Shown here one piece after another: positions 1-64,000 of a stretch of DNA of 64,000 bases (position 1 is the stretch's first letter; each line of letters opens with the position of its first letter). Below the pieces are notes generated by a model, which was not told the DNA's origin, ran no database searches, and saw nothing but the letters and a program-made list of their open reading frames with translations. Source of the DNA: Nitrospira sp. (lineage in GTDB: Bacteria; Nitrospirota; Nitrospiria; Nitrospirales; Nitrospiraceae); NCBI GenBank assembly GCA_016788885.1, contig JAEURX010000043.1, positions 1 to 64,000 on the forward strand, read 5' to 3'. Made by a program: the position numbers and the translations under genes.

Positions 1-291
1 CCTCAGATGGAACGACGTCTCAGCCTAAATTAGGCTGCGAGTGCCAGTTCTTGGTTGGCAGTTGCGTTTTTCCCGGAATTTTACGAGTTCCCGAGATCTC
101 GACATGCGACGATGGCGTCAATATCCCCGTCGAAACCGGTCGCCCCCTTTCTAGAAGATCGTGAAATGTCAGACGTAAAAGGTGAAAGGCACGTTTTACG
201 TTTCCCTTATTGAGATACTCATCTTAACGCATGGATCAAGGGGAAGCCAGAGAAGAAGCAGAGGTGTCCCATTGCTCACTGACCGGCGCGA
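1..291. other. Intergenic left edge with two inverted repeats
   Basis: No gene is supported here on either strand. Two inverted repeats are visible. Positions 21-37 form an 8-bp-arm palindrome (CAGCCTAA, one base, TTAGGCTG). Positions 173-201 have arms ACGTAAAA and TTTTACGT separated by 13 bases. Neither is followed by a clear T-run in the direction of the minus-strand gene ending at 292, so terminator function is not established. The flanking gene to the left lies outside the window. Confidence 0.5.
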
Positions 292-912
292 TCACGGCAT
301 CGGCGTGAAGGTCCAAGTCCAGCCCTGATCCTGCTGTTTCATGACCTGTCCCTTCGGCACCGGCCCGGCCAACAATTCCGGCGGCACCGTCACGAGCAGT
401 TGTTCCTCGCGAACCTGTCCGGGAACGGGATGGGTGCCTTTGCAGCCGCCTCCGCCCACGTATTCATCCATGTCCGGAGTTCTCCGCTCACCGATCAAAC
501 CGAACATCGCCCCGATCACCGTGATGCTCTTGAGATCGAAATGTTCATAGGTGCCTTTGAGCACCGGGGCCGGACACACCGCCGAGCCATCGCGAAGGTT
601 GTCTACTTTCGTCGGAATATTCGGCAGCGCCCTGGGCTGCGCCCCTTCCTCCAGCGGCCAGGTAAATTCGAATTCCACCTGCTCGGTGACATCGGCCACA
701 GCCGAACCGCCGATAAACTGTTTGTCGCGCTGAAACAGGCCTACGACCTTATATTTCACGCCTGAGACCTTCTGACGTGTCCCGCCCTTCACGTGAAGGA
801 TCCCGGTCGTATCTGCGCCTCCCTTCAAGTCTGTCCATGCGCTCGCTTCCACCCAGCCAGACAGCAGCATTCCTGCTGCGATCAATGGAATCATTCGACT
901 TGCCATCGGCAT
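292..912 (-). CDS. Exported protein of unknown function
   Basis: A 206-residue protein that I do not recognise. The ATG at 912 is preferred over an upstream GTG at 939 because an AGGAAAGG-type ribosome site sits just ahead of it. The N-terminus is a typical signal sequence (short positive segment, then a hydrophobic run ending near a SGWVEASA cleavage-like site), so the mature protein should be periplasmic or outer-membrane associated. The mature part is beta-rich in character, with four cysteines or fewer and a Gly-rich stretch (EYVGGGGC). It lies just downstream of the DedA-rhodanese gene on the same strand, with about 30 bases between them, so co-transcription is plausible. Function is unknown. 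Confidence 0.7.
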   Translation of the reverse strand: MPMASRMIPLIAAGMLLSGWVEASAWTDLKGGADTTGILHVKGGTRQKVSGVKYKVVGLFQRDKQFIGGSAVADVTEQVEFEFTWPLEEGAQPRALPNIPTKVDNLRDGSAVCPAPVLKGTYEHFDLKSITVIGAMFGLIGERRTPDMDEYVGGGGCKGTHPVPGQVREEQLLVTVPPELLAGPVPKGQVMKQQDQGWTWTFTPMP

Positions 913-943
913 CGACCTTTCCTTGACGAAATACGGCACAGGC

Positions 944-1894
944 TTACTCCGTCAATTCGGTATTCACGCGGCGCTCCACGGGGAAGTTGCGCTCCCGCCA
1001 GGCGTCCAACCCGCCTTCCAGCGGACGCACCCGGTGAATCCCTTTCTTCTTGAGCAAGAAGGCCGTTCTAGCGCTGGACACTTCATTCGGGCAGGTGCAA
1101 TAGAGCACGATGTCACGGTCGCGAGGGATTTCGTGATGCCGGTGTTCGATTTCTTCCAAGGTGAAGTTGATGGCTCCGGGAATGCTTTCGGGATCCAGAT
1201 CCAGGGCCAGCGGATGCCGGACATCGACCACACTGATGGCATCTCCTGCGTCCATACGTTGCTTGAGCTCATCGACGGAAATTTTGGCCATGCGGAGATG
1301 TCGCAAGAATTTCTGCCGATGATAGAACTTGTAGCCGATGAATCCGGCCAATCCCAGGAGCATGATCAGGAGCATCAACCCGCCGGCTTGGTCGAACAGC
1401 CCCATGAGCTGCTCCAGCTGATTGGTGAACAACGCTCCGACTCCGGCGCTGGCCGCCGCCCAAATCAACGTGCCGCCGATATCGTACAGGACAAACGTCG
1501 CGGGCGACATGCCGACAATACCAGCCAGTGGAGGTGCCACCGTGCTGAAACCGGGAACGAATTTCGCCAGCAGTAAGCCGCGAGGGCCGTTGCGATGAAA
1601 CAGATTTTCCGTGTCCCGCACACAGGAATCCGGCTCCAGCGACAGGCGGCAGAGAAACCCCAACACCCTGCCGCCTCTCTGACGACCCAGGTAATACCAG
1701 GCGAGATCCGGCGGCAGAGCAGCGGCAACGGGCAGCAGCAAGGCTGCGGCAAGACTCATCTTTCCGGCTCCAACCAGCGCACCTGCAGCAACGAGGAGTG
1801 GAAGGGCAGGAAGCGGGAAACCGATCTGCTCGACGAAGACCACCCAAAACAGGACCGACGCTCCATGCTCGGCGAGGAAATCAAAGGTATTCAT
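944..1894 (-). CDS. DedA-family membrane protein fused to a rhodanese domain
   Basis: 316 residues. The N-terminal about 200 residues are a DedA/SNARE-associated membrane protein: several hydrophobic segments and the family signature KFVPGFSTVAPPLAG. The C-terminal about 100 residues are a rhodanese domain with VVDVRHP, the active-site loop YCTCPNEVSSAR (catalytic Cys near residue 267) and a closing GGLDAW motif. DedA proteins are linked to membrane-lipid flipping and proton-motive-force maintenance; rhodaneses carry persulfide sulfur. The fusion suggests a membrane-tethered, cytoplasm-facing sulfurtransferase, but the substrate is unknown. It starts 20 bases after the transporter gene at 1915-3540, probably in one operon. 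Confidence 0.88.
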   Translation of the reverse strand: MNTFDFLAEHGASVLFWVVFVEQIGFPLPALPLLVAAGALVGAGKMSLAAALLLPVAAALPPDLAWYYLGRQRGGRVLGFLCRLSLEPDSCVRDTENLFHRNGPRGLLLAKFVPGFSTVAPPLAGIVGMSPATFVLYDIGGTLIWAAASAGVGALFTNQLEQLMGLFDQAGGLMLLIMLLGLAGFIGYKFYHRQKFLRHLRMAKISVDELKQRMDAGDAISVVDVRHPLALDLDPESIPGAINFTLEEIEHRHHEIPRDRDIVLYCTCPNEVSSARTAFLLKKKGIHRVRPLEGGLDAWRERNFPVERRVNTELTE

Positions 1895-1914
1895 AGCCGA
1901 TGGCGTCCTCCGGC

Positions 1915-3540
1915 TCAGGCACTCCGGAAACGAGAGAACCGCGCAAAGAGAATCGCGGCGAAGGGCAGCGCGAGACCCAACACCGTCTGCACGATGAGCA
2001 AGGTGCCCAGTTGGGTGTAATCGTCCGGCGTCTGAATCGCATTGGTGACCGGATCCCGTACCTCTCTGGTCACCACAAAGAGCTCATTAAGATATTTCGT
2101 TCCGAGCTGACTGAGAGACAGCGCGAGATTCGTGAAAGAGGCCATCACGGCAAAATACGTGGCCTTGAGATTGGTCGGGGCGGAGTTCGCAATCCAGGCC
2201 AGCATGGGAATCATGGAGATTTGGCCTAGCGGCGATTCCAGCGCCGTATTCACGAGAGCGATAAACCGTGCATCGACCACGCCGCCGGTCAGCGCCGCGG
2301 TCCATTCGTGAAGTCCGTAATACATGCTGACAATGGGGAGTCCGAGGACAAACGCCGCTACGGTGAGAAAGCCGACGACATAGGCAATGGATCGTTCCGC
2401 CATAAACCGGCGAAAAAGAAACATGCCGGCCAGCGTCAGGGCACTGCCGATGAGCGACAACACCGAGAGAAACTGTTGATCGAATTTGAGCTTGTCGATC
2501 ATCCACCAGGTCGCGCCTTCGCCGGGCCCCGGTACCGATCGAAACACAAACACCACCAACGCCGTGCCCACGAGAACATGCCTGGCGTCGGGAGTCAGTT
2601 CACGAGTCAGGCGGACCATCAAGACCGACACGATGGCCATCGATCCGGCAAAGACGATCTCTTCGTTGAACGGAAAATCCGCCACACCCACCGTGAGGGT
2701 AAACAACACGAACAACAGGCTGCCTCCCAAAATCCACCAATTGGGCCTGGTCGGTTCCACAGGCCTGTCCAGCAGCGCGGCAACCTGGGCTGACGTCATA
2801 CCCTGGCTCTGGAGCCGGCGTTTCGCTCGCAACCGGAGAATCGACGCGGTGATCACCCCGAGTACCGACACGGCCGGGATGGTCAGGGCCAGGAGATAGA
2901 CATGCTGATAGATCTCCGCGACCTTTTCTTTCGGCAGATTCTCGACACCCGTGAACAGGTACAGATTGATGAACGCCACCAGAATCCCGCCGCTGATGAT
3001 GGCCACTCGACCGAGTGTCTGCATCGTCGTGTGCATCAGCTTGAGCCTGGCTTCCTCGATGGGAAGGCCCCGCTCGTCGACTCTCGGAACCGCCTCAACC
3101 GTCATGGCATCGGCAACCGTGTCTTGAATCACATAGCCGATCGGTGCCAGAAGCGCGCTCAGCACGTACCAGATTTCCGCCGGCATCACGGCAATCATCG
3201 CTTCGCGATGACCGATCAAGCCGACCATGATGAGCAGACTGGCCGCAATGACTCCCGCGCCGAGATATACGAGCAGGCTTTTCCAGCGCCACAGAAGATC
3301 CACCAGATGCCCGAACGGCATTTTGAGCGCCCAGGGAATGCCGGCCCAAAACCCCAATGCCGCGAGAAAGGCGGCGGAGAGGCCCAGATAATCTTTCACA
3401 AAAAAAGTGCCGACGATGCCGGTGAGCCCGGAAATACCGGCAGCCATGTAGACCATGAGCGGGGGGAGATAAGAAAGTTGGAAGTCGCGGGCGAGTTCCA
3501 GGATATTGCGGTCGATCCAGCGGGATACGGCAGTCATCAT
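1915..3540 (-). CDS. Polytopic transporter, MFS/BT1 (folate-biopterin transporter-like)
   Basis: 541 residues with about twelve strongly hydrophobic segments spread along the length, an MFS-like layout. Segments such as IGYVIQDTVADAMTVEAVPR and the Lys/Pro-rich first loop resemble the BT1 (biopterin/folate transporter) branch of the MFS, but I cannot confirm the substrate from sequence. It should be an inner-membrane secondary transporter. The start ATG-ATG at 3540 overlaps the stop of a 12-codon upstream ORF (see 3537-3575). Lies upstream of the DedA-rhodanese gene on the same strand. Confidence 0.78.
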   Translation of the reverse strand: MMTAVSRWIDRNILELARDFQLSYLPPLMVYMAAGISGLTGIVGTFFVKDYLGLSAAFLAALGFWAGIPWALKMPFGHLVDLLWRWKSLLVYLGAGVIAASLLIMVGLIGHREAMIAVMPAEIWYVLSALLAPIGYVIQDTVADAMTVEAVPRVDERGLPIEEARLKLMHTTMQTLGRVAIISGGILVAFINLYLFTGVENLPKEKVAEIYQHVYLLALTIPAVSVLGVITASILRLRAKRRLQSQGMTSAQVAALLDRPVEPTRPNWWILGGSLLFVLFTLTVGVADFPFNEEIVFAGSMAIVSVLMVRLTRELTPDARHVLVGTALVVFVFRSVPGPGEGATWWMIDKLKFDQQFLSVLSLIGSALTLAGMFLFRRFMAERSIAYVVGFLTVAAFVLGLPIVSMYYGLHEWTAALTGGVVDARFIALVNTALESPLGQISMIPMLAWIANSAPTNLKATYFAVMASFTNLALSLSQLGTKYLNELFVVTREVRDPVTNAIQTPDDYTQLGTLLIVQTVLGLALPFAAILFARFSRFRSA

Positions 3541-3575
3541 ATCGGCGTAACCGGGAAGGGCACGAACATGTTCAT
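3537..3575 (-). CDS. Possible 12-residue upstream ORF / leader peptide of the transporter
   Basis: A short ORF reading MNMFVPFPVTPI begins at 3575 directly after a strong GAAGGAGAAG ribosome site. It ends with a TGA embedded in the ATGATG start of the transporter gene. The transporter itself has no other obvious ribosome site, so translation of the peptide would bring ribosomes to the transporter start. This may be simple translational coupling rather than a functional peptide; it is inferred from layout only. Confidence 0.4.
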   Translation of the reverse strand: MNMFVPFPVTPI

Positions 3576-3687
3576 CTTCTCCTTCTCTGTTACCCGTACC
3601 GGACAGGCATTTGCAAGCAGCGCGGTAGCCCGATGAGAAGGACCGTGATCGGGAGACCAGGGCCCTTCTCGGTCATGGACGACTCCG

Positions 3688-4764
3688 TTATTGCGGAAAC
3701 TCGATGGGCGCTGCCACCTGTTGCCAGCCTTCGCCATTCAGGGATCGCAAGAAGGCCACCACATCCTGCTGTTCTCCGTTGGAGAGTTCGAGCGGAATGA
3801 TCGTATTGTCCTGGTGAGGGTTCGAAATCCCGCCCTGATTGTAAAATTTCACCACTTCCTCCAGCGTTCCGAAGCGGCCATCGTGCATGTAGGGGGCAGT
3901 CCTCGCGATCTCCCGCAACGTCGGCGTCTTGAAGGCGCCGATGTCTTCGGGATTCTTGGTCACCATGTAGCGGCCCAGGTCCACGCTGTTGGTATCCCAG
4001 CCGATGCCGAGGTTATGGAATTTCTCGTCCGAGAAGTTGAAGCCGGAGTGGCAACGCGTGCAGCGGGCTTTGCCGCGGAACAATTCCAGGCCTCGTTTGG
4101 CCGAATCGGTCAAGGCTTGCTCCTCGCCGCCGACGTCGAATCGATCCGCAGGACTATTGCCGGAGACCAGCGTCCGTTGAAAACTGGCGATCGCCTTGCC
4201 GATGTTCTTCTCGGTAATCTCGTCGTGGAACACCTCTTCGAACAGCTTGCGGTAGCCACTGATTTTTTTCATCTTCGCCGTCATTTCATCATAATCGAGA
4301 AAGCCATGTTCAACCGGATTGACGAACGGCCCAGTCGATTGCTCTTCGAGAGTCTGGGCGCGGCCATCCCAAAATTGCACCTTGCTATAGACGCGGTTGA
4401 TGGCTGTGGGGGCGCTGCGGCCACCCTGCAGTCGATTGATTCCCATGGAGACGGCTTGTCCGTCGGTGAACGCCAATCCAGGCATGTGGCAGTTCGCGCA
4501 CGCCACGGTGTTGGTCTTGGACAGCCGTTTATCAAAAAACAAAATCCGCCCCAGCTCGATCTTCTTGGCTGTCTGCGGATTGTCAGTCGGAATGTAGGCC
4601 GCAGGATCTTCCAATCCCAGCAGCACGGCCTGCGTGGTCGTACTAGACCCACCAGGGGACGGCGCAGACGAATCACCCAGGACTTTCGTGGCCGCCATAC
4701 CCATCGCTCCGACCATGATACCTGCCGCCATCCCCGCGACCCATCTCACCCTTCTCGTTCCCAT
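3688..4764 (-). CDS. Di-heme cytochrome c peroxidase (MauG/CCP family)
   Basis: 358 residues. An N-terminal signal/anchor (MRR-type basic start, hydrophobic run to about residue 25) is followed by two c-type heme sites, CANCH at residues 89-93 and CTRCH at 235-239, in the spacing of bacterial di-heme peroxidases. Family members reduce H2O2 to water in the periplasm with electrons from cytochrome c. Other family marks include FFDKRLS and APYMHDGRF. A small lipoprotein gene lies 44 bases upstream on the same strand and oxyR diverges beyond it, which supports a peroxide-defence role. Length agrees with the family. Confidence 0.93.
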   Translation of the reverse strand: MGTRRVRWVAGMAAGIMVGAMGMAATKVLGDSSAPSPGGSSTTTQAVLLGLEDPAAYIPTDNPQTAKKIELGRILFFDKRLSKTNTVACANCHMPGLAFTDGQAVSMGINRLQGGRSAPTAINRVYSKVQFWDGRAQTLEEQSTGPFVNPVEHGFLDYDEMTAKMKKISGYRKLFEEVFHDEITEKNIGKAIASFQRTLVSGNSPADRFDVGGEEQALTDSAKRGLELFRGKARCTRCHSGFNFSDEKFHNLGIGWDTNSVDLGRYMVTKNPEDIGAFKTPTLREIARTAPYMHDGRFGTLEEVVKFYNQGGISNPHQDNTIIPLELSNGEQQDVVAFLRSLNGEGWQQVAAPIEFPQ

Positions 4765-4808
4765 GATCCCTCCATCTTCTTTCCCATTCGATGCGAGTCA
4801 CACAGTGA

Positions 4809-5015
4809 TCACCGAAACATCAACGTCGAACCGGGTCGGTCCTGTCGATCCAGGTGTTGTTCGACCTTCTTGACGAAGGCATCATCTGACAGCGCCCTGC
4901 CCTGGTCTTCCGCAAAGGCCACCCTTTCATGACCGGCTTGTTTTGCCGGCGCAGCACAGCCCTGCAACAGAACCATGAAGCACCCGATTCCTATGAGAGC
5001 TATGACCTGTCGCAT
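4809..5015 (-). CDS. Small lipoprotein of unknown function
   Basis: 68 residues if started at the ATG at 5015, which follows a good AAGGAGG ribosome site; a longer in-frame start at 5039 is less likely. The N-terminus is a lipoprotein signal with lipobox LLQGC, so the product should be lipid-anchored in the envelope. The remaining about 50 residues are charged with no recognisable domain. Located between the cytochrome c peroxidase gene and the divergent oxyR, probably co-transcribed with the peroxidase. Confidence 0.72.
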   Translation of the reverse strand: MRQVIALIGIGCFMVLLQGCAAPAKQAGHERVAFAEDQGRALSDDAFVKKVEQHLDRQDRPGSTLMFR

Positions 5016-5082
5016 ACTTCGCCTCCTTGTGGTTGCCATCTCATGAACGACACGATACCGGTTGCAGAACCATCAGTCCAAT

Positions 5083-5119
5083 TGATAGTGTATTGCTCGA
5101 CGATTAGATACATTTATCA
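5083..5119. promoter_or_regulatory. Candidate OxyR operator between the peroxidase block and oxyR
   Basis: An imperfect inverted repeat, TGATAGTGTAT then 14 bases then ATACATTTATCA, lies in the divergent gap just upstream of oxyR. LysR-family regulators normally bind such interrupted dyads in the divergent promoter region and repress their own gene. The position suits control of both oxyR and the peroxidase/lipoprotein genes. Not experimentally supported; the arms differ by one inserted base. Confidence 0.4.
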
Positions 5120-5136
5120 TGGAGGTCTTCCGGTCC

Positions 5137-6051
5137 ATGACCCTCACTGAACTGCAGTACATCGTCGCCCTTGCTCAGGAACGGCATTTCGGCCGGGCAG
5201 CCGAACGCAGTTTCGTGACGCAACCGGCGCTGAGTCTGGCCATCAAAAAGTTGGAGGAGGAATTAGGCGTGGCAATCTTTGAGCGGCGCAGAAATCAGGC
5301 GGTGCTCACGCCACTGGGGGAACAGATCGTTCACCAAGCCCAACGGGTGCTGGAAGAGGTGGACCACATCAAGCTGCTTGCGGCCCAAGGGAAGAATCAG
5401 CTGGTGGGAGCCTTACGGCTCGGCGCCATCTCCACGGTAGGCCCGTATCTGCTGCCGGATCTCGTGCCTCTCCTGCACAAGCGGGCGCCGGAGATGCCGC
5501 TGGAAATCGAGGAGAATTTGACGGTGAATCTCACGGCTATGTTGAAGAGCGGAAAGCTCGACGTCATCATGATCGCCCTGCCGTTTGAGGAGCCGGGAAT
5601 TCTGGTGCAGGCCCTGTACGACGAACCATTCAAAGCCGTGGTACCGGCAGATCATCGGCTGGCAAAAAAGGGGACAATCGATCCCTCGGCCATGACCGGT
5701 GAGCGCGTCTTGCTTCCCCATGCCGGTCATTGCTTCAGGCACCAGGTGCTGGAGGCCTGTCCGGAACTCAGTCGATCGGATTCCGAAGGCTTGCAGGGGA
5801 ATTCGCTGGAGACGATTCGCCAGATGGTGGCTTCAGGTCTGGGCATTACCGTCATGCCCTCCAGCGCCGTCACCAGCCGACATCTGAACAAACGGCTCAC
5901 CGTATTGGAGTTCACGAAACCGGTGCCTGAGCGGCGCATCGCCCTGGCCTGGCGCAAGGGCTTTGCGAGGCCGGCCGTCATGACGGCGATTCAGGACGCG
6001 GTGGGAATGTTAAAGATCGCGGGGCTGGAGCCGATCCCCGCAACGGCCTGA
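5137..6051 (+). CDS. oxyR: OxyR, LysR-family peroxide-sensing transcription activator
   Basis: 304 residues. The start at 5137 is chosen because GGAGG lies 9 bases upstream; the ATG at 5119 would place that ribosome site inside the gene. The N-terminal 60 residues are a LysR winged helix-turn-helix (FGRAAERSFVTQPALSLAIKKLEEELG). The regulatory domain carries HAGHCFRHQVLEAC, with cysteines at residues 199 and 208, the same numbers and spacing as the disulfide-forming pair of E. coli OxyR. The gene diverges from a cytochrome c peroxidase and a lipoprotein. Expected role: H2O2-activated regulator, cytoplasmic. Confidence 0.95.
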   Translation: MTLTELQYIVALAQERHFGRAAERSFVTQPALSLAIKKLEEELGVAIFERRRNQAVLTPLGEQIVHQAQRVLEEVDHIKLLAAQGKNQLVGALRLGAISTVGPYLLPDLVPLLHKRAPEMPLEIEENLTVNLTAMLKSGKLDVIMIALPFEEPGILVQALYDEPFKAVVPADHRLAKKGTIDPSAMTGERVLLPHAGHCFRHQVLEACPELSRSDSEGLQGNSLETIRQMVASGLGITVMPSSAVTSRHLNKRLTVLEFTKPVPERRIALAWRKGFARPAVMTAIQDAVGMLKIAGLEPIPATA

Positions 6052-6054
6052 GCG

Positions 6055-6930
6055 TCAACGTTGAACTCGTTGCCTACGGAAGATCAGGTCGTCGAGCGCT
6101 GCACGCATCTCTTGCTGAGACAAGCGTATCCGTCCTCCATGACCGGCCAGTACCCATTCAAACGGATAGGATGCCAAGGTCGCGATCGATCGGCGCAACG
6201 CGTCCGCGTTCCAGACCAACTGCTGCGGAGCATTCAACTCATTGGTCTCGGGATCCCACCAGAGATGGTCGCCTGTAAATAAGAACCGGTTCCGGTAGAG
6301 AAGACAGAGGCTGCCTGCCGTATGGCCGGGGACGGGAATGATCTCAAACATGTCGCCATACGATTGGGCATGCGAACCATCGATGATCACTTCTGCACCG
6401 GGCATCGCATGCGCATCTGCGCGGTGAATGATCCGTTTCGCTCCGAATCGCCGCGCGTATCTGGCGGCATCGGCCACGTCGTCTTCATGCGTCAGAAAGA
6501 TGTACGCAATCCCGCCCATCCGGTCGAAGGCCTCGACCAGCGGCTTGAGATACCGCGGCGAATCGATCAACCAGTTGCCATCCGGATGCCGCACGAAGAA
6601 GCTGTTGGCGCCGAAAGACTTTTCTGAATTGTACCCGCTGTAATAGACCTCATCTTCCACGAGGAGGGGAAAATCGGCCTTCGCGGCATTCAACGAGAGT
6701 GTATCGCTCTGCTCGGTTCCAATCGAACCGGTTGGGCAGGCGAGGAGGGCACGGTACGCCTCCCCAACTTCCTGGGCAGTGACCGGTTGATTCACCACAG
6801 CTGAATAGTCTCCGACTTCCTCGAAACTGGCAGGGGCCAGCTGCCGGCACGCGTCGCAATTGATGCAGGTGGCATCGACGTAGAAGTTGCCGGGACGATT
6901 CGCGTCTAGTCGCTTATGCGGGTCGGCCAT
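6055..6930 (-). CDS. Ferredoxin domain fused to metallo-beta-lactamase-fold domain
   Basis: 291 residues from the ATG at 6930; a 41-residue upstream extension is possible but lies inside the preceding gene. Residues about 10-70 are a single [4Fe-4S] ferredoxin (CINCDAC with a distal ACPTG). The rest is an MBL-fold domain with GHTAGSLCLLY, FTGDHLWW and AGHGGR. The usual HxHxDH metal motif reads THEDDVAD, so the second His is missing and the metal site is likely altered. Possible roles are electron transfer to, or redox control of, a hydrolase or oxidoreductase. It overlaps the end of the DNA glycosylase gene by 17 bases and converges with oxyR. Confidence 0.85.
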   Translation of the reverse strand: MADPHKRLDANRPGNFYVDATCINCDACRQLAPASFEEVGDYSAVVNQPVTAQEVGEAYRALLACPTGSIGTEQSDTLSLNAAKADFPLLVEDEVYYSGYNSEKSFGANSFFVRHPDGNWLIDSPRYLKPLVEAFDRMGGIAYIFLTHEDDVADAARYARRFGAKRIIHRADAHAMPGAEVIIDGSHAQSYGDMFEIIPVPGHTAGSLCLLYRNRFLFTGDHLWWDPETNELNAPQQLVWNADALRRSIATLASYPFEWVLAGHGGRIRLSQQEMRAALDDLIFRRQRVQR

Positions 6931-7600
6931 TTGAGATTCGCCTTGTCGAGGGTTTCGACAGGAGCGCTCCGGTTCGCATGGCTTTTGCCTGGTCGACTGC
7001 GCGCCAGAGATACCAGGCAGCTGCAGTACGATACGGCCGCCAACGTTCCCCATATCGTAACAGCTCTTGAGGGGTCGGCATCACCGCTTTCTTATAGGCG
7101 ATCCGGAATCCATTACGCACGCCGAAGTCATCGACCGGCAGGACATCAGGACGGCCCAGCTGAAAGATCAGCAACATCTCGACGGTCCACCGGCCAATGC
7201 CTCGCACCGCCATGAGCCGCTCGACAATGGCGTCATCCTCGAGCCGCCGAATGACCGCTGCGGTCGGGACGGTGCCGTCGATGGCCTTCACCGCCAAATC
7301 CTGCAGCGCAGCAACCTTCGCGCGAGAGAATCCTGCTTCCCGAATCCTCTCCGGTTCCAACGCCAACACATCGGACGGCTGCGGAAACCGACGACCCGGA
7401 CACAAGGCCATAAACCTCGCGAGAATACACTCCGCTGCCTTTGCATGGAGTTGTTGATAGGCAATGGCACGGACCAGTGACTCGAATGGAGAGCGTCGAT
7501 GGGGGAGCGGCAGCGCATAGGGGCCGACCTCTGCGATCAGGCCTTTCATCACCGGATCGATGCGGCACAGATGAGCCATTTCCGGTGACAGCCTGCTCAT
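6914..7600 (-). CDS. DNA-3-methyladenine glycosylase II (AlkA-like, HhH-GPD)
   Basis: 228 residues from the ATG at 7600, which has GAGGAG just upstream. A longer reading frame would run through a strong hairpin at 7761-7797 and is rejected. The helix-hairpin-helix is VRGIGRWTVEMLLIFQLGRPD, followed by LPVDDFGVRNG with the catalytic Asp, as in AlkA. The enzyme excises alkylated bases from DNA. N-terminal QQLHAKAAECIL matches the family pattern QQ.S..AA..I. Overlap with the ferredoxin-MBL gene suggests co-transcription. Confidence 0.9.
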   Translation of the reverse strand: MSRLSPEMAHLCRIDPVMKGLIAEVGPYALPLPHRRSPFESLVRAIAYQQLHAKAAECILARFMALCPGRRFPQPSDVLALEPERIREAGFSRAKVAALQDLAVKAIDGTVPTAAVIRRLEDDAIVERLMAVRGIGRWTVEMLLIFQLGRPDVLPVDDFGVRNGFRIAYKKAVMPTPQELLRYGERWRPYRTAAAWYLWRAVDQAKAMRTGALLSKPSTRRISNGRPA

Positions 7601-7760
7601 CCACTCCTCGGTGTGTACTTTGCCTGCAATGTCAGCACCAGCACGGCCTATTGGATGCGCAAACTGGCGGTCCGGCAAGGCCGCAGCGAGGTCCACGGCG
7701 CGAAGAATACTGAGCGCCAGGTTTGTGGACGCCGGCGAGACGGTGAGCCGGCCCTGTCCA

Positions 7761-7797
7761 AGAGGCTCCACGTACTTGCCTGGTACGTGGAGCCTCT
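7761..7797. terminator. Perfect 15-bp hairpin between the RidA and glycosylase genes
   Basis: AGAGGCTCCACGTAC (7761-7775) is exactly complementary to GTACGTGGAGCCTCT (7783-7797) with a 7-base loop. It lies 43 bases beyond the RidA stop, between two minus-strand genes. There is no T-run on either side, so it is either a factor-dependent terminator or processing/stability element rather than a classic intrinsic terminator. Confidence 0.6.
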
Positions 7798-7840
7798 GCG
7801 CGACGCGAGAACGCCGCTGGCCGTCATTTTCCGCATCCGG

Positions 7841-8224
7841 CTACCCGATGATGGCGTCGGCTTCGATTTCAACCAGCATGTCCGGATCGATCAAGCGCTT
7901 CACCTCCACCATGGTGGTCGCAGGCCTGATCGCCCCGAAGACTTCACCATGCGCTCGGCCGACTTCCTGCCATTGATCGATGTTGGCCATATAGATACGT
8001 GTCCGCACGACATCCGCGATCGATGCACCGGCCTGCACGAGCGCCGCTTCAATCGTTTTCAACGCTTGGATGGTTTGGGCATAGGGATCATCTTTTCCCA
8101 CAAGCCCCGCGCCTGTCATTGCGGTCGTACCGGAAACCTGCACGGATTGCCCAACACGTACGGCGCGTGAATAGCCGATTTTTGCTTCCCATGGTCCCCC
8201 TGTCGACACATTGCGTCTGCTCAT
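7841..8224 (-). CDS. RidA-family reactive intermediate deaminase
   Basis: 127 residues, the usual length of the YjgF/YER057c/UK114 family. Family features are visible: an SGTTAMTG strand, the arginine in VRTRIYM that binds the substrate carboxylate, and the C-terminal VEIEADAI strand. RidA proteins hydrolyse reactive enamine/imine intermediates; the RidA subgroup here is not certain. It lies 18 bases downstream of the SDR gene on the same strand, so the two are probably co-expressed. The hairpin at 7761-7797 follows. Confidence 0.9.
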   Translation of the reverse strand: MSRRNVSTGGPWEAKIGYSRAVRVGQSVQVSGTTAMTGAGLVGKDDPYAQTIQALKTIEAALVQAGASIADVVRTRIYMANIDQWQEVGRAHGEVFGAIRPATTMVEVKRLIDPDMLVEIEADAIIG

Positions 8225-8242
8225 GACTCCTCCTGAATCGCC

Positions 8243-8977
8243 TTACATGACAATACCGCCGCCGGCCTGAATTGTCTGTCCCGTCAGCCACCGTGCCTCT
8301 TCACTCACCAGAAATGCCACCACATCGGCAATATCCGCCGGAAGGCCCAGGCGCTGGGTCGGAGAGCCTTGAAGACCGATCTGCCGGTACTGGTCGGTCA
8401 GGACGCCGCTGTCGGTAATCCCGGGCGACACGGCGTTCACGGTAATCCCTCTGGGAGCGAGTTCCTGGGCAATGCCCTTCGTCAATTGCTCCAACGCCCG
8501 CTTACTGCCCAAATACGCGCTGGCGCCATGAAAATGCAACTGCGTGCCGGCGGTGGTGATGTTCACGATACGCCCCTGTTCCGACAACACCTTGGACGCC
8601 TCCTGCATCGCAAAGTAGGGCCCCTTGGCGTGTAACCCGATCAATGCATCAAAATCCGCCTCAGTGGTTTCGAGAAAAGATTTCGGCGAGAACTTTCCGG
8701 CATTGTTGACCAGGATGTCCAGACGGCCGTACCGGGCAACGGTCTCCTGCACCACTCGCCGGGCCTCATCCGCACGACTCATATCGGCGTGGAGCGCCCA
8801 CGCCGTTCCGCCGCGTGCTTGGATAGCAGCTACGACATCACCCGCCTGCTGCGCGCGAGTTCGATAGTGGACCACGACGGTGGCCCCCTGTTCGGCCAAT
8901 CTCAAGGCGATCGCTTTGCCGATCCCGCCGGATGCTCCTGTAACAATCGCCACCTTTCCGCTCAACGACCCCATCAT
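8243..8977 (-). CDS. Short-chain dehydrogenase/reductase
   Basis: 244 residues from the ATG at 8977 (a second ATG follows at 8974), preceded by AGAGGGA. The Rossmann motif TGASGGIG is at the N-terminus, followed by NNAG and the catalytic YLGSK. By my alignment the usual catalytic Ser, 13 residues before the Tyr, is a Thr. The protein resembles FabG-type 3-oxoacyl reductases and general NAD(P)H-dependent SDRs; the basic residues after the first loop (HYRTRAQQ) favour NADPH. Substrate unknown. Divergent from the methyltransferase at 9076; upstream of ridA. Confidence 0.9.
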   Translation of the reverse strand: MMGSLSGKVAIVTGASGGIGKAIALRLAEQGATVVVHYRTRAQQAGDVVAAIQARGGTAWALHADMSRADEARRVVQETVARYGRLDILVNNAGKFSPKSFLETTEADFDALIGLHAKGPYFAMQEASKVLSEQGRIVNITTAGTQLHFHGASAYLGSKRALEQLTKGIAQELAPRGITVNAVSPGITDSGVLTDQYRQIGLQGSPTQRLGLPADIADVVAFLVSEEARWLTGQTIQAGGGIVM

Positions 8978-9075
8978 TGTTCCCTCTGCACCCACGAGCT
9001 CCGACCGGGCATCCGGAGATGATCCACCATCCGCCGGCACTCGCCTCCGCCCGGTCCATCTGTTACTGTTCGTCG

Positions 9076-9759
9076 ATGAGCATTCAGCTGGATCAGACGG
9101 TCCCGTTCGGCCGTTCGTTGCGCGAGTACGAATTGATGTTCTCGCTGAGCGCATCCGACCGTCGATGCCGCATTCTGGATTGCGCCGCCGGACCAGCCAG
9201 CTTCAATGCCGAACTCACGGCCGCCGGTGGCACGGTCTGCTCGTTCGACCCACTGTATCAATTCACCGGAGCAGAGATCCAACGGCAATTCTTCTCCACC
9301 CTGGATCATGTGATCGAGCAGGTGCGAGCGACGCCGCAGAATTGGGTCTGGACGTATCATCGCGACCCGGAGGATCTGCGACGGAACCGGATCACGGTCA
9401 TGGACGCATTTGTCGCCGATTACCGCGAGGGGAGGGGAACGGACCGGTATGTCTGTGGTTCCTTGCCGGCCTTGCCGTTCGAGCGCGACGCGTTCGACCT
9501 TGCCCTCTCGTCCCATTTTCTGTTTCTGTACTCAGACCACTTCTCCCAGACGTTCCACTTGGACTCGGTTCGTGCGCTGATGCGGGTCGCGCGTGAGGTC
9601 CGGATCTTCCCGTTGATCGCCCTGAGAGCCGAACGGTCGCAACATCTCGAGCCGGTCTGCAACCAATTGCAACACGATGGGTACCAAGTCTCGATCGAAC
9701 AGGTGGGATATGAGCTTCAACGCGGGGGGAATGACATGCTACGCGTGCGTCGACCGTAA
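9076..9759 (+). CDS. SAM-dependent methyltransferase-like protein
   Basis: 227 residues from the ATG at 9076. Residues about 31-40 give motif I of class I methyltransferases (ILDCAAGPASF), followed by an acidic end of strand 2 (SFDPLY) and a region resembling motif IV (FDLALSSHFLFLY). The target is unknown. Similar stand-alone proteins occur widely as uncharacterised methyltransferases. The only plus-strand gene between oxyR and dciA; it converges with the nitroreductase gene at 9776. Confidence 0.75.
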   Translation: MSIQLDQTVPFGRSLREYELMFSLSASDRRCRILDCAAGPASFNAELTAAGGTVCSFDPLYQFTGAEIQRQFFSTLDHVIEQVRATPQNWVWTYHRDPEDLRRNRITVMDAFVADYREGRGTDRYVCGSLPALPFERDAFDLALSSHFLFLYSDHFSQTFHLDSVRALMRVAREVRIFPLIALRAERSQHLEPVCNQLQHDGYQVSIEQVGYELQRGGNDMLRVRRP

Positions 9760-9775
9760 CCAGGTCGGGACGCCT

Positions 9776-10381
9776 TCAGTCAGTCGGCCAATCCGGGGGC
9801 ACGTCCCAGCGCCCGATGGATACGATCTCTCTCACGGACTTTCGCTCTCGAGATGCCAGCTCCCGCTGACGCAACCGCTCATCCAATATCGCCGGATCAC
9901 CCGAATACCCGACCGCGATCATCGCCACCGGTTCATACCCCGCCGGAATTTTGAGCTCAACCCTTGCCATCTCTCTGTCGAAGCCCGCCATCTGATGCGC
10001 AACCAATCCCATCGCCGTGGCCTGCAGTGAGAGACTCAGTGCGGCCATGCCGGTGTCGTGCCAGGCATGCCGGTTCGGCGTCCCGTTCTCCTCAAAGTTC
10101 ATCCGCGCCACAGAGAGAAGCAGCACCGGCGCCCGGAACGCCCATTTCTTATTGCTTTCCTTGAGACAGGCCAACAGCCGGTCATACGCTGGCGGATCGG
10201 CCTTGGTCCCGACGACGAACTGCCAGGGCTGTTCGTTGCTCGATGACGGCGCCCACCTAGCCGCTTCAAACAGGCTTCTCAATTTTTCCGGTTCGACCAT
10301 CCGTTCCGAAAAGGCTCGCGGGCTCCATCGACGCCTCAGCAGATCATGAATGGGAGAGTGCGTCTCAGCGGGCTTTTCCAT
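9776..10381 (-). CDS. Nitroreductase-family flavoprotein
   Basis: 201 residues, standard for the family. N-terminal LLRRRWSPRAFSE contains the Arg/Ser pair that contacts FMN phosphate, and ARWAPSSSNEQPWQFVV is the classic second FMN-binding segment. C-terminal MIAVGYSGDP completes the flavin site. Family enzymes reduce nitro compounds, quinones or enones with NAD(P)H in the cytoplasm. A good AAGGAG ribosome site precedes the ATG. The acetyltransferase gene lies 18 bases upstream. Confidence 0.92.
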   Translation of the reverse strand: MEKPAETHSPIHDLLRRRWSPRAFSERMVEPEKLRSLFEAARWAPSSSNEQPWQFVVGTKADPPAYDRLLACLKESNKKWAFRAPVLLLSVARMNFEENGTPNRHAWHDTGMAALSLSLQATAMGLVAHQMAGFDREMARVELKIPAGYEPVAMIAVGYSGDPAILDERLRQRELASRERKSVREIVSIGRWDVPPDWPTD

Positions 10382-10399
10382 GAACGCTCCTTCTGTGAA

Positions 10400-10984
10400 T
10401 TATTCTGTTGTCCGGGCGGGTGAGGCCAACTTGCGCACGACGCGTGCTGGATTGCCGACTGCGACACAATCGGCGGGGACCGAGTGGACCACTACGCTGC
10501 CCGCACCCACCACACTGCGATCACCGATCGTCACACCGGGTAGAATCACCGCTCCGCCGCCGATCCAGACGTCATTCCCGATCCGGATCGGTCGCGCAGA
10601 TTCCAGGCCGGACCGGCGTACCTCTGCCTCGAGCGGATGCTGCGCCGTGTATAGCTGCACGGCAGGGCCGACTTGCACGTCATTCCCGATGTCGATGAGA
10701 GCACAGTCGAGAAAAATGCCATGATAGTTGATGAACACGTTCCGGCCGAGGTGGATGTTGTAGCCGTAATCGCACGTGAACTGCGGCATGATGACGGTTC
10801 CATCTCCGACGGAACCCATGAACTCACGAAGCAGTGACAGCAGTAGATCCGGCGCGCCATCCGTGATGGCATTATAGCGAGCGAGCATCATCTGCGCCCG
10901 GCGACGCTCCAGGGTGAGCTCCCCCGACGATGCGCGATACAGCTCCCCGGCTAACATGTTGCGCTTGTCGCTTTGTTCAGTCAT
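10400..10984 (-). CDS. Maltose/galactoside-type sugar O-acetyltransferase
   Basis: 194 residues of the LacA/Maa/NodL type. An N-terminal alpha segment (MLAGELYRASSGEL) precedes a left-handed beta-helix of hexapeptide repeats (VFINYH, IDIGND, IRIGNDVWIGGGAVILPGVTIG). The catalytic His lies in YTAQHPL. It uses acetyl-CoA to acetylate a sugar hydroxyl; the physiological substrate is rarely known. Sits between the HAD phosphatase and nitroreductase genes with small gaps. Confidence 0.93.
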   Translation of the reverse strand: MTEQSDKRNMLAGELYRASSGELTLERRRAQMMLARYNAITDGAPDLLLSLLREFMGSVGDGTVIMPQFTCDYGYNIHLGRNVFINYHGIFLDCALIDIGNDVQVGPAVQLYTAQHPLEAEVRRSGLESARPIRIGNDVWIGGGAVILPGVTIGDRSVVGAGSVVVHSVPADCVAVGNPARVVRKLASPARTTE

Positions 10985-11000
10985 CTTGGCACGGCGTCAC

Positions 11001-11699
11001 TTACACCAGCGGGTCTGGGCGAACTCCGCATTCGTCCAAGTGACGCAGGAGGTCGGCGGGATCATGGTAGGTACGGTATGCACCCGCCCGTTCGAGTTCC
11101 TCTCGACCGTAGCCTCCCGACAACAGACCCACGCCGAGCGCCGATGCCCTGCGAGCGGCCAGCAGGTCCCAGACGCTATCACCGACCACGATACACTTGC
11201 CAATCGGCATATGGAGTTGCTCGGCAGCCGTCAGAAATAAATCGGGATCGGGTTTGGCGCGTTTCACTTGATCGCGAGTTACCACCGGCGTGCCGGCAGG
11301 CAACTTCAGCAACTTCAATGTATGTTGTGCGCTCTGCAGCCGTCCGCTGGTCGCGATGGCATAGGGCACACGACCCGCCGTCAGCGCATCCAGCAGATCC
11401 TGCGCGCCAGGCAGTATCCGTAGCGATGGAGCCTGTTTCACGAACGCTTCTGCGTGGACCCGCTGAATGCGCTCCGCGTCCTCCTTCGAAACCGGCCGGC
11501 CGGTTTCGCGCAGGAGGGCATGTAACATCAGACCGCCACTCATCCCGATCTGGCGATGGATCCTCCAGACCGGCAATTCGATTCCCGCGGCTTGAGTGGC
11601 TTCACGCCAGGCCAGTACATGTTGATAGACACTATCCACCAGCGTGCCGTCCAGGTCGAAGAGAAACGCGAGCCCCTCACGATCATGCACAACAGCCAT
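11001..11699 (-). CDS. HAD-superfamily phosphatase (phosphoglycolate/beta-phosphoglucomutase-like)
   Basis: 232 residues. All HAD motifs are present: FDLDGTLVDS (motif I, catalytic Asp near residue 14), ATSG (motif II), the Lys of KRAKPDPD (motif III) and VVGDSVWD (motif IV). An alpha-helical cap between motifs I and II makes it a subclass IA enzyme such as phosphoglycolate phosphatase or a sugar-phosphate phosphatase. Only five bases separate it from the osmC gene upstream, so the genes are likely one transcript. Confidence 0.9.
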   Translation of the reverse strand: MAVVHDREGLAFLFDLDGTLVDSVYQHVLAWREATQAAGIELPVWRIHRQIGMSGGLMLHALLRETGRPVSKEDAERIQRVHAEAFVKQAPSLRILPGAQDLLDALTAGRVPYAIATSGRLQSAQHTLKLLKLPAGTPVVTRDQVKRAKPDPDLFLTAAEQLHMPIGKCIVVGDSVWDLLAARRASALGVGLLSGGYGREELERAGAYRTYHDPADLLRHLDECGVRPDPLV

Positions 11700-11704
11700 A
11701 CCGG

Positions 11705-12130
11705 TCAGCGCTCCAACTTGGCGTCCATGGTGATGGTGGTATTCAATAGGCGGGAGATGGGGCAGCCGGTTTTGGCCGCCGTGGTCGCTTTGTCCCAGGC
11801 CGCAGCATCAGCGTTTGGCACCTTCCCCCTCACGTCCAAATGAATGCCGGTGACGGTCCATCCTGCATCCAGTTTTTCCATGGTGACCGTGGCGGTCGTC
11901 GCAAGGTGATCGGCCACAAGATTCGCCGCCCCCAATTGACCGGAGAGCGCCATGGTAAAACAACCAGCATGCGCGGCGGCGATCAGCTCTTCCGGGTTCG
12001 TGCCTTTCCCATTCTCAAATCGCGTGCTGAATGAATATTGGGTCCCGTTCAAGACACCGCTGTCGGTCGAGACGGTCCCTTTGCCGGTTTTGAGATCTCC
12101 CTGCCATTGTGCCGACGCATGCCGTTTCAT
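11705..12130 (-). CDS. osmC: OsmC-type thiol peroxidase
   Basis: 141 residues matching OsmC. Both redox cysteines are in place: [10 protein letters not shown] (peroxidatic) and [10 protein letters not shown] (resolving). OsmC reduces organic hydroperoxides in the cytoplasm as a dimer. N-terminal [19 protein letters not shown] is also typical of the family. Located immediately upstream of the HAD phosphatase gene. Together with OxyR, peroxidase and rhodaneses it adds to a peroxide/thiol defence theme. Confidence 0.93.
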
Positions 12131-12261
12131 AAGATCCTCCAGATTTAGATATTCATCGCCTGTACGGCGCGGTACAGTCCACCGTCAGCGGACAGACCGT
12201 CCGCCTCCGCGGCATGACACCATCAGACCATCACGCGTCGTTGAATCGATCGGAGCACTGC

Positions 12262-12633
12262 CTACTTCTCGACGTCGAATCCGTCATCCTTCCACCAACG
12301 CCATCCGCCGTCGAGCTCCATAATGGGATAGCCCTGCTCGGCAAACTGCACGGCAGCGGTCGCGGCAAGATGACAGACCTGTGAATAACAGTAGAGCACG
12401 TTGATCTTGTCTTTTCGCAACCCTGTGAAGGAATGCCACTGATCCTTCGGTAGATTCACCGCGCCGGGGATATGCCCCTCGGCATAATCTTCCGCCGCCC
12501 GCACATCGACCACATTCACTTCCTTGTTCTTCATCATCCGCTCCAGTTCAACCGGACCGGTGGTGAAGGCCATCTTGGCCTCAAAGAATTCCTTGGCTTT
12601 TGCCGGGTCATTGGTCATCACTGGTGTTGCCAT
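12262..12633 (-). CDS. Single-domain rhodanese-like protein
   Basis: 123 residues, one rhodanese fold: [23 protein letters not shown], active-site loop [11 protein letters not shown] and a closing ELDGGWRWW. Two cysteines lie in the loop, and the first (YCYS) aligns with the catalytic persulfide Cys. No signal peptide, so cytoplasmic. Substrate unknown. It has its own intergenic gap on both sides. Confidence 0.85.
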
Positions 12634-12776
12634 GGTCTTCCTCCCTATAGATCGGTGATCAATGTTATTCCCATGCTCCAGTGGGATGCAGGACTCGCAC
12701 TTGCGTGCTGACTTCTCACGTTAGAGAGTCTCGTTGGTCTATGCAAGCGCTGATTGCCCTTTCCTGCAATCTGGCT

Positions 12777-13115
12777 TTACTGCACCTCCACCGTAATAGT
12801 ATCGGTTGCGGCCAAATGCTCGTGATCGTGAGTCGCGGCTTGAACTGTGATCTTATGCTTGCCTTTGCTGAGACCTTTGAATGTGCCGGGAAACTTCTTC
12901 TGCGGTTCGCCGTCGAGATACACATGACCATGAGCCGCTTTAGCCCCCTTCGTGAGTTCGTAGGTCAGCTCGAAGGTCTCTCCCACCTTGGCCCCATCCT
13001 TCGGCGAGGTGATCTTGATGTGAGATCCATCCTCCACTTCGGCGAACAGGGAACCGGCCGAGAACATCAGTCCAGCCGCAAACAACATCGCGCAGAATCC
13101 TTTCATGTATCGCAT
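12777..13115 (-). CDS. Exported Ig-like domain protein (DUF4399-like)
   Basis: 112 residues. A signal peptide (hydrophobic run ending SAGSLFAEVEDG) leads into one beta-sandwich domain: HIKITSPKDGAKVGETFELTYELT ... HGHVYLDGEP ... GLSKGKHKITVQAATHDHE. The His-rich end (HDHEHL) and HGHVYLDG are reminiscent of DUF4399 periplasmic proteins. Role unknown; may bind metal or a partner protein. Preceded by the Spy-like lipoprotein gene. Confidence 0.7.
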   Translation of the reverse strand: MRYMKGFCAMLFAAGLMFSAGSLFAEVEDGSHIKITSPKDGAKVGETFELTYELTKGAKAAHGHVYLDGEPQKKFPGTFKGLSKGKHKITVQAATHDHEHLAATDTITVEVQ

Positions 13116-13217
13116 CGCATCCTCCTGGTTTCACTCTGTAGATTGTTCATCGCTCACCGTTCATTCTCAGCGCACTTCATTCCTCCGGGACAACCCGACC
13201 GCCTGACGGCCCTCTTC

Positions 13218-13658
13218 TTAGTGGTCGCCATAGCGATCCATCCATTTTCGAATGTGTTCCACCGCTTCAGTCTTTTGTTCCGGCCGGAGGGTCGCATGCC
13301 ATTCCGCCACCTTGGGCAGGACGCGCTGCATCACACGCTTCTGTTCGGCCTGGTGTCGGTCCATCAACTGAGACAACTTGGCCTGGTCCAGCCGGTTGCT
13401 CTGCACCTGAGCGATCACTTCCTCCATAATGGCGTTGTGCTCCTGCTGCGATTCGGCACGGGCCGCCACCATTTCATCCCTCACCGCCATCAACTTCGCC
13501 TTCTGCTGGTCGTCCAGATCCAAATGTTTAGCAATCTTGCTCGTCATCCAATCCGCCCGCTCAGCCGGCGTATGGTGCCGATGACAGCCAGCCCCAACCA
13601 GCGCTCCGGCCAGAACCAACGTCCCGACGACCACTCTGAATGTGTTCTGCATCCTCAT
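13218..13658 (-). CDS. Spy/CpxP-like periplasmic lipoprotein, copy 1
   Basis: 146 residues from the ATG at 13658, which follows GGGAGGAGGAG. The lipobox is GALVGAGC, so the mature protein is lipid anchored. The mature part is almost wholly helical, with HLDLDDQQKAKLMAVRDEM and a repeat of Gln/Lys/Glu-rich amphipathic helices, typical of Spy/CpxP/LTXXQ periplasmic chaperones and metal-sensor accessory proteins. The His-rich N-terminus (CHRHH) could bind metal. A near-identical copy lies at 21824-22264: 11 differences over the 122 residues from the lipobox Cys. Confidence 0.8.
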   Translation of the reverse strand: MRMQNTFRVVVGTLVLAGALVGAGCHRHHTPAERADWMTSKIAKHLDLDDQQKAKLMAVRDEMVAARAESQQEHNAIMEEVIAQVQSNRLDQAKLSQLMDRHQAEQKRVMQRVLPKVAEWHATLRPEQKTEAVEHIRKWMDRYGDH

Positions 13659-13689
13659 ACGCTCCTCCTCCCTGATTGATCTCATGGGC

Positions 13690-13986
13690 TCAATACTCGA
13701 AGGCTACGCGGTAGAGAGCAGGCGTCATCTCAACGCCCAGCTCTCTCAGCTTCTCCTTCATGGGCGTGACACTCCTCTCGTAGGCCTTCCAATACAGGGT
13801 TTCATTCTCCCACATGGCCACGTTGATATAGTTGAACCGGCTGTCCGGCTTGAGGCTGTTATGAAAGTGGCCGCTGATGAATCCCTCTTGCTTCGTGATC
13901 TGTTCCTTGACGTCCCGCCACCACTGCACAAACTCAGCCTCTTTGTCGGCGGGCACCGAAAACACATTGATCAATGTCACCGGCAT
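13690..13986 (-). CDS. Antibiotic-biosynthesis-monooxygenase (ABM) domain protein
   Basis: 98 residues, a single ABM ferredoxin-like fold: VTLINVFSVPADKEAEFVQWW, then EGFISGHFHNSL and FNYINVAMWENETLYWKAY. Such proteins are small dimeric oxygenases or heme/quinone-binding proteins; specific activity cannot be told. No signal peptide. It lies 31 bases upstream of the Spy-like lipoprotein start on the same strand. Confidence 0.85.
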   Translation of the reverse strand: MPVTLINVFSVPADKEAEFVQWWRDVKEQITKQEGFISGHFHNSLKPDSRFNYINVAMWENETLYWKAYERSVTPMKEKLRELGVEMTPALYRVAFEY

Positions 13987-14078
13987 CAGGCACCTCCATG
14001 ACCATCCTCGACCGCGACATCCGCTGACGAGTCACCTACGGTCTGGCGGAAGCAGAGCCCCCGCCAGACCCAATCAGG

Positions 14079-14996
14079 TTACTGCGCCTTTCGCACGTCG
14101 ATCACGGTTCCTTCTTCGTTCAACTCGAGCACGATATGCGAACCATCTTCGATCGGTTTGGTCTTGATCTCCATCCGCTCCAGCGGGAATTCCTTGACGC
14201 CATCCGGCGTGGCGAGCCTGACCAGATTCTTGTTCGGCCCAGTACGGATCAACTTGCCGAAGATCAGGCGATGGGTCCCGGACTTGGCCTTGTCTTTGCC
14301 ATGCACGTCGATCACCATGCCTTCTTCATTGATCCAGAGTGACACGCGATCGCCGACCGCTGCATCAGCAGGAGCATACTTCCTCATCAGGGTGTACTGA
14401 GCGGCCGGCGTCTTCACATAGACAAGGCCAGACTCAAACTTGGTGACCACCCCATCCGCCTGAATGACATAGCCGGGTTTCGTCCTCGGATGTTCGTCGA
14501 AGCTCATCTCCACGGTGAACCGGTTGATGTCGATCATCTTTCCTGCTTCGTTCAACTCGATCGTCACCGGCGCCCCTTCCTCTAAAGCGGACAATTTGGA
14601 CTTTCCGGTTTGGACATCGATGGCCTTCTCTCCTTCCGGCGTCCACACCTTGATTTCCTTCTTGTCCGACGAGGTATAGACCAGGTTGCCGGTCACGAAG
14701 CGATGGGCATGGGGCTTGTCCCCCTTCCGATGGACATCGATCACGGCGTTGTTTTCATTGACCCGCATTTCTACTTCTTCCCCAACCTCGAGATTCTTGG
14801 GCGTGAGCGTCGACGCAATTTTCATCGTTCCCCAGGGCGTCTTCACCGTGGTGATCCCGGACTGCACATTCGACACCACCCCGCTGACCTTCATGTGCGT
14901 CGCGTTCTTGACCACGCCTTCGGCGGTGAATCCAGAGGCCACTCCCAGGAACAAACTCAACACCAACGAACCAAGAACCATCATAGTGTGTCTCAT
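14079..14996 (-). CDS. Exported protein with four internal beta-repeats
   Basis: 305 residues. A signal peptide (hydrophobic run to about residue 23) is followed by four degenerate repeats of about 70 residues, each ending in a phrase of the type NExxxVIDVH, namely NENNAVIDVH, NEAGKMIDIN, NEEGMVIDVH and NEEGTVIDVR. Each repeat also has a VxTPxG strand (VKTPWG, VWTPEG, VKTPAA, LATPDG). This suggests four small beta-barrel or OB-like units (DUF5666-like in style) in the periplasm. No known enzyme motif. It sits 13 bases upstream... of no gene in the same frame; the STAS gene precedes it by a 13-base gap. Confidence 0.75.
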   Translation of the reverse strand: MRHTMMVLGSLVLSLFLGVASGFTAEGVVKNATHMKVSGVVSNVQSGITTVKTPWGTMKIASTLTPKNLEVGEEVEMRVNENNAVIDVHRKGDKPHAHRFVTGNLVYTSSDKKEIKVWTPEGEKAIDVQTGKSKLSALEEGAPVTIELNEAGKMIDINRFTVEMSFDEHPRTKPGYVIQADGVVTKFESGLVYVKTPAAQYTLMRKYAPADAAVGDRVSLWINEEGMVIDVHGKDKAKSGTHRLIFGKLIRTGPNKNLVRLATPDGVKEFPLERMEIKTKPIEDGSHIVLELNEEGTVIDVRKAQ

Positions 14997-15009
14997 GATA
15001 CGACTCCTT

Positions 15010-15297
15010 TCATTTTTGACTGAGAATTCTTGTCTTGCCTAACCTCTGCACGATGGCCCTCGTCAGACAGCCTGACGTGAAGATGGTGGCCCCTTTGTGA
15101 TACATCTCGGACAGCAACCTGGTCCCCGCCTCATCGATGAAGGTCACTTCGTGGAGATCGACATGGCATGGGGCCGGTTCGCCGAATTCCCGGTTCAGCC
15201 AGCAATTCCGCAATTCTTTGACCCAGGGACCGGCCAACCGTCCGGAAAGTACGAAGATGGTTCCCCGGTTTGTCTTCGACACCGTAATTTTCAACAT
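15010..15297 (-). CDS. STAS-domain protein
   Basis: 95 residues forming one STAS domain: VLSGRLAGPWVKELRNCW, HVDLHEVTFIDEAGTRLLSEM. In anti-sigma factor antagonists the motif is usually D-S-(S/A)-G with a phosphorylatable Ser; here it reads D-E-A-G. The site therefore carries a negatively charged Glu and would not be switched by Ser phosphorylation. No kinase or anti-sigma gene is adjacent. It may act as a constitutive binding module. It starts 63 bases downstream of the DoxX gene on the same strand. Confidence 0.8.
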   Translation of the reverse strand: MLKITVSKTNRGTIFVLSGRLAGPWVKELRNCWLNREFGEPAPCHVDLHEVTFIDEAGTRLLSEMYHKGATIFTSGCLTRAIVQRLGKTRILSQK

Positions 15298-15359
15298 GGT
15301 CGTGGATCTTTTCGTTCATCGAGTACGGCCGGACCGGTACCAGGCCTTCACCATGACGC

Positions 15360-15866
15360 TCAGAACATGCGCAACGCGAAACTCGCTTCCCGCGCCTTCG
15401 TCACCGGAACTGCCGCCCGTTCGCCAAACCAGCGAGCGATCAGACCATCCAGCGACCACTTGCCTCCCCCGACGACCAGCAACGCCAAGCTCATGCCGAT
15501 CACGAGCAGGTGATATTCGAACCCTTCACCGGCCTGCTGTCCGAACCAGTTCATGAAGAACCCTTGCGGCAAGTGCACGGTCAGGATCGCGCCGAGCATG
15601 ATGACGATGAAGCTCGCCGCCGTGAACCGCGTGAGCAGGCCCGCGATCAATCCCAGACTGCCGATGGATTCGCCGATGATGACGAGAAACGCGACTAGCC
15701 AGGGAAGACCCATTTTTTGAGTAAAGAATCCCATGGTGCCCTCGAACCCGAACCCTCCGTACCAGCCCAACAATTTCTGGGCTCCATGCGCGAAGATCAC
15801 ACCCCCCAACACCACCCGCAGAATCAAACCAGCCCAGGAATCATCTGTTTTGAAAAAGCTGTACAT
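15360..15866 (-). CDS. DoxX-family membrane protein, copy 1
   Basis: 168 residues with four hydrophobic segments. The DoxX pattern is clear: RVVLGGVIFAHGAQKLLGW, FVIIGE-like glycine/acid motif in helix 2, and LGAILTVHLPQGFFMNW. DoxX proteins are inner-membrane partners in thiol/oxidative stress systems, with quinone or sulfur metabolism roles in some species. A closely similar copy starts the operon at 30979-31425. A 20-residue C-terminal extension (from about residue 149) distinguishes this copy. Confidence 0.9.
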   Translation of the reverse strand: MYSFFKTDDSWAGLILRVVLGGVIFAHGAQKLLGWYGGFGFEGTMGFFTQKMGLPWLVAFLVIIGESIGSLGLIAGLLTRFTAASFIVIMLGAILTVHLPQGFFMNWFGQQAGEGFEYHLLVIGMSLALLVVGGGKWSLDGLIARWFGERAAVPVTKAREASFALRMF

Positions 15867-15896
15867 GTCGAACCTCCTTCGTCTTATGGGGTTGAA

Positions 15897-16034
15897 TTAC
15901 CGTGTGCGTCCTTGAAACCTCACCGGTTGCCACGCCGGCTGAATCATCCAATCCTTGACCAACACCATCAGGGTCACGAGGGGAATGCAGGCCAACAGTC
16001 CGTACCACCAGATCCACACCATCACGTTCTTCAT
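15897..16034 (-). CDS. Small single-pass membrane protein
   Basis: 45 residues from the ATG at 16034, which has GGAGGGTGAG upstream; longer in-frame starts lack a ribosome site. One transmembrane helix (VWIWWYGLLACIPLVTLMVL) is followed by a short basic tail. No family recognised. It lies 30 bases upstream of the doxX gene, so the two are probably co-expressed and the peptide could be an accessory subunit of DoxX. Confidence 0.6.
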   Translation of the reverse strand: MKNVMVWIWWYGLLACIPLVTLMVLVKDWMIQPAWQPVRFQGRTR

Positions 16035-16201
16035 GGACTCACCCTCCATTCTCTCAATGCGTTGCTGTGCATCCCTATCAGCAAGGGCCGTTCCCGTTCG
16101 GCGCCACGGAGGTGACACGCGCTAACGCATTGACGATACGTTGGATTTCGAAGACGGAGCCTGATGAGTCCCGATGTGCGGGGTTGACGTGACGAAAGAG
16201 A

Positions 16202-16240
16202 AACGACGATCCATCGTCAGGTGACGAAGGCCTTCGTCAC
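16202..16240. terminator. Hairpin pair downstream of the ABC exporter operon
   Basis: Positions 16221-16240 are a perfect 20-bp palindrome (GTGACGAAGG/CCTTCGTCAC). Just beyond it, on the minus strand, is a second hairpin (GACGA, TGGA, TCGTC) followed by GTTTCTCTTTC. Lying 48 bases past the stop of the last exporter gene, this is a likely transcription end for that operon. Confidence 0.5.
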
Positions 16241-16287
16241 AATATGACGGGAAGTGGCAGTGCGCACGGTGATGGAGCGATGTGGGC

Positions 16288-17442
16288 TCAGTGGAATTGG
16301 CGTCGGAAGCGCCACATGCCGCTCCCGAACAATGTGCCGCCCAACAGGAGCATGGCCCGGACGGGTTTCCAAAGCAGGTCCAAGCCTGCCCCCTTCAGCA
16401 TCACGCCATACGTGATGTCGATGTAGTAACGCAGAGGCGACAACGTCATGATCGCCTGCACCCACTTGGGCATCGACTCGTACGGCGAGGTGATGCCTGA
16501 CAATAACAGCATCGGACCCACGACGAAGAGCGTCATCATGGCGACTTGAGCCTGGTTCTTCGCCATAGTCGCCGCCACCAACCCGAATCCGGCGGTGGTG
16601 AAGACATGCAGCGCGGTCAGCAGAAAAAAGAGTCCCGCCGACCCCTTCATCGGCACGTGGAACACCGGGTGCAACACGCCGTACAGGGCCAGCGCGGTCG
16701 CGAGGAGGATGACCCCGGACATTGCGAGGACCTTTGAAAACATGATCTGGAAGGGAGACAACGGCGACACGAGTAACTGCTCGACCGTGCCTCGCTCCTT
16801 TTCACGAACCAGCGCGGCAGCCGGCAGTAACACGGCAAAAATGGTGATCATGCGCAAGACATGTGAAATGGACTGGAACCAGCGTTCGTCCTGGGTGGGG
16901 TTGAACCAGACCCGATGGGCACTGGACACAACGGGCACGGTCGCTCGCGTTCCGGCAAGACCCGCGGAAGCCAGGCCCGTCTCGGTCCCGAACAGACTCG
17001 CAATCCGCACGGTATACGCTGCGGCCGAAAGCCCCTGAGGAGCGTTGGTGGTGTCGACGAGCAGCTGGACCGCCGTTCGTTCTCCGCTCATGAGGGCCTC
17101 GTGAAAACGAGGAGGAATCTCCAATAGGAGCATTGCGCGGCCCTGATCCAATTGCCGGAGCCCTTGCCGTGGATCGCTGATGGCTCCCGAGAGGAAGAAA
17201 TATGGAGGCTGGAACCGGTGAATCAGCTCGCGGGAAGAGGGGCTCTGATCCGCATCATGCACCAGCAGCTCCGCGTTGGTGAGCTGCATGGTGATTCCGG
17301 CCCCGCTGACCAGTACCGAGAGAGAAAACGAATACACCAGAAACAATAACAAGGGCACATCACGCGACAACTGCAAGATTTCCTTCCACGTCAACGCCGC
17401 GAGACGTTGCCCCCACATGGCTGCCCGTTGTCGAGCCGTCAT
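16288..17442 (-). CDS. ABC-2 type permease of the exporter (YbhR-like)
   Basis: 384 residues. Layout is that of DrrB/YhhJ/YbhS-R permeases: an N-terminal TM helix after AALTWKEILQLSRDVPLLLF, a large periplasmic segment of about 150 residues, then five hydrophobic helices from about residue 180 to the C-terminus. The conserved motif REKERGTVEQLLVSPLSP marks the family. It follows the first permease gene by 10 bases. Together they would form the membrane pore of one exporter. Confidence 0.9.
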   Translation of the reverse strand: MTARQRAAMWGQRLAALTWKEILQLSRDVPLLLFLVYSFSLSVLVSGAGITMQLTNAELLVHDADQSPSSRELIHRFQPPYFFLSGAISDPRQGLRQLDQGRAMLLLEIPPRFHEALMSGERTAVQLLVDTTNAPQGLSAAAYTVRIASLFGTETGLASAGLAGTRATVPVVSSAHRVWFNPTQDERWFQSISHVLRMITIFAVLLPAAALVREKERGTVEQLLVSPLSPFQIMFSKVLAMSGVILLATALALYGVLHPVFHVPMKGSAGLFFLLTALHVFTTAGFGLVAATMAKNQAQVAMMTLFVVGPMLLLSGITSPYESMPKWVQAIMTLSPLRYYIDITYGVMLKGAGLDLLWKPVRAMLLLGGTLFGSGMWRFRRQFH

Positions 17443-17452
17443 CTCTTGCCCC

Positions 17453-18607
17453 TCAGGTCTTCGGTCGCTTCGTAAAGAGACGATACGTGACTACGCTCAT
17501 CGCGGCGGCAAAGATCGCCAACGCCAACAGATCGATCCACAGCACATCGGCACCGACCCCTTTCAGAAAGCTGCCCCGCACGATGTCGGTGTAATACATG
17601 GCCGGGTAGAGGTGCGCTTGGATCTTCGCGCCGCGTGTTAACGAGGCGACAGGGACCAACAAGCCCGAGAACAAGATCGTCGGAATCATTGCCACGACCA
17701 TCGTGATGATCAGGGCCGCCATTTGTGTCTGCACCAGCAGCGAAATCAGCAGGCCGATCCCCGTGGTGCAACATACGAACAACACCGACGCGGAAAAGAA
17801 CAGGAGGAAATTGCCCTTGAACGGCACGTGAAAGAGACCGACGGCTATCAGCCATAACACGAGGACGTTCACGAGAGAGATGACGATATAGGGCAGCAGC
17901 TTTCCGGTGAGAAACTCGGCGCGGCTGACGGTGGAGCTATAGATGTTGTAGATCGATCCCGTTTCCTTTTCCCGCACAACTCCAAGCGCCGTCAGCAGGG
18001 GAGACGCCAGCATCAGCGTGAACATGACCAGCGCCGGCACCATGGACCAGGTGCTGCGGACTTCCTCGTTGTACAGGTACCGCACCTCGACACCAAGCGG
18101 ACGCACGAGGACGCCGGCTTGCTCCTGGGTCAGGCCACGGGAGCGGCGCAGGAAATCGATCAGTCGCTCCTGCGTGAACGCCTGGTTGATGGCAATCACG
18201 TAGCCCTTGGCGATATCCGTATGGAGCGGAAAGGTCCCGTCGAGCAACGTCTGTACGGCGACCGGTTCGCCAGCGGCCAATTGCTCCTGAAACCGCTCGG
18301 GCACAATGATGGCCGCCCGGATCGTCGTTTCGGCCAGGAGACGATCCAGAGTACGCTCCTCGTCGACATACCCCCGAAACGAAAAGTAGCGCGACTGGAT
18401 GAACCGCTGAAGATACTCCCGGCTGAACTCACTGTGATCCCGATCCACGACAGCAAACGGAATGTCTTCGACATCCAGGTTCAACCCATACCCGAACACC
18501 ACAAGCCACAGCGCCGGCAATAGGAACGCCAACAGCAGAAACAGGCGGTCCCTGGTGGTTTCCTTCCATTCCTTGAACGCCACCGCGCTGATACGTTGCA
18601 GGTTCAG
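17453..18607 (-). CDS. ABC-2 type permease of the exporter (YbhS-like), probable CTG start
   Basis: 384 residues if started at a CTG at 18607. The alternative GTG at 18583 has no ribosome site and would remove the conserved NLQRISAV start. The CTG is 7 bases after AAGGAGGGGG and overlaps the ATPase stop as CTGA, a typical coupling arrangement. N-terminal AFKEWKETTRDRLFLLLAFLLP, a periplasmic loop of about 150 residues, then REKETGSIYNIYSSTVSRAEFL and five more helices are characteristic of the family. Partner of the second permease and the double ATPase. Confidence 0.88.
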   Translation of the reverse strand: MNLQRISAVAFKEWKETTRDRLFLLLAFLLPALWLVVFGYGLNLDVEDIPFAVVDRDHSEFSREYLQRFIQSRYFSFRGYVDEERTLDRLLAETTIRAAIIVPERFQEQLAAGEPVAVQTLLDGTFPLHTDIAKGYVIAINQAFTQERLIDFLRRSRGLTQEQAGVLVRPLGVEVRYLYNEEVRSTWSMVPALVMFTLMLASPLLTALGVVREKETGSIYNIYSSTVSRAEFLTGKLLPYIVISLVNVLVLWLIAVGLFHVPFKGNFLLFFSASVLFVCCTTGIGLLISLLVQTQMAALIITMVVAMIPTILFSGLLVPVASLTRGAKIQAHLYPAMYYTDIVRGSFLKGVGADVLWIDLLALAIFAAAMSVVTYRLFTKRPKT

Positions 18608-20583
18608 GGGGCCCCCTCCTTGTGCGCCGCCTGTTCCAGCGCCATGACTCGCGACACAAACACGTCCTCCAGGCTCAGCATTCGCGGGCGCACCGCCGCA
18701 ACCGCGATCCCGACGCGACCCAAAACCTCCCGCAGCCGTGCCTCATCACGGGAGGGATCACGCGAGAGGACGTGGATCTTTGTGCCGAAGAGCGCGGCGC
18801 CGGGGAATCCCGACGCGGCCACGTGCGCGAGCGCCGCTCCCGGCTTGTCGACGGCAATCTCCAGAAGGTGGCCCACTTCCTGCTCCACCTGTGTTTTGAG
18901 TTCCGCCGGCGTGCCTTCGGCCACGATACGTCCGGCATACATGAGGGCCAACCGATCGCAGTGCTCCGCTTCACTGAGGTAGTGTGTGGTGATAAGGATG
19001 GCGACGCCTTCTTCCCGGGCCAACCGCGACAGGATCTCCCAGAACCGTCGACGGCCGATGGGGTCCACGCCGGACGTCGGTTCGTCCAGAAACAGGACAC
19101 GCGGGCTGTGGACGAGTGCACAACCCAATGCCAGACGTTGTCGCACCCCCATGGGGAGGCGTCCTGTCCGATCATGTTCATAGCCGCCGAGGCCGGCCAT
19201 GTCCACGATCCATTCCATCCGTTGTTGCGCCTGTCGACGAGCCAATCCATAAATCCCGGCAAAGAGCCGGATATTCTCGATCACGGTCAGGTCCAGATAC
19301 AGGGAGAAGGCCTGGGACATGTACCCGATGCGTTCCTTGATCGCACCGCTTGCCGTCCGCATGTCGGCGCCGGCCACGCGTCCTTCTCCGCCCGTCGGCG
19401 GCAGAATCCCGGTCAGCATCTTGATGACGGTCGTCTTACCCGCGCCGTTCGCCCCCAGGAGGCCGAAGATTTCGCCTTGCTTCATGTCGAAACTGACCCG
19501 ATCCACCGCTCGAAAGGAGTCAAAATCGCGAATGAGCTCCTTGGCCTGGACGGCCAATCCATCGAACGGTTGCCTATTCCACGAATGCGCGGCATGGCCC
19601 GATGCTGCCGACGCCCCCGCTTGTGCATCCTGTTCTTTCAGCAGCAGTGCCACGACCACATCTTCCAACTCCGGCTCGTCGGTGTGGAGCTGCGTGACCG
19701 GCAACGAGTCCAATGCGTCCCTGATCCCTGCAGCGGCAGCATCCGGCTCCCGCTCCGGTGTAAACACGTGCAGCGACGCACCCATCGATTCCACCTGGGG
19801 ATACCGACGTTTCAGGCGCACCATGGCGTCCAGTTGCGGGGTTGCTTCGACGGTAACGACCAAGCCGGGAACCAATGCTCGAACGTCCGACGGAGTTCCG
19901 GATGCCAGCACCTGTCCATGGGAAAGAAATGACAGCCGATGAAAGCGGGCGGCTTCGTCCATGTAGGCGGTCGAGACGAGCGCGGTCATCCCCTTGACGG
20001 CTTGCCATTCTGCCAGAATGGCCCAGAAGTCCCGCCGCGAAACCGGGTCGACGCCGGTCGTGGGTTCGTCCAGAATGGCGAGCTCCGGCTCATGAATCAG
20101 CGTGCAGATCAACCCGAGTTTCTGCTTCATGCCACCCGAGAGCTGCTTCATCAGCCGAGTGCGAAAACGCTCCAGGCGGGTGATCGCCAACAATCGCGCT
20201 TTGCGTTCACGAAGGTCGGCCTCGGACACCAACCTGAGCCTGGCGAAGAAGTCGATGTTCTCCTCCACGGAGAGCTCAGGGTAGAGATTGAGTCCCAATC
20301 CTTGGGGGAGAAATCCGATCCGCCGCTTCACCTGTTCCGCCGCCCGCTCGGAATCCACGACGATCCCGAACACCTCGGCGGATCCTCCCTCATATCCCAA
20401 CACTCCCGCGATCGCCTTCATCACCGTGCTTTTCCCTGCACCATCCGGCCCGATGAGGCCGTAGATCTCTCCTCGATTCACGGTGAAGTCCAGGCCATCG
20501 ACGGCAAGATGGTGCTTGTACCGCTTGACGAAGCCGGACACCCGGACGACCACATCCGTCGACGATGGAGCGAGGCTTGTCAT
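18604..20583 (-). CDS. Double ATP-binding protein of the exporter (YbhF-like)
   Basis: 659 residues from the ATG at 20583, which overlaps the adaptor stop as ATGA. Two complete nucleotide-binding domains are fused. NBD1 has GPDGAGKST, LSGGMKQ and LAILDEPTTG; NBD2 has GANGAGKTT, the signature LPMGVRQ (deviant, LSGGQ is usual) and VLFLDEPTSG. The linker (about residues 310-340) is Ala-rich. It powers export with the two ABC-2 permeases and the HlyD adaptor, as in E. coli YbhGFSR. Likely substrates are drugs, cations or lipophilic compounds. Confidence 0.95.
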   Translation of the reverse strand: MTSLAPSSTDVVVRVSGFVKRYKHHLAVDGLDFTVNRGEIYGLIGPDGAGKSTVMKAIAGVLGYEGGSAEVFGIVVDSERAAEQVKRRIGFLPQGLGLNLYPELSVEENIDFFARLRLVSEADLRERKARLLAITRLERFRTRLMKQLSGGMKQKLGLICTLIHEPELAILDEPTTGVDPVSRRDFWAILAEWQAVKGMTALVSTAYMDEAARFHRLSFLSHGQVLASGTPSDVRALVPGLVVTVEATPQLDAMVRLKRRYPQVESMGASLHVFTPEREPDAAAAGIRDALDSLPVTQLHTDEPELEDVVVALLLKEQDAQAGASAASGHAAHSWNRQPFDGLAVQAKELIRDFDSFRAVDRVSFDMKQGEIFGLLGANGAGKTTVIKMLTGILPPTGGEGRVAGADMRTASGAIKERIGYMSQAFSLYLDLTVIENIRLFAGIYGLARRQAQQRMEWIVDMAGLGGYEHDRTGRLPMGVRQRLALGCALVHSPRVLFLDEPTSGVDPIGRRRFWEILSRLAREEGVAILITTHYLSEAEHCDRLALMYAGRIVAEGTPAELKTQVEQEVGHLLEIAVDKPGAALAHVAASGFPGAALFGTKIHVLSRDPSRDEARLREVLGRVGIAVAAVRPRMLSLEDVFVSRVMALEQAAHKEGAP

Positions 20584-21683
20584 CGAGGCTTCGACCAGGC
20601 GACGTCGTCCTTCCAACGGATCAGCGCGTCGGCCGGAAGCCCCGGTGTGAGACGATGATTCGGATTAGCCGTGAGGTAGAGGCGGACGGCGTAGATCAGC
20701 TTGACCCGTTCGTCCGGCGTTTGAACTTCTTTGGGTGTGAATTCCGCTTTCGAGGCGATGTAGCGGACGGTCGCCTCGAAGGGTTCGTCGGGGAACGCGT
20801 CCGTGTGGATGCGGGCCGGCAAATCCAGCCGGACTTTGCCGATTTGGAGTTCCGGGACATAGACCTGCAGGTACAGGCGGTCAAGGTCGACCACTTCGAG
20901 TAGGGGCGCGCCGGTCGCCACAACTTCGCCGATGTCCACCATGCGTGTGGTCACCGTGCCGTTTGTCGGAGCCAGGATCGTTAGATCGTCGAGCACGCTG
21001 CGAGCCTCCGCAAGCGTGGCATCTGCTTGGTCGCGTTGCCGTTCGAGCGCCGCGACCTCCGCCTCTTTCGATCGGATACGTTCCTTCCCCAGTTCAGCCT
21101 GTGCGAGTTCCTTGCTGGCTTGGTCGAGCCCGGCTTTTGCCACGGCGATTTCCGTCACCGCGACCTTCCAACGTGCATCGGCCTGATCCACCTGTTGCTG
21201 CGACACCGCCTGTTCGGGCAGCAGCGCCCGGATGCGATCGACATCGCGACGGGCTTCATGTTCGATCGCCTGTGCCTTCCGGATGACGGCACGTGCACTG
21301 TCGACCTTGGCGGCGGCCGCCTCGATGCTCAACGGCACCTCCAGGTTCAGGACCGCGAGGGCCGTATGGGCCGCCTCCACCTGCGCCATCACGCTGTCCA
21401 CCAACCGCGCAACTTGATCGACTTTCGCTTTCGTCTGCGCGTCGTCCAGCCGAATCAAGACGCTGCCTTTGACGACGTTGGCGCCTTCGCGCGCCGCCAG
21501 ATCTACGACGCGCCCCGGAAACTTGCTGGCCACGGTGACATGGTCACCCTCAATCCGGCCATTGGCCTGAATCAGCCCCTCCGGCAGCCCGTTATGCCAG
21601 ACCAGTCGATCGAGAATGACATAGCCTGCAAGCAACACCGCAGCGAGGACGGCCGCGACGATCGTGGAGGTACGGGTGGTCAT
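20580..21683 (-). CDS. HlyD/YbhG-type periplasmic adaptor protein
   Basis: 367 residues from the ATG at 21683 (a GTG at 21719 is possible). One N-terminal membrane helix (TIVAAVLAAVLLAGYVIL), a lipoyl half-motif (GRIEGDHVTVASKFPGRV), a long coiled-coil hairpin rich in Ala/Gln/Glu (about residues 85-220), the second lipoyl half (ILAPTNGTVTTRMVDIGEVV) and a beta-barrel domain are all visible. It bridges the inner-membrane pump to an outer-membrane channel. No TolC-like gene is in the window. First gene of the four-gene exporter operon. Confidence 0.95.
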   Translation of the reverse strand: MTTRTSTIVAAVLAAVLLAGYVILDRLVWHNGLPEGLIQANGRIEGDHVTVASKFPGRVVDLAAREGANVVKGSVLIRLDDAQTKAKVDQVARLVDSVMAQVEAAHTALAVLNLEVPLSIEAAAAKVDSARAVIRKAQAIEHEARRDVDRIRALLPEQAVSQQQVDQADARWKVAVTEIAVAKAGLDQASKELAQAELGKERIRSKEAEVAALERQRDQADATLAEARSVLDDLTILAPTNGTVTTRMVDIGEVVATGAPLLEVVDLDRLYLQVYVPELQIGKVRLDLPARIHTDAFPDEPFEATVRYIASKAEFTPKEVQTPDERVKLIYAVRLYLTANPNHRLTPGLPADALIRWKDDVAWSKPR

Positions 21684-21823
21684 ACAATCAGTCTGTCGCA
21701 GCCCCTGTTTCGAAGACACACCGCACGGCCCAGCTGCACGTGCGTCGACACTGTAGTCGATGATGGACCCTTTTGCCAGGGCTCAGCCTCTATGGCAAAT
21801 CAACCCACCATTCGGACGACGAC

Positions 21824-22264
21824 TCAATGCTCTCCATACCGGGCCATCCACTTGCGGAGGTGTTCCACAGCCTCGGTCTTCTGCTCCGGTCTCAGCGTCG
21901 CATGCCACTCCGTCACCTTTGGCAACAGACGCTGCATCACGCGCTTCTGTTCAGCCTGGTGACGATCCATCAGTTGCGTCAGCTTGGCCTGGTCCAGCCG
22001 GTCGCCCTGCACCTGGGCGATCGCTTCCTCCATGATGGCGTTGCGCTCCTGCTGCGATTCGGCACGAGCCGCCACCATTTCATCCCTGACGGCCATCAGC
22101 TTCGCCTTTTGCTGATCGTCGAGGTCCAAGTGTTTGGCGATCTTACTCGTCATCCAATCAGCTCGTTCCGCCGGCGTATAGTGCCGATGACAACCGGCCC
22201 CGACCAACGCTCCGGCCAGAACCAGCGTCCCGATCGCAACCCGAACCATCTTGTGCGCCCTCAT
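21824..22264 (-). CDS. Spy/CpxP-like periplasmic lipoprotein, copy 2
   Basis: 146 residues from the ATG at 22264, preceded by AAGGAGGGCAG; a longer reading frame upstream lacks a ribosome site. Lipobox GALVGAGC then CHRHY, and the same Gln/Lys/Glu-rich helical mature domain as the copy at 13218. The two are recent paralogues. It lies upstream of the HlyD-ABC exporter on the same strand, a common placement for metal- or envelope-stress accessory lipoproteins, and downstream of the sigma-54 activator. Confidence 0.8.
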   Translation of the reverse strand: MRAHKMVRVAIGTLVLAGALVGAGCHRHYTPAERADWMTSKIAKHLDLDDQQKAKLMAVRDEMVAARAESQQERNAIMEEAIAQVQGDRLDQAKLTQLMDRHQAEQKRVMQRLLPKVTEWHATLRPEQKTEAVEHLRKWMARYGEH

Positions 22265-22353
22265 GCTGCCCTCCTTGGTGAGTGGTATGAGATCAGACTG
22301 CCTCTTCACATTGAAACAGCAATCGAAGCGACATGGTAGGGGGCAGCGCGCGA

Positions 22354-24444
22354 TTATTCCCGAGGGCGGGACAGGCCGAGCTTTTTGATTTTGGAGGTGA
22401 GGGTGGTGCGCTTGAGGCCAAGCCGAACCGCCGCACCGCCCGGTCCGCCGATCGTCCACTTCGTCTCTCGCAGGACACGAAGGATCTGCTCGCGTTCCGC
22501 CTCCTGCAGGGAAGGCGTCGCAGCATGACGCTCCGGCTCCACCAGTTTCAGTTCCTGGAGGGGCACATGCAGTTGCGTTCCCTGAGTGAGAATGACGGCC
22601 CGTTCGACCAGATTTTCCAATTCCCGGATGTTGCCCGGCCAGTGGTAGCGGGACAGGGCCTCCAGAGTGGGGGCGGGAACCGATTCGATGGACTTCTTCA
22701 TGCGCGCGGCATAGTGCTGCGCGAAATACCGCACGAGCATGGGGATGTCGTCCCGTCGCTCGCGGAGAGGCGGCAGGTTCAGGGGAAACACGTTCAACCG
22801 GTAATAGAGATCGCCACGGAAATGTTGCTCTTCGACCAGCGTCGCCAGATCGCGATTCGTGGCGGCGATCAGACGGATATCTACGTGGATGGTGCGCGTG
22901 CTCCCGAGCCGTTCGAACTCCTGTTCCTGCAACACACGAAGCAGTTTAGACTGCAGCTCCAGCGGAATTTCCCCCACCTCGTCTAAAAAGATCGTCCCGC
23001 CATGGGCCAATTCGAACCGACCGACTTTCTGCGCGATGGCTCCGGTGAACGCCCCCCGCTCATGGCCGAATAACTCGCTTTCGAGCAGCCCAGTGGGAAT
23101 CGCGGCGCAGTTCAGTTTGACAAACGTGCGTGCATGTCGCCCGCTCAGGCGATGGATGGCCCTGGCAATCAGCTCTTTCCCGGTGCCGGTTTCACCCAGG
23201 ATCAGCACCGTCGCGTCGGTCGGCGCCACGATTTCCACTTGCCCCAACACCTGTTTCAACGCCCGGCTATCGCCGATGATATCGTCGAAACCATGTTCGA
23301 GGCGAATCTCCTCTTCGAGATAGTGCTTCTCCTCGGTCAGCCGGTCTTTGAGTTCGGTGATCTCTTGATAGGCCAGAGCATTGTCCACCGCGAGCGCAAT
23401 CTGTCCGGCCACCTGGCTGAGAAACTCGATGTCCTGCTCGACGAACGCCTGCTCCTGACGGCTGGCCAGATTGAGACAGCCAATCACGCGATCACGGGAC
23501 AACAGCGGCAGTGAGCAGTTCGATTGAAATCCGCGCTCGACCAGCAGCTGCGTCACCGGATGTGAGAACGCCTGCATTTTGTGCCGATCCGGCACAACCA
23601 CCGGCCGCTTCGTCTGGAGGGCAAGACCGGCCGGCGAATCGTAGGCGTCTGAGCTATTTCCCTCCGTGAGTGCGCCCTGATTGTCGGGAAAGTCGAGCGC
23701 ATGGAGACGCACGCGCTGGGTCTTGCTGTCGTAGAGGATTAAACTGGCATATTCCTGCGGGACCATCTCGCGGAGACAGAGACTCACCGCTTTGAACACC
23801 TCGCGCAGGTCCAGCGTGGAGGCCATGGTGTTGGTCATGCGCAATAACAGACCGAAGCGATCGCGCTGCCGTTCGACGTCCCGCTGTGAGGCCGCCGCCG
23901 CCTCACGGTTGAGCACATTCTCCACGGCCACCGCCACCTGACGCCCGATCTGCTGCATCAAGTCCAGATCCTGCTCCCCATAGGCACCGGGCTGCAGACT
24001 GGAAAATTCGAGCGAACCCAGCTGACGCTCTACCGACGTCAGCGGCACCAGACAGCAGGACTGCACGCCGTCCTCCCGCATCAGCCGGACAATGGACGGC
24101 CAACGGGATTCCTTGGTCAGATCATTGATCAATAACGGACGCTGGGTGTCCCACACCAGGCCGGCCGGTGTGTCGCCGGAGGGTGCCTCCTGGCCGCCGA
24201 TGATGTCAGCCGGAACATTCGCTTGCAGCACATGCAGCCGCATGATGTCGCGTTGCGCATCATAGAGGGAAAGGCCGACAAAATTGACGGGAACGAGCAT
24301 CGGCAGGCGGCGGGCGAGATCCTGAATGAGACTCGGCAGGTCGGAATGGGTCGCAATCGCCTCCACCACCTGCAACAAGGCGCCATAGCGCCCACTGTCT
24401 TCTTGCGTCGCTTGCGGAGATGAGAAGGGCGGCTGGTTATTCAT
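22354..24444 (-). CDS. Sigma-54-dependent activator with two GAF domains (FhlA/NorR-like)
   Basis: 696 residues from the ATG at 24444. Residues about 25-180 and 205-365 are GAF sensor domains with no metal-binding motif visible. A coiled linker follows. The AAA+ domain has Walker [10 protein letters not shown], the sigma-54 contact loop GAFTGA, Walker [14 protein letters not shown] and the arginine finger region. The C-terminal HTH of Fis type is [21 protein letters not shown]. It activates an RpoN promoter on a small-molecule signal. The nearest targets are the lipoprotein and exporter genes downstream, but no -24/-12 promoter was identified by eye. Confidence 0.93.
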
Positions 24445-24710
24445 GAGTCGTGGCTTAGTATGCCCGCGACCGCCGCAGTACGCAACGGCACCGGAGTGCA
24501 CTCTCGCCCGCGGTCTCGAACACGATGTTTTGCTGGTACGAGCCAAGGCGCACGAGCGGTTTGGTCGTGATACCCTTCTCATTGTCCTCCGCCGCCTGAT
24601 TGATCTGATCGAGAACAGAATGATCGTTGTGGCGCCGTGATCAATAGGGAAGGCACGGTGGTCGGCGATTCAGAGGAAGACAAACCGCGAGGGGATGACG
24701 GCGTCTTGAG

Positions 24711-25451
24711 TCAGTAGCCTGCGAATGTTTCCGTGCGAATATCGCTGTGGTCGATGCCGGCTTCTTTCAACATCGTGCGCAATGCGCCGACCATACCCGG
24801 CGGGCCGACCACGTAATAGATCGGCTTCTTCACATTGACGAGGTGTTTGGAGAGCAGCACCGCGTTAATGTACCCCGTCTCGCCCTGCCAGGGGCGGGAG
24901 GAATTCGCGGGTTCGGTCATGGTGGCTACGAAGCGATAGTGAGGATTCTTGTCCTGCAAGGACTGCAATTCGTCCAGAAACGCCGCATCTTCCGGTCGTC
25001 GGTTGGAGTAGAAGAGCACCATGGGGTGCGGCGACCGTTGCATCGCCGCCTGCACCACCATGCTGCGAAACGGTGTAATGCCGATCCCGCCCGCCAGAAA
25101 GACGGCCGGGCGTGTCTGGTCGGCATGTAGCACCAAGTTCCCGAACGGCCCTTCCATCCGGACGGTTGAGTCGAGCGGCATGCGCTGCAGTTCGCGCTTG
25201 AAGGCGGTATCGCGGAGCCGGGTGGCAACCATCAGGGTTGATTCCTGCGGCGCGCTCGCGATGGAAAAGGCCCTGGTATTGCCCGCTGCATCGGTCTCAG
25301 AAGGCTGAGGCAGCGTCAGATCGACAAACTGACCCGGCGTGAAGGCGAACTGCGACGGCTTGTCGAAGTAGAACGCCATCGTCCCTTCCGCCACCAGACG
25401 CCGCTCGGTCAGTGTGATTGAATACCCGCTCTCGTCCGCCGCCTCACCCAT
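24711..25451 (-). CDS. FAD/NAD(P)-binding oxidoreductase (ferredoxin-NADP reductase-like)
   Basis: 246 residues. An FAD-binding beta-barrel with NTRAFSIASAP (FAD contact R-x-Y/F-S) is followed by an NAD(P) domain with FLAGGIGITPFRSM and YYVVGPPGMV. It lacks an iron-sulfur domain of its own, so it should pair with a separate ferredoxin or CDGSH protein. The adjacent CDGSH gene (25497-25733) is 45 bases upstream on the same strand and is the obvious candidate redox partner. Confidence 0.92.
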   Translation of the reverse strand: MGEAADESGYSITLTERRLVAEGTMAFYFDKPSQFAFTPGQFVDLTLPQPSETDAAGNTRAFSIASAPQESTLMVATRLRDTAFKRELQRMPLDSTVRMEGPFGNLVLHADQTRPAVFLAGGIGITPFRSMVVQAAMQRSPHPMVLFYSNRRPEDAAFLDELQSLQDKNPHYRFVATMTEPANSSRPWQGETGYINAVLLSKHLVNVKKPIYYVVGPPGMVGALRTMLKEAGIDHSDIRTETFAGY

Positions 25452-25496
25452 GCTTTCCCTCTCGTATCACGCGCGGCACGCCGGTCAACCAGGAAC

Positions 25497-25733
25497 TCAG
25501 AGCGATTTGTGCGTCCCGTCGCAAAACGGAGGATTCTTGGTGTGCTTACACTGACACAAGGCCACGGTTTTCTTTTCGGTCGTCGTGAACGCCATGGGCG
25601 TGAAACTGGTTCCCTTGTGAGCCCCATCACAAAACGGCTGCTTCTTCGAGCGCCCGCATCGACACCAATAGTGCGTACCTGCGTCCAACTCCAACACGGC
25701 CGGCTGCTTCGCTGCAATGACTGGTTCTTCCAT
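25497..25733 (-). CDS. Double CDGSH-type iron-sulfur protein
   Basis: 78 residues with two CDGSH motifs: CRCGRSKKQPFCDGAH and CQCKHTKNPPFCDGTH. Each supplies three Cys and one His to a [2Fe-2S] cluster. Small soluble proteins with paired CDGSH motifs of this size occur in many bacteria; they carry redox-active clusters of unsettled function. Its neighbour on the same strand is the flavin reductase, suggesting a two-component electron-transfer pair. Confidence 0.92.
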   Translation of the reverse strand: MEEPVIAAKQPAVLELDAGTHYWCRCGRSKKQPFCDGAHKGTSFTPMAFTTTEKKTVALCQCKHTKNPPFCDGTHKSL

Positions 25734-25962
25734 GCTGTGACCTCCCGTTTAGTTGAATGACTTCATTTCGACACACTGACTTGCCCCACTGGGCTCCGAA
25801 CACTTCCATCCATCAGACTCAAACCCCTGCCATCTCCAATAGGCGAAGGGCTTGTTCTTCGACTTACCGGTACACTCAACATCCACACTGCTTGGGGAGA
25901 AATGCGCCAATCCTCAGCCATCCGCTGCCGCAGAAGAGGACAGAGTTGATCCGCTCGAGGAG

Positions 25963-26409
25963 CTAGAGGACCAACGGTTTGATCGGCGACACTACGGCCG
26001 CCGGATTGTTTTTCCACGTCGCCTCGTCGGCGTCCACATACAGCTCGACTTCGTTGCCATCCGGGTCACGAAGGTAGAGGCTCTGGCTCACGGTGTGGTC
26101 GCTCATCCCGTCGATGACGATACCTGACCGTTCGAGCTCCTGCTTGGCCGCCCGGAGTTCGTCCAGGCTATCTCCCATTTTGATGCCGATATGGTACAGC
26201 CCTCGCCGCCGCCCTTGCGGAGGGCCCGGCGCATCGCCGACTTGAATCAGCAGCAGTTCATGATGCGTGCGGCCGGATGTGAGCGCCGCGGCCGCGCCGT
26301 TGAAAATTCTTCCTACTTCCTGGAATCCAAGCAGGTCGCGATAAAATGCCAGCGACCGCCCGAGATCTTTCACATAAAACACGACGTGGCCCAGATAGTG
26401 CGCCTTCAT
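25963..26409 (-). CDS. VOC-family (glyoxalase/dioxygenase fold) protein, copy A
   Basis: 148 residues. LGHVVFYVKDLGRSLAFYRDLLGF is the canonical first VOC module and LYHIGIKMGDSL / LYLRDPDGNEVELYVD the second; metal ligands His and Glu are at the expected places (GHVVFYV, HHELLL, HIGIKM, VELYVD). Such proteins are dioxygenases, glyoxalases or ring-cleavage enzymes. Last gene of the block; its start overlaps the preceding gene's stop by four bases (ATGA). Confidence 0.9.
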   Translation of the reverse strand: MKAHYLGHVVFYVKDLGRSLAFYRDLLGFQEVGRIFNGAAAALTSGRTHHELLLIQVGDAPGPPQGRRRGLYHIGIKMGDSLDELRAAKQELERSGIVIDGMSDHTVSQSLYLRDPDGNEVELYVDADEATWKNNPAAVVSPIKPLVL

Positions 26410-26831
26410 GTGATCGACTCCTTCCCGGTCGACGGTGTCCGGAGCAGTGCCCTGACCGCCGCATGCGCCAGCACCACATCCGGCTCGCGCTGCAGCGCGT
26501 CGTAATAGTGCCGGCCAAATCCATCGCCTTCCTCAGACGGCGTCAACATCGTCCGCACCGAGTCGATGGTCAGGGTCATCTCCGCCCGATCCTCGACTTC
26601 CTCCTCCTCTGACAGCTCATCGATCTTCACCATCAGTTGGGACAGCGGGCGCAACCAGGCGAACCAAGCATCTCCGAGCACGAGCTGAAAGAATGCGCCA
26701 TTCGTCTCGATTCGCCCATGCACCCGCTCATAGGAGACCCGTTCACTGTCCAGTAGCGCCTTATGCAGGCGGAGCAACGCCCGCGAGAGGTTGCTCAGAT
26801 GTGTGCGCATGTGATCCTGACCTGACATCAT
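26406..26831 (-). CDS. Conserved-looking protein of unknown function
   Basis: 141 residues, mostly helical, no signal peptide or known motif. The N-terminus has basic/hydrophobic helices (HLSNLSRALLRLHKALL) and an acidic Glu cluster near residue 76 (SEEEEVEDRAEM). A good GGAGACG ribosome site precedes the ATG. Its overlap with the VOC gene downstream and proximity to the Rieske-flavodoxin gene make it part of the same operon. Function unknown. Confidence 0.7.
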   Translation of the reverse strand: MMSGQDHMRTHLSNLSRALLRLHKALLDSERVSYERVHGRIETNGAFFQLVLGDAWFAWLRPLSQLMVKIDELSEEEEVEDRAEMTLTIDSVRTMLTPSEEGDGFGRHYYDALQREPDVVLAHAAVRALLRTPSTGKESIT

Positions 26832-26857
26832 CTCGTCTCCTTACACAGCCATCCCGC

Positions 26858-27964
26858 TTATCCCGTCGGTTCACTATCGAGTTGATGCGCCTTCCGGCCG
26901 CCACGGGCCAGCGGGTGCCCCGCCAATCGCCCCTCGACCATCAGCCGTGCCATCTCCACGGCACGCGACAGCAACGCCTGCGCCCCGTCGCGCAATTCAC
27001 GACTGGTTTGCACTTCGGAATTGTTCCGCTCCATGTCCTCCGCGCTCCATCCTCTCGAATGGGCGATGAACGGGAATTGCGGAAACTGGCAGCCGACCTC
27101 GGCGAAAAACGTCATCAGTTGGCCCGCGACGGCCTGTACATTGTCCTGTCCGCCCATAATGATAAACGCCGCGACTTTATTCTTCAGGAGGTGCCGGTTC
27201 GCGATCGTCTCCTGGTTCTGAATGCAATTCATGCGTTCGACCATTTTGTAGTAGAGACTGCTGGCGCCGCCCCATCTGATCGGAGTCGACACCAGAATCA
27301 CATCCGCCCAATGCACGATGCCCTCGTACACCTGATCCATCTGGTCCGCTGGATCCATCTGCGTAATCGAGCAAGGCCAGGTACAGGCCTCCGCCGCCTT
27401 GGAATAGAACCCCTCACAGGCACGAAACGACAGATCGCGCAGGCGGATGAGTCGCGTGTCGGCCTCGAGCTGCTCGCGTGCATACCCCAATGCGACTTCA
27501 AGCAGGGCATCGGAGGCGCTGTACCTTGGCTGGTCGACGGTCATCGCCGTCGTGGCGAGCCCCAACACGCGAATCGGGCCCTCTGCGCGAACGATCGGAC
27601 GGGCCAGCGGATGTGGTGTCTTCACCAACTTCTTCCGCTTGGTGGCCGACGCGAGATCAACATACAAACGTCCGCCGTCAATCATCAGTGAATAACCGGG
27701 TACGCGGTCTCCCTCGTAGCCCGGTTCCCCCTGACCGGTATGCCGATGAAACTTCCAGTAGTGCCATGGACAGACCACATAGTCGCCGTCAAGTCGTCCT
27801 TCTCCCAGCGGCCCACCGATGTGGTTACAGATCCCCGAGATGGCCGCAAACGCGCCGTCGCGATAACTCAAGGCGAGCGTGGTCGTCCCGCAGATGATTT
27901 GCTGCAGCGGCCGTTGCTTCAGCTCATCCACCTGGCCGATCTCAGTCCATGTCACATCCGGCAC
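26858..27964 (-). CDS. Rieske [2Fe-2S] domain fused to flavodoxin-like NAD(P)H:FMN reductase
   Basis: 368 residues starting at a GTG (27964) behind AAAGGAAGT. Residues about 5-105 are a Rieske domain with both ligand pairs, CNHIGG and CPWHYWKF. Residues about 125-345 are a flavodoxin-fold reductase: IRVLGLATT, WADVILVSTPIRWGGASSLYYKMVER, AFIIMGGQDNVQ. The combination would let one polypeptide move electrons between flavin and a Rieske cluster, as a self-sufficient quinone or nitro reductase. It overlaps the DUF5069 gene by 23 bases. Confidence 0.88.
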   Translation of the reverse strand: MPDVTWTEIGQVDELKQRPLQQIICGTTTLALSYRDGAFAAISGICNHIGGPLGEGRLDGDYVVCPWHYWKFHRHTGQGEPGYEGDRVPGYSLMIDGGRLYVDLASATKRKKLVKTPHPLARPIVRAEGPIRVLGLATTAMTVDQPRYSASDALLEVALGYAREQLEADTRLIRLRDLSFRACEGFYSKAAEACTWPCSITQMDPADQMDQVYEGIVHWADVILVSTPIRWGGASSLYYKMVERMNCIQNQETIANRHLLKNKVAAFIIMGGQDNVQAVAGQLMTFFAEVGCQFPQFPFIAHSRGWSAEDMERNNSEVQTSRELRDGAQALLSRAVEMARLMVEGRLAGHPLARGGRKAHQLDSEPTG

Positions 27965-28460
27965 CGGGACTTCCTTTCACATCAAGCACGGGGCGCTGAA
28001 ATCGCACACGCTTCTCTTCCAGATCGTACACATCGAAGTAGGTATACACAGGGCGATGCGTCGGCACGTATTTCGGGATGTAGTCTTCCATATACGCCTG
28101 CACCGCCGGCGCCATCTCAGACAGCCGCAGATCCCGCATCTTATTGTTCCATTCGATGACTGCCTGTCGATCCTGGACCTTGCTGTGCACGTTGATCCAT
28201 GCGCCAAGTTCCTCATCGGTTGCTCCGGTTGCCACGATCTCCTTGAACTGGTCCGGGGTGATCCCCGTGAACGCGAACAACAGGCCTGCCAAAGAGCAGG
28301 GCCAGTAGTTGTACTCCCCATTGATGCCGAGCAGGAATGCCCGGCATTTGTCCGCGCAACGCGCCCCGATGACATAGCCCCCCAGCATTTCCCGCGGGCT
28401 GCGAGGATAGGCCTTGGTCAGATCTTTCGCAAGCGTGCGAACCTTCTCTAAATCAGCCAT
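27942..28460 (-). CDS. DUF5069-family protein
   Basis: 172 residues from the ATG at 28460 (GGAAGGA upstream). The opening LAKDLTKAYPRSPREMLGGYVIGARCADKCRA is the DUF5069 signature, and NGEYNYWPCSL follows. Four to five cysteines occur (ARCADKCRA, WPCSL, GCDMD). Biochemical role is unknown. It is sandwiched between two redox/oxygenase genes of the block and shares its reading direction, with a 4-base gap to the VOC gene. Confidence 0.85.
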   Translation of the reverse strand: MADLEKVRTLAKDLTKAYPRSPREMLGGYVIGARCADKCRAFLLGINGEYNYWPCSLAGLLFAFTGITPDQFKEIVATGATDEELGAWINVHSKVQDRQAVIEWNNKMRDLRLSEMAPAVQAYMEDYIPKYVPTHRPVYTYFDVYDLEEKRVRFQRPVLDVKGSPGAGCDMD

Positions 28461-28464
28461 CCGC

Positions 28465-28908
28465 TCACGTCCTTCCTTGTCGAGCGCGCGAGGGCTTGGA
28501 GAACGTGATTCCGGCCTTCTGGACCTCTTGATAAGGGAGCAGCCACACCAATGACTCATCAGACAGGTCGCCGACCTGAATGCGGTTTCCCCAGGGGTCG
28601 CGGAAATCGCACCGGAATTGGGGCTCCATCTTTACCTTATATTTATATTTCGTGGTGAGCTTTCGCCGTACCTCTTTAATTTGCTGCGCATCCCGCACCA
28701 TCAATCCGAAATGTTTCACCCGATCCGGCTGCAACGTCTCCACCTCGAAAATCGCCAGGAATTGATGCTCACCGAGTTTGCACCAGGCCGCGCCTTCCCC
28801 GCCACGCATCATCTTCAAGCCGAATACGTCCGAGTAGAACCGGACCGCTTTCTTGGCGTCGGTCACTTCGATCACGATGTGATTGCATCCATAGACCTGT
28901 ACCGCCAT
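28465..28908 (-). CDS. VOC-family protein, copy B
   Basis: 147 residues: CNHIVIEVTDAKKAVRFYSDVFGLKMM, then KHFGLMVRDAQQIKEVR and FRDPWGNRIQVGDL. The metal-ligand pattern of VOC dioxygenase/glyoxalase proteins is present, with the final ligand position in NRIQVGD occupied by Gln rather than Glu. Same strand and only 12 bases from the FrnE-like gene. Distinct from copy A at 25963. Confidence 0.88.
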   Translation of the reverse strand: MAVQVYGCNHIVIEVTDAKKAVRFYSDVFGLKMMRGGEGAAWCKLGEHQFLAIFEVETLQPDRVKHFGLMVRDAQQIKEVRRKLTTKYKYKVKMEPQFRCDFRDPWGNRIQVGDLSDESLVWLLPYQEVQKAGITFSKPSRARQGRT

Positions 28909-28920
28909 ATCAGCTGCTCC

Positions 28921-29562
28921 TTATGCACTCACTTGGGCGATCGCGTCGACAAATGTCTCAACCGACTGCGCGCCCGATACCACCGTCTTCCCGTTCAACA
29001 CGAAGTAGGGCACACCTCTAATTCCCAGCTGACGCCCGCGCGCTTCCTCCTGCCGCACGGCATCCACTCCATCCTTCGTCTGCAGGAAACGTCCGACAGC
29101 AGCCGCGTCTAATCCGGCCCCTGCGGCCAACGAGACCAGGGCGTCCGCCTCACCCACGTTCACCCCGTCCGTGAAGTAGCCGTGGAACAACGCCTCCACC
29201 ACGGCATCCTGCCGCCCCTGTTGCTGAGCGAACCAGACGAGCCGGTGGGCATCAAACGTATTCGGGGTCCGGGTAATTCGACCGAACGCGAACTCAATAC
29301 CTGCACTCACGCCTGCGACGGTAATTCGATCGTGGATCGCCTGCACCTCGCCCGGCCCTCCGAACTTCGTCTCGAGGTACACACGGCGATCCATGCCGGC
29401 TGCAGGCATGGTCGGGTTCAACTGGAACGGGCGCCAGAAGACACGGGCGCGTTCCTGCGCCTGCACCGATTCGAGCGCCTGTTCCAATCGCCGCTTCCCG
29501 ATGTAGCACCAAGGACAGACCACGTCTGAGTACACATCGACGGTGAGCGCCGTCCCGCTCAT
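28921..29562 (-). CDS. FrnE-like DsbA-family oxidoreductase
   Basis: 213 residues. The active site VVCPWCYIGKRRLEQAL (CPWC) near the N-terminus and the inserted helical domain match the cytoplasmic FrnE/2-hydroxychromene-2-carboxylate isomerase branch of DsbA proteins, which act in thiol-disulfide exchange or polyketide isomerisation. C-terminal RGVPYFVLNGKTVVSGAQS gives the cis-Pro loop. No signal peptide. Start overlaps the pirin stop (ATGA), so translation is coupled. Confidence 0.93.
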   Translation of the reverse strand: MSGTALTVDVYSDVVCPWCYIGKRRLEQALESVQAQERARVFWRPFQLNPTMPAAGMDRRVYLETKFGGPGEVQAIHDRITVAGVSAGIEFAFGRITRTPNTFDAHRLVWFAQQQGRQDAVVEALFHGYFTDGVNVGEADALVSLAAGAGLDAAAVGRFLQTKDGVDAVRQEEARGRQLGIRGVPYFVLNGKTVVSGAQSVETFVDAIAQVSA

Positions 29563-30446
29563 GACAGATGTCCCATCTTTCCCGCCTGGTAATCGTGCAC
29601 CGCCTGAATGATTTCGTCTCGCGTATTCATGACAAACGGGCCATAACGCGCGACCGGTTCGTCGATCGGCTGCCCGCTCAAGACGAGCAGCGTGGTATCC
29701 TGCTTCGCCTCGAGTGTCACCCGTTCGCCTCGCTGCCCGAGGAGCGCGAGTTCCACCTCGCCCATGTGTTGTGCGCCGTTCACCATCACCTGACCATGGA
29801 GCACGAACAGCGACGAATTGAACCCTTCCGGCAGCGCCACATCGACTTGGTGTCCGGCCGTCAGCCGCAGATCATAGAGATGAACCGGACTGAAGGTCTT
29901 CGCAGGACCACTCACACCGCGGAAGGTCCCGGCGATCACCCGGAGCTGGCCAGCACCTCCGCCGAGATCCACCACCGGAATGTCCTCTTTGACCAAAGTC
30001 TGGTACCGCGGGCTGGTCATTTTAAAGGCCTTCGGCAGATTGACCCACAGCTGAATCCCTTCCAGCAATCCACCCTGTCTCGAAAATTCCCTTTCGTGCA
30101 GCTCTTCATGCACGACGCCGGATGCGGCCGTCATCCATTGCACATCGCCGGGCCCGATGATGCCGCCGCTGCCCGTCGAATCGCGGTGCGCCACTTTTCC
30201 GTGATACATGATCGTCACCGTTTCGAACCCGCGATGCGGATGTTCTCCCACCCCGCGCTGCCTGTTGCCGGGCAGGACCTGCTCGGGTCCCATATAGTCG
30301 AGCATCAAGAAGGGAGATAGTTGTTCGTCAACACCGGCGCCCGGAATCATATTGCGGACCGGAAATCCATCTCCCACCATATGATGAGAACCGGGTTGAT
30401 AGACACCGACCAGTTCCTTGGTTCCAATTGTCTCCGTGTGCATCAC
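29559..30446 (-). CDS. Pirin-family bicupin protein
   Basis: 295 residues, the usual length. The N-terminal cupin has the metal ligands in HPHRGFETVTIMYHGKVAHRDS, and the pirin signature GGIIGPGDVQWMTAASGVVHEE follows. Many bacterial pirins are iron-dependent quercetin or flavonol 2,3-dioxygenases (YhhW-like). It is translationally coupled to the FrnE-like gene and lies 11 bases downstream of the decayed NmrA gene. In this block it may deal with aromatic or quinone compounds. Confidence 0.93.
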   Translation of the reverse strand: MMHTETIGTKELVGVYQPGSHHMVGDGFPVRNMIPGAGVDEQLSPFLMLDYMGPEQVLPGNRQRGVGEHPHRGFETVTIMYHGKVAHRDSTGSGGIIGPGDVQWMTAASGVVHEELHEREFSRQGGLLEGIQLWVNLPKAFKMTSPRYQTLVKEDIPVVDLGGGAGQLRVIAGTFRGVSGPAKTFSPVHLYDLRLTAGHQVDVALPEGFNSSLFVLHGQVMVNGAQHMGEVELALLGQRGERVTLEAKQDTTLLVLSGQPIDEPVARYGPFVMNTRDEIIQAVHDYQAGKMGHLS

Positions 30447-30457
30447 CGCCTCCTTTC

Positions 30458-30957
30458 TTAGGCCATCCCTCGCACGGCCTCGGCGAGGGAAATCGTACCG
30501 CGTACCAGCGCGTTGGGAAACTCGTACACGATCGTGCCCTTGGCGAAGGCCGTGTACATCTCCTCGAACAATCGTGCCGCCTCGTCGGAAAAACCGAACG
30601 ACGTCATGGTCGGCACCACGGCACTGAGCGGCGCAGCCTGTGTGCGGACCGCACGCCCGAGGATTCGGCCGAATTCCTCCGCGACCTGCTCCGGACTGTA
30701 CTCCTCCGGGCCTGCAAGTTCCACAATCACATGCCCCGGTCCGCCGGCCATCAATCGATCCGCCGCCACACGGCTGATGTCGCCCGTCGAAATCATCGGG
30801 ATCCTGGCTTGCGGGGCAATGAAGGTGGGGAGTACTCCCTGTCCCCTGACCATGCCAAGGCCGATCGCACCACGACTCGCACCGGCTGATTTTGAGCCAG
30901 CAATGTCTCTGCGACGACTTTTCCCGTGTGTCCGGTTACCCCCAGTACGACAAACAT
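30458..30957 (-). pseudogene. NmrA/YwnB-like NAD(P)-binding gene with internal deletion and frame change
   Basis: An N-terminal Rossmann start begins at the ATG at 30957 (MFVVLGVTGHTGKVVAETLL, then NQPVRVVVR) with the expected GxTGxxG motif. After about 35 codons the frame is lost, and the C-terminal part continues in another frame from about 30853 with GVLPTFIAPQ-ARIPMISTGDIS and VELAGPEEYSPEQV, the tail of NmrA-type NADPH-binding proteins (about 290 residues). The middle, roughly 100-130 residues, is missing. A short downstream ORF of 131 residues could still be translated, but a working protein is unlikely. Confidence 0.7.
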
Positions 30958-30978
30958 CCCTTCCTGTCCTTTCCTGGG

Positions 30979-31425
30979 TCAGCCGAGTCGGTCCGCCACG
31001 ATTTTATCCAGTGACCAGCGCCCGGCTCCCGTCATCAGCAAGGCTGCCGCCATCCCGATCACGAGCAGATGATATTCGTAGCCTTCACCCTGCTGCTGCC
31101 CAAACCAGTTCATGAAAAAACCGACCGGCGCATGCACAGTCAAAATGGCTCCCAGCATGATCACGATGAAACTGGCGGCGGTGACGCGCGTCAACAGACC
31201 CGCCAGCAACCCGAGGCTGCCGAAGAACTCCCCGATGATGACCAGACACGCGACGATCCAGGGGAGGCCCATCTTTTGCGTAAAAAATCCCATCGTGCCG
31301 TCGAATCCAAAGCCACCGAACCAACCGAGCATCTTCTGCGCGCCATGGGGGAGCATGACCAACCCCACGGTCATCCGTAAGATGAAGCCGGTCCAGGCAT
31401 CGTCGGTGTGAAACAAGTTCCGCAT
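30979..31425 (-). CDS. DoxX-family membrane protein, copy 2; first gene of the block
   Basis: 148 residues from the ATG at 31425, which follows CGGAGGGACC; a much longer frame upstream reads through the promoter and is rejected. Four TM helices, with VMLPHGAQKMLGWFGGFGF, CLVIIGEFFGSLG and LGAILTVHAPVGFFMNWFGQ. Closely similar to the copy at 15360. DoxX proteins often head operons for quinone or thiol stress (for example MhqP/CatE-type sets). About 60 bases of leader separate it from the promoter. Confidence 0.93.
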   Translation of the reverse strand: MRNLFHTDDAWTGFILRMTVGLVMLPHGAQKMLGWFGGFGFDGTMGFFTQKMGLPWIVACLVIIGEFFGSLGLLAGLLTRVTAASFIVIMLGAILTVHAPVGFFMNWFGQQQGEGYEYHLLVIGMAAALLMTGAGRWSLDKIVADRLG

Positions 31426-31492
31426 TGGTCCCTCCGATCGTTCCGAGCTCACGGCGACTCCCGATCGCTCAACGCCCCACATCAGCCCTAGT

Positions 31493-31520
31493 ATAATAGT
31501 TCTAGTTAGAACAAAGTCAA
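31493..31520 (-). promoter_or_regulatory. Promoter with palindromic operator for the DoxX-to-VOC block
   Basis: On the minus strand a -35 TTGACT (31520-31515) and a -10 TATTAT (31498-31493) are 16 bases apart. The spacer contains the perfect dyad GTTCTA-AC-TAGAAC (31499-31512). A repressor bound there would block RNA polymerase directly. The regulator is not encoded nearby. No further copy of the dyad was found in the window. Confidence 0.65.
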
Positions 31521-31923
31521 CCCCTCTACGGCAATCCAAAGTGATCCGATGGAGTGGACTGAAAGGAGACGATGCTCTGATGGACGAGCGAACCGTCTCC
31601 ATGTGCCGCGTGCCGAAACAGCCGATCTTGCAGGAAACAGGGAATGCGCAGGCAGGCGTGTGCAATGCTTCACGAGCGAAATCGGAAACCGATACCGATG
31701 ATCGGGGGGGCAGGTGCCCAAGCACGTCCGCGCAACCGCGGCAAGTGAGGAAGTGACTCAGACTGACGACTGAATATGACAATGCCGCACAGGGGCAGGT
31801 CGACCTCAGGGGGACAGCCCAGTGGGGGAACGCGAACGGAGGAAGGACGGAATAACGATGTTTGCGTCACGCCGGCCAGGATAGGAGAGCACATCTCCTC
31901 GCCTGATTCATACTGCGAATGGT
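31521..31923. other. Intergenic gap between the stress block and smpB
   Basis: About 400 bases with no convincing gene. Two weak inverted repeats occur: GGAGACG/CGTCTCC near 31564-31600 and AGGAGA/TCTCCT near 31884-31900, the latter 25-40 bases beyond the smpB stop and possibly its terminator, though no T-run follows. I looked for tmRNA (often next to smpB) and saw no tRNA-like ends. Confidence 0.5.
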
Positions 31924-32403
31924 TTACTTTCGGCTCTTGATCGCCCGTTCGACCTCACGCCCCGCCTCACGCGCTTTGATGGACTCTCGACGATCATACT
32001 GCTTCTTACCCTTGGCCAATGCCACCTCCACCTTGGCGTGGCCGCGTTTGGAAAAGTAGATACGCAAGGGGACGAGCGTGAGGCCTTTGAGCTGGGTCTT
32101 CCCGATCAGCTTATTGATTTCCTTGCGATGTAGGAGCAGCTTCCGCCTGCGCAGCGGATCATGATTCATCAGGTTACCGTGCGAATAGGGGCTGATGTGG
32201 CAGTGATTCAGATAGACTTCGCCGTCATCGACCGACGCATAACTGTCCTGCAGGTTCACTCGTCCTTCCCGGAGAGACTTGACCTCTGTTCCCCGCAAGA
32301 TGATGCCAGCTTCGAACTTCTCCTCGATAAAATAGTCATGGTAAGCCTTCCGGTTGGTGGCCACCACTTTGAATTGGTCGTCGTGATCCTGTGTCTTTGT
32401 CAT
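31924..32403 (-). CDS. smpB: SsrA-binding protein SmpB
   Basis: 159 residues, standard length. [31 protein letters not shown] is the OB-fold start of Smp[10 protein letters not shown] and [12 protein letters not shown] the middle, and the basic tail ([29 protein letters not shown]) enters the ribosome during trans-translation. It works with tmRNA to rescue stalled ribosomes. Divergent from dciA, start-to-start distance about 50 bases. Confidence 0.97.
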
Positions 32404-32455
32404 GGCGTTCCGCCGACGGCTGTTCCCGCCGGGCGCATTTTGTTATGATGCCCTC

Positions 32456-32956
32456 ATGCGAGGACAGAGCAGGCTCGATTCATTCGGCACGATTTTGGCC
32501 GGGGTTGCTCACCGGCTGGGTCTGGAGAGCAAGCTCGTCGAGGCGCGCCTGCGACGCCATTGGCCTGAGATCGTGGGCGAGCCGATCGCCACACACACAC
32601 GCCCCGACCAGATCCGCTTCAAGAAACTCTACGTCTTCGTGCACAACTCGGTCTGGCTGCAGCAACTCACCTTTCTCAAGCCGGTGTTGCTCCAAAAGAT
32701 CAACTCGATGGCCGGAGAGCCGTTGGTGACAGAGATCGTGCTGCGTATCGGGGATGTGTCCACAGAACACGCATCGCAGCCCGTGCCGTCAACCGCGGAC
32801 GCGGGAACACCCCAGCCGAGTGCCGAACTGCTCAGGGAAGCGGCGCTCCATGCCCAAGGCATTCAGGATCAGGCGCTCCGCGAACAGCTCGCGACCGTCA
32901 TGGCGCAGGCGTTGGCGATGACGCCGCCGGAACGCTCATCCCGACCGGCCCCTTGA
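32456..32956 (+). CDS. DciA-like (DUF721) replicative-helicase loader protein
   Basis: 166 residues from the ATG at 32456. Residues about 5-100 are a DUF721 domain: LAGVAHRLGLESKLVEARLRRHWPEIVGEPIATHTRPDQIRFKKLYVFVHNSVWLQQLTFLK. DciA loads the DnaB helicase in bacteria lacking DnaC/DnaI, and the gene is near dnaA and gyrase genes in many genomes, as here. A low-complexity Pro/Ala-rich C-terminal region follows. Its last 59 bases overlap the convergent gene at 32898. Confidence 0.85.
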   Translation: MRGQSRLDSFGTILAGVAHRLGLESKLVEARLRRHWPEIVGEPIATHTRPDQIRFKKLYVFVHNSVWLQQLTFLKPVLLQKINSMAGEPLVTEIVLRIGDVSTEHASQPVPSTADAGTPQPSAELLREAALHAQGIQDQALREQLATVMAQALAMTPPERSSRPAP

Positions 32957-33515
32957 ACAAGAGACGCGAATAGGCGGCACTCGCGGCGCTGTCCTTGCCT
33001 TTCGGAACCGGCCCGATGCGGCCTTCCTCCTCTTGTTCATCCAATCGGTAGAATCCGCGTACGGATCCTTCGAACCCATCCCGCACCGTCCGATCTTCGC
33101 CGGTCACATACCGGTGTAACATGTCCGGCTCCGTCCACCCCTCGTCAGTAAAGACATAGATCGCAATGCGTTGATAGCGTCCTTTCGGATCGTCCACCGT
33201 GGTCGGATGGATTTTCATCGGGCCGAAATTTCTGGTCTCTGTCCCGACCTTCCGAAAGCGTTCGATCAACGTCTCGATCTCGGTGTCGCTGGTCCAGGGT
33301 GGAACGTGCACCGCCACGACCGAACCTTCCTGAGACCCGATGCTGTAGGGAGGAATGGACCGGTCAGGCCGGCTGAGAAACATGCCGCCCCAGATCAGCG
33401 CAAAGGAGCAGAAGAGAACCCCTAGCGCCATCTTCACCACCGTATCCAGCGGACGCTTGGCAGGGAGGCCGGCGGGAGCCACAGCCGGCGGCGGAGTCTG
33501 GTGATTCATGACCAT
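32898..33515 (-). CDS. Membrane-anchored protein of unknown function
   Basis: 205 residues. A Pro-rich N-terminus (about 25 residues) leads to one transmembrane helix (MALGVLFCSFALIWGGMFL); the rest is predicted outside the cytoplasm, with no enzyme motif. No strong ribosome site is evident; starts at residue 1 or 3 are equally possible. The 3' end overlaps the dciA 3' end by 59 bases in the convergent arrangement. It lies 40 bases downstream of the gyrA start... that is, between gyrA and dciA on the minus strand, possibly co-transcribed with gyrA upstream. Confidence 0.7.
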   Translation of the reverse strand: MVMNHQTPPPAVAPAGLPAKRPLDTVVKMALGVLFCSFALIWGGMFLSRPDRSIPPYSIGSQEGSVVAVHVPPWTSDTEIETLIERFRKVGTETRNFGPMKIHPTTVDDPKGRYQRIAIYVFTDEGWTEPDMLHRYVTGEDRTVRDGFEGSVRGFYRLDEQEEEGRIGPVPKGKDSAASAAYSRLLFKGPVGMSVPAASSPTPAP

Positions 33516-33555
33516 GATGAGGAGGGCCGCCTGACCCCAGACGGCTCACGGAAAA

Positions 33556-36015
33556 TTACTCGCCCTCGTCGGGTGCCCCTTCTTCACGCTCGACCAGTCG
33601 CACCACGGCGACTACGCGATCCTCATCGCCATCCACATCAAGCAGGCGAACGCCCTGGGTATTCCGGCCGATTTCCCGGATGTCGTCGACCTTACAACGC
33701 AGCACCTTCCCTTGTGCCGCCATCACCATGATTTCGTCTTCGCCGCGGACCTGGAGGAATCCGACCGCAAGACCGTTCCGTTCGGTGGTCTTGACGCTGA
33801 TGATGCCTTTCCCGCCGCGTCCCTGCACGCGATATTCGTTCACGGGAGTGCGCTTGCCGTAACCGCCTTCGGTGACGGTGAGAATAGCCGTGGTGGAATC
33901 GGGTGTGATGGTCTCCATGCCGATGACTTCATCGCCCGCCTCCAGGGTAATCCCGCGCACGCCATGGGCTGTGCGTCCCATGGCCCGCACATCTTCTTCC
34001 TTGAAGCGGATGGTGATGCCTTGCTTCGTGCCCAACAAAATCTCGCGCTGGCCGTCAGTGAGATCCACGCCGATCAATTTGTCACCTGCGTCGAGCGACA
34101 GCGCGATGATGCCGCCCTGGCGTGGATTGCTGTAGGCCGATAATTCCGTCTTCTTGATGACGCCCTGTTTGGTGCCCATGATGACGAACCGATCGGCAGC
34201 ATATTCCTTGACCGGCAGCGTTGCCGTGACCTTCTCGTCTTTGGAGAGGGCCAACAGGTTGACCAGCGCCTTGCCTTTGGCGGCCCGGCTCGCTTCGGGT
34301 ATTTCGTGCACCTTGAGCCAGTAGACCTTGCCCGCATCGGTAAAGAACAGCAGCGCGTCATGCGTGGACGCCGTGAAGAGGGTCTCGACAAAATCCTCTT
34401 CCTTAATGCCCATGGCAATCTTGCCTTTGCCGCCCCGCCGTTGCGCGCGATAGAGCGTGACGGCATTTCGCTTGATGTACCCGGCATGCGAAATCGTCAC
34501 GACGACTTCCTCTTCGGCGATCAGGTCTTCGAGCGTCAGCTCCGCTTCTTCTTTGACGATTTTCGTGCGGCGTTCGTCCTGATACTTCTCTTTGATCTCC
34601 GTCAGTTCATCGCGGATGATCTTGCGCACCAAGGCCTCGCTGCCGAGGACCGAGCGCAGGTATTCAATAGTCTTCAGCACTTCACGATATTCTTCCACCA
34701 ACTTGTCGCGCTCCAGCTGAGTGAGCCGCTGCAGCCGCATTTCCAGGATGGCATTGGCCTGGATTTCAGATAACTGGAACTGCTGCATCAAGCCCGCGCG
34801 CGCCACGTCGGGCGATTGCGAGCGCCGGATCAAGGCGATCACGGCATCCAGATTGTCCAGGGCAATCTTGAGCCCTTCGAGGATATGGGCGCGTTCTTCC
34901 GCCTTACGTAGATCGTACGCCGTACGCCGCACGACCACTTCGCGCCGGTGCTCGACAAAGGCTTCCAGAATACGCTTGAGGTTGAGTACTTCCGGCCGAT
35001 TGTTGACGAGCGCCAGCATGTTCACACCGAAGGTCGTCTGCAACTGGCTGTGCTTGTATAGATTGTTCAACACCACGAGCGGAATCTCATTGCGCTTCAG
35101 CTCAATCACGACCCGGACGCCTTCGCGATCGGATTCGTCGCGGATGTCGGAAATGCCGGTCACGCGGTCTTCCTGCGCCAGGTCGGCAATTTTTTCGATC
35201 AGCTTCGACTTATTCACCTGATACGGAATTTCAGTGATGATGAGCCGCTCGCGATCGGTGCGTTCGTCCGTCTCGATCGCGACCTTTGCGCGGACGGTAA
35301 GAAGCCCGCGCCCCGTCTCGTAGGCATCCTTAATGCCGGACGTGCCGTAAATGAACCCGGCGGTCGGAAAATCGGGGCCGGGAATTTTTTTCATCAGCTG
35401 CGCAATGGTCACCTCAGGGTTTTCGAGCAGCAGGAGCAACCCCTCGATGACTTCGCCCAGATTGTGCGTGGGAATGTTGGTCGCATAGCCGACGGCGATC
35501 CCGCCCGCGCCGTTGACCAGCAGATTCGGCACCCGGGAGGGCAAGACCAATGGTTCGACGCGCGACTCGTCATAGTTGGGGCCGAAATCGACCGTTTCTT
35601 TTTCAATATCCGCCAGCAGCTCTTCAGCCAGTTTGGTCAACCGGGCTTCCGTATACCGCATGGCCGCCGCGGCATCGCCGTCCATCGAGCCATAGTTGCC
35701 CTGGCCGTCCACCAGCATGTAGCGCATGTTGAAGTTCTGCGCCATGCGCACCAGGGTGTCGTAAATCGCCGAGTCGCCATGGGGATGGTAATTACCCATG
35801 ATCTCGCCGACGATTTTGGCCGACTTGCGGTAGGGCCGGTTGGCGGCCAACCCCATCTCATTCATGCCGTGCAAAATGCGACGGTGGACCGGTTTCAACC
35901 CGTCACGCACGTCGGGCAACGCGCGACCGACGATCACGCTCATCGCGTAGTCAAGGTACGACGAGCGCATCTCATCTTCGATCGCAATCTGTCCTAAACG
36001 TTCATCTGGCGGCAT
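33556..36015 (-). CDS. gyrA: DNA gyrase subunit A
   Basis: 819 residues. Family marks: RALPDVRDGLKPVHRRIL, quinolone-region HPHGDSAIYD (Ser82 and Asp86, the residues often changed in resistance; here the sensitive type), catalytic Tyr121 in AMRYTEARL, and the GyrA-box QRRGGKG that lets the C-terminal beta-pinwheel wrap DNA. GyrA cuts and reseals DNA for ATP-driven negative supercoiling with GyrB. It follows gyrB by 174 bases of repeat-like sequence. Confidence 0.98.
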   Translation of the reverse strand: MPPDERLGQIAIEDEMRSSYLDYAMSVIVGRALPDVRDGLKPVHRRILHGMNEMGLAANRPYRKSAKIVGEIMGNYHPHGDSAIYDTLVRMAQNFNMRYMLVDGQGNYGSMDGDAAAAMRYTEARLTKLAEELLADIEKETVDFGPNYDESRVEPLVLPSRVPNLLVNGAGGIAVGYATNIPTHNLGEVIEGLLLLLENPEVTIAQLMKKIPGPDFPTAGFIYGTSGIKDAYETGRGLLTVRAKVAIETDERTDRERLIITEIPYQVNKSKLIEKIADLAQEDRVTGISDIRDESDREGVRVVIELKRNEIPLVVLNNLYKHSQLQTTFGVNMLALVNNRPEVLNLKRILEAFVEHRREVVVRRTAYDLRKAEERAHILEGLKIALDNLDAVIALIRRSQSPDVARAGLMQQFQLSEIQANAILEMRLQRLTQLERDKLVEEYREVLKTIEYLRSVLGSEALVRKIIRDELTEIKEKYQDERRTKIVKEEAELTLEDLIAEEEVVVTISHAGYIKRNAVTLYRAQRRGGKGKIAMGIKEEDFVETLFTASTHDALLFFTDAGKVYWLKVHEIPEASRAAKGKALVNLLALSKDEKVTATLPVKEYAADRFVIMGTKQGVIKKTELSAYSNPRQGGIIALSLDAGDKLIGVDLTDGQREILLGTKQGITIRFKEEDVRAMGRTAHGVRGITLEAGDEVIGMETITPDSTTAILTVTEGGYGKRTPVNEYRVQGRGGKGIISVKTTERNGLAVGFLQVRGEDEIMVMAAQGKVLRCKVDDIREIGRNTQGVRLLDVDGDEDRVVAVVRLVEREEGAPDEGE

Positions 36016-36189
36016 CTACCCTCCACGGATGCTGAAAATGTCCCTCGGCTTCGTTCCCGGCTCGAGAGGTCCTCAACGTACCCTGAGGGTACGTCTCCGG
36101 TCCTGTCTTGCCAGCGGCCTTGCCGAAGCGCCGTTTTGAGCATCCTCTGAATTCACAAAACCAACGTGTCGGCTTCGGTGCCAGTCCTG
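36016..36189. repeat. Repeat-like intergenic element between gyrB and gyrA
   Basis: Contains a perfect 8-bp-arm hairpin (ACGTACCC, TGA, GGGTACGT; 36076-36094) inside a phrase of type CCTCAAC...GGGTACGTC.CCGG.CC. A related phrase is in the gyrB-dnaN gap at about 38721-38753. The outer parts (GGATGCTGAAAA near 36035 and TTTTGAGCATCC near 36133) also form inverted flanks. It resembles a dispersed palindromic repeat of the chromosome rather than a promoter. Confidence 0.5.
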
Positions 36190-38664
<2,475 letters not shown>

Positions 38665-38817
38665 TCAGCTCCTAACAGAATTCTGCACGGGTCCGCCGGC
38701 GGCGGGCTCGCACGATGCGAGCCCTCAACCCGCCCCATGGGTACGTCCCGGACCCGCGCGCATTGGGGCCCAGCCGGACGGGCATGTCGAGCATCCCGTA
38801 CAAAGGCATGTGGGTTA
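38665..38817. repeat. Repeat-like element between dnaN and gyrB
   Basis: A GC-rich gap with inverted-repeat character (GGGCTCGCACGATGCGAGCCC at about 38703-38723 is a strong hairpin) and the phrase CCCTCAACCCGCCCC then GGGTACGTCCCGGACCC, similar to that in the gyrB-gyrA gap. Likely the same repeat family in diverged form; it may also hold the gyrB promoter. Confidence 0.45.
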
Positions 38818-39948
38818 TCAAATCTTGATCGGCATCACGACGCATTTGAAACCCGGACTCTCTGCCTCCTGAATCAGGCAGGGGCTCAATGCGGTATCCA
38901 TCTGCAACGAGACCGACTCTCCATCCATGACGCTCAGGGCGTCCAGGAGGTAGCGGGCGTTGAAGCCGGTATGGAGCGCCTCACCCTCGTAACGCGCCGC
39001 CAATTCCTCCGTCGCCTCCCCATAATCCGGATTACTGGAGAACAAGGTCATCCCACCCGGCGCGAAGGAGAGCTTCACGGCATTGGCCTTGTCCTTCGAC
39101 AGCACCGACACCCGGCGCAGGGCGCTCTCCAACAATCCTCGATTGACCACAATCCGCTTGCCGCTTTCCTTGGGAACCACCTGCTGATAGTTCGGATAGT
39201 TCCCTTCCATCAGTCGAGAAGTCAGCAGCAGCCCGCTCTTGCGGAAAATCATGAGATTCTTCGTGAACCCGATCAGCGGTTCCTCGTCGCCGCCTTCTTC
39301 GAGCAGGCGCCGTATTTCCTGAGCCGCTTTCTTGGGGATGATGGCCTTGATGTCCTGAGCCAGCGGCTTCGCGTTCGGGCTTCCGACCTCACGTTCCGCA
39401 ACGGCCAAACGGTGGCCATCGGTACCGACCAGGCGCAACAGCGTCGTCTTCTTGTCGGTCGTCGACAGACTGACGAGCAGGCCGTTCAGGATGTAGCGGG
39501 CGTCATTGTCACCGGCGGCAAACAGTGTCTTACGGATCAATTCCAGCAGTCCCGCCCCGGCCAACGGCGTCAGCCCTTCGCGTTCAATGGATGGCAGCGC
39601 GGGATAATCACCGCTCGGCAGGCCGACGACCTTGAACTGGCTCTTGCCCGACTGAATCGTGGTCCAATTGTTGTCCCCCGAAGTCAGCTCGATCTCGCCG
39701 CTGGGCAATTCCTTGATGATCTCGTACAACTTGCGAGCCGAAATAGTCACACCACCGGCTTCTAACACGGACGCCTTGTAGAGCCCGCGCATGCCGAGTT
39801 CCAAATCCGTGGCGACGATTTCCGCCCCGTCGTGCTTGGCTTCCAACAGAATATTCGAGAGGATGGGCATGGTGTTCCGTTTTTCCACGACACCCTGCAC
39901 GCGCTGCAGGCCCGTCAACAATTCCTCTCGTCCGATGCGTACCTTCAT
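38818..39948 (-). CDS. dnaN: DNA polymerase III beta sliding clamp
   Basis: 376 residues. Begins MKVRIGREELLTGLQRVQGVVEKRNTMPIL, as in clamps of this lineage, and ends with the family tail VVMPIKI (M-P-hydrophobic). Three clamp domains of about 120 residues are covered. It tethers polymerases and other factors to DNA through a hydrophobic cleft. It follows dnaA by 23 bases, so dnaA-dnaN form a probable operon. Confidence 0.97.
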   Translation of the reverse strand: MKVRIGREELLTGLQRVQGVVEKRNTMPILSNILLEAKHDGAEIVATDLELGMRGLYKASVLEAGGVTISARKLYEIIKELPSGEIELTSGDNNWTTIQSGKSQFKVVGLPSGDYPALPSIEREGLTPLAGAGLLELIRKTLFAAGDNDARYILNGLLVSLSTTDKKTTLLRLVGTDGHRLAVAEREVGSPNAKPLAQDIKAIIPKKAAQEIRRLLEEGGDEEPLIGFTKNLMIFRKSGLLLTSRLMEGNYPNYQQVVPKESGKRIVVNRGLLESALRRVSVLSKDKANAVKLSFAPGGMTLFSSNPDYGEATEELAARYEGEALHTGFNARYLLDALSVMDGESVSLQMDTALSPCLIQEAESPGFKCVVMPIKI

Positions 39949-39971
39949 GGTCGATCTCCCTCAGAGAGCCG

Positions 39972-41315
39972 TCACGCCCTCAAAATCTGTTCTTTCAGGC
40001 CCTCCAGCGTGGTATGCAAGGCGCTGTCGGATTCCTTCGCTTTGCTGATCTGTCGGCAAGCGTGAATGATCGTGGTGTGGTCCTTCCCCCCGAACTGGCG
40101 GCCGATTTCCGGAAATGACGCATCCGTCAACTCCCGGCAGAGATACATCGCGATCTGACGGGGGTGGACCAGCGTTTTACTCCGGCGGCGCGATTTCAGG
40201 TCGGCAATCTTCACGTGGTATTTCGACCCCACCGCTTCCTGGATATCTTCGATCGACACAATCTTCTTCTTATCACCGATGAGATCGCGCAAGACGTTTT
40301 TCGCCATCTCTAGGGTGATCGCCTGCCCCGTGAGTGAGGAGTAGGCCCCGACCCGCACCAGGGATCCTTCCAGCTCACGGATGTTGTTTTTCATCGTTGT
40401 GGCGAGAAAGTGGATCACCTCTTCGGGCAGCGCAATCCGCTCATCTTCAGACTTTTTCCGCAAAATCGCGATACGCGTCTCGACATCCGGCGGCTGCAGA
40501 TCCGCAATAAGCCCCCACTCGAACCGGGAGCGGAGCCGCTCCTCGATATCAGGCATGTCTTTCGGGAATCGGTCGCTGGAGAGGACAATCTGCTTCCTGG
40601 CCTCATACAGCGTATTGAAGGTGTGAAAGAATTCTTCTTGGGTGCGTTCCTTTCCGGCCAGGAACTGAATATCGTCGATCATCAACATGTCGACATTGCG
40701 GTATCGTTTCCGCAGATCGATCATCTTGTCGTACCGGATCGAATTGATGACTTCGTTGGTGAACTGTTCCGTGGTCAGGTACGCGATACGAAGATCGCTC
40801 CGCTCAGCCAGATAGTTCCCGATCGCATTCAATAGGTGTGTTTTACCTAGTCCCACTCCGCCATACAGGAACAGCGGGTTGTAGGCTTTGGCCGGTTGTT
40901 CAGCCACCGCCATACAGGCCGCATGGGCGAATTGGTTTCCGGCCCCGACGACGAAACTCTTGAACGTATACTTGGGATTAAGCTGCACGCCGCGCTTTGA
41001 TCGCGACGCCACGAAGCCGCGCCCGCCCGTCTCCGCAGAGGAAGGCTCCGGCTGCACAGCGGGGGGAGCCTGCTTGTTGTTGATCACGAAGGACACATCC
41101 ATACGACCGCCACCCTGCGCTGCAGAGACCGCCTCCGCCAACAAGTCGTGATAGTGCTCGCCCAGCCACTCGCCGAAGAACTTGTTCGGCACGGCAAGAT
41201 AGGCCGTCGTGTCCTCGACTCGATCGAGAACGACCGGTGTGAACCAGGTTTCATAGACCTGCTTCGGCACCTTCTCCTGAATGTAGACTAGGGCGTCATC
41301 CCACATCTGATTCAT
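39972..41315 (-). CDS. dnaA: Chromosomal replication initiator DnaA
   Basis: 447 residues. Domain III has Walker A GGVGLGKTHLLNAIG and Walker B VDMLMIDDIQFLAGKERTQEEFFHTFN; domain IV has the DnaA-box binding signature VHPRQIAMYLCRELTDASFPEIGRQFGGKDHTTIIHACRQI. N-terminal domain I (WDDALVYIQEKV) is also recognisable. It binds DnaA boxes in the AT-rich region immediately upstream (41316-41662), melts oriC and autoregulates. Confidence 0.98.
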   Translation of the reverse strand: MNQMWDDALVYIQEKVPKQVYETWFTPVVLDRVEDTTAYLAVPNKFFGEWLGEHYHDLLAEAVSAAQGGGRMDVSFVINNKQAPPAVQPEPSSAETGGRGFVASRSKRGVQLNPKYTFKSFVVGAGNQFAHAACMAVAEQPAKAYNPLFLYGGVGLGKTHLLNAIGNYLAERSDLRIAYLTTEQFTNEVINSIRYDKMIDLRKRYRNVDMLMIDDIQFLAGKERTQEEFFHTFNTLYEARKQIVLSSDRFPKDMPDIEERLRSRFEWGLIADLQPPDVETRIAILRKKSEDERIALPEEVIHFLATTMKNNIRELEGSLVRVGAYSSLTGQAITLEMAKNVLRDLIGDKKKIVSIEDIQEAVGSKYHVKIADLKSRRRSKTLVHPRQIAMYLCRELTDASFPEIGRQFGGKDHTTIIHACRQISKAKESDSALHTTLEGLKEQILRA

Positions 41316-41662
41316 CTTTTCATTTCAATAACTTATAAATGTTCACAGGCTTATCAACAGGTGTGGACAATTCCATGGATCGCCGCCACAGTCCTGATCG
41401 CGCGAGGAGAATTTTTCATTCCTTCTTGTGGACATCCCAACACCGGGCCGACCATCGTCAATCTCCTACACAGCGGCCCTCACGTTATCCCACAACACAC
41501 CCTGCCTTATACACCATCTCATCAACATGGGCTAGGTTCTTCCATCGCCAACAGCCACGCGTCTTCTCCCGCTCATCCACAGAACTCACAAGACCTACTC
41601 CTACTCCGACGACTCCTAATTTTCTCTTTCTAGCGAAGATATATAAGAGAAGAGTCGTTAGG
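41316..41662. other. Probable oriC core: DnaA boxes plus AT-rich unwinding region
   Basis: The gap upstream of dnaA holds DnaA-box variants: TTATCAACA (41351-41359), TGTGGACAA (41362-41370), TGTGGACAT (41427-41435) and TCATCCACA (41573-41581), each one mismatch or so from TTATCCACA or its complement. A near-box TTATCCCACA starts near 41485. An AT-rich tract (41610-41650, ending in ATATATAAG) with repeated CTACTC triplets near 41600 could be the unwinding element with DnaA-trios. Two further boxes lie at 42609 and 42656. No coding region is visible here. Confidence 0.75.
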
Positions 41663-41935
41663 TTAGAGCACAATGGTTCTTTCATGTTCGGCAATCAACG
41701 TCACGAGGTCTCGATACGAAATACAATTCTTGGACTCAGACTGCACGGAAGGATTCGAGCCTTGGGACAGGACATAGACCGGACCGGGAAAGGCCGGTAC
41801 CGAAGCCACAGCTTGTTCGAGGAGAACCAGTGACGCAGTTCCGGCCACGTCGACTTCTTCGACTGACGGTAACAGAGACTGATTCGAATCGCGAATAGGT
41901 TGTCTTAATAAATATAAGGTCTTACGAGCGGCCAT
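41663..41935 (-). CDS. DsrH/TusB-like sulfur-relay protein
   Basis: 90 residues. The C-terminal CISYRDLVTLIAEHERTIVL is the DsrH/TusB pattern (ISY-x-x-F/L-V-x-L-x-x-x-H), and VYVLSQG fits the preceding strand. TusB has one conserved Cys; here the only candidate is that in KNCISY. GAGAGGGAA precedes the ATG. Last gene of a three-gene DsrE/F/H cluster next to oriC. Confidence 0.72.
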   Translation of the reverse strand: MAARKTLYLLRQPIRDSNQSLLPSVEEVDVAGTASLVLLEQAVASVPAFPGPVYVLSQGSNPSVQSESKNCISYRDLVTLIAEHERTIVL

Positions 41936-41950
41936 GTGTATTCCCTCTCA

Positions 41951-42301
41951 CTAAAAGACCAAGACTCGCTCGGCTCTCGTCATAGCTTGGCGTGCCAGGT
42001 CCAGTGTGCCTTCCGTGGCAGCAAATCCATCCTGCAATGCCGGTTGTGGCCCGGCGGCATGTACGAGAAGAAAGGGAATCTGGAGATGTTCGAACGAGGG
42101 CAGGTATTTTTCAAGGATGTCGATATCGACAATTTCATCCGTATCCTCGGCCAAGAGCTGAACGGCCGGACCCATCAGGACTACGGTGATGGGATTCTCG
42201 CCTGCGGCCAATCCGAGGGCGATCCGAAGTGCCTCGACGGGAAGGGCAGAGGTTCGCGGGTCCTGCCGAATGATCAACACGATGGAAGCTGTGGGGGGCA
42301 C
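41951..42301 (-). CDS. DsrF/TusC-like protein
   Basis: 116 residues starting at GTG 42301 behind GAGGATCTGACT. A strand SIVLIIRQDP, then ALRIALGLAAGENPITVVLMGPAVQLLAEDTDE is the TusC/DsrF layout (DsrE superfamily). No catalytic Cys is evident in this subunit, as is usual for TusC. It lies 15 bases upstream of the tusB-like gene and 22 bases from the tusD-like gene. Confidence 0.7.
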   Translation of the reverse strand: MPPTASIVLIIRQDPRTSALPVEALRIALGLAAGENPITVVLMGPAVQLLAEDTDEIVDIDILEKYLPSFEHLQIPFLLVHAAGPQPALQDGFAATEGTLDLARQAMTRAERVLVF

Positions 42302-42323
42302 AGTCAGATCCTCAGGAACGTGG

Positions 42324-42644
42324 TTACGTGAACGCGAGGAAACGGTCGCAACCGTTTACAATATTTGAGAGCACCACCAACCCGCACAGGGAAATCCGGG
42401 GGTCCAACTGATCCGTCGAGACCCCATGTTGCTGACACCCGTAGGCACAGACGAAGAGTTTCATGCCGCGTCCGACGAGGTCGCTATACCGCGGGTCGCG
42501 AAGATTCTTCACCCCTTCATCGATACAATAGAGATACACATCGTGACCCTGAGCCATGGCTTCGGATGACACTTGTGCCACAGTCTCCACACTAGGGTGA
42601 GATGGGGGTGTGGATAATAGGATCCCGATCTTTTTGACGCTCAT
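42324..42644 (-). CDS. DsrE/TusD-like sulfur-transfer protein
   Basis: 106 residues: KIGILLSTPPSHPSVETVAQVSSEAMAQGHDVYLYCIDEG then MKLFVCAYGCQQHGV. The second phrase aligns with the TusD active-site Cys region (L-x-V-C-x-x-A...R-G-V), so Cys near residue 66 could carry persulfide sulfur. In the TusBCD complex this subunit accepts sulfur for tRNA 2-thiolation or, in dsr systems, sulfur oxidation. No tusA/tusE partner is in the window. Confidence 0.75.
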   Translation of the reverse strand: MSVKKIGILLSTPPSHPSVETVAQVSSEAMAQGHDVYLYCIDEGVKNLRDPRYSDLVGRGMKLFVCAYGCQQHGVSTDQLDPRISLCGLVVLSNIVNGCDRFLAFT

Positions 42645-42741
42645 ACGAATTCGTCTGTGGAAAAACTTTAGGAGTGCTTAAGAATCAACAGTTTATATAT
42701 ATAAAAGTGAAAGCGGAGCGTACGAATTTTAGGCAGGAAAG
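42609..42741. other. Secondary DnaA-box and AT-rich segment between tusD-like gene and hisS
   Basis: A consensus-complement DnaA box TGTGGATAA (42609-42617, inside the tusD-like gene) and TGTGGAAAA (42656-42664) precede an AT-rich stretch with TTTATATATATAAA (42692-42706). This could be a second part of a bipartite origin or simply the hisS-tus promoter region. Confidence 0.4.
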
Positions 42742-44034
42742 TCAACTGGAAAAAGGCGCCGATTCCGGTGTACGGAGTCGGCCCTGCAGGGAGGAAACCA
42801 GGTCTCGAAGAGGCAAATCTTCTTGTGCCTTTGTCTGCATGTTGCGCAGGGTGGCGGTCCCCTTCTCAATTTCGTCGTCACCAAGCAGGATGGTATAGAG
42901 GGCGCCGAGACGGTCTGCCTGGCGCAAATGGGCTTTCAGTGACGTCGAACGAAAATCCATGTCGGCGGGGACCCCGGCTTGCCGGAGTTCATCGAGGAGT
43001 GCACATCCGACGTCGACGGCTTTGGTGCCGAAGGCGGCCACGTAGATCCGTGGAGCCGAGGGGACAATCACGGCGTCCGGCATCATCAAGGCAATTCGTT
43101 CAAGGCCCACTGCAAATCCAACAGCCGGAACGGCGGGACCGCCGAGTTGTTCGACAAGGCCGTCATACCGTCCGCCGGCCCCGACGGCATTTTGTGCGCC
43201 CAAATGCGAGCAGGTGACCTCGAAGGCCGTCAGGCAGTAATAATCGAGGCCGCGAACGAGGCGAGGATTCAGGTCGAACGGAATACCGACTGACTGAAGG
43301 CCCGCTGTGACACATGCAAAATGGTCGCGCGCTGCCGGAGAAAGGGAATCGGCCAGGCGAGGTGCGTCCTCCGTGGCGGATCGGCAGTCCGGGACCTTGC
43401 AGTCGAGCACGCGCAGCGGATTCCCCTCGATCCGGCGCTGACAGTTCGCACAGAGGCGAGTCTCCACGCTCTTCAGAAACGCCACGAGGAGAGGTTTGTA
43501 GCGCGCCCGATCGTCGGAATATCCAAGATTATTGATTTCGAGGGTCAGCCCGGGCAGAGACAGATCGGACAAGAGACGCCAGAGTAGGGATATGACCTCA
43601 ACGTCGGCGCGCGGGTTAGCGATGCCGAAGGATTCCACCCCAAATTGATGAAACTGCCTGAGCCGGCCGGCCTGGGGCCGCTCGTGTCGAAACATGGGAC
43701 CGGTGTAATAGAATTTCTGCGGCCTGGGATCAGCTGCGCGATTATGTTCGATGAACGCGCGAACCGTGCCGGCCGTGCCTTCCGGGCGGAGGGTCAGGGA
43801 GGACCCGTCGCGGTCGGCGAACGTATACATTTCTTTTTCAACGATGTCCGTGGTGGCGCCGATGCTCCGCGCAAACAACGTCGTCGTTTCGAAAATCGGG
43901 ACCCGAATCTCCTGAAACCCGTAGCGCTGGGCCCAACGCCGCCCCGTGTCCTCGATAAACCGCCAGCGAGGAGACTCTTCCGGCAGCAGATCTTTAACGC
44001 CTTTGATCGCTTTAATCATCACGCTGGTGGGCAC
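42742..44034 (-). CDS. hisS: Histidyl-tRNA synthetase
   Basis: 430 residues. Class II motifs: KAIKGVKDLLPEE at the N-terminus, motif 2 LTLRPEGTAGTVRAF ... FYYTGPMFRHERPQAGRLRQFHQ, HisA motif VRGLDYYCLTAFEV (histidine-specific) and motif 3 GFAVGLERI; an anticodon-binding domain closes the protein. It charges tRNA-His. The first possible start is GTG at 44034; ATG at 44019 is an alternative. Confidence 0.97.
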   Translation of the reverse strand: MPTSVMIKAIKGVKDLLPEESPRWRFIEDTGRRWAQRYGFQEIRVPIFETTTLFARSIGATTDIVEKEMYTFADRDGSSLTLRPEGTAGTVRAFIEHNRAADPRPQKFYYTGPMFRHERPQAGRLRQFHQFGVESFGIANPRADVEVISLLWRLLSDLSLPGLTLEINNLGYSDDRARYKPLLVAFLKSVETRLCANCQRRIEGNPLRVLDCKVPDCRSATEDAPRLADSLSPAARDHFACVTAGLQSVGIPFDLNPRLVRGLDYYCLTAFEVTCSHLGAQNAVGAGGRYDGLVEQLGGPAVPAVGFAVGLERIALMMPDAVIVPSAPRIYVAAFGTKAVDVGCALLDELRQAGVPADMDFRSTSLKAHLRQADRLGALYTILLGDDEIEKGTATLRNMQTKAQEDLPLRDLVSSLQGRLRTPESAPFSS

Positions 44035-44230
44035 TTCCCGGTCATTCGTGCGGGACTATAACGGCGGGCTTGCGGGCAAGTCAACGCGGTCGGCAGCTTC
44101 ATCTCGCGAGAGACGGTGCTGTTGCACCGTCTTTGCCGCGGGCGTATAGTGCCCTCTTTGTAAAAAATGGCATGGTGCCGCCGCGTCAGTACGTTCGCCG
44201 CATACGCCACGCACTCCATACTGCAAACCT

Positions 44231-45712
44231 ATGACGACTCCATCCCGCCGCGTGATCGCTCTGGCTCCGATGCCACCGGAGAAGTCCGCCTATGCCTTGG
44301 CGCGCTACAGTCGGTCTCCGGACTCCATTGAAGAGAGCCTCAAGTGGGTCCACGGCCATTCATCTGAAAAATTCTGGGAACAGTTTTATTTCGACTACGG
44401 TCATGGTTCGATTGCGGATCTCGGCCACGTCATTATCTGTTTTGAACAGATTTCGGAGTTGGCCGCGATTCGGTTGGAAGACGAACAAGTCTGGGACGGC
44501 CAGGCCAAGTCGAGTCGGTATCAAAACTTCGCCTCCTCCAGCTGGTATGTGCCGGACACCATTCGAGGGCAAGAGACGGAGGCGGTCTATCTGGGCATTC
44601 TTCGGGGACTGTCGACGGTCTACCGCGCCCTGCATGATCCGTTGAGCCAATTCCTCACCGAACAGGAACCTCGCCCAGATAACATGACTCCCTCGGCATA
44701 TCAGCGGGCCATCGCCGCACGGGCATTCGACGTCACTCGGTACTTGCTGCCCTTGGCGGCGCAAACTAATGTCGGCCAGGTGGTCAGCATTCGGACGCTC
44801 GAAAAACAGATCACCCGTTTCTTGTCGTCGCAGATTCCCGAACTTCGTCAGATCGGGGAGGATTTACAGGATGCCTGTCGAAAGCCGCCCGTGAATGTGT
44901 GGGGAGAGCTGTGCGGTCAGTCGGCCGGTGCCGGGGAAGCGATGGCCCCGACGCTGGCGCGATATGCGAAACCGAATGTCTATCAGGCCGAGGTCTATAG
45001 TGACCTGGCCCGCTATGCGAAGGATGCGCTCAAGGGCACGGGATTGGACCAACCCTCTGCCTGGGGAGCCGCAGAGCCGGTCGATTTGATTGAGCCGCAT
45101 GATCCGCTGGATGAGGTGGTCACGACGCTGCTCTATCGCGCCTCGCAAGCCCCCTATCGGAAGATCCTCGCGGTGGTTCGTGACTGGACGGAGAAGCAAA
45201 AGCAGGACACTCTGGAAGTCGCCTTTCGCAAACGCGGCCCGTACGACGAATTGATCAAGGAATTCCGGAGCGGGTACGCATTGATCTTCGACGTGATGAT
45301 GGATATCGGCGGCTGGCGCGACATGCACCGGCACCGGCGCTGTCAGCAGGTGCAGCAAAATTTCACCACGGTGCATGGCTTCGACACTCCACCCATGCTG
45401 ATCGATGCCGGCCTTGAGCGGGAGTACCGCGAGGCGATGGGGCATGTGAAGGCAGATATCGAACAGTTGCGGAAGTCGAGCCAGGAAGCCGCGCTCTACG
45501 CTATTCCCTTTGGTTTCTCCGTGCGCTGTCTGTTCAAGATGGACTTCGCTGAGGCGGAATACATCGCCAAATTACGATCCGGGGTGAAGGGGCACTGGTC
45601 CTATCGTACCATCGCCTGGCGCATGAAAGAAAAAGTTACCGCACGGTATCCCGTGCTCGGCGCGCGCATGCAGGCGACTCCGCCCGACGTGCAGGATGCG
45701 TTGACGCGGTGA
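44231..45712 (+). CDS. Double-length ThyX-like flavin-dependent thymidylate synthase
   Basis: 493 residues, about twice the usual ThyX. The first half has HGSIADLGHVIICFEQISELAAIRL ... SSRYQNF (residues 58-100), keeping the S-x-R-Y-Q end of the ThyX motif but not RHR. The second half (from about residue 335) has DMHRHRRCQQVQQNFTTVHGF with RHR at residues 367-369 but not the S-x-R-Y end. Both halves keep C-terminal ThyX-like helices (YLLPLAAQTNVGQVVSIRTLEKQITRFL; ALYAIPFGFSVRCLFKMDFAEAEYIAKLR). It is a fused pseudo-dimer; activity as a thymidylate synthase is plausible but unproven. Divergent from hisS. Confidence 0.82.
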   Translation: MTTPSRRVIALAPMPPEKSAYALARYSRSPDSIEESLKWVHGHSSEKFWEQFYFDYGHGSIADLGHVIICFEQISELAAIRLEDEQVWDGQAKSSRYQNFASSSWYVPDTIRGQETEAVYLGILRGLSTVYRALHDPLSQFLTEQEPRPDNMTPSAYQRAIAARAFDVTRYLLPLAAQTNVGQVVSIRTLEKQITRFLSSQIPELRQIGEDLQDACRKPPVNVWGELCGQSAGAGEAMAPTLARYAKPNVYQAEVYSDLARYAKDALKGTGLDQPSAWGAAEPVDLIEPHDPLDEVVTTLLYRASQAPYRKILAVVRDWTEKQKQDTLEVAFRKRGPYDELIKEFRSGYALIFDVMMDIGGWRDMHRHRRCQQVQQNFTTVHGFDTPPMLIDAGLEREYREAMGHVKADIEQLRKSSQEAALYAIPFGFSVRCLFKMDFAEAEYIAKLRSGVKGHWSYRTIAWRMKEKVTARYPVLGARMQATPPDVQDALTR

Positions 45713-46767
45713 CCGGCGACCAACCTGTTATGCACCAACATCAGCACAAGATTGACACAGCGCTCCTGGCGGGGGATTGGGACCGCTTCGGGTATGAAGC
45801 GGGAGTGTGGGTCCGAACGGTGGAGGCGGCTGGAGAAAAGGATCCTTGCCCGTACTTTGCCCTCAACGTCACGCATCTGCTACGCGGGGAGTTTGCGGAT
45901 GCCTGGCGGGTCCATGCCCATGCGTTACAGGAAACTGCCGACATCGACAGGGTGGGGGGCTGGCTTGCAGCGATTCTGAAACAGCATCCCGACAATGCGC
46001 ATGTCAACCTGGTGCAGGGGATGTTCCTCGCGCAGTCCGGTCAGTCCGAACAATCGGTGGTGTTTTACAAAGAAGCGGCGAAGCTTGCGCCTCAGTCAGC
46101 CTATCCCCATTACTTTCTGGCTCAGATCCATGAGCGGGCGGCGCATCTGGAAATGGCGATCAAAGAGTATCGCGAGGCGGTGAAACTCGACCCCTCATTT
46201 GCCGCGGCGCGCACCAATCTCGGTGTGGCCTACCAGGAACAGGGACGGCTTGAAATGGCCATTCCGCAATATCGCGAAGTGATCAAGCTCAATCCCAACG
46301 ACGCCGTGGCCCATGCGAATCTCGGTTGTGCGCTGGCAGAGCAAGGGAAGGTGGAACCGGCGCTGCAATCGTACAAAGAGGCCCTACGACTCAATCCGAA
46401 CGATGCCGAAATTCACTTTGCGCTCGGCGGTGTGTATGAAACCAAAGGCCGCATGGATCTCGCCATGAAAGAGTATCGCGCTGCCACGGAGGCCAATCCG
46501 GATCTGGCCCCCGCCCATACCGCACTCGGCTGGTTGTTGATGGAGCAATCCCGCCCGACGGAGGCCATGGATGCTTTCAATCGCGCCGTGAAAGCCAACC
46601 CCGAGGAAGCTCAGGCGCTCTACGGCATCGGCAGAATCTATGCTGCCAAGGGCAAACGGGAAAGCGCCGCCGAAAACTTCTCCAAAGCCATTCGCTTCGA
46701 AAAAGATCCCGCCAAGAAAAACGCCATCATGAATGCCCTGCTCTCCAGCGGCCAGGTTGGAGATTGA
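45709..46767 (+). CDS. TPR-repeat protein
   Basis: 352 residues starting at a GTG that overlaps the ThyX stop as GTGA, so translation is coupled. From about residue 97 there are at least seven 34-residue TPR units (for example AIKEYREAVKLDPSFAAARTNLGVAYQEQGRLEMA). The N-terminal about 90 residues are a separate helical segment with no known motif. TPRs mediate protein-protein contacts; no signal peptide, so cytoplasmic. Partner unknown. It converges with the emfourin gene. Confidence 0.88.
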   Translation: MTGDQPVMHQHQHKIDTALLAGDWDRFGYEAGVWVRTVEAAGEKDPCPYFALNVTHLLRGEFADAWRVHAHALQETADIDRVGGWLAAILKQHPDNAHVNLVQGMFLAQSGQSEQSVVFYKEAAKLAPQSAYPHYFLAQIHERAAHLEMAIKEYREAVKLDPSFAAARTNLGVAYQEQGRLEMAIPQYREVIKLNPNDAVAHANLGCALAEQGKVEPALQSYKEALRLNPNDAEIHFALGGVYETKGRMDLAMKEYRAATEANPDLAPAHTALGWLLMEQSRPTEAMDAFNRAVKANPEEAQALYGIGRIYAAKGKRESAAENFSKAIRFEKDPAKKNAIMNALLSSGQVGD

Positions 46768-46778
46768 CGGGTAGTTCG

Positions 46779-47072
46779 TTAGGGAGCCAGTGACCGGACC
46801 AACGCTCTCAGGGGCGCCAACTCGGGCGACTCGTGATCTGGAAACTCGACGGTGTGACGGCGTGCGCCGTCGGTGACGGTGATTCGAAGCTGAAAGAGGT
46901 CTGCGCCCGTGATCTCGCCGCCAAGCGCCGTCGGGAGACCAAAGAACCCTGCGTTCCCCACCAGCTCCTCGATGCGCCGCGCTTCCGCAGGCGGCAGCTG
47001 CGCCGTATCGACCGAGGCCAGTTCTTCTTGAAGCCCCGCGAACCCGCCGGTTCGCTGAATCGCGATCTTCAT
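46779..47072 (-). CDS. Emfourin-type protealysin inhibitor
   Basis: 97 residues: KIAIQRTGGFAGLQ ... LPPAEARRIEELVGNAGFFGLP ... RITVTDGARRHTVEFPDHE. This matches the emfourin family of small M4-peptidase inhibitors. It lies 76 bases downstream of the M4 metallopeptidase gene on the same strand, the arrangement known for protealysin and its inhibitor, and would protect the cell from its own protease. Confidence 0.85.
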   Translation of the reverse strand: MKIAIQRTGGFAGLQEELASVDTAQLPPAEARRIEELVGNAGFFGLPTALGGEITGADLFQLRITVTDGARRHTVEFPDHESPELAPLRALVRSLAP

Positions 47073-47148
47073 CTCTTATCCTCGGCAGGGGCGCGACGGC
47101 GGCTCGGGATGCGATGTGACTGCCCGAGCCGCCAGGACGCTGCTGCAG

Positions 47149-48756
47149 TTACCGATGGGAGGGCTTCACCCGACCATTGTCGCTGAACAGGCTTCGAAGG
47201 TCCTCCAGATCATCCTCGAACACACGGTCACCCTGATTGTATTCAGGCAGCTGCATGGTTCCGCAACAGCCGCGCCGGTCTTGGGCGACTCCGAGTTCTT
47301 CCGCAAACGCGGGCAGGAGCTTCATACCGACCTTGTGGTCAGCCGTGAGCGGAGTCGGCGAGACGACCACCTCCCGCACCGTGAATCGGTTCCGAATGAA
47401 GTTTCGGTACTGTACCGGCTTGCCGTCCGTGTGCGCAATGGTCAGCATCTGATTGGCGATGTCTGCGAACGTCGCATTCGCGGCCGGGGCGGCGGCGATG
47501 GCTCGCACGATCAGGCCAAACAGATACTCTCCGACCTCGAGCAGCACCCTGGCGTCGTCCCGCAGCCCGGGTTTTCGCTCGAATGCAAACATATCGGCGA
47601 GGACATCGTAGATTCCTCCGGTAAACACCTGTGACAGATCGTGCACCTCGTTCGTGACCTCGCTGAGCTTGAGATCGTTGTCCGCATTGCGCAGGCCGTT
47701 GGGGCGGCCCAGTGCAAGGCCGAACTCTTCCGCCATGTCGGCCAGGAAGGTCTTGTCATGCAAGTTGGCCTTGGTCTGCGCAATCACCGCCTCAACCTGG
47801 TCGAGCTGTGAGAGCGTCAGAAAGATCGCGCAGAGGTCACCGAACGATTCATGCAATCCGCCGGTTTGCGGCTGGTTGCTGGGGTCGAGCCAGCCCGGTT
47901 TCAAGCCATCCAGGATGGCATGTCCGGTTTCGTGCGCGACGATATCGAACGAGCGGCAGGTGAACACCTGCGGGGTTCCTGGAGGACTCCCTGGTTTGGT
48001 GAAGAAGAAGAATTTCAACGCCTTGAGATTGCGACTGTAGAAGGCGTTTGGGGTGACGCCGGCGCGGGGGAAGACGCTGATCGCATCCGTGTTGGAGGCG
48101 CTGTTCCATTGCCATGGCGCCACGGCCCCGCCGCGGGCCCGTTGGGCAAGGGTCAGCATCTGCCGCACGACGGCAAACGTATGGACCGCATCGAACTCCT
48201 GCGTTCCGGGCGTCTCAATATAATCCGCCATGGCGTTTGGTGAGACGAGGGGCAGGCCCTGAATGGAGATACGACTGTCTTTCGGCCCCGCCAGCATCAA
48301 GCCGGGAAGAAAGGCTTTGCGAATCCCGATTTCACTGACCGAGGGATCCTGCTTCCACATCAGGACGCGGGAGCCGATGATCCGAGGAATAGGAATGGGG
48401 ATCGGGATCACCACTCGGCCGGCTTCGCGTTCGGGGATGATGCGAATGGCCGGACGGCTGGCGACGCCGGTGGTCGCACGCAACAATTTGCGATGCTGCC
48501 GGTATTCACGTGTCGGGGTGGGAATATACCCGATGGGAACCGTCATGCTGGCCGAAGGGCTGCCCGCTTGGTCGGTGGTCGGTCTCATGGTAGCCGTCGG
48601 ACCTTCGATGATCTCCTGAAGCATGGCTCGTACCCTTGTCCTTTCTGAGTCGATGGCGGCCGCGCTGGCCTCTCGATCCTGAGCACCGACTCGATGTGGG
48701 GGCGACTTTTTGTGTGTGAGCTGGTTGGTTCGTCCGCTGGATGACGTCGTGGACAT
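47149..48756 (-). CDS. M4-family (protealysin-like) metallopeptidase
   Basis: 535 residues from the ATG at 48756, which follows a near-perfect AAAGGAGGTGAG site. Zinc site HETGH (residues 275-279) with the third ligand Glu about 24 residues later in GGLHESFGD, as in thermolysin-type M4 peptidases. An N-terminal propeptide-like region precedes it; there is no signal peptide, as in protealysin. A Pro/Ile-rich stretch (IPIPIPIPRI) and a Cys pair near the C-terminus (RRGCCGTM) are unusual. Emfourin follows on the same strand. Confidence 0.88.
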   Translation of the reverse strand: MSTTSSSGRTNQLTHKKSPPHRVGAQDREASAAAIDSERTRVRAMLQEIIEGPTATMRPTTDQAGSPSASMTVPIGYIPTPTREYRQHRKLLRATTGVASRPAIRIIPEREAGRVVIPIPIPIPRIIGSRVLMWKQDPSVSEIGIRKAFLPGLMLAGPKDSRISIQGLPLVSPNAMADYIETPGTQEFDAVHTFAVVRQMLTLAQRARGGAVAPWQWNSASNTDAISVFPRAGVTPNAFYSRNLKALKFFFFTKPGSPPGTPQVFTCRSFDIVAHETGHAILDGLKPGWLDPSNQPQTGGLHESFGDLCAIFLTLSQLDQVEAVIAQTKANLHDKTFLADMAEEFGLALGRPNGLRNADNDLKLSEVTNEVHDLSQVFTGGIYDVLADMFAFERKPGLRDDARVLLEVGEYLFGLIVRAIAAAPAANATFADIANQMLTIAHTDGKPVQYRNFIRNRFTVREVVVSPTPLTADHKVGMKLLPAFAEELGVAQDRRGCCGTMQLPEYNQGDRVFEDDLEDLRSLFSDNGRVKPSHR

Positions 48757-49074
48757 ACGACTCACCTCCTTTCTCTCCCAAGAAGAAAAGGCAAGTGCCG
48801 TACCCTCTCGAAGAGCGAGTCCACGCTGGACGTGCGCTGAGGTGAGTTTCGAGATTTCAGGTGGTTGACAATGGTGGCATTGTTACCTCATTTCTACCTA
48901 GGTGTATCTCAGTGGATACAGGTAGGTGTTCGGCGTATCGAATCCCGTACAGGGTCCGCGCTCCGTGAGATGATGCTGACCGGTCGGAGAGCCTGAGGAA
49001 GGATGCGACGAACAAGGCTCACGCACGCGTCGAGCGCGAGTGAATGGAACGATGTGCAACGATGAGGAGGAGGT
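48757..49074. other. Intergenic gap upstream of the metallopeptidase
   Basis: 318 bases with no convincing gene on either strand. The M4 gene's promoter must lie here. The only structured item is the GTATC-N6-GATAC dyad at 48904-48919, listed separately, flanked by imperfect CTACCT/AGGTAG arms. Confidence 0.5.
48904..48919. promoter_or_regulatory. GTATC-N6-GATAC dyad upstream of the metallopeptidase gene
   Basis: GTATC, six bases, GATAC: a 16-bp inverted repeat about 150 bases before the M4 start. The same spacing occurs twice before the membrane-protein gene at 58663. A repressor or activator site is one reading; an RNA hairpin is the other. The arms extend imperfectly with TACCT/AGGTA. Confidence 0.4.
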
Positions 49075-49344
49075 CTAGAGTTCCCGGATGGCGCCCTGCA
49101 GAACGGTCATCTGAGTCATGGGATCGCCGGAGGCTTGGAGCTCCGCGCGGATCTGTTCTTTGAGGTAGTTGGTGTACCCGATTTTGTCGATGAGCAGGTC
49201 GAGGAAACGTTCGGAGGACAACAGGCTTTGCGCCTTCAGTTCGTCGATGGTCTCGTCGCTCACCGGCACATAGCTGCTGCCGATGTGGAAAATGATGTTG
49301 TAGTGGCGATCCCGCCCGAGCCGTTCGAACCGTAATCCCTTCAC
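49075..49344 (-). CDS. Small protein of unknown function
   Basis: 89 residues starting at GTG 49344 with AGGAAGGA upstream. No signal peptide or recognised motif; predicted alpha/beta with a helical C-terminal part (LKEQIRAELQASGDPMTQMTVLQGAI). It lies 117 bases downstream of the PII-like gene on the same strand and may be part of that operon's tail. Function unknown. Confidence 0.6.
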   Translation of the reverse strand: MKGLRFERLGRDRHYNIIFHIGSSYVPVSDETIDELKAQSLLSSERFLDLLIDKIGYTNYLKEQIRAELQASGDPMTQMTVLQGAIREL

Positions 49345-49461
49345 GTGCCGTCCTTCCTCTTACAAGCCAACGGGGGCACATTGTAGACAATCATCGGGGA
49401 GAAGACAAGGTCGGCGTCCCCATGGGAAGGCATGCCGGGGCTCCGTTTCGCACCGTCGGAC

Positions 49462-49803
49462 TCAGGACTTCGCGCTTTTTTTGCCGAAGTAGTCACGCCG
49501 GCTGACGGCCACATCCGACACGAACATCACGCCTGAATGGCGGTCGAACAACGGCCGGAGTCCGGCCAGCACCGGCTCCACTTTCTCCTCCGGTACCACG
49601 GCCATGATCATGATCAGACTCTCCTGCTCGCTGAACATGAAATGGGCCTCGCGCACGCCGTGATGGCCCTTACCCGAGATGTTGCCGATGATGGTGTAGC
49701 CGGTCGCTTCCACCTTGTCCAGCAACTCCGTGACAAACGGCCGATGCTCCCCGGATACAATGACGCGAATTTCTTTCATGGGATGCAACGTGAGTGCGGC
49801 CAT
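49462..49803 (-). CDS. PII-like (DabA-associated) regulatory protein
   Basis: 113 residues of the PII/CutA ferredoxin-like fold: MKEIRVIVSGEHRPFVTELLDKVEATGYTIIGNISGKGHHGVREAHFMFSEQ ... ESLIMIMAVVPEEKVEPVLAGLRPLF. PII-like proteins accompany inorganic-carbon transporters (as SbtB does SbtA) and sense adenine nucleotides or bicarbonate. It lacks the T-loop Tyr of GlnB. Good AAAGGAGTGGAGAG site before the ATG. Downstream of dabA. Confidence 0.82.
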   Translation of the reverse strand: MAALTLHPMKEIRVIVSGEHRPFVTELLDKVEATGYTIIGNISGKGHHGVREAHFMFSEQESLIMIMAVVPEEKVEPVLAGLRPLFDRHSGVMFVSDVAVSRRDYFGKKSAKS

Positions 49804-49857
49804 CTCTCCACTCCTTTGAAAAAGATCCTGCGAGTTCGTGCTGATGCCATCTGTGCG

Positions 49858-52800
49858 CTAGGCGTCGCCCGGATGCCTGACCCGACGCCAGACTCCCGAC
49901 GGCATGTAGCGGTACCAACTTCCATCTTCAGGGTCCAGCGCGGCCAGATGGACCCATTCGTTGTGGTAGAAATGCTGCAAAATTTCATGCCGGGCGATGA
50001 GTTTTTCTATACGGGCCCGCGAGGCCTCTACCAGCGTCAGGAGACGCATGGGTTCATGGTAGGGGACCTCATCATTCATGACGGTCTGCCAGGCCAGACC
50101 GAGCCGGAGGTCGCTCCAGGGACCGGCCATGATGCCGATGCGTCCGACGACGTTGTGATAGATCTTACTCCCGCTTCCATAGACCTCGTTGTCGACGGCC
50201 GAGAAATAATGTTCCATGTTGATCCACTGCGCCACCACTTGCGGCGCAGTCAGGAGCACTTCCAGCCACCGGTCGGTCGGATCCTCCCGATAGTCGTAGG
50301 ATTGCAAGAAGACACGCCCGCCGAGATTCAGCCCCTTCGTCAATTCGCGGCGGCCGATGATAAAGGTCGTGTTGCCGGAGAGGCCCCATTCCGGTCGTAC
50401 CTGGCTCCAATCCGCACTGCGACCCGCCACATGCGCCGAGGCTTCGTTGAGGGCCAGCACCACACCGACGTCGGGGAAGCGTGTACAGCGCTCCTGACTG
50501 GTGAGTTGCGCGGCTTCGCGCAAATCGTCGTACAGGCGCGCGACATCTTTACGGTGGGTCGGGGGGGCGTCTTCGAGATCGAAGAGCTGCACCTCGTCGG
50601 TCGTGGTATCGACCTGCCCGGCAAGGAAGTGCGTGTCGGAGGGAATATCGATGCCGCGTTTCGCCAGCCGCTCGCGCACCGGTGGCCGATTGGCCATGGC
50701 GGCCAAGGCGCGCGCGTTCGGCTTCCCCTCGTTCCCGCCGCAGGCGCCGCAATCCAGCGCTGATTCGAAGGGATTGTTCTCCGTCGTGCTGCCGTGGGCG
50801 CAGAAGAGCACCAATCGCGCAAAATTCCGCACCAGTCCCATCATGCGCAAGGCGGTCTCGACGGTCAGCACCTGCTCTTCGAGCGTGAAGCCGGTACGGG
50901 TGATCCGCTCCTTCTGACGCGAAGCCGCGCGGCGGTTAATGCGGTAGTGCTTGCGTAAATCATTGAGGAACGCAGCCAGCTGCTCGGAGGACAGCTCGAC
51001 TGCCTTGGCGGCATCGGTCAGGTATGGGTCCACCGGGGCGTCGTCATCCAGCGCCCGTCGTCGCAGGGCCTCCACGAACTCGGCTTCGACCCGGGAGCCA
51101 TGCAGCCCGAGTTGGTCGCGCAAGGCTTTCCAGATTAAGGCACGCTGCTCGGAGACCACCATTTCCTCGGTTTCGGCCGGGGCCAGTTTATCCACGGTCA
51201 GGATGGTTGCGATCGGTGGGACGAACAATCGTCGCACCCAGGTCGTCAGGCGTTTGTACAGTGCGGGCACCAGCGTCTTGGCCATCATAGGAAGGGCATA
51301 GAACCAGCCGAGCGACTCCACCATCACGTAGGGAGTGACCACGTTTTCTTTCAGATCGTGCAACAAGGTGTGTCCGGCGTGGACGAGTTTGGCACGCGAC
51401 TGGTGTTTAGAGATGTAATGATCCAGATAGCTCCGCGGAATCTCGCGCACTTCGTTCTTGGCGCGCATGATCACCGGGAATTGCTCGGTCTCATGTTCCT
51501 TGCCCCAGGCCCGGTAACGGATAAAGACGGCGAAGAAGCCGGCGAAACCGTAGGTGTCGTTGGCGCCCGTCGATTCGAGGTGGCGGCGGAACGGCTCGGA
51601 CCGTACGTCGATGCAAAAAACCGTTTGCGAATGGGGCCGGACTGGTGGCCGGTGATCAGGGGCAGCCGGCTGCGGTTTGGTCGGCGCGCGCTGCAGCATG
51701 CCGAAGAGATGCTCGTGGTAGCCGGCCTCGAACGCCGTCAGCCAGACCGGGCCATGTGCCGATTCCGGAAACGTGTCGATCCAGTCCAGAAGTTGTCGTA
51801 GGGCCGGCAGCGGGGCGTCCATCAAGAGCGTCGGCACGAGTTCCAGCGCCTGGGCGAGCGTCAACAGGCGCCGAGCCATCCCCCGTTGCGCGGCTCGCTC
51901 ACGCCGTGGGCCATACTCGATCTGGTAGTGATGGGTGAGCTGCTCCCATTCCCGCGCCAGCAGGGACGAGTTCTGCGGAGGCCCTGTTTGGGCGTGGAGT
52001 CGGGCGACCCGAGCGGCGTACGACGCCGGCAGCCGGCCGGCGACCCATTCCTTCCGCATGTAATACGCGTGGGGCTGTTGGTCCATGAAGCGCAGGATGG
52101 CGCGATAGGTGCCATCGATGCCCAACTCGCGCTGACAGACCTGCTGGACCAGTTCCCGCACATACCACAGCCGCACGGCCAGGAACTTCACCAGACCAAC
52201 GGGATAGGCCTGCTGCCAGGCGTAGTCATTTTCTTCGGCCCGCCATTTGATGAAACCGGCCCATCCGGGCAGGGCCGCGAGCTGGAGGGACAGGTAGTCC
52301 TGTCTGAACTCCAGCGGGATCTCGAGTGCTTCGAGACACTCGAGCACGGTGTCTTCCGGATGCTCCGGGAGGGCGGCAATTTTCCGGCGGCTATCGTCGA
52401 TGCCGCAGGTCATCCATTCTTTCCCGGCGGCGTGTTTCCATGCGGCATAGAGGCCCTGGCGCCGTTCGGGCATCGGCCAGGTGGCGTGGCCCTCGTCCAG
52501 GAATGCCTCGCACCATTTCACGAGTTCCCCGTTGATTTGGGCGACGATCGTGGACCCCACCGTCCGGTCGCACCAGCTCGTCAGTGTCAGATCCCGTCCG
52601 AGGGTGCTCACATCCTCACGGATGGTCGCGGCCATGAGGTCCTGCACGTTCGGCGTCGAGAAGGAGACGAGGCGTTCGGCCAGCGCGTCGATGGGCTCTT
52701 CGTCCGGCGCGCGTTCCATGAGCCGGTCGAGCGGTTCGTCGGTCGGATGGGAGAGGCCGTGGGTCAGGCAGGCCCGCAGGACTTCGCGATGAGCAATGCG

Positions 52801-53124
52801 GCAGGATCCGAGGTCGACTTCTTCAGGACGGGCCTGAGCGACCAGGGCGTCGTCGACGTGCCGGACCAGAATGCGTCCCGACTTCAAGTACCGGCGGTAC
52901 ATGTCGCCGGAGAGGTAGCCGTTCCCGCCCAAAAACTGCTTGCCGCGGCGAACCGTCTCGGTGAAGGGCAAATACTCCAAGCTGTGTAACGGATTGTGGT
53001 GGACGAACGTTCGCATGGGCCAGTACTGCGCGATGACCTCGCTGGCCAATCTGATCGTGCCCCGCAATTCCATGCGGCGGGCTTCAAGATCGGTCTGGTC
53101 TGGTGAGGAGATCAGCGGATCCAT
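49858..53124 (-). CDS. dabA: DabA, DUF2309 inorganic-carbon (CO2-hydrating) transporter subunit
   Basis: 1088 residues. The zinc site of DabA is intact: FCIDVRSEPFRRH (Cys504, Asp506) and CAHGSTT...SALDCGACGG (His777, Cys792), with the C-x-D and 15-residue H-C spacing of Halothiobacillus DabA. The protein acts as a beta-carbonic-anhydrase-like module energised by DabB, accumulating bicarbonate. It overlaps the preceding membrane-protein gene by 13 bases and begins with an AGGGGA ribosome site. Confidence 0.95.
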   Translation of the reverse strand: MDPLISSPDQTDLEARRMELRGTIRLASEVIAQYWPMRTFVHHNPLHSLEYLPFTETVRRGKQFLGGNGYLSGDMYRRYLKSGRILVRHVDDALVAQARPEEVDLGSCRIAHREVLRACLTHGLSHPTDEPLDRLMERAPDEEPIDALAERLVSFSTPNVQDLMAATIREDVSTLGRDLTLTSWCDRTVGSTIVAQINGELVKWCEAFLDEGHATWPMPERRQGLYAAWKHAAGKEWMTCGIDDSRRKIAALPEHPEDTVLECLEALEIPLEFRQDYLSLQLAALPGWAGFIKWRAEENDYAWQQAYPVGLVKFLAVRLWYVRELVQQVCQRELGIDGTYRAILRFMDQQPHAYYMRKEWVAGRLPASYAARVARLHAQTGPPQNSSLLAREWEQLTHHYQIEYGPRRERAAQRGMARRLLTLAQALELVPTLLMDAPLPALRQLLDWIDTFPESAHGPVWLTAFEAGYHEHLFGMLQRAPTKPQPAAPDHRPPVRPHSQTVFCIDVRSEPFRRHLESTGANDTYGFAGFFAVFIRYRAWGKEHETEQFPVIMRAKNEVREIPRSYLDHYISKHQSRAKLVHAGHTLLHDLKENVVTPYVMVESLGWFYALPMMAKTLVPALYKRLTTWVRRLFVPPIATILTVDKLAPAETEEMVVSEQRALIWKALRDQLGLHGSRVEAEFVEALRRRALDDDAPVDPYLTDAAKAVELSSEQLAAFLNDLRKHYRINRRAASRQKERITRTGFTLEEQVLTVETALRMMGLVRNFARLVLFCAHGSTTENNPFESALDCGACGGNEGKPNARALAAMANRPPVRERLAKRGIDIPSDTHFLAGQVDTTTDEVQLFDLEDAPPTHRKDVARLYDDLREAAQLTSQERCTRFPDVGVVLALNEASAHVAGRSADWSQVRPEWGLSGNTTFIIGRRELTKGLNLGGRVFLQSYDYREDPTDRWLEVLLTAPQVVAQWINMEHYFSAVDNEVYGSGSKIYHNVVGRIGIMAGPWSDLRLGLAWQTVMNDEVPYHEPMRLLTLVEASRARIEKLIARHEILQHFYHNEWVHLAALDPEDGSWYRYMPSGVWRRVRHPGDA

Positions 53125-54416
53125 GTGTTCCCCTGTGAGGCAGTCGACACGGGAGGCGTCGGCGCGTTCGATTCGAACAACCGGGAAGGCGCGGTCCCGA
53201 GCACTAACAACAAGAAGAGCAACAGCACAAGCGACATGAACTCGGTCTGGCGGAGGTCTTCGTAACGGACTTCCAGGCGCGCTCGACCGAACACGAGTTG
53301 TTGCACCAGTTCAATCTGATACCACGAGGCCGTGAGCCACACGAGCATGATGATCGCGAAGGAGGCGGACGGCGTAAAGGTCGGCAGGAGCAGCATGCTC
53401 AAGAAGCCGGAAAATACGCCGAACGGCGGCATGCCCAGGGCTGCGAGCGCGAGCAGTGCGAGCAGCGTGCTGAAACGGGGCATGGGATAGGCCATGCCGC
53501 CGAGTGCTCGAAGATCGACGTCGCCGTACCGGGCTCGGATCGCGAACCAGGCCAGCAGCAGGCCGCTGGTGGCGAGCCCCACGGCGCTGAGATAGATCGT
53601 GGCCGGAATCGGCGCGGTTCCCGTATCGGCGACATACCACCAGAGCATGCCGAAGAAGGCCAGCGCGGCATAGGCCAGGCGCGGCAACGGTCGCGACTGA
53701 ATCAATGCCCGCAGCGACCCGTAGACGGCACTCGCGAGGGCCAAAATCCCCAGGGTGCGGAGCACCGTGCCGGAGAGGGTCGGGAGAATGACCTGGAGAT
53801 CGTGAAACCCGACCATGGGTAACAGCACGGCCAGGAACGCGGGGAGATTGCCCGGCAAGCCGCCCACCGTGGCGACGAAGCCGCTGTGGACCGGCAGCAG
53901 CGGGAAGAGCGTGGCGCAAGCCACCAGCGTGGCAATGTTCGAGGCCGGAGTGGGAAGCGTCAGGGCCAGGAGCGTCGCGATGAGGCCCAACGAGAATGAC
54001 GAGAGTCCCCGCCAGGCGTCCGGTGCCGGATCGGGTTGATGCCGGTATAACAAAGCGGACAGGAGGATGAGCAACAGGAGCAGCAGGATGGCATGGGCGA
54101 GCCCCTGAGTGGTCAGGGTGCCCAGCCCCAGGCCCAGCAGAATGAGGGTCATGGGCCAGGCTGCACTTGTGTCGCGGTGCAGGGGCTGGCCGAGCAGCGA
54201 CAGGCAGGCCGCCAGCGGCAGCAGGCAGAGAAAGGGCACGCCCGAGGCGGGTTCGCCCAGAACCAGAGCCGAGCCGATCACGGAGCAGAGGCTCGCCACA
54301 GTGGTCACCAGGGCAACCGTTTTCATCCGTGGAAGAGAGGCCTTCAAGAAAACGGAGAGCCCCGCGCCAAGGATCGGCAGAGCGAGCAGCAGCCACGGTG
54401 CCATCCAGGCTCGCAT
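53112..54416 (-). CDS. NuoL/M/N-like membrane protein between dabB and dabA
   Basis: 434 residues from the ATG at 54416 (GTG at 54419 equally possible; GGAGG upstream). About a dozen hydrophobic helices. It shows proton-conducting-transporter features (YAALAFFGMLWWYVADTG, LALAALGMPPFGVFSGF, the latter resembling the PPxxGF region of NuoM/N), but the characteristic Glu/Lys motifs are weak. It is a second, smaller PF00361-like subunit of the carbon transporter; classical DAB systems have only DabB. Overlap with dabA suggests coupling. Confidence 0.75.
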   Translation of the reverse strand: MRAWMAPWLLLALPILGAGLSVFLKASLPRMKTVALVTTVASLCSVIGSALVLGEPASGVPFLCLLPLAACLSLLGQPLHRDTSAAWPMTLILLGLGLGTLTTQGLAHAILLLLLLILLSALLYRHQPDPAPDAWRGLSSFSLGLIATLLALTLPTPASNIATLVACATLFPLLPVHSGFVATVGGLPGNLPAFLAVLLPMVGFHDLQVILPTLSGTVLRTLGILALASAVYGSLRALIQSRPLPRLAYAALAFFGMLWWYVADTGTAPIPATIYLSAVGLATSGLLLAWFAIRARYGDVDLRALGGMAYPMPRFSTLLALLALAALGMPPFGVFSGFLSMLLLPTFTPSASFAIIMLVWLTASWYQIELVQQLVFGRARLEVRYEDLRQTEFMSLVLLLFLLLVLGTAPSRLFESNAPTPPVSTASQGNTWIR

Positions 54417-54477
54417 CACAACGGGCCTCCGACGACTACCCTCACACCCTGTCCGGGCGTGTTTGACAGGTGAGGGG

Positions 54478-56172
54478 TCACGACAGGCGTTTCTCCAGGC
54501 GATGGGCGACGCGAGTCACGAGGCGGCCGATATGTAGGTAGGCCTGATCAAGGTAGAGCCGGTTCGTGCACACGACATACAGTCGAACGAGCAAGGCCTC
54601 GATCCAGTGGGGAATGGTGATCGTACGGCCATGCGCGTGGGCATAGAGATAGACCCAGCTCAGCACCGTCATCAGGGTGGTGCCGACGACCAAGCTGTCG
54701 AAGAGTCGCCCGGGAAGTGCCGCCGCCTTAAAGTAGGAGGCCACCTCTTCGGGGTTCGGGTACAAGAAGCGGGTGAAGCTCTCCACCGCAAACAGATAGG
54801 TGAAGACCACGATGACCAGGGTCACCAGCATGGCGGCAGAGACTTTCCACGAAGCCACGGCACGGATGCGCGTCAGCGAGAGGATGGCCTGCGACGAGGT
54901 GACCCAGATGAAAAACAGGAAAATGACGGTGCCTTGCGATTCGAGCAGCGGAATTCTCAGGACACCGTGAGTGACCAGCAGGATGATCAGCGGCAACACC
55001 AACGTGGTGAAGAATCCGGTCGACCAAGTCAGGTTGGAGAACTCGCTCTCTTCCGCCTCCCGATCGAGGTGGGGAAACGACGGCTCCTGGCGGGCCTTAT
55101 GGATGACATTGCCGCAATTGAGGAACACGGTGCCTTTGAACAGGCCATGTGCGATCAGATGGAACACGGCGAGGGAAAAGGCGCCCAGGCCGCATTCCAT
55201 GATCATGTAGCCCATCTGCCCGATGGTCGAAAAGCCCAGCGTTTTCTTGATGTCGTTTTGAGTCAACATCATGGTGGCGCCGAGGATGGCCGTCAGCATG
55301 CCGATGATGAAGACCACGTGTAACGTTGATGGACTCAGCCCGTACAGCGGGGCGAGCCGGTTGAGCAGAAATCCTCCGGCATTGATGATGCCCGCGTGTA
55401 ACAGGGCGTGGATCGGCGTCGGGGCGTAGAGGGAGCGGGGCAGCCAGGTGTGAATCGGGAACTGGGCCGACTTGCCCATTGCGCCGCCGAAAATAAGCAA
55501 CGTCACGGCGGTCACGCCGTTCATCTCCCAACCCAGTTCGGGCCAGATGAAGAGCGTGATGGGCGTCTCCGCGGCGCGTGTAAACAAGGTCTGAAACTCG
55601 AACGTGCCGTACAACGAATAGGCTAGGACAATGCCTGCGAGGAAGGCGGCATCGCTGAGCCGCAACATGGTGAACGTATTGGCGGCGCCGGAGAGGGTGG
55701 CGGCGTGGCCGTGATTGTGGGCCAGAAGAAACAGGAGCCAGGAGAGAATTTGCCAGAAGATGAACAGCATCACCAGATTCGCGCTGGAAACCATGCAGAG
55801 CAGGACCGCGGTCGTGAGGCCCAACATGCCCAGATATCGCCGATACCCGCGATCCTGATACATGTACCCCATGGAATAGCGATAAATGAGCGTGGTTACG
55901 CCGGTGATGAGGACCATCATGACGGCACTGAGCCGGTCAATGTAGAAGCCGATCGGGAAGGCGAGATTGGAGATGGCCGCCGGATCGTACCACTGAATAG
56001 TGACCGGCCCACCGGAGGTCACCAGCGCGAGGGTGAGGAGGGCACCCAAGAACGACGCGACGATCGGGAGGAGCCCGGCCCGCGCATTCTGGTCCTGTTC
56101 GGCGCGGTCGCCGGTCATCACGATGAAGGCCGTCAGCAACGGCAACAACGGGACGAGGACGAGGAAAGACAT
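54478..56172 (-). CDS. dabB: DabB-like NuoL-type proton-conducting subunit
   Basis: 564 residues, multi-TM. Proton-channel motifs of NuoL are clear: LSWLLFLLAHNHGHAATLSGA, GKSAQFPIHTWLPRSLYAPTPIHALLHAGIINAGGFLLNRL, and TLGFSTIGQMGYMIMECGLG. In DAB systems DabB lets protons drive bicarbonate accumulation by DabA. GAGGG precedes the ATG. First gene of the operon; a structured leader with a terminator lies directly upstream. Confidence 0.92.
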   Translation of the reverse strand: MSFLVLVPLLPLLTAFIVMTGDRAEQDQNARAGLLPIVASFLGALLTLALVTSGGPVTIQWYDPAAISNLAFPIGFYIDRLSAVMMVLITGVTTLIYRYSMGYMYQDRGYRRYLGMLGLTTAVLLCMVSSANLVMLFIFWQILSWLLFLLAHNHGHAATLSGAANTFTMLRLSDAAFLAGIVLAYSLYGTFEFQTLFTRAAETPITLFIWPELGWEMNGVTAVTLLIFGGAMGKSAQFPIHTWLPRSLYAPTPIHALLHAGIINAGGFLLNRLAPLYGLSPSTLHVVFIIGMLTAILGATMMLTQNDIKKTLGFSTIGQMGYMIMECGLGAFSLAVFHLIAHGLFKGTVFLNCGNVIHKARQEPSFPHLDREAEESEFSNLTWSTGFFTTLVLPLIILLVTHGVLRIPLLESQGTVIFLFFIWVTSSQAILSLTRIRAVASWKVSAAMLVTLVIVVFTYLFAVESFTRFLYPNPEEVASYFKAAALPGRLFDSLVVGTTLMTVLSWVYLYAHAHGRTITIPHWIEALLVRLYVVCTNRLYLDQAYLHIGRLVTRVAHRLEKRLS

Positions 56173-56403
56173 GCCGACCCTCTATGATCCATGAAAAGAA
56201 AAAGGCCAGCCGACGGTCCTTGCAACAAGGAACCAACGACTGGCCTGCACTGTCCCCGGCCTTTCCCAACAGGGAAACACCGGCAAGACCCTACTGCCTG
56301 TCTCATTGCATGACTGGTGTGGGTCCGGGCCGCGCACGAATCACGACCTTTCGTCGGCACCACCGGAAAACTCCGGTAGATGTAGCCGTGCATCCCCCGT
56401 AAT
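56173..56403 (-). ncRNA. Structured 5' leader of the dab operon (candidate riboswitch or attenuator)
   Basis: On the minus strand this 230-base leader folds into several hairpins visible by eye: ACCGGA-GTTT-TCCGGT nested inside CGGC/GCCG (about 56356-56388), a CGAC-GAAA-GGTCG GNRA hairpin (about 56343-56355), TTTCCC-TGTT-GGGAAA (about 56262-56277) and the final terminator at 56193-56246. No known riboswitch class was recognised. The gap from 56404 to 56545 holds the divergent promoters of dabB and the DUF2294 gene. Confidence 0.55.
56193..56246 (-). terminator. Intrinsic terminator in the dab leader
   Basis: Minus-strand AGGCCAG ... CTGGCCT (56246-56240 and 56209-56203), enclosing a second complementary stretch (GGTTCCTTG / CAAGGACC), followed at once by TTTTTCTTTTC. 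This is a classic stem plus U-tract, 21 bases before the dabB start. In a leader position this makes attenuation likely. Confidence 0.7.
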
Positions 56404-56545
56404 TGCAAGCGAAAAGTCGGCGAACCCGGAGGGTGAGCGTGGCCCTGTTCGAGGCGGGGCGGAGGGGGGTTGGAGTGGGGAAGCAGCCGCGACTATAATC
56501 CGTCCGACCATCGCGCAGACTCACACGAAAAGGATAGCAGGAACC

Positions 56546-56908
56546 GTGGCCAGTAAGGGTGAAAAAGAAGCCGCCGTTCGGACGGCGATCATCAAATTTG
56601 AGCAGGAATTCCTGGGCCGCGGTCCGGACGAGGTGCGGGTGTTCATTGTGCGCGATATGCTCGTCGTGCGCTTGAAGGGAGTGCTGACGCCGGCCGAGCG
56701 GCAATTGGCCAAGACGGCGGAAGGCATTGATATGGTGAAACGCCTCCGCCAGAACCTGATCGCACAAGGGCGGGAACGCCTGTGCGAACAAGTCGCGGAA
56801 CTGATCGGAGCCAAGATCACGGCGCTCTTCACGGATATCGATACCGTCGTGGGTGAGCGCATTTTTGTCTTTACGTTGGAGTCCGACCTGGAAGCCAACT
56901 TCCGGTGA
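56546..56908 (+). CDS. DUF2294-family protein
   Basis: 120 residues from the GTG at 56546, behind AGCAGGAACC. EKEAAVRTAIIKFEQEFLGRGPDEVRVFIVRDMLVVRLKGVLTPAERQLAKTAEGIDMVKRLR matches DUF2294, a small alpha/beta protein seen beside carbon-uptake and other genes, of unknown function. It diverges from the dab operon, and selO follows it after 46 bases on the same strand. Confidence 0.82.
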   Translation: MASKGEKEAAVRTAIIKFEQEFLGRGPDEVRVFIVRDMLVVRLKGVLTPAERQLAKTAEGIDMVKRLRQNLIAQGRERLCEQVAELIGAKITALFTDIDTVVGERIFVFTLESDLEANFR

Positions 56909-56954
56909 CGGGGAGAAAGGATAGGCCGGCATCCTGCGGACCGGCGTCGAGGAT

Positions 56955-58430
56955 ATGACTCTCCACACGCTAGAAACCCTCCGCTTCGATAATCGCTACG
57001 CGCGATTGCCGGAAGCCTTTTATGCCAAGGTGAATCCCACTCCCTTCAGCAGTGCACCGTTCCTGATCAGTGCGAACCGGATGGCCATGGAGTTGCTCGA
57101 CCTGGACTCGCGCGAAGCGACGAGATCGGAATTCGCCGGGGTGTTCGGCGGCAGCCTGCTGGTGCCGGGGATGGAACCACTGGCCATGCTGTATTCCGGT
57201 CATCAGTTCGGGGTGTATGTGCCTCAGCTCGGCGATGGGCGGGCGATTCTCCTGGGAGAAGTCCTCAACGAGCGCGGCGAGCGGTGGGATCTGCATCTGA
57301 AAGGCGCGGGCATGACCCCGTTTTCCCGCGACGGAGACGGGCGTTCGGTGCTGCGGTCGGCCATCCGCGAATACCTCTGCTGCGAAGCGATGCATGGCCT
57401 CGGCATTCCGACGACGCGCGCCCTCTGCCTGGTCGGCAGCGACGAGAAGGTCTACCGCGAGCAGGTGGAAACCGGCGCGACTATCGTCCGGATGGCGCCG
57501 TCGCATGTGCGGTTCGGGAGTTTTGAAATCTTCTATTACCGGAAGCAGCATGAGCATCTTCAGCGATTAGCCGACCACGTGATCGAGTCGCATTTCCCCC
57601 ATCTGGCGTCGACCGCCGACAAGTATCTCCGTTTCTTTGCAGAAGTGGTCGAGCGCACGGCGGCACTCATTGCGCAGTGGCAGGCGGTGGGGTGGTCGCA
57701 TGGCGTGTTGAACACCGACAACATGTCGATTCTTGGGCTGACGCTGGACTACGGTCCTTATGGGTTCATGGACGACTACGACCCGGGCTTTATCTGCAAC
57801 CACTCGGACTATAACGGGCGCTATGCCTTCAATCAGCAGCCGTACATCGGTTTGTGGAACCTGAGTTGCCTCGCACAAACCCTGTTGCCCTTCGTGCCCA
57901 AAGAGGAACTCAAGGCCGTCTTGGACAGCTATCAGGAGACGATCGATCGGTTCTATCGAGCTCGCATGTCGAACAAAGCGGGATTTGCGGAGGAGCGTGC
58001 TGAGGATCCCGCTCTGCTGGACGAACTGAAATCGCTCATGGCCGGCAGCCGCGTGGATTACACGATCTTCTGGCGCGAGCTTGGCGCCTTCTCATCCGAG
58101 CCTGGTGCGAAGAACGAACGGCTGCGGGAACACTTCCTCAGTCCTGAGCAGTTCGATGTCTGGGCCGCTCGATATCGGGAACGGTTGCACGCTGAGCAGA
58201 GCCGCGACGAAGAACGGCGTGTCCGGATGGATCGCGTCAACCCGAAGTACGTGTTGCGCAACTATCTCGCGCAAGGAGCCATCGAGAAGGCTCAGCAGAA
58301 GGACTATGCCGAGATCGACCGCCTGCTCACCTTGCTCCAGGATCCGTACACGGATCACCCCGACATGAATTCCTACGCGGCCGCTCCGCCGAACTGGGGC
58401 AAACATCTCAGTGTGAGCTGCTCGTCATAG
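56955..58430 (+). CDS. selO: SelO (YdiU) protein adenylyltransferase
   Basis: 491 residues. N-terminal RFDNRYARLPEAFYAKVNPTP and YSGHQFGVYVPQLGDGRAILLGEV are SelO signatures; the inverted kinase-like pocket has HLKGAGMTPFSRDGDGRSVLRSAIREYLC. C-terminal NTDNMSILGLTLDYGPYGFMDDYDPGFICNHSD supplies the catalytic Asp residues. The last residues SVSCSS place a Cys where eukaryotic SELENOO has selenocysteine. SelO AMPylates proteins on Ser/Thr/Tyr, linked to redox stress. Confidence 0.96.
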   Translation: MTLHTLETLRFDNRYARLPEAFYAKVNPTPFSSAPFLISANRMAMELLDLDSREATRSEFAGVFGGSLLVPGMEPLAMLYSGHQFGVYVPQLGDGRAILLGEVLNERGERWDLHLKGAGMTPFSRDGDGRSVLRSAIREYLCCEAMHGLGIPTTRALCLVGSDEKVYREQVETGATIVRMAPSHVRFGSFEIFYYRKQHEHLQRLADHVIESHFPHLASTADKYLRFFAEVVERTAALIAQWQAVGWSHGVLNTDNMSILGLTLDYGPYGFMDDYDPGFICNHSDYNGRYAFNQQPYIGLWNLSCLAQTLLPFVPKEELKAVLDSYQETIDRFYRARMSNKAGFAEERAEDPALLDELKSLMAGSRVDYTIFWRELGAFSSEPGAKNERLREHFLSPEQFDVWAARYRERLHAEQSRDEERRVRMDRVNPKYVLRNYLAQGAIEKAQQKDYAEIDRLLTLLQDPYTDHPDMNSYAAAPPNWGKHLSVSCSS

Positions 58431-58473
58431 CGGTTCATCTTCACGCGCCATTGTCCTCACTAGCTATGCCACG

Positions 58474-58511
58474 GTATCCAATTGGATACGGCTCTGTATC
58501 CTCGTCGATAC
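58474..58511. promoter_or_regulatory. Tandem GTATC-N6-GATAC dyads upstream of the membrane-protein gene
   Basis: Two 16-bp inverted repeats of the same form: GTATCCAATTGGATAC (58474-58489, a perfect palindrome) and GTATC-CTCGTC-GATAC (58496-58511). Centres are 22 bases apart, about two helical turns. The second also lies inside a longer GGCTCT/AGAGCC stem, so part of it may be a terminator for selO. See also 48904. Confidence 0.5.
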
Positions 58512-58662
58512 GACAAGAGCCCGTGGCCGTCTCAGTTTGCGCATACACCCCATCAATTATCTTGCCGTTCTCATACTACGTAGTTGGCATGAGAGATGCT
58601 GCATTTACGTAGAGTCAACGAAGTCACCCTCAGCCTTGGTCGATCGGAGCAAGGGACTGCGT

Positions 58663-61600
58663 ATGGCGTTCAAGGGAGACGATTCCACCCTATCCTTGGC
58701 CACGACGGTCACCTTGGCCCTCGCCGTGGCTGCCATGGTGTTCACGAAGAACCCGCTGCAGAGTTCAAGGCCGCCGAGCATGGGCACGGGATTGCACCAA
58801 ACGACTGAAGAGCTGAAAGTCCCGGCCAGGCTCTGGGAGGATCCCTTCACGGCAGTCGAAAGGGCGTCGGATGCGAACAAGCAATTCTCCGTCCTTGCCA
58901 TCGACCGAAGGAGCATCGAGCTGGGAACTGTGGCGGTGAGTCCTCAATCACCCCGCATCACTGGTTTGGACAGCTTGCACCGGAGAATCCGGGACATTGA
59001 TGCGCTTGGTGAACGAATCCTGACATTGGTGGTGATGACCCAAGACGGATCCTCGGTTGAAGCAGTGGAAAACCGTATCCGTGACCGATATGCCGTAGCT
59101 GCCGCACTGGAAGTGGGGTGTTTCGCCCCGGAGAAAGATGAGTGGTTGTCGTACTTCACCTGGAACTATCACATTCCCTCACGGAACCCAGCGAACGAGA
59201 GCAAGCTCCTTCCGCAATCCACGCCCTATGAGTGGTACAGTCGGAGCCCGATCGGGTTGTGCCATGGATCGAACGAGCTGTTCGAAGAGATCCGTCATGT
59301 GTTGGTCCTCTGGGTGAAAGCGGAGGAAGACGAGGGGACAACGCTTACGCGTATCGATTCGTTGCTCTACTGGATCAAGCCCAGTGGTGCTATGGCAACG
59401 AAACTCGTGGGTCCTCGTAGCTCGGCAGATTTTCGGGCAATACTCAAAGAAATCGAACGGACAGCCAGTAGTTCTGAAGGTGCGCGGGCGCATTATCGTT
59501 GGCAAGATGACAACGGTACCCTAGAGTTCTACTCCCCCTGGGCCACCGCCATGCCCGGTCTGCTGTCCTATTTATCTGGGCTTGAAGGTGTGAACGATAA
59601 GCGAGACTGCCGTTCCTATGTCGCATGCAAGCAAGTGTTTGAGGGGCTGCTGACGGCGGCTGGTCTGGTTCTCTCCTATCGCGTCACCAGTGACGACGTC
59701 CTCCTCGAGTCCCTCGTGAAGGAGCTTCACAGGCGGCAGGTCGCGATTGAACATGACAGGATCGCGCTCATCGGAGAGTGGGATTCGTTCTATGCCCGAG
59801 CCCTTCCGCTCACCTTCGCTGCCGCGGCCTGTCAGTATGTCGGCAAGTGTCCCAGTCTTGAAGAGGGAATCGATGATCTCCTCGCCGGCAAGCGGTCACT
59901 CGGTGAGTTCAACATCTTGCAATATAGTTATCTGAGTGGTTTGGATGGTGACGCCTCAGATGATCGGGCCAGGCGCAGCAAGGTTAAGGAGGGTAGTAAG
60001 GAGAAGGACAAAGAGAAAGCGGAAGGCAAGGAGCGATTCCGCGATATCGACTCCTACGAGCGGCCGGAAGGCCAGGCGCAACTCGATTATGTGCGGCGTC
60101 TTGTGGCTCGTATCAAGGCCGAGTCTCAAGACAGTGGTTCTGCCGGCGATCGATCGACCGAAGCGAAGAGGGGACAGCTCAAGGCCATCGGAATTCTTGG
60201 ACGCGATACCTACGATGCGCTCCTGATACTCCAGGCGGTGCGAGAGCAATTTCCGAACACTCTGTTCTTTGCGACCGATCTGGATGCTCGGTATTTTCAC
60301 GAGGATGAACAGAAATGGACGCGCAACCTCATCGTGGTTTCCCAGTTCGGTTTGCAGCTTGGGTCTTCGTTGCAACAGAGTATCCCGCCGTTCCGCAACT
60401 CGCTCCAAACCTCTGCGTTTTTCGCGGTGCTGCAAGCGATTGGTCGAATAACGTCCCAGGGAGCGAACGGCCTTGTTCCGCCCCGAATCTTCGAAATCGG
60501 GCGCCATGGTGCGGTCGATCTAAGCCTTGATCATCCAGGGGAAGGCTTGCGAAGGATCCACCCGGTCAGAACAGATGTCGATCCCAGCACAGGAGGACTC
60601 AGCCTACCGCCCAGAATCGGCCTCCTCTGGATAGTGGGGTTGGTCTTGGTTTTTCTGGCACTCTGGGGATATGGACGTCTTTGGAACTGGTTGGCGGCGC
60701 AAGAGGAACGAAACCCGACGCAGCGCCGTCTTCTCAGGATACAGCGTGGTTCCTGGATCCTTATTCCCGTCATCCTGGCTCTTGTGGTGTGGTGTCAACT
60801 TCTCCACTTCCCTTATGCCGAAGATGAGCCATTTTCCTGGTCTGATGGTGTGAGCATTTGGCCCACGGAAGCGCTGCGACTCTTGTCCATCTTCCTGTGC
60901 ATGGTATTCCTGATCAAGGGCCACGTCGATTCGGTTCGCAATATCGACGAACTCACGAACTCCTTCTTCTACCATGTAGCTCGCCAGCCCAAAGACAGCG
61001 GATGGCGCAATGCACTGAAAGGATTCTGGGGCGATCTGAATTGGATGTTTCACGGTTCGACTCGGGACTATCCTGGCACCGTCAGCGCCCTATGGACGCG
61101 TTACCGCCAAGCGCACATGTGGCTTCCGCGCGCGGGACGGATCACTCTCGGCTTAGTCTTCTATTTTACTCTAATCTTGCCTCTGTGCTTGTTCATGAAC
61201 GGTGGGGAGCTGCGGCTCTTCGTGCCCTGTCGAGGCACATTCAGCTGTTCCGCCGACAGGGTGTTTATAGGTTTGAGTGTCCTGTCGTTTCTGGCCTTGA
61301 ATGTCGCCGTGCTGGATGCAGTGATTCTCTGCACCAAGTGGATCCAGGAAATGCCGGCCGCCGAGGGGTTGAATGAAATGCAACAGATCCGCCTCATCGT
61401 CGAGAGAACCAGAATCGTCAATCGCCGGATCCTCTACCCGTTTTTGGTACTCTTCCTTTTGATCGCCGCCCGGAGCCATTATTTTGACCATTGGGACTTT
61501 CCACCAGTGCTCATTCTGGTATTGACCGTCAATAGTCTTGTGGCTCTTGCCAGTGCCAGCCTGTTATACCTGGCGGCTATGCAAGCCAAACGGCGGATTC

Positions 61601-61821
61601 TTGCGCCTCTACAACAGCGGCTCGACCGTCTTGCCCAAGGGCCCGTTCAAGCGGGTTCTGCCGCCGGGGAAGAATTACCGGACAAAGCGTGGCGGCAGAT
61701 CATCACCGACATCGACGGCATACAACAGGGCGCCTTCGTGCCGTTCTATCAGCAGCCCGTCATCCAAGCGACGTTGGTTGCCGCGCTCGCCTTCCTGCAG
61801 TACTGGTATCTCGGCCAATAA
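58663..61821 (+). CDS. Large multi-pass membrane protein of unknown function
   Basis: 1052 residues from the ATG at 58663 (AAGGGA upstream); a TTG start at 58537 would add 42 residues. One TM helix near the N-terminus (TLATTVTLALAVAAMVF), then about 600 probably extracytoplasmic residues with a Lys/Glu-rich linker (about residues 440-480), then eight hydrophobic segments in the last 400 residues. GRDTYDALLILQAVREQFP then FFATDLDARYFHEDE recalls periplasmic receptor folds. No enzyme motif. I do not recognise a family. The adjacent GTATC-N6-GATAC dyads suggest regulated expression. Confidence 0.75.
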   Translation: MAFKGDDSTLSLATTVTLALAVAAMVFTKNPLQSSRPPSMGTGLHQTTEELKVPARLWEDPFTAVERASDANKQFSVLAIDRRSIELGTVAVSPQSPRITGLDSLHRRIRDIDALGERILTLVVMTQDGSSVEAVENRIRDRYAVAAALEVGCFAPEKDEWLSYFTWNYHIPSRNPANESKLLPQSTPYEWYSRSPIGLCHGSNELFEEIRHVLVLWVKAEEDEGTTLTRIDSLLYWIKPSGAMATKLVGPRSSADFRAILKEIERTASSSEGARAHYRWQDDNGTLEFYSPWATAMPGLLSYLSGLEGVNDKRDCRSYVACKQVFEGLLTAAGLVLSYRVTSDDVLLESLVKELHRRQVAIEHDRIALIGEWDSFYARALPLTFAAAACQYVGKCPSLEEGIDDLLAGKRSLGEFNILQYSYLSGLDGDASDDRARRSKVKEGSKEKDKEKAEGKERFRDIDSYERPEGQAQLDYVRRLVARIKAESQDSGSAGDRSTEAKRGQLKAIGILGRDTYDALLILQAVREQFPNTLFFATDLDARYFHEDEQKWTRNLIVVSQFGLQLGSSLQQSIPPFRNSLQTSAFFAVLQAIGRITSQGANGLVPPRIFEIGRHGAVDLSLDHPGEGLRRIHPVRTDVDPSTGGLSLPPRIGLLWIVGLVLVFLALWGYGRLWNWLAAQEERNPTQRRLLRIQRGSWILIPVILALVVWCQLLHFPYAEDEPFSWSDGVSIWPTEALRLLSIFLCMVFLIKGHVDSVRNIDELTNSFFYHVARQPKDSGWRNALKGFWGDLNWMFHGSTRDYPGTVSALWTRYRQAHMWLPRAGRITLGLVFYFTLILPLCLFMNGGELRLFVPCRGTFSCSADRVFIGLSVLSFLALNVAVLDAVILCTKWIQEMPAAEGLNEMQQIRLIVERTRIVNRRILYPFLVLFLLIAARSHYFDHWDFPPVLILVLTVNSLVALASASLLYLAAMQAKRRILAPLQQRLDRLAQGPVQAGSAAGEELPDKAWRQIITDIDGIQQGAFVPFYQQPVIQATLVAALAFLQYWYLGQ

Positions 61822-61901
61822 TCCCATTACACTGCGTGTCATGCTGATAAACGTCCCCGGCATTGACCCCACGACAGGTTTGACGAAGGAACGGTAGCTT
61901 C

Positions 61902-62615
61902 ATGGGTGTTGAAAAACTCGGCGGTCTCACGGTTCGCCTGACCGGCGGGACCGATGGCAAGGGCGGGGGCAATGGCCCGTGGGTGGTGCTGCTCCATGGA
62001 TTCGGCGCGCCGGGGGACGACCTCGTGCCGCTCAGCGAATATCTGGACGCGCCGGCGGGCACGCGGTTTCTCTTCCCCGAAGCGCCGATTCAGATCCCGA
62101 TGGGCTTTGGCGATTCGCGCGCTTGGTGGATGATCGACATGGCCCGTATCCAAGCGGATCGAGCGGCGGGCAAGGTCCGGGACATGTCGGGTGAGATCCC
62201 GCGCGGATTGCCTGAAGCGCGTGCCCGCATGAAGGGGGTGCTCGACGAGATACGCACGACACTCGGTGCCGATCCTGCGCGGACGGTGTTAGGCGGCTTC
62301 TCGCAGGGCGCCATGCTATCTTGCGATGCGCTGCTTCATAGCATGCAGCCCTATGCAGGACTCATCCAGCTCTCCGGAACCTTGGTGGCAAAACAGGAGT
62401 GGGCGCCGCTGTTGACGAAACGAAAGGGACTGCCCCTCTTTCAAAGCCATGGCACGCAGGATCCCATTCTGCCGTTCAGTATGGCCGAGCGGTTGCGTGA
62501 TGAATTTCTTCAAGCCGGCGTGACGGTCGAGTGGCAGCCGTTCCGGGGCGGCCATGAAATTCCTGAACCGGTCTTGCGCAAGCTGGGCAGCTTTCTCGTG
62601 AAGACGATACGGTAG
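61902..62615 (+). CDS. Phospholipase/carboxylesterase (YpfH/Est-like alpha/beta hydrolase)
   Basis: 237 residues. VVLLHGFGAPGDDL is the oxyanion loop; the nucleophile elbow GFSQGAM (Ser about residue 133), Asp in GTQDPILPF and His in FRGGHEIP complete the triad. It matches the acyl-protein thioesterase/carboxylesterase family. Ribosome site AAGGAACGG precedes the ATG. Its stop is 4 bases from the next hydrolase gene. Confidence 0.92.
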   Translation: MGVEKLGGLTVRLTGGTDGKGGGNGPWVVLLHGFGAPGDDLVPLSEYLDAPAGTRFLFPEAPIQIPMGFGDSRAWWMIDMARIQADRAAGKVRDMSGEIPRGLPEARARMKGVLDEIRTTLGADPARTVLGGFSQGAMLSCDALLHSMQPYAGLIQLSGTLVAKQEWAPLLTKRKGLPLFQSHGTQDPILPFSMAERLRDEFLQAGVTVEWQPFRGGHEIPEPVLRKLGSFLVKTIR

Positions 62616-62619
62616 ACGC

Positions 62620-63366
62620 ATGATGACGTCCTTTACACTGACCGGTGCTGACGGGGCAGTCCTTCGCGGTGATCGTCTTGCAGGCAAGGATCGGCAGGTC
62701 CTGTTCATCACCGGATTTCTCTCCAAACGCTGGGGCAACAAAAGCAAGGCACTTGCCCAATGGTGCCAGGAGCGAGGATGGGGCTTCTGCTGCTTCGATT
62801 TTCGCGGGTGGGGCGATTCAGAAGGACAGTGGGGAGACTATCGGCTGCTTCAATGGCTGGAGGATGCGGAGTCTGTGACGAATCTGCTGGCCGATGGCCC
62901 GCCGGTGACGATTGTCGGCAATTCCCTGGGCGGCTGGCTGGCCTGGCTGGTCGCGCAGGAGCAACCGGTCGTCGAAGAACTCATTCTGATCGCCCCGGCT
63001 TTTAACATGATGGATCTGCGCGCGACACAAATCTCAACCGAGCGACGCGCACAATGGCAGGTGGCCGGTTCTATGCCCTGGGATGACGAACCCTTGCACA
63101 AGGAGGCGCCGATTCCCTGGCATTGGGTCGAGGACAGCCAAGCGCTCTGGCGCCGTCGCCTCACCATGCCGCGTCGCATGAAGACGACCATTTTGCATGG
63201 TCTGCAAGATACGGTGATCAAGCCGGAAGGCAGTTGGGCCTTCGTGCAGCATGTGCTGTCGCAAGATCCGGAGTTTCCTATCGAACTATTGCTGAAAACC
63301 GGCGATCACCGGCTGAGCAGTCCGGAGCATGTGGACACGATCCGGCGACTGGTGGTGAAGGAATAG
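62620..63366 (+). CDS. Alpha/beta hydrolase
   Basis: 248 residues starting at ATG 62620 (a second ATG at 62623). Motifs: FITGFLSKRWGNKSKALAQWCQERGWGFCCFDFRGWGDSEG, the nucleophile elbow GNSLGGW (Ser about residue 107), Asp in GLQDTVIKPEG and His in TGDHRLS. A serine hydrolase of unknown substrate. It follows the carboxylesterase in probable operon. Confidence 0.9.
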   Translation: MMTSFTLTGADGAVLRGDRLAGKDRQVLFITGFLSKRWGNKSKALAQWCQERGWGFCCFDFRGWGDSEGQWGDYRLLQWLEDAESVTNLLADGPPVTIVGNSLGGWLAWLVAQEQPVVEELILIAPAFNMMDLRATQISTERRAQWQVAGSMPWDDEPLHKEAPIPWHWVEDSQALWRRRLTMPRRMKTTILHGLQDTVIKPEGSWAFVQHVLSQDPEFPIELLLKTGDHRLSSPEHVDTIRRLVVKE

Positions 63367-63368
63367 CG

Positions 63369-63536
63369 ATGTTGGTCTTAATTCATAAAGAATGCGGCGG
63401 CCCGGCGCTGGAGGAATCTCCGGTCGGAGAAGTCTGCGCGGTTCCGGTCGATCGGTTTCCATTTTCTTGCTTCACTTGTCTGGAAGAAATCGTCGACGAA
63501 TCGGAATTGCGGCTCACAGAAGATTTGGGCATTTGA
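63369..63536 (+). CDS. Small Cys-containing protein
   Basis: 55 residues, starting two bases after the hydrolase stop (ATG 63369). Cysteines in KECGGPAL, GEVCAV and FSCFTCLEE suggest a small zinc-ribbon-like fold of four to five ligands. The acidic C-terminus follows. No family recognised. Probably co-transcribed with the hydrolases. Confidence 0.65.
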   Translation: MLVLIHKECGGPALEESPVGEVCAVPVDRFPFSCFTCLEEIVDESELRLTEDLGI

Positions 63537-63560
63537 CCCATAAAGGAAGGTGAGAATTTC

Positions 63561-64000
63561 ATGTCATCGTTAGGAGCACATAACAGCGGGCCGGACGAAG
63601 AAGGCCCCGACGTTCCCGAACCGTCCCATGCCGAAAAGGCCAGAACCTTGGTGCATCTGCAGCAGACAGGTGGCCTCTCGACCATCTCGCGTAAGCAACC
63701 GGGCTGGCCGTTCGGATCGGTGATGCCGTACGGGTTGGATGATCAGGGGCAGCCGAGTTTTTTGATCAGCACCATGGCGATGCACACGCAGAATCTGCTC
63801 GGGGATCCGCGCGCGAGCCTGCTGATTACCCCGCCGGAAAGTCAGCGTGATCCGCTGGGTGCGGCTAGGGTCACTCTAATGGGCTCGGTCACGAAGGTTC
63901 CGAAAAACGAAGTCGCACCGGTGCGCGAACGGTACTTGTCTCGTCATGCAAACGCGGCCTATTGGGTCGACTTCGATGACTTTGCCTTTTTCCGCATGGC
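63561..64000 (+). CDS. Pyridoxamine-5'-phosphate-oxidase-like (HugZ-type) flavoprotein, truncated by window end
   Basis: Starts at ATG 63561 behind AAAGGAAGGTGAG. The visible 146 residues read AEKARTLVHLQQTGGLSTIS, FGSVMPYGLDDQGQPSFLISTMAMHTQNLLGDPRASLLI, the FMN-binding split barrel of the PNPOx/HugZ family (heme-oxygenase-like or general FMN oxidoreductases). The 3' end is beyond the window. Follows the small Cys protein by 24 bases. Confidence 0.85.
   Translation, partial: MSSLGAHNSGPDEEGPDVPEPSHAEKARTLVHLQQTGGLSTISRKQPGWPFGSVMPYGLDDQGQPSFLISTMAMHTQNLLGDPRASLLITPPESQRDPLGAARVTLMGSVTKVPKNEVAPVRERYLSRHANAAYWVDFDDFAFFRM

Follow-up and report, generated by a model that had tools for sequence, protein, structure and literature searches.

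Na+ and Li+ riboswitch classes and the alkaline-responsive alx leader are found before cation/proton transport genes. Terminator-type riboswitches for metabolites and ions carry a conserved core with conserved loop nucleotides, lie in the 5' leaders of functionally related operons, and have a P1 helix that overlaps the terminator 5' arm through its 3' strand. Members of the order Nitrospirales are major nitrite oxidizers, with complete ammonia oxidizers among them; to our knowledge, how these bacteria sense and secure inorganic carbon is not well understood. The SulP family includes BicA-type bicarbonate transporters. According to two reports, DabA/DabB (MpsAB) provide the cell with dissolved inorganic carbon, and this system and carbonic anhydrase can functionally replace each other (PMC6689103, PMC8552792).

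We analyzed a 64,000-nt stretch of a Nitrospira sp. contig (the window), in which a leader RNA of about 175–180 nt precedes dabB, with a conserved promoter at its 5' side and an intrinsic terminator ending 21 bases short of the gene (Table 1). From predicted folds and comparison across genomes, this leader very probably attenuates transcription in cis and would control inorganic-carbon supply genes in Nitrospirales; the likeliest form of such an attenuator is a riboswitch belonging to no Rfam class. It resembles terminator-type riboswitches in its conserved core and loop nucleotides, in its placement before functionally related operons, and in the overlap between the P1 3' strand and the terminator 5' arm. 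By contrast with them, it matches no Rfam 15 family and is confined to one order. Searches of Rfam 15 at gathering and permissive thresholds returned no relevant match to the element, in agreement with a first-pass annotation of this DNA that had recognized no known riboswitch class. Like the Na+ and Li+ riboswitches and the alx leader, the Nitrospirales element precedes cation/proton transport genes, but it differs from these RNAs in lacking an Rfam match and in its gene set, which comprises DAB, SulP, and LCIB carbonic anhydrase genes, with Mrp only in the DAB context. The literature that we searched contained no description of the element, nor of any bicarbonate/CO2 riboswitch; in a comparative study of Nitrospirales from 2025, the only riboswitches mentioned are those for guanidine, and mnh/mrp genes are noted (PMC12342949).

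Table 1. Positions in the window of the leader elements and of the neighboring genes.
Feature	Position	Strand	Details
Sigma-70-like promoter	56379..56408	-	-35 TTGCAA 56408-56403; -10 TACATC 56384-56379; spacer 18
Leader RNA	56193..56372	-	Covariance model R1 match 56193-56382; 89% mean column identity (23 distinct genus sequences); fold z -4.1
5' hairpin P0	56319..56363	-	GUGG-UG-CCG / CGG-AC-CCAC with internal loop; RNAalifold consensus
Antiterminator P1 (predicted)	56238..56302	-	GAC-A-GGC 56302-56296 pairs with GCC-A-GUC 56244-56238 (terminator 5' arm)
Core	56247..56294	-	GUAGGG 56294-56289; CAGUGC 56252-56247; helix P2 between; apical TTTCCC/GGGAAA hairpin
Intrinsic terminator	56194..56246	-	Stem AGGCCAGUCG...CGGCUGGCCU 56246-56203; T-run 56203-56194
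dabB (NuoL/MrpA-type subunit)	54478..56172	-	Pfam Proton_antipo_M/N; proposed first gene controlled
NuoM/N-like subunit, between dabB and dabA	53112..54419	-	NCBIfam NuoM-type matches below cut-off
dabA	49858..53124	-	Pfam PF10070 DabA, E 4e-264
mpsC (DUF2294), divergent neighbor, not in RNA	56507..56908 (start approximate)	+	Pfam PF10057 MpsC, E 2e-36

A generic sigma-70 scan left the window promoter below threshold and scored the copies weakly above shuffles, so the promoter call rests on the alignment within the genus, where the promoter is conserved and the flanking DNA is not; its spacer is 17 in many relatives. From the position of this promoter, the RNA probably starts near 56372 and not at 56403, where the first-pass annotation had begun the leader. 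That annotation had also listed several hairpins. Of these, TTTCCC/GGGAAA (56277-56262) was confirmed and is conserved throughout the genus, whereas the ACCGGA/TCCGGT and GNRA (GAAA) hairpins, although present in the window sequence, each occur in only 1 of the 23 distinct genus sequences; ACCGGA/TCCGGT extends over the -10 region and the start site, and therefore probably does not lie wholly within the transcript. The conserved parts are instead the 5' hairpin (GTGG..CCAC, 56363-56319), the core, and the terminator. The terminator that the annotation had placed just 5' of dabB on the minus strand proved to be a G+C-rich hairpin followed by a T-run, as in intrinsic terminators, and between it and the dabB ATG (56172) lies a Shine-Dalgarno-like AGAGGG (56183-56178). 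The fold of the 231-nt leader was better than that of 200 out of 200 shuffles (z -4.2), and for the 175-nt transcript (z -4.1) 0 out of 200 shuffles were as good.

Orthologs of dabB with 80–100% identity occurred in 27 genomes of the genus, the window's own included. The leader was common to all 27 and absent from the two genus genomes without a close dabB; the covariance model R1 recovered exactly the 27 and not the other two. Promoter, 5' hairpin, core, and terminator all aligned, while DNA further upstream of the promoter gave no alignment among the genus genomes. The T-run lies about 20–30 nt from the ATG in the genus, a gap into which a separate promoter would not fit. Only 1 out of 48 pairs covaried within the genus, whose sequences are too uniform to be informative, and we therefore extended the analysis to the whole order.

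R1 also matched outside the genus, in further genera and families of the order, and most of these matches preceded dabB; in another family they lay between dabA and an mrp operon whose first gene is mnhE, and in one genome a match preceded a gene for an LCIB-type carbonic anhydrase (L066; PF18599, E 6e-53). Scanning 84,980 species genomes with the sequence pattern GTAGGG...CAGTRCNNGCCA...TGGCYTTTT yielded 58 exact matches, all in records titled as Nitrospirota except one, which is labeled Nitrosospira (isolate NOB2) and, judged by length and position, is a contig of the genus genome G002. The next same-strand gene was related to inorganic carbon at all 58 loci (dabB at 40, mnhE of an mrp operon at 15, dabA at 2, and LCIB carbonic anhydrase at 1). 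With a covariance model of the core, R2, used for the order-wide search, we found the motif in 187 out of 236 Nitrospirales genomes, and the phylum sample outside the order gave one marginal match (L192, E=0.008). Among 46 further R2 copies, 2 were set aside, and for the others the next gene was dabA in 12, mnhE in 8, dabB in 8, a gene for a SulP permease in 15 (one representative matched PF00916), and a gene for an unknown 797-aa protein in 1. The weak matches that we rejected were L192 and L174, the latter a lone terminator after a CBS-domain gene. Because both the pattern and the covariance models demand a terminator, copies with other expression platforms escape these searches. By analogy with known family members, the SulP permeases linked to the RNA are putative inorganic-carbon transporters.

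The RNA is not confined to one operon but stands before several types of inorganic-carbon gene, and its linkage in cis to this one physiological theme recurs for dabB, dabA, mrp, SulP, and LCIB carbonic anhydrase. In one genome (L173), SulP, dabA, and mnhE were each preceded by a copy, which makes three, and L178 together with L073 had the same set; wherever several copies occurred, there was one per transcription unit. The shared strand, the adjacency, the 20–30-nt gap in the genus, the varied operon arrangements, and the single copy per transcription unit all argue that the RNA acts in cis, and attenuation in cis is highly likely. The first-pass annotation had raised the alternative of a long leader from the DUF2294 (MpsC) side; we reject it, because the RNA lies on the dabB strand and is also present where mpsC is not adjacent. 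With its own promoter and terminator, a length of about 175 nt, and very high conservation in the genus, the RNA could also be read as a free-standing small RNA gene acting in trans, its adjacency to dabB incidental. This is very improbable for an RNA that is invariably on the same strand and directly 5' of inorganic-carbon genes across different operon arrangements, that can be present more than once in a genome with a separate operon behind every copy, and whose terminator ends 20–30 nt from the start codon in the genus. Nor is it 6S RNA, which is similar in length: the Nitrospirales element forms no closed rod with a central bubble, and the best match to RF00013 in the genome lies elsewhere (contig C47:25031-25105, L032) and not at the leader. 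That 6S candidate is a partial match, at 44.9 bits against a cut-off of 46.4.

Across the order, the core follows the consensus GGC-N(1-2)-GUAGGG-helix-CAGURC-NN-GCC-A, in which GCC is the terminator 5' arm; the genus form is GGC-N-GUAGGG / CAGUGC-(AG)-GCC. We measured covariation in an alignment of 41 distinct non-genus sequences (A3) made with MAFFT and no structural guidance. The core helix, the GUA/URC pairs, and the terminator were paired in 94% of cells, as against 22–44% in slid controls; 11 out of 20 pairs had changed on both sides (71 such cells), and 0 out of 500 shuffles did as well. For the core helix alone, two-sided changes affected 8 out of 12 pairs; the terminator helix also covaried across the order, and RNAalifold recovered the same helices. 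Covariation among related leaders, which the first-pass annotation had proposed to look for, is thus strong in core helix and terminator at the level of the order, and the element has the conserved, covarying structured domain of a riboswitch. GUAGGG and CAGU-C were invariant in the 41 sequences, partly by construction, being in the search pattern; copies found only with R2 mostly retained GUAGGG/CAGURC, although some deviated, for instance to GTAAG or GTGGG. A GG located 4–5 nt 5' of GTAGGG, which the pattern did not require, was present in 41 out of 41. The 5' domain is variable, and missing or unrecognizable in many copies: the P0-type GGNGCC...GGANCC pattern was found in 38 out of 104 order-wide copies, and P0 is not universal.

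Conservation is highest in a small internal loop of two strands, carried on a helix that varies, an arrangement shared with many leaders that bind proteins. A regulatory protein might bind this loop and decide between antiterminator and terminator, the RNA itself sensing no small ligand; such protein-mediated antitermination would produce an identical layout, and the confinement of the element to one order is consistent with it. We nevertheless consider a protein-operated switch unlikely, as no candidate regulator gene was seen beside the RNA in all contexts and the linked genes nearly all encode transport proteins or carbonic anhydrase. A riboswitch that senses a ligand directly is, in our judgment, somewhat probable.

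When the window transcript was folded without the 3' arm of the terminator, GCC paired with the upstream GGC to form P1. In such truncated transcripts, the mean P1 probability was 0.78 over 75 copies, with 59 above 0.5, and it was 0.12 when the upstream part was shuffled. With full-length sequences, the terminator had a probability of 0.99 (75 copies). As P1 and the terminator share the GCC, the two folds are predicted to exclude each other, the terminated form being the stabler end state, and the expression platform is likewise predicted to exclude the conserved domain. P1 is extended in the genus (GAC-A-GGC / GCC-A-GUC), but it is unable to display covariation because its 3' strand doubles as a terminator arm; the GGC is missing in two SulP-linked copies (L204 and L208). 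A genus-specific antiterminator spotted by eye, GGTGCCGACGA/TCGTTGGTTCC, is not retained in relatives.

Almost every full-length copy is most stable with the terminator formed, which would also suit an ordinary constitutive leader, whose terminator merely dampens expression and whose structure is kept for RNA stability. We regard this as very improbable, because constitutive termination needs neither the conserved unpaired or non-canonical GUAGGG and CAGURC nor a similarly conserved GGC that can pair with the terminator arm. Attenuation by a leader peptide, through ribosome stalling on a short open reading frame, has a similar alternative-hairpin layout in principle, but among the 23 genus sequences no start codon opened a conserved reading frame, the best being a GTG in 15 out of 23; this explanation is hardly credible. 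The layout of attenuation or a riboswitch that the first-pass annotation had suggested is borne out by the conserved promoter, the covarying core, the terminator with its exclusive partner, and the presence of the RNA before several kinds of inorganic-carbon gene.

We infer the following sequence of events for a riboswitch in this leader. Transcription would initiate just 5' of the P0 hairpin, and the nascent RNA would fold the core helix with its conserved internal loop, GUAGGG / CAGURC. If GCC then paired with the conserved GGC before GUAGGG, P1 would form as an antiterminator and RNA polymerase would continue into dabB or its counterpart; if GCC paired instead with the later GGC, the terminator, the stabler full-length state, would result. 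A signal that stabilizes the core together with P1 would turn the genes on. In this scheme the exact start site, the occurrence of switching in vivo, the sense in which the genes respond, and a signal that reports inorganic-carbon status are all deduced.

As the linked genes share the theme of inorganic-carbon supply, the RNA most likely responds to inorganic-carbon status or to something coupled to it, such as pH, Na+, or a metabolite. An inorganic-carbon-linked signal, on which the first-pass annotation had speculated, fits the gene set. Direct sensing of bicarbonate/CO2, or of an immediate proxy such as pH, is a tentative and rather doubtful proposal. Ligand binding coupled to P1 stabilization predicts an ON switch, yet uptake genes are expected to be induced when carbon is low. 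This is in tension with bicarbonate as the ligand, and a signal of scarcity may take its place. With its links to DAB, SulP, Mrp, and LCIB-type genes, the conserved candidate RNA switch outlines a possible carbon-supply regulon together with its candidate sensor. Were the ligand bicarbonate/CO2, it would be a riboswitch ligand absent from the literature searched, and the switch could be useful in the engineering of carbon-concentrating systems; the class would then govern a carbonic anhydrase as well as carbon-concentrating transporters in nitrite-oxidizing and comammox bacteria.

The genome of the window holds a second DAB operon (L213:1690-6607, contig C15), with dabB about 47% and dabA about 46% identical to those of the first. 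This second locus has no copy of the RNA, which suggests that the genome has two differently regulated DAB systems. The NuoM/N-like protein encoded between dabB and dabA in the window gave no Pfam match; it is conserved across the order and is a possible third DAB subunit. Tandem duplicated dabB genes lie downstream of the RNA in L074, L132, L137, and L186. In L186, it is the second copy that precedes the tandem dabB genes, and the copy at 1021-1113 precedes the 797-aa gene, which has no Pfam match and lies beside a second mpsC. The leaders upstream of the f3 dabA (L071:122-303, L070:546-727, and L072 at about 600-680) have a similar terminator, AAGCCAAYCG..CGGTTGGCTTTTTT, without GUAGGG/CAGURC, and by their sequence may be a degenerate or related element. 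At the far end of the window, positions 1-147 on the minus strand contain a tmRNA (RF00023) cut by the window edge.
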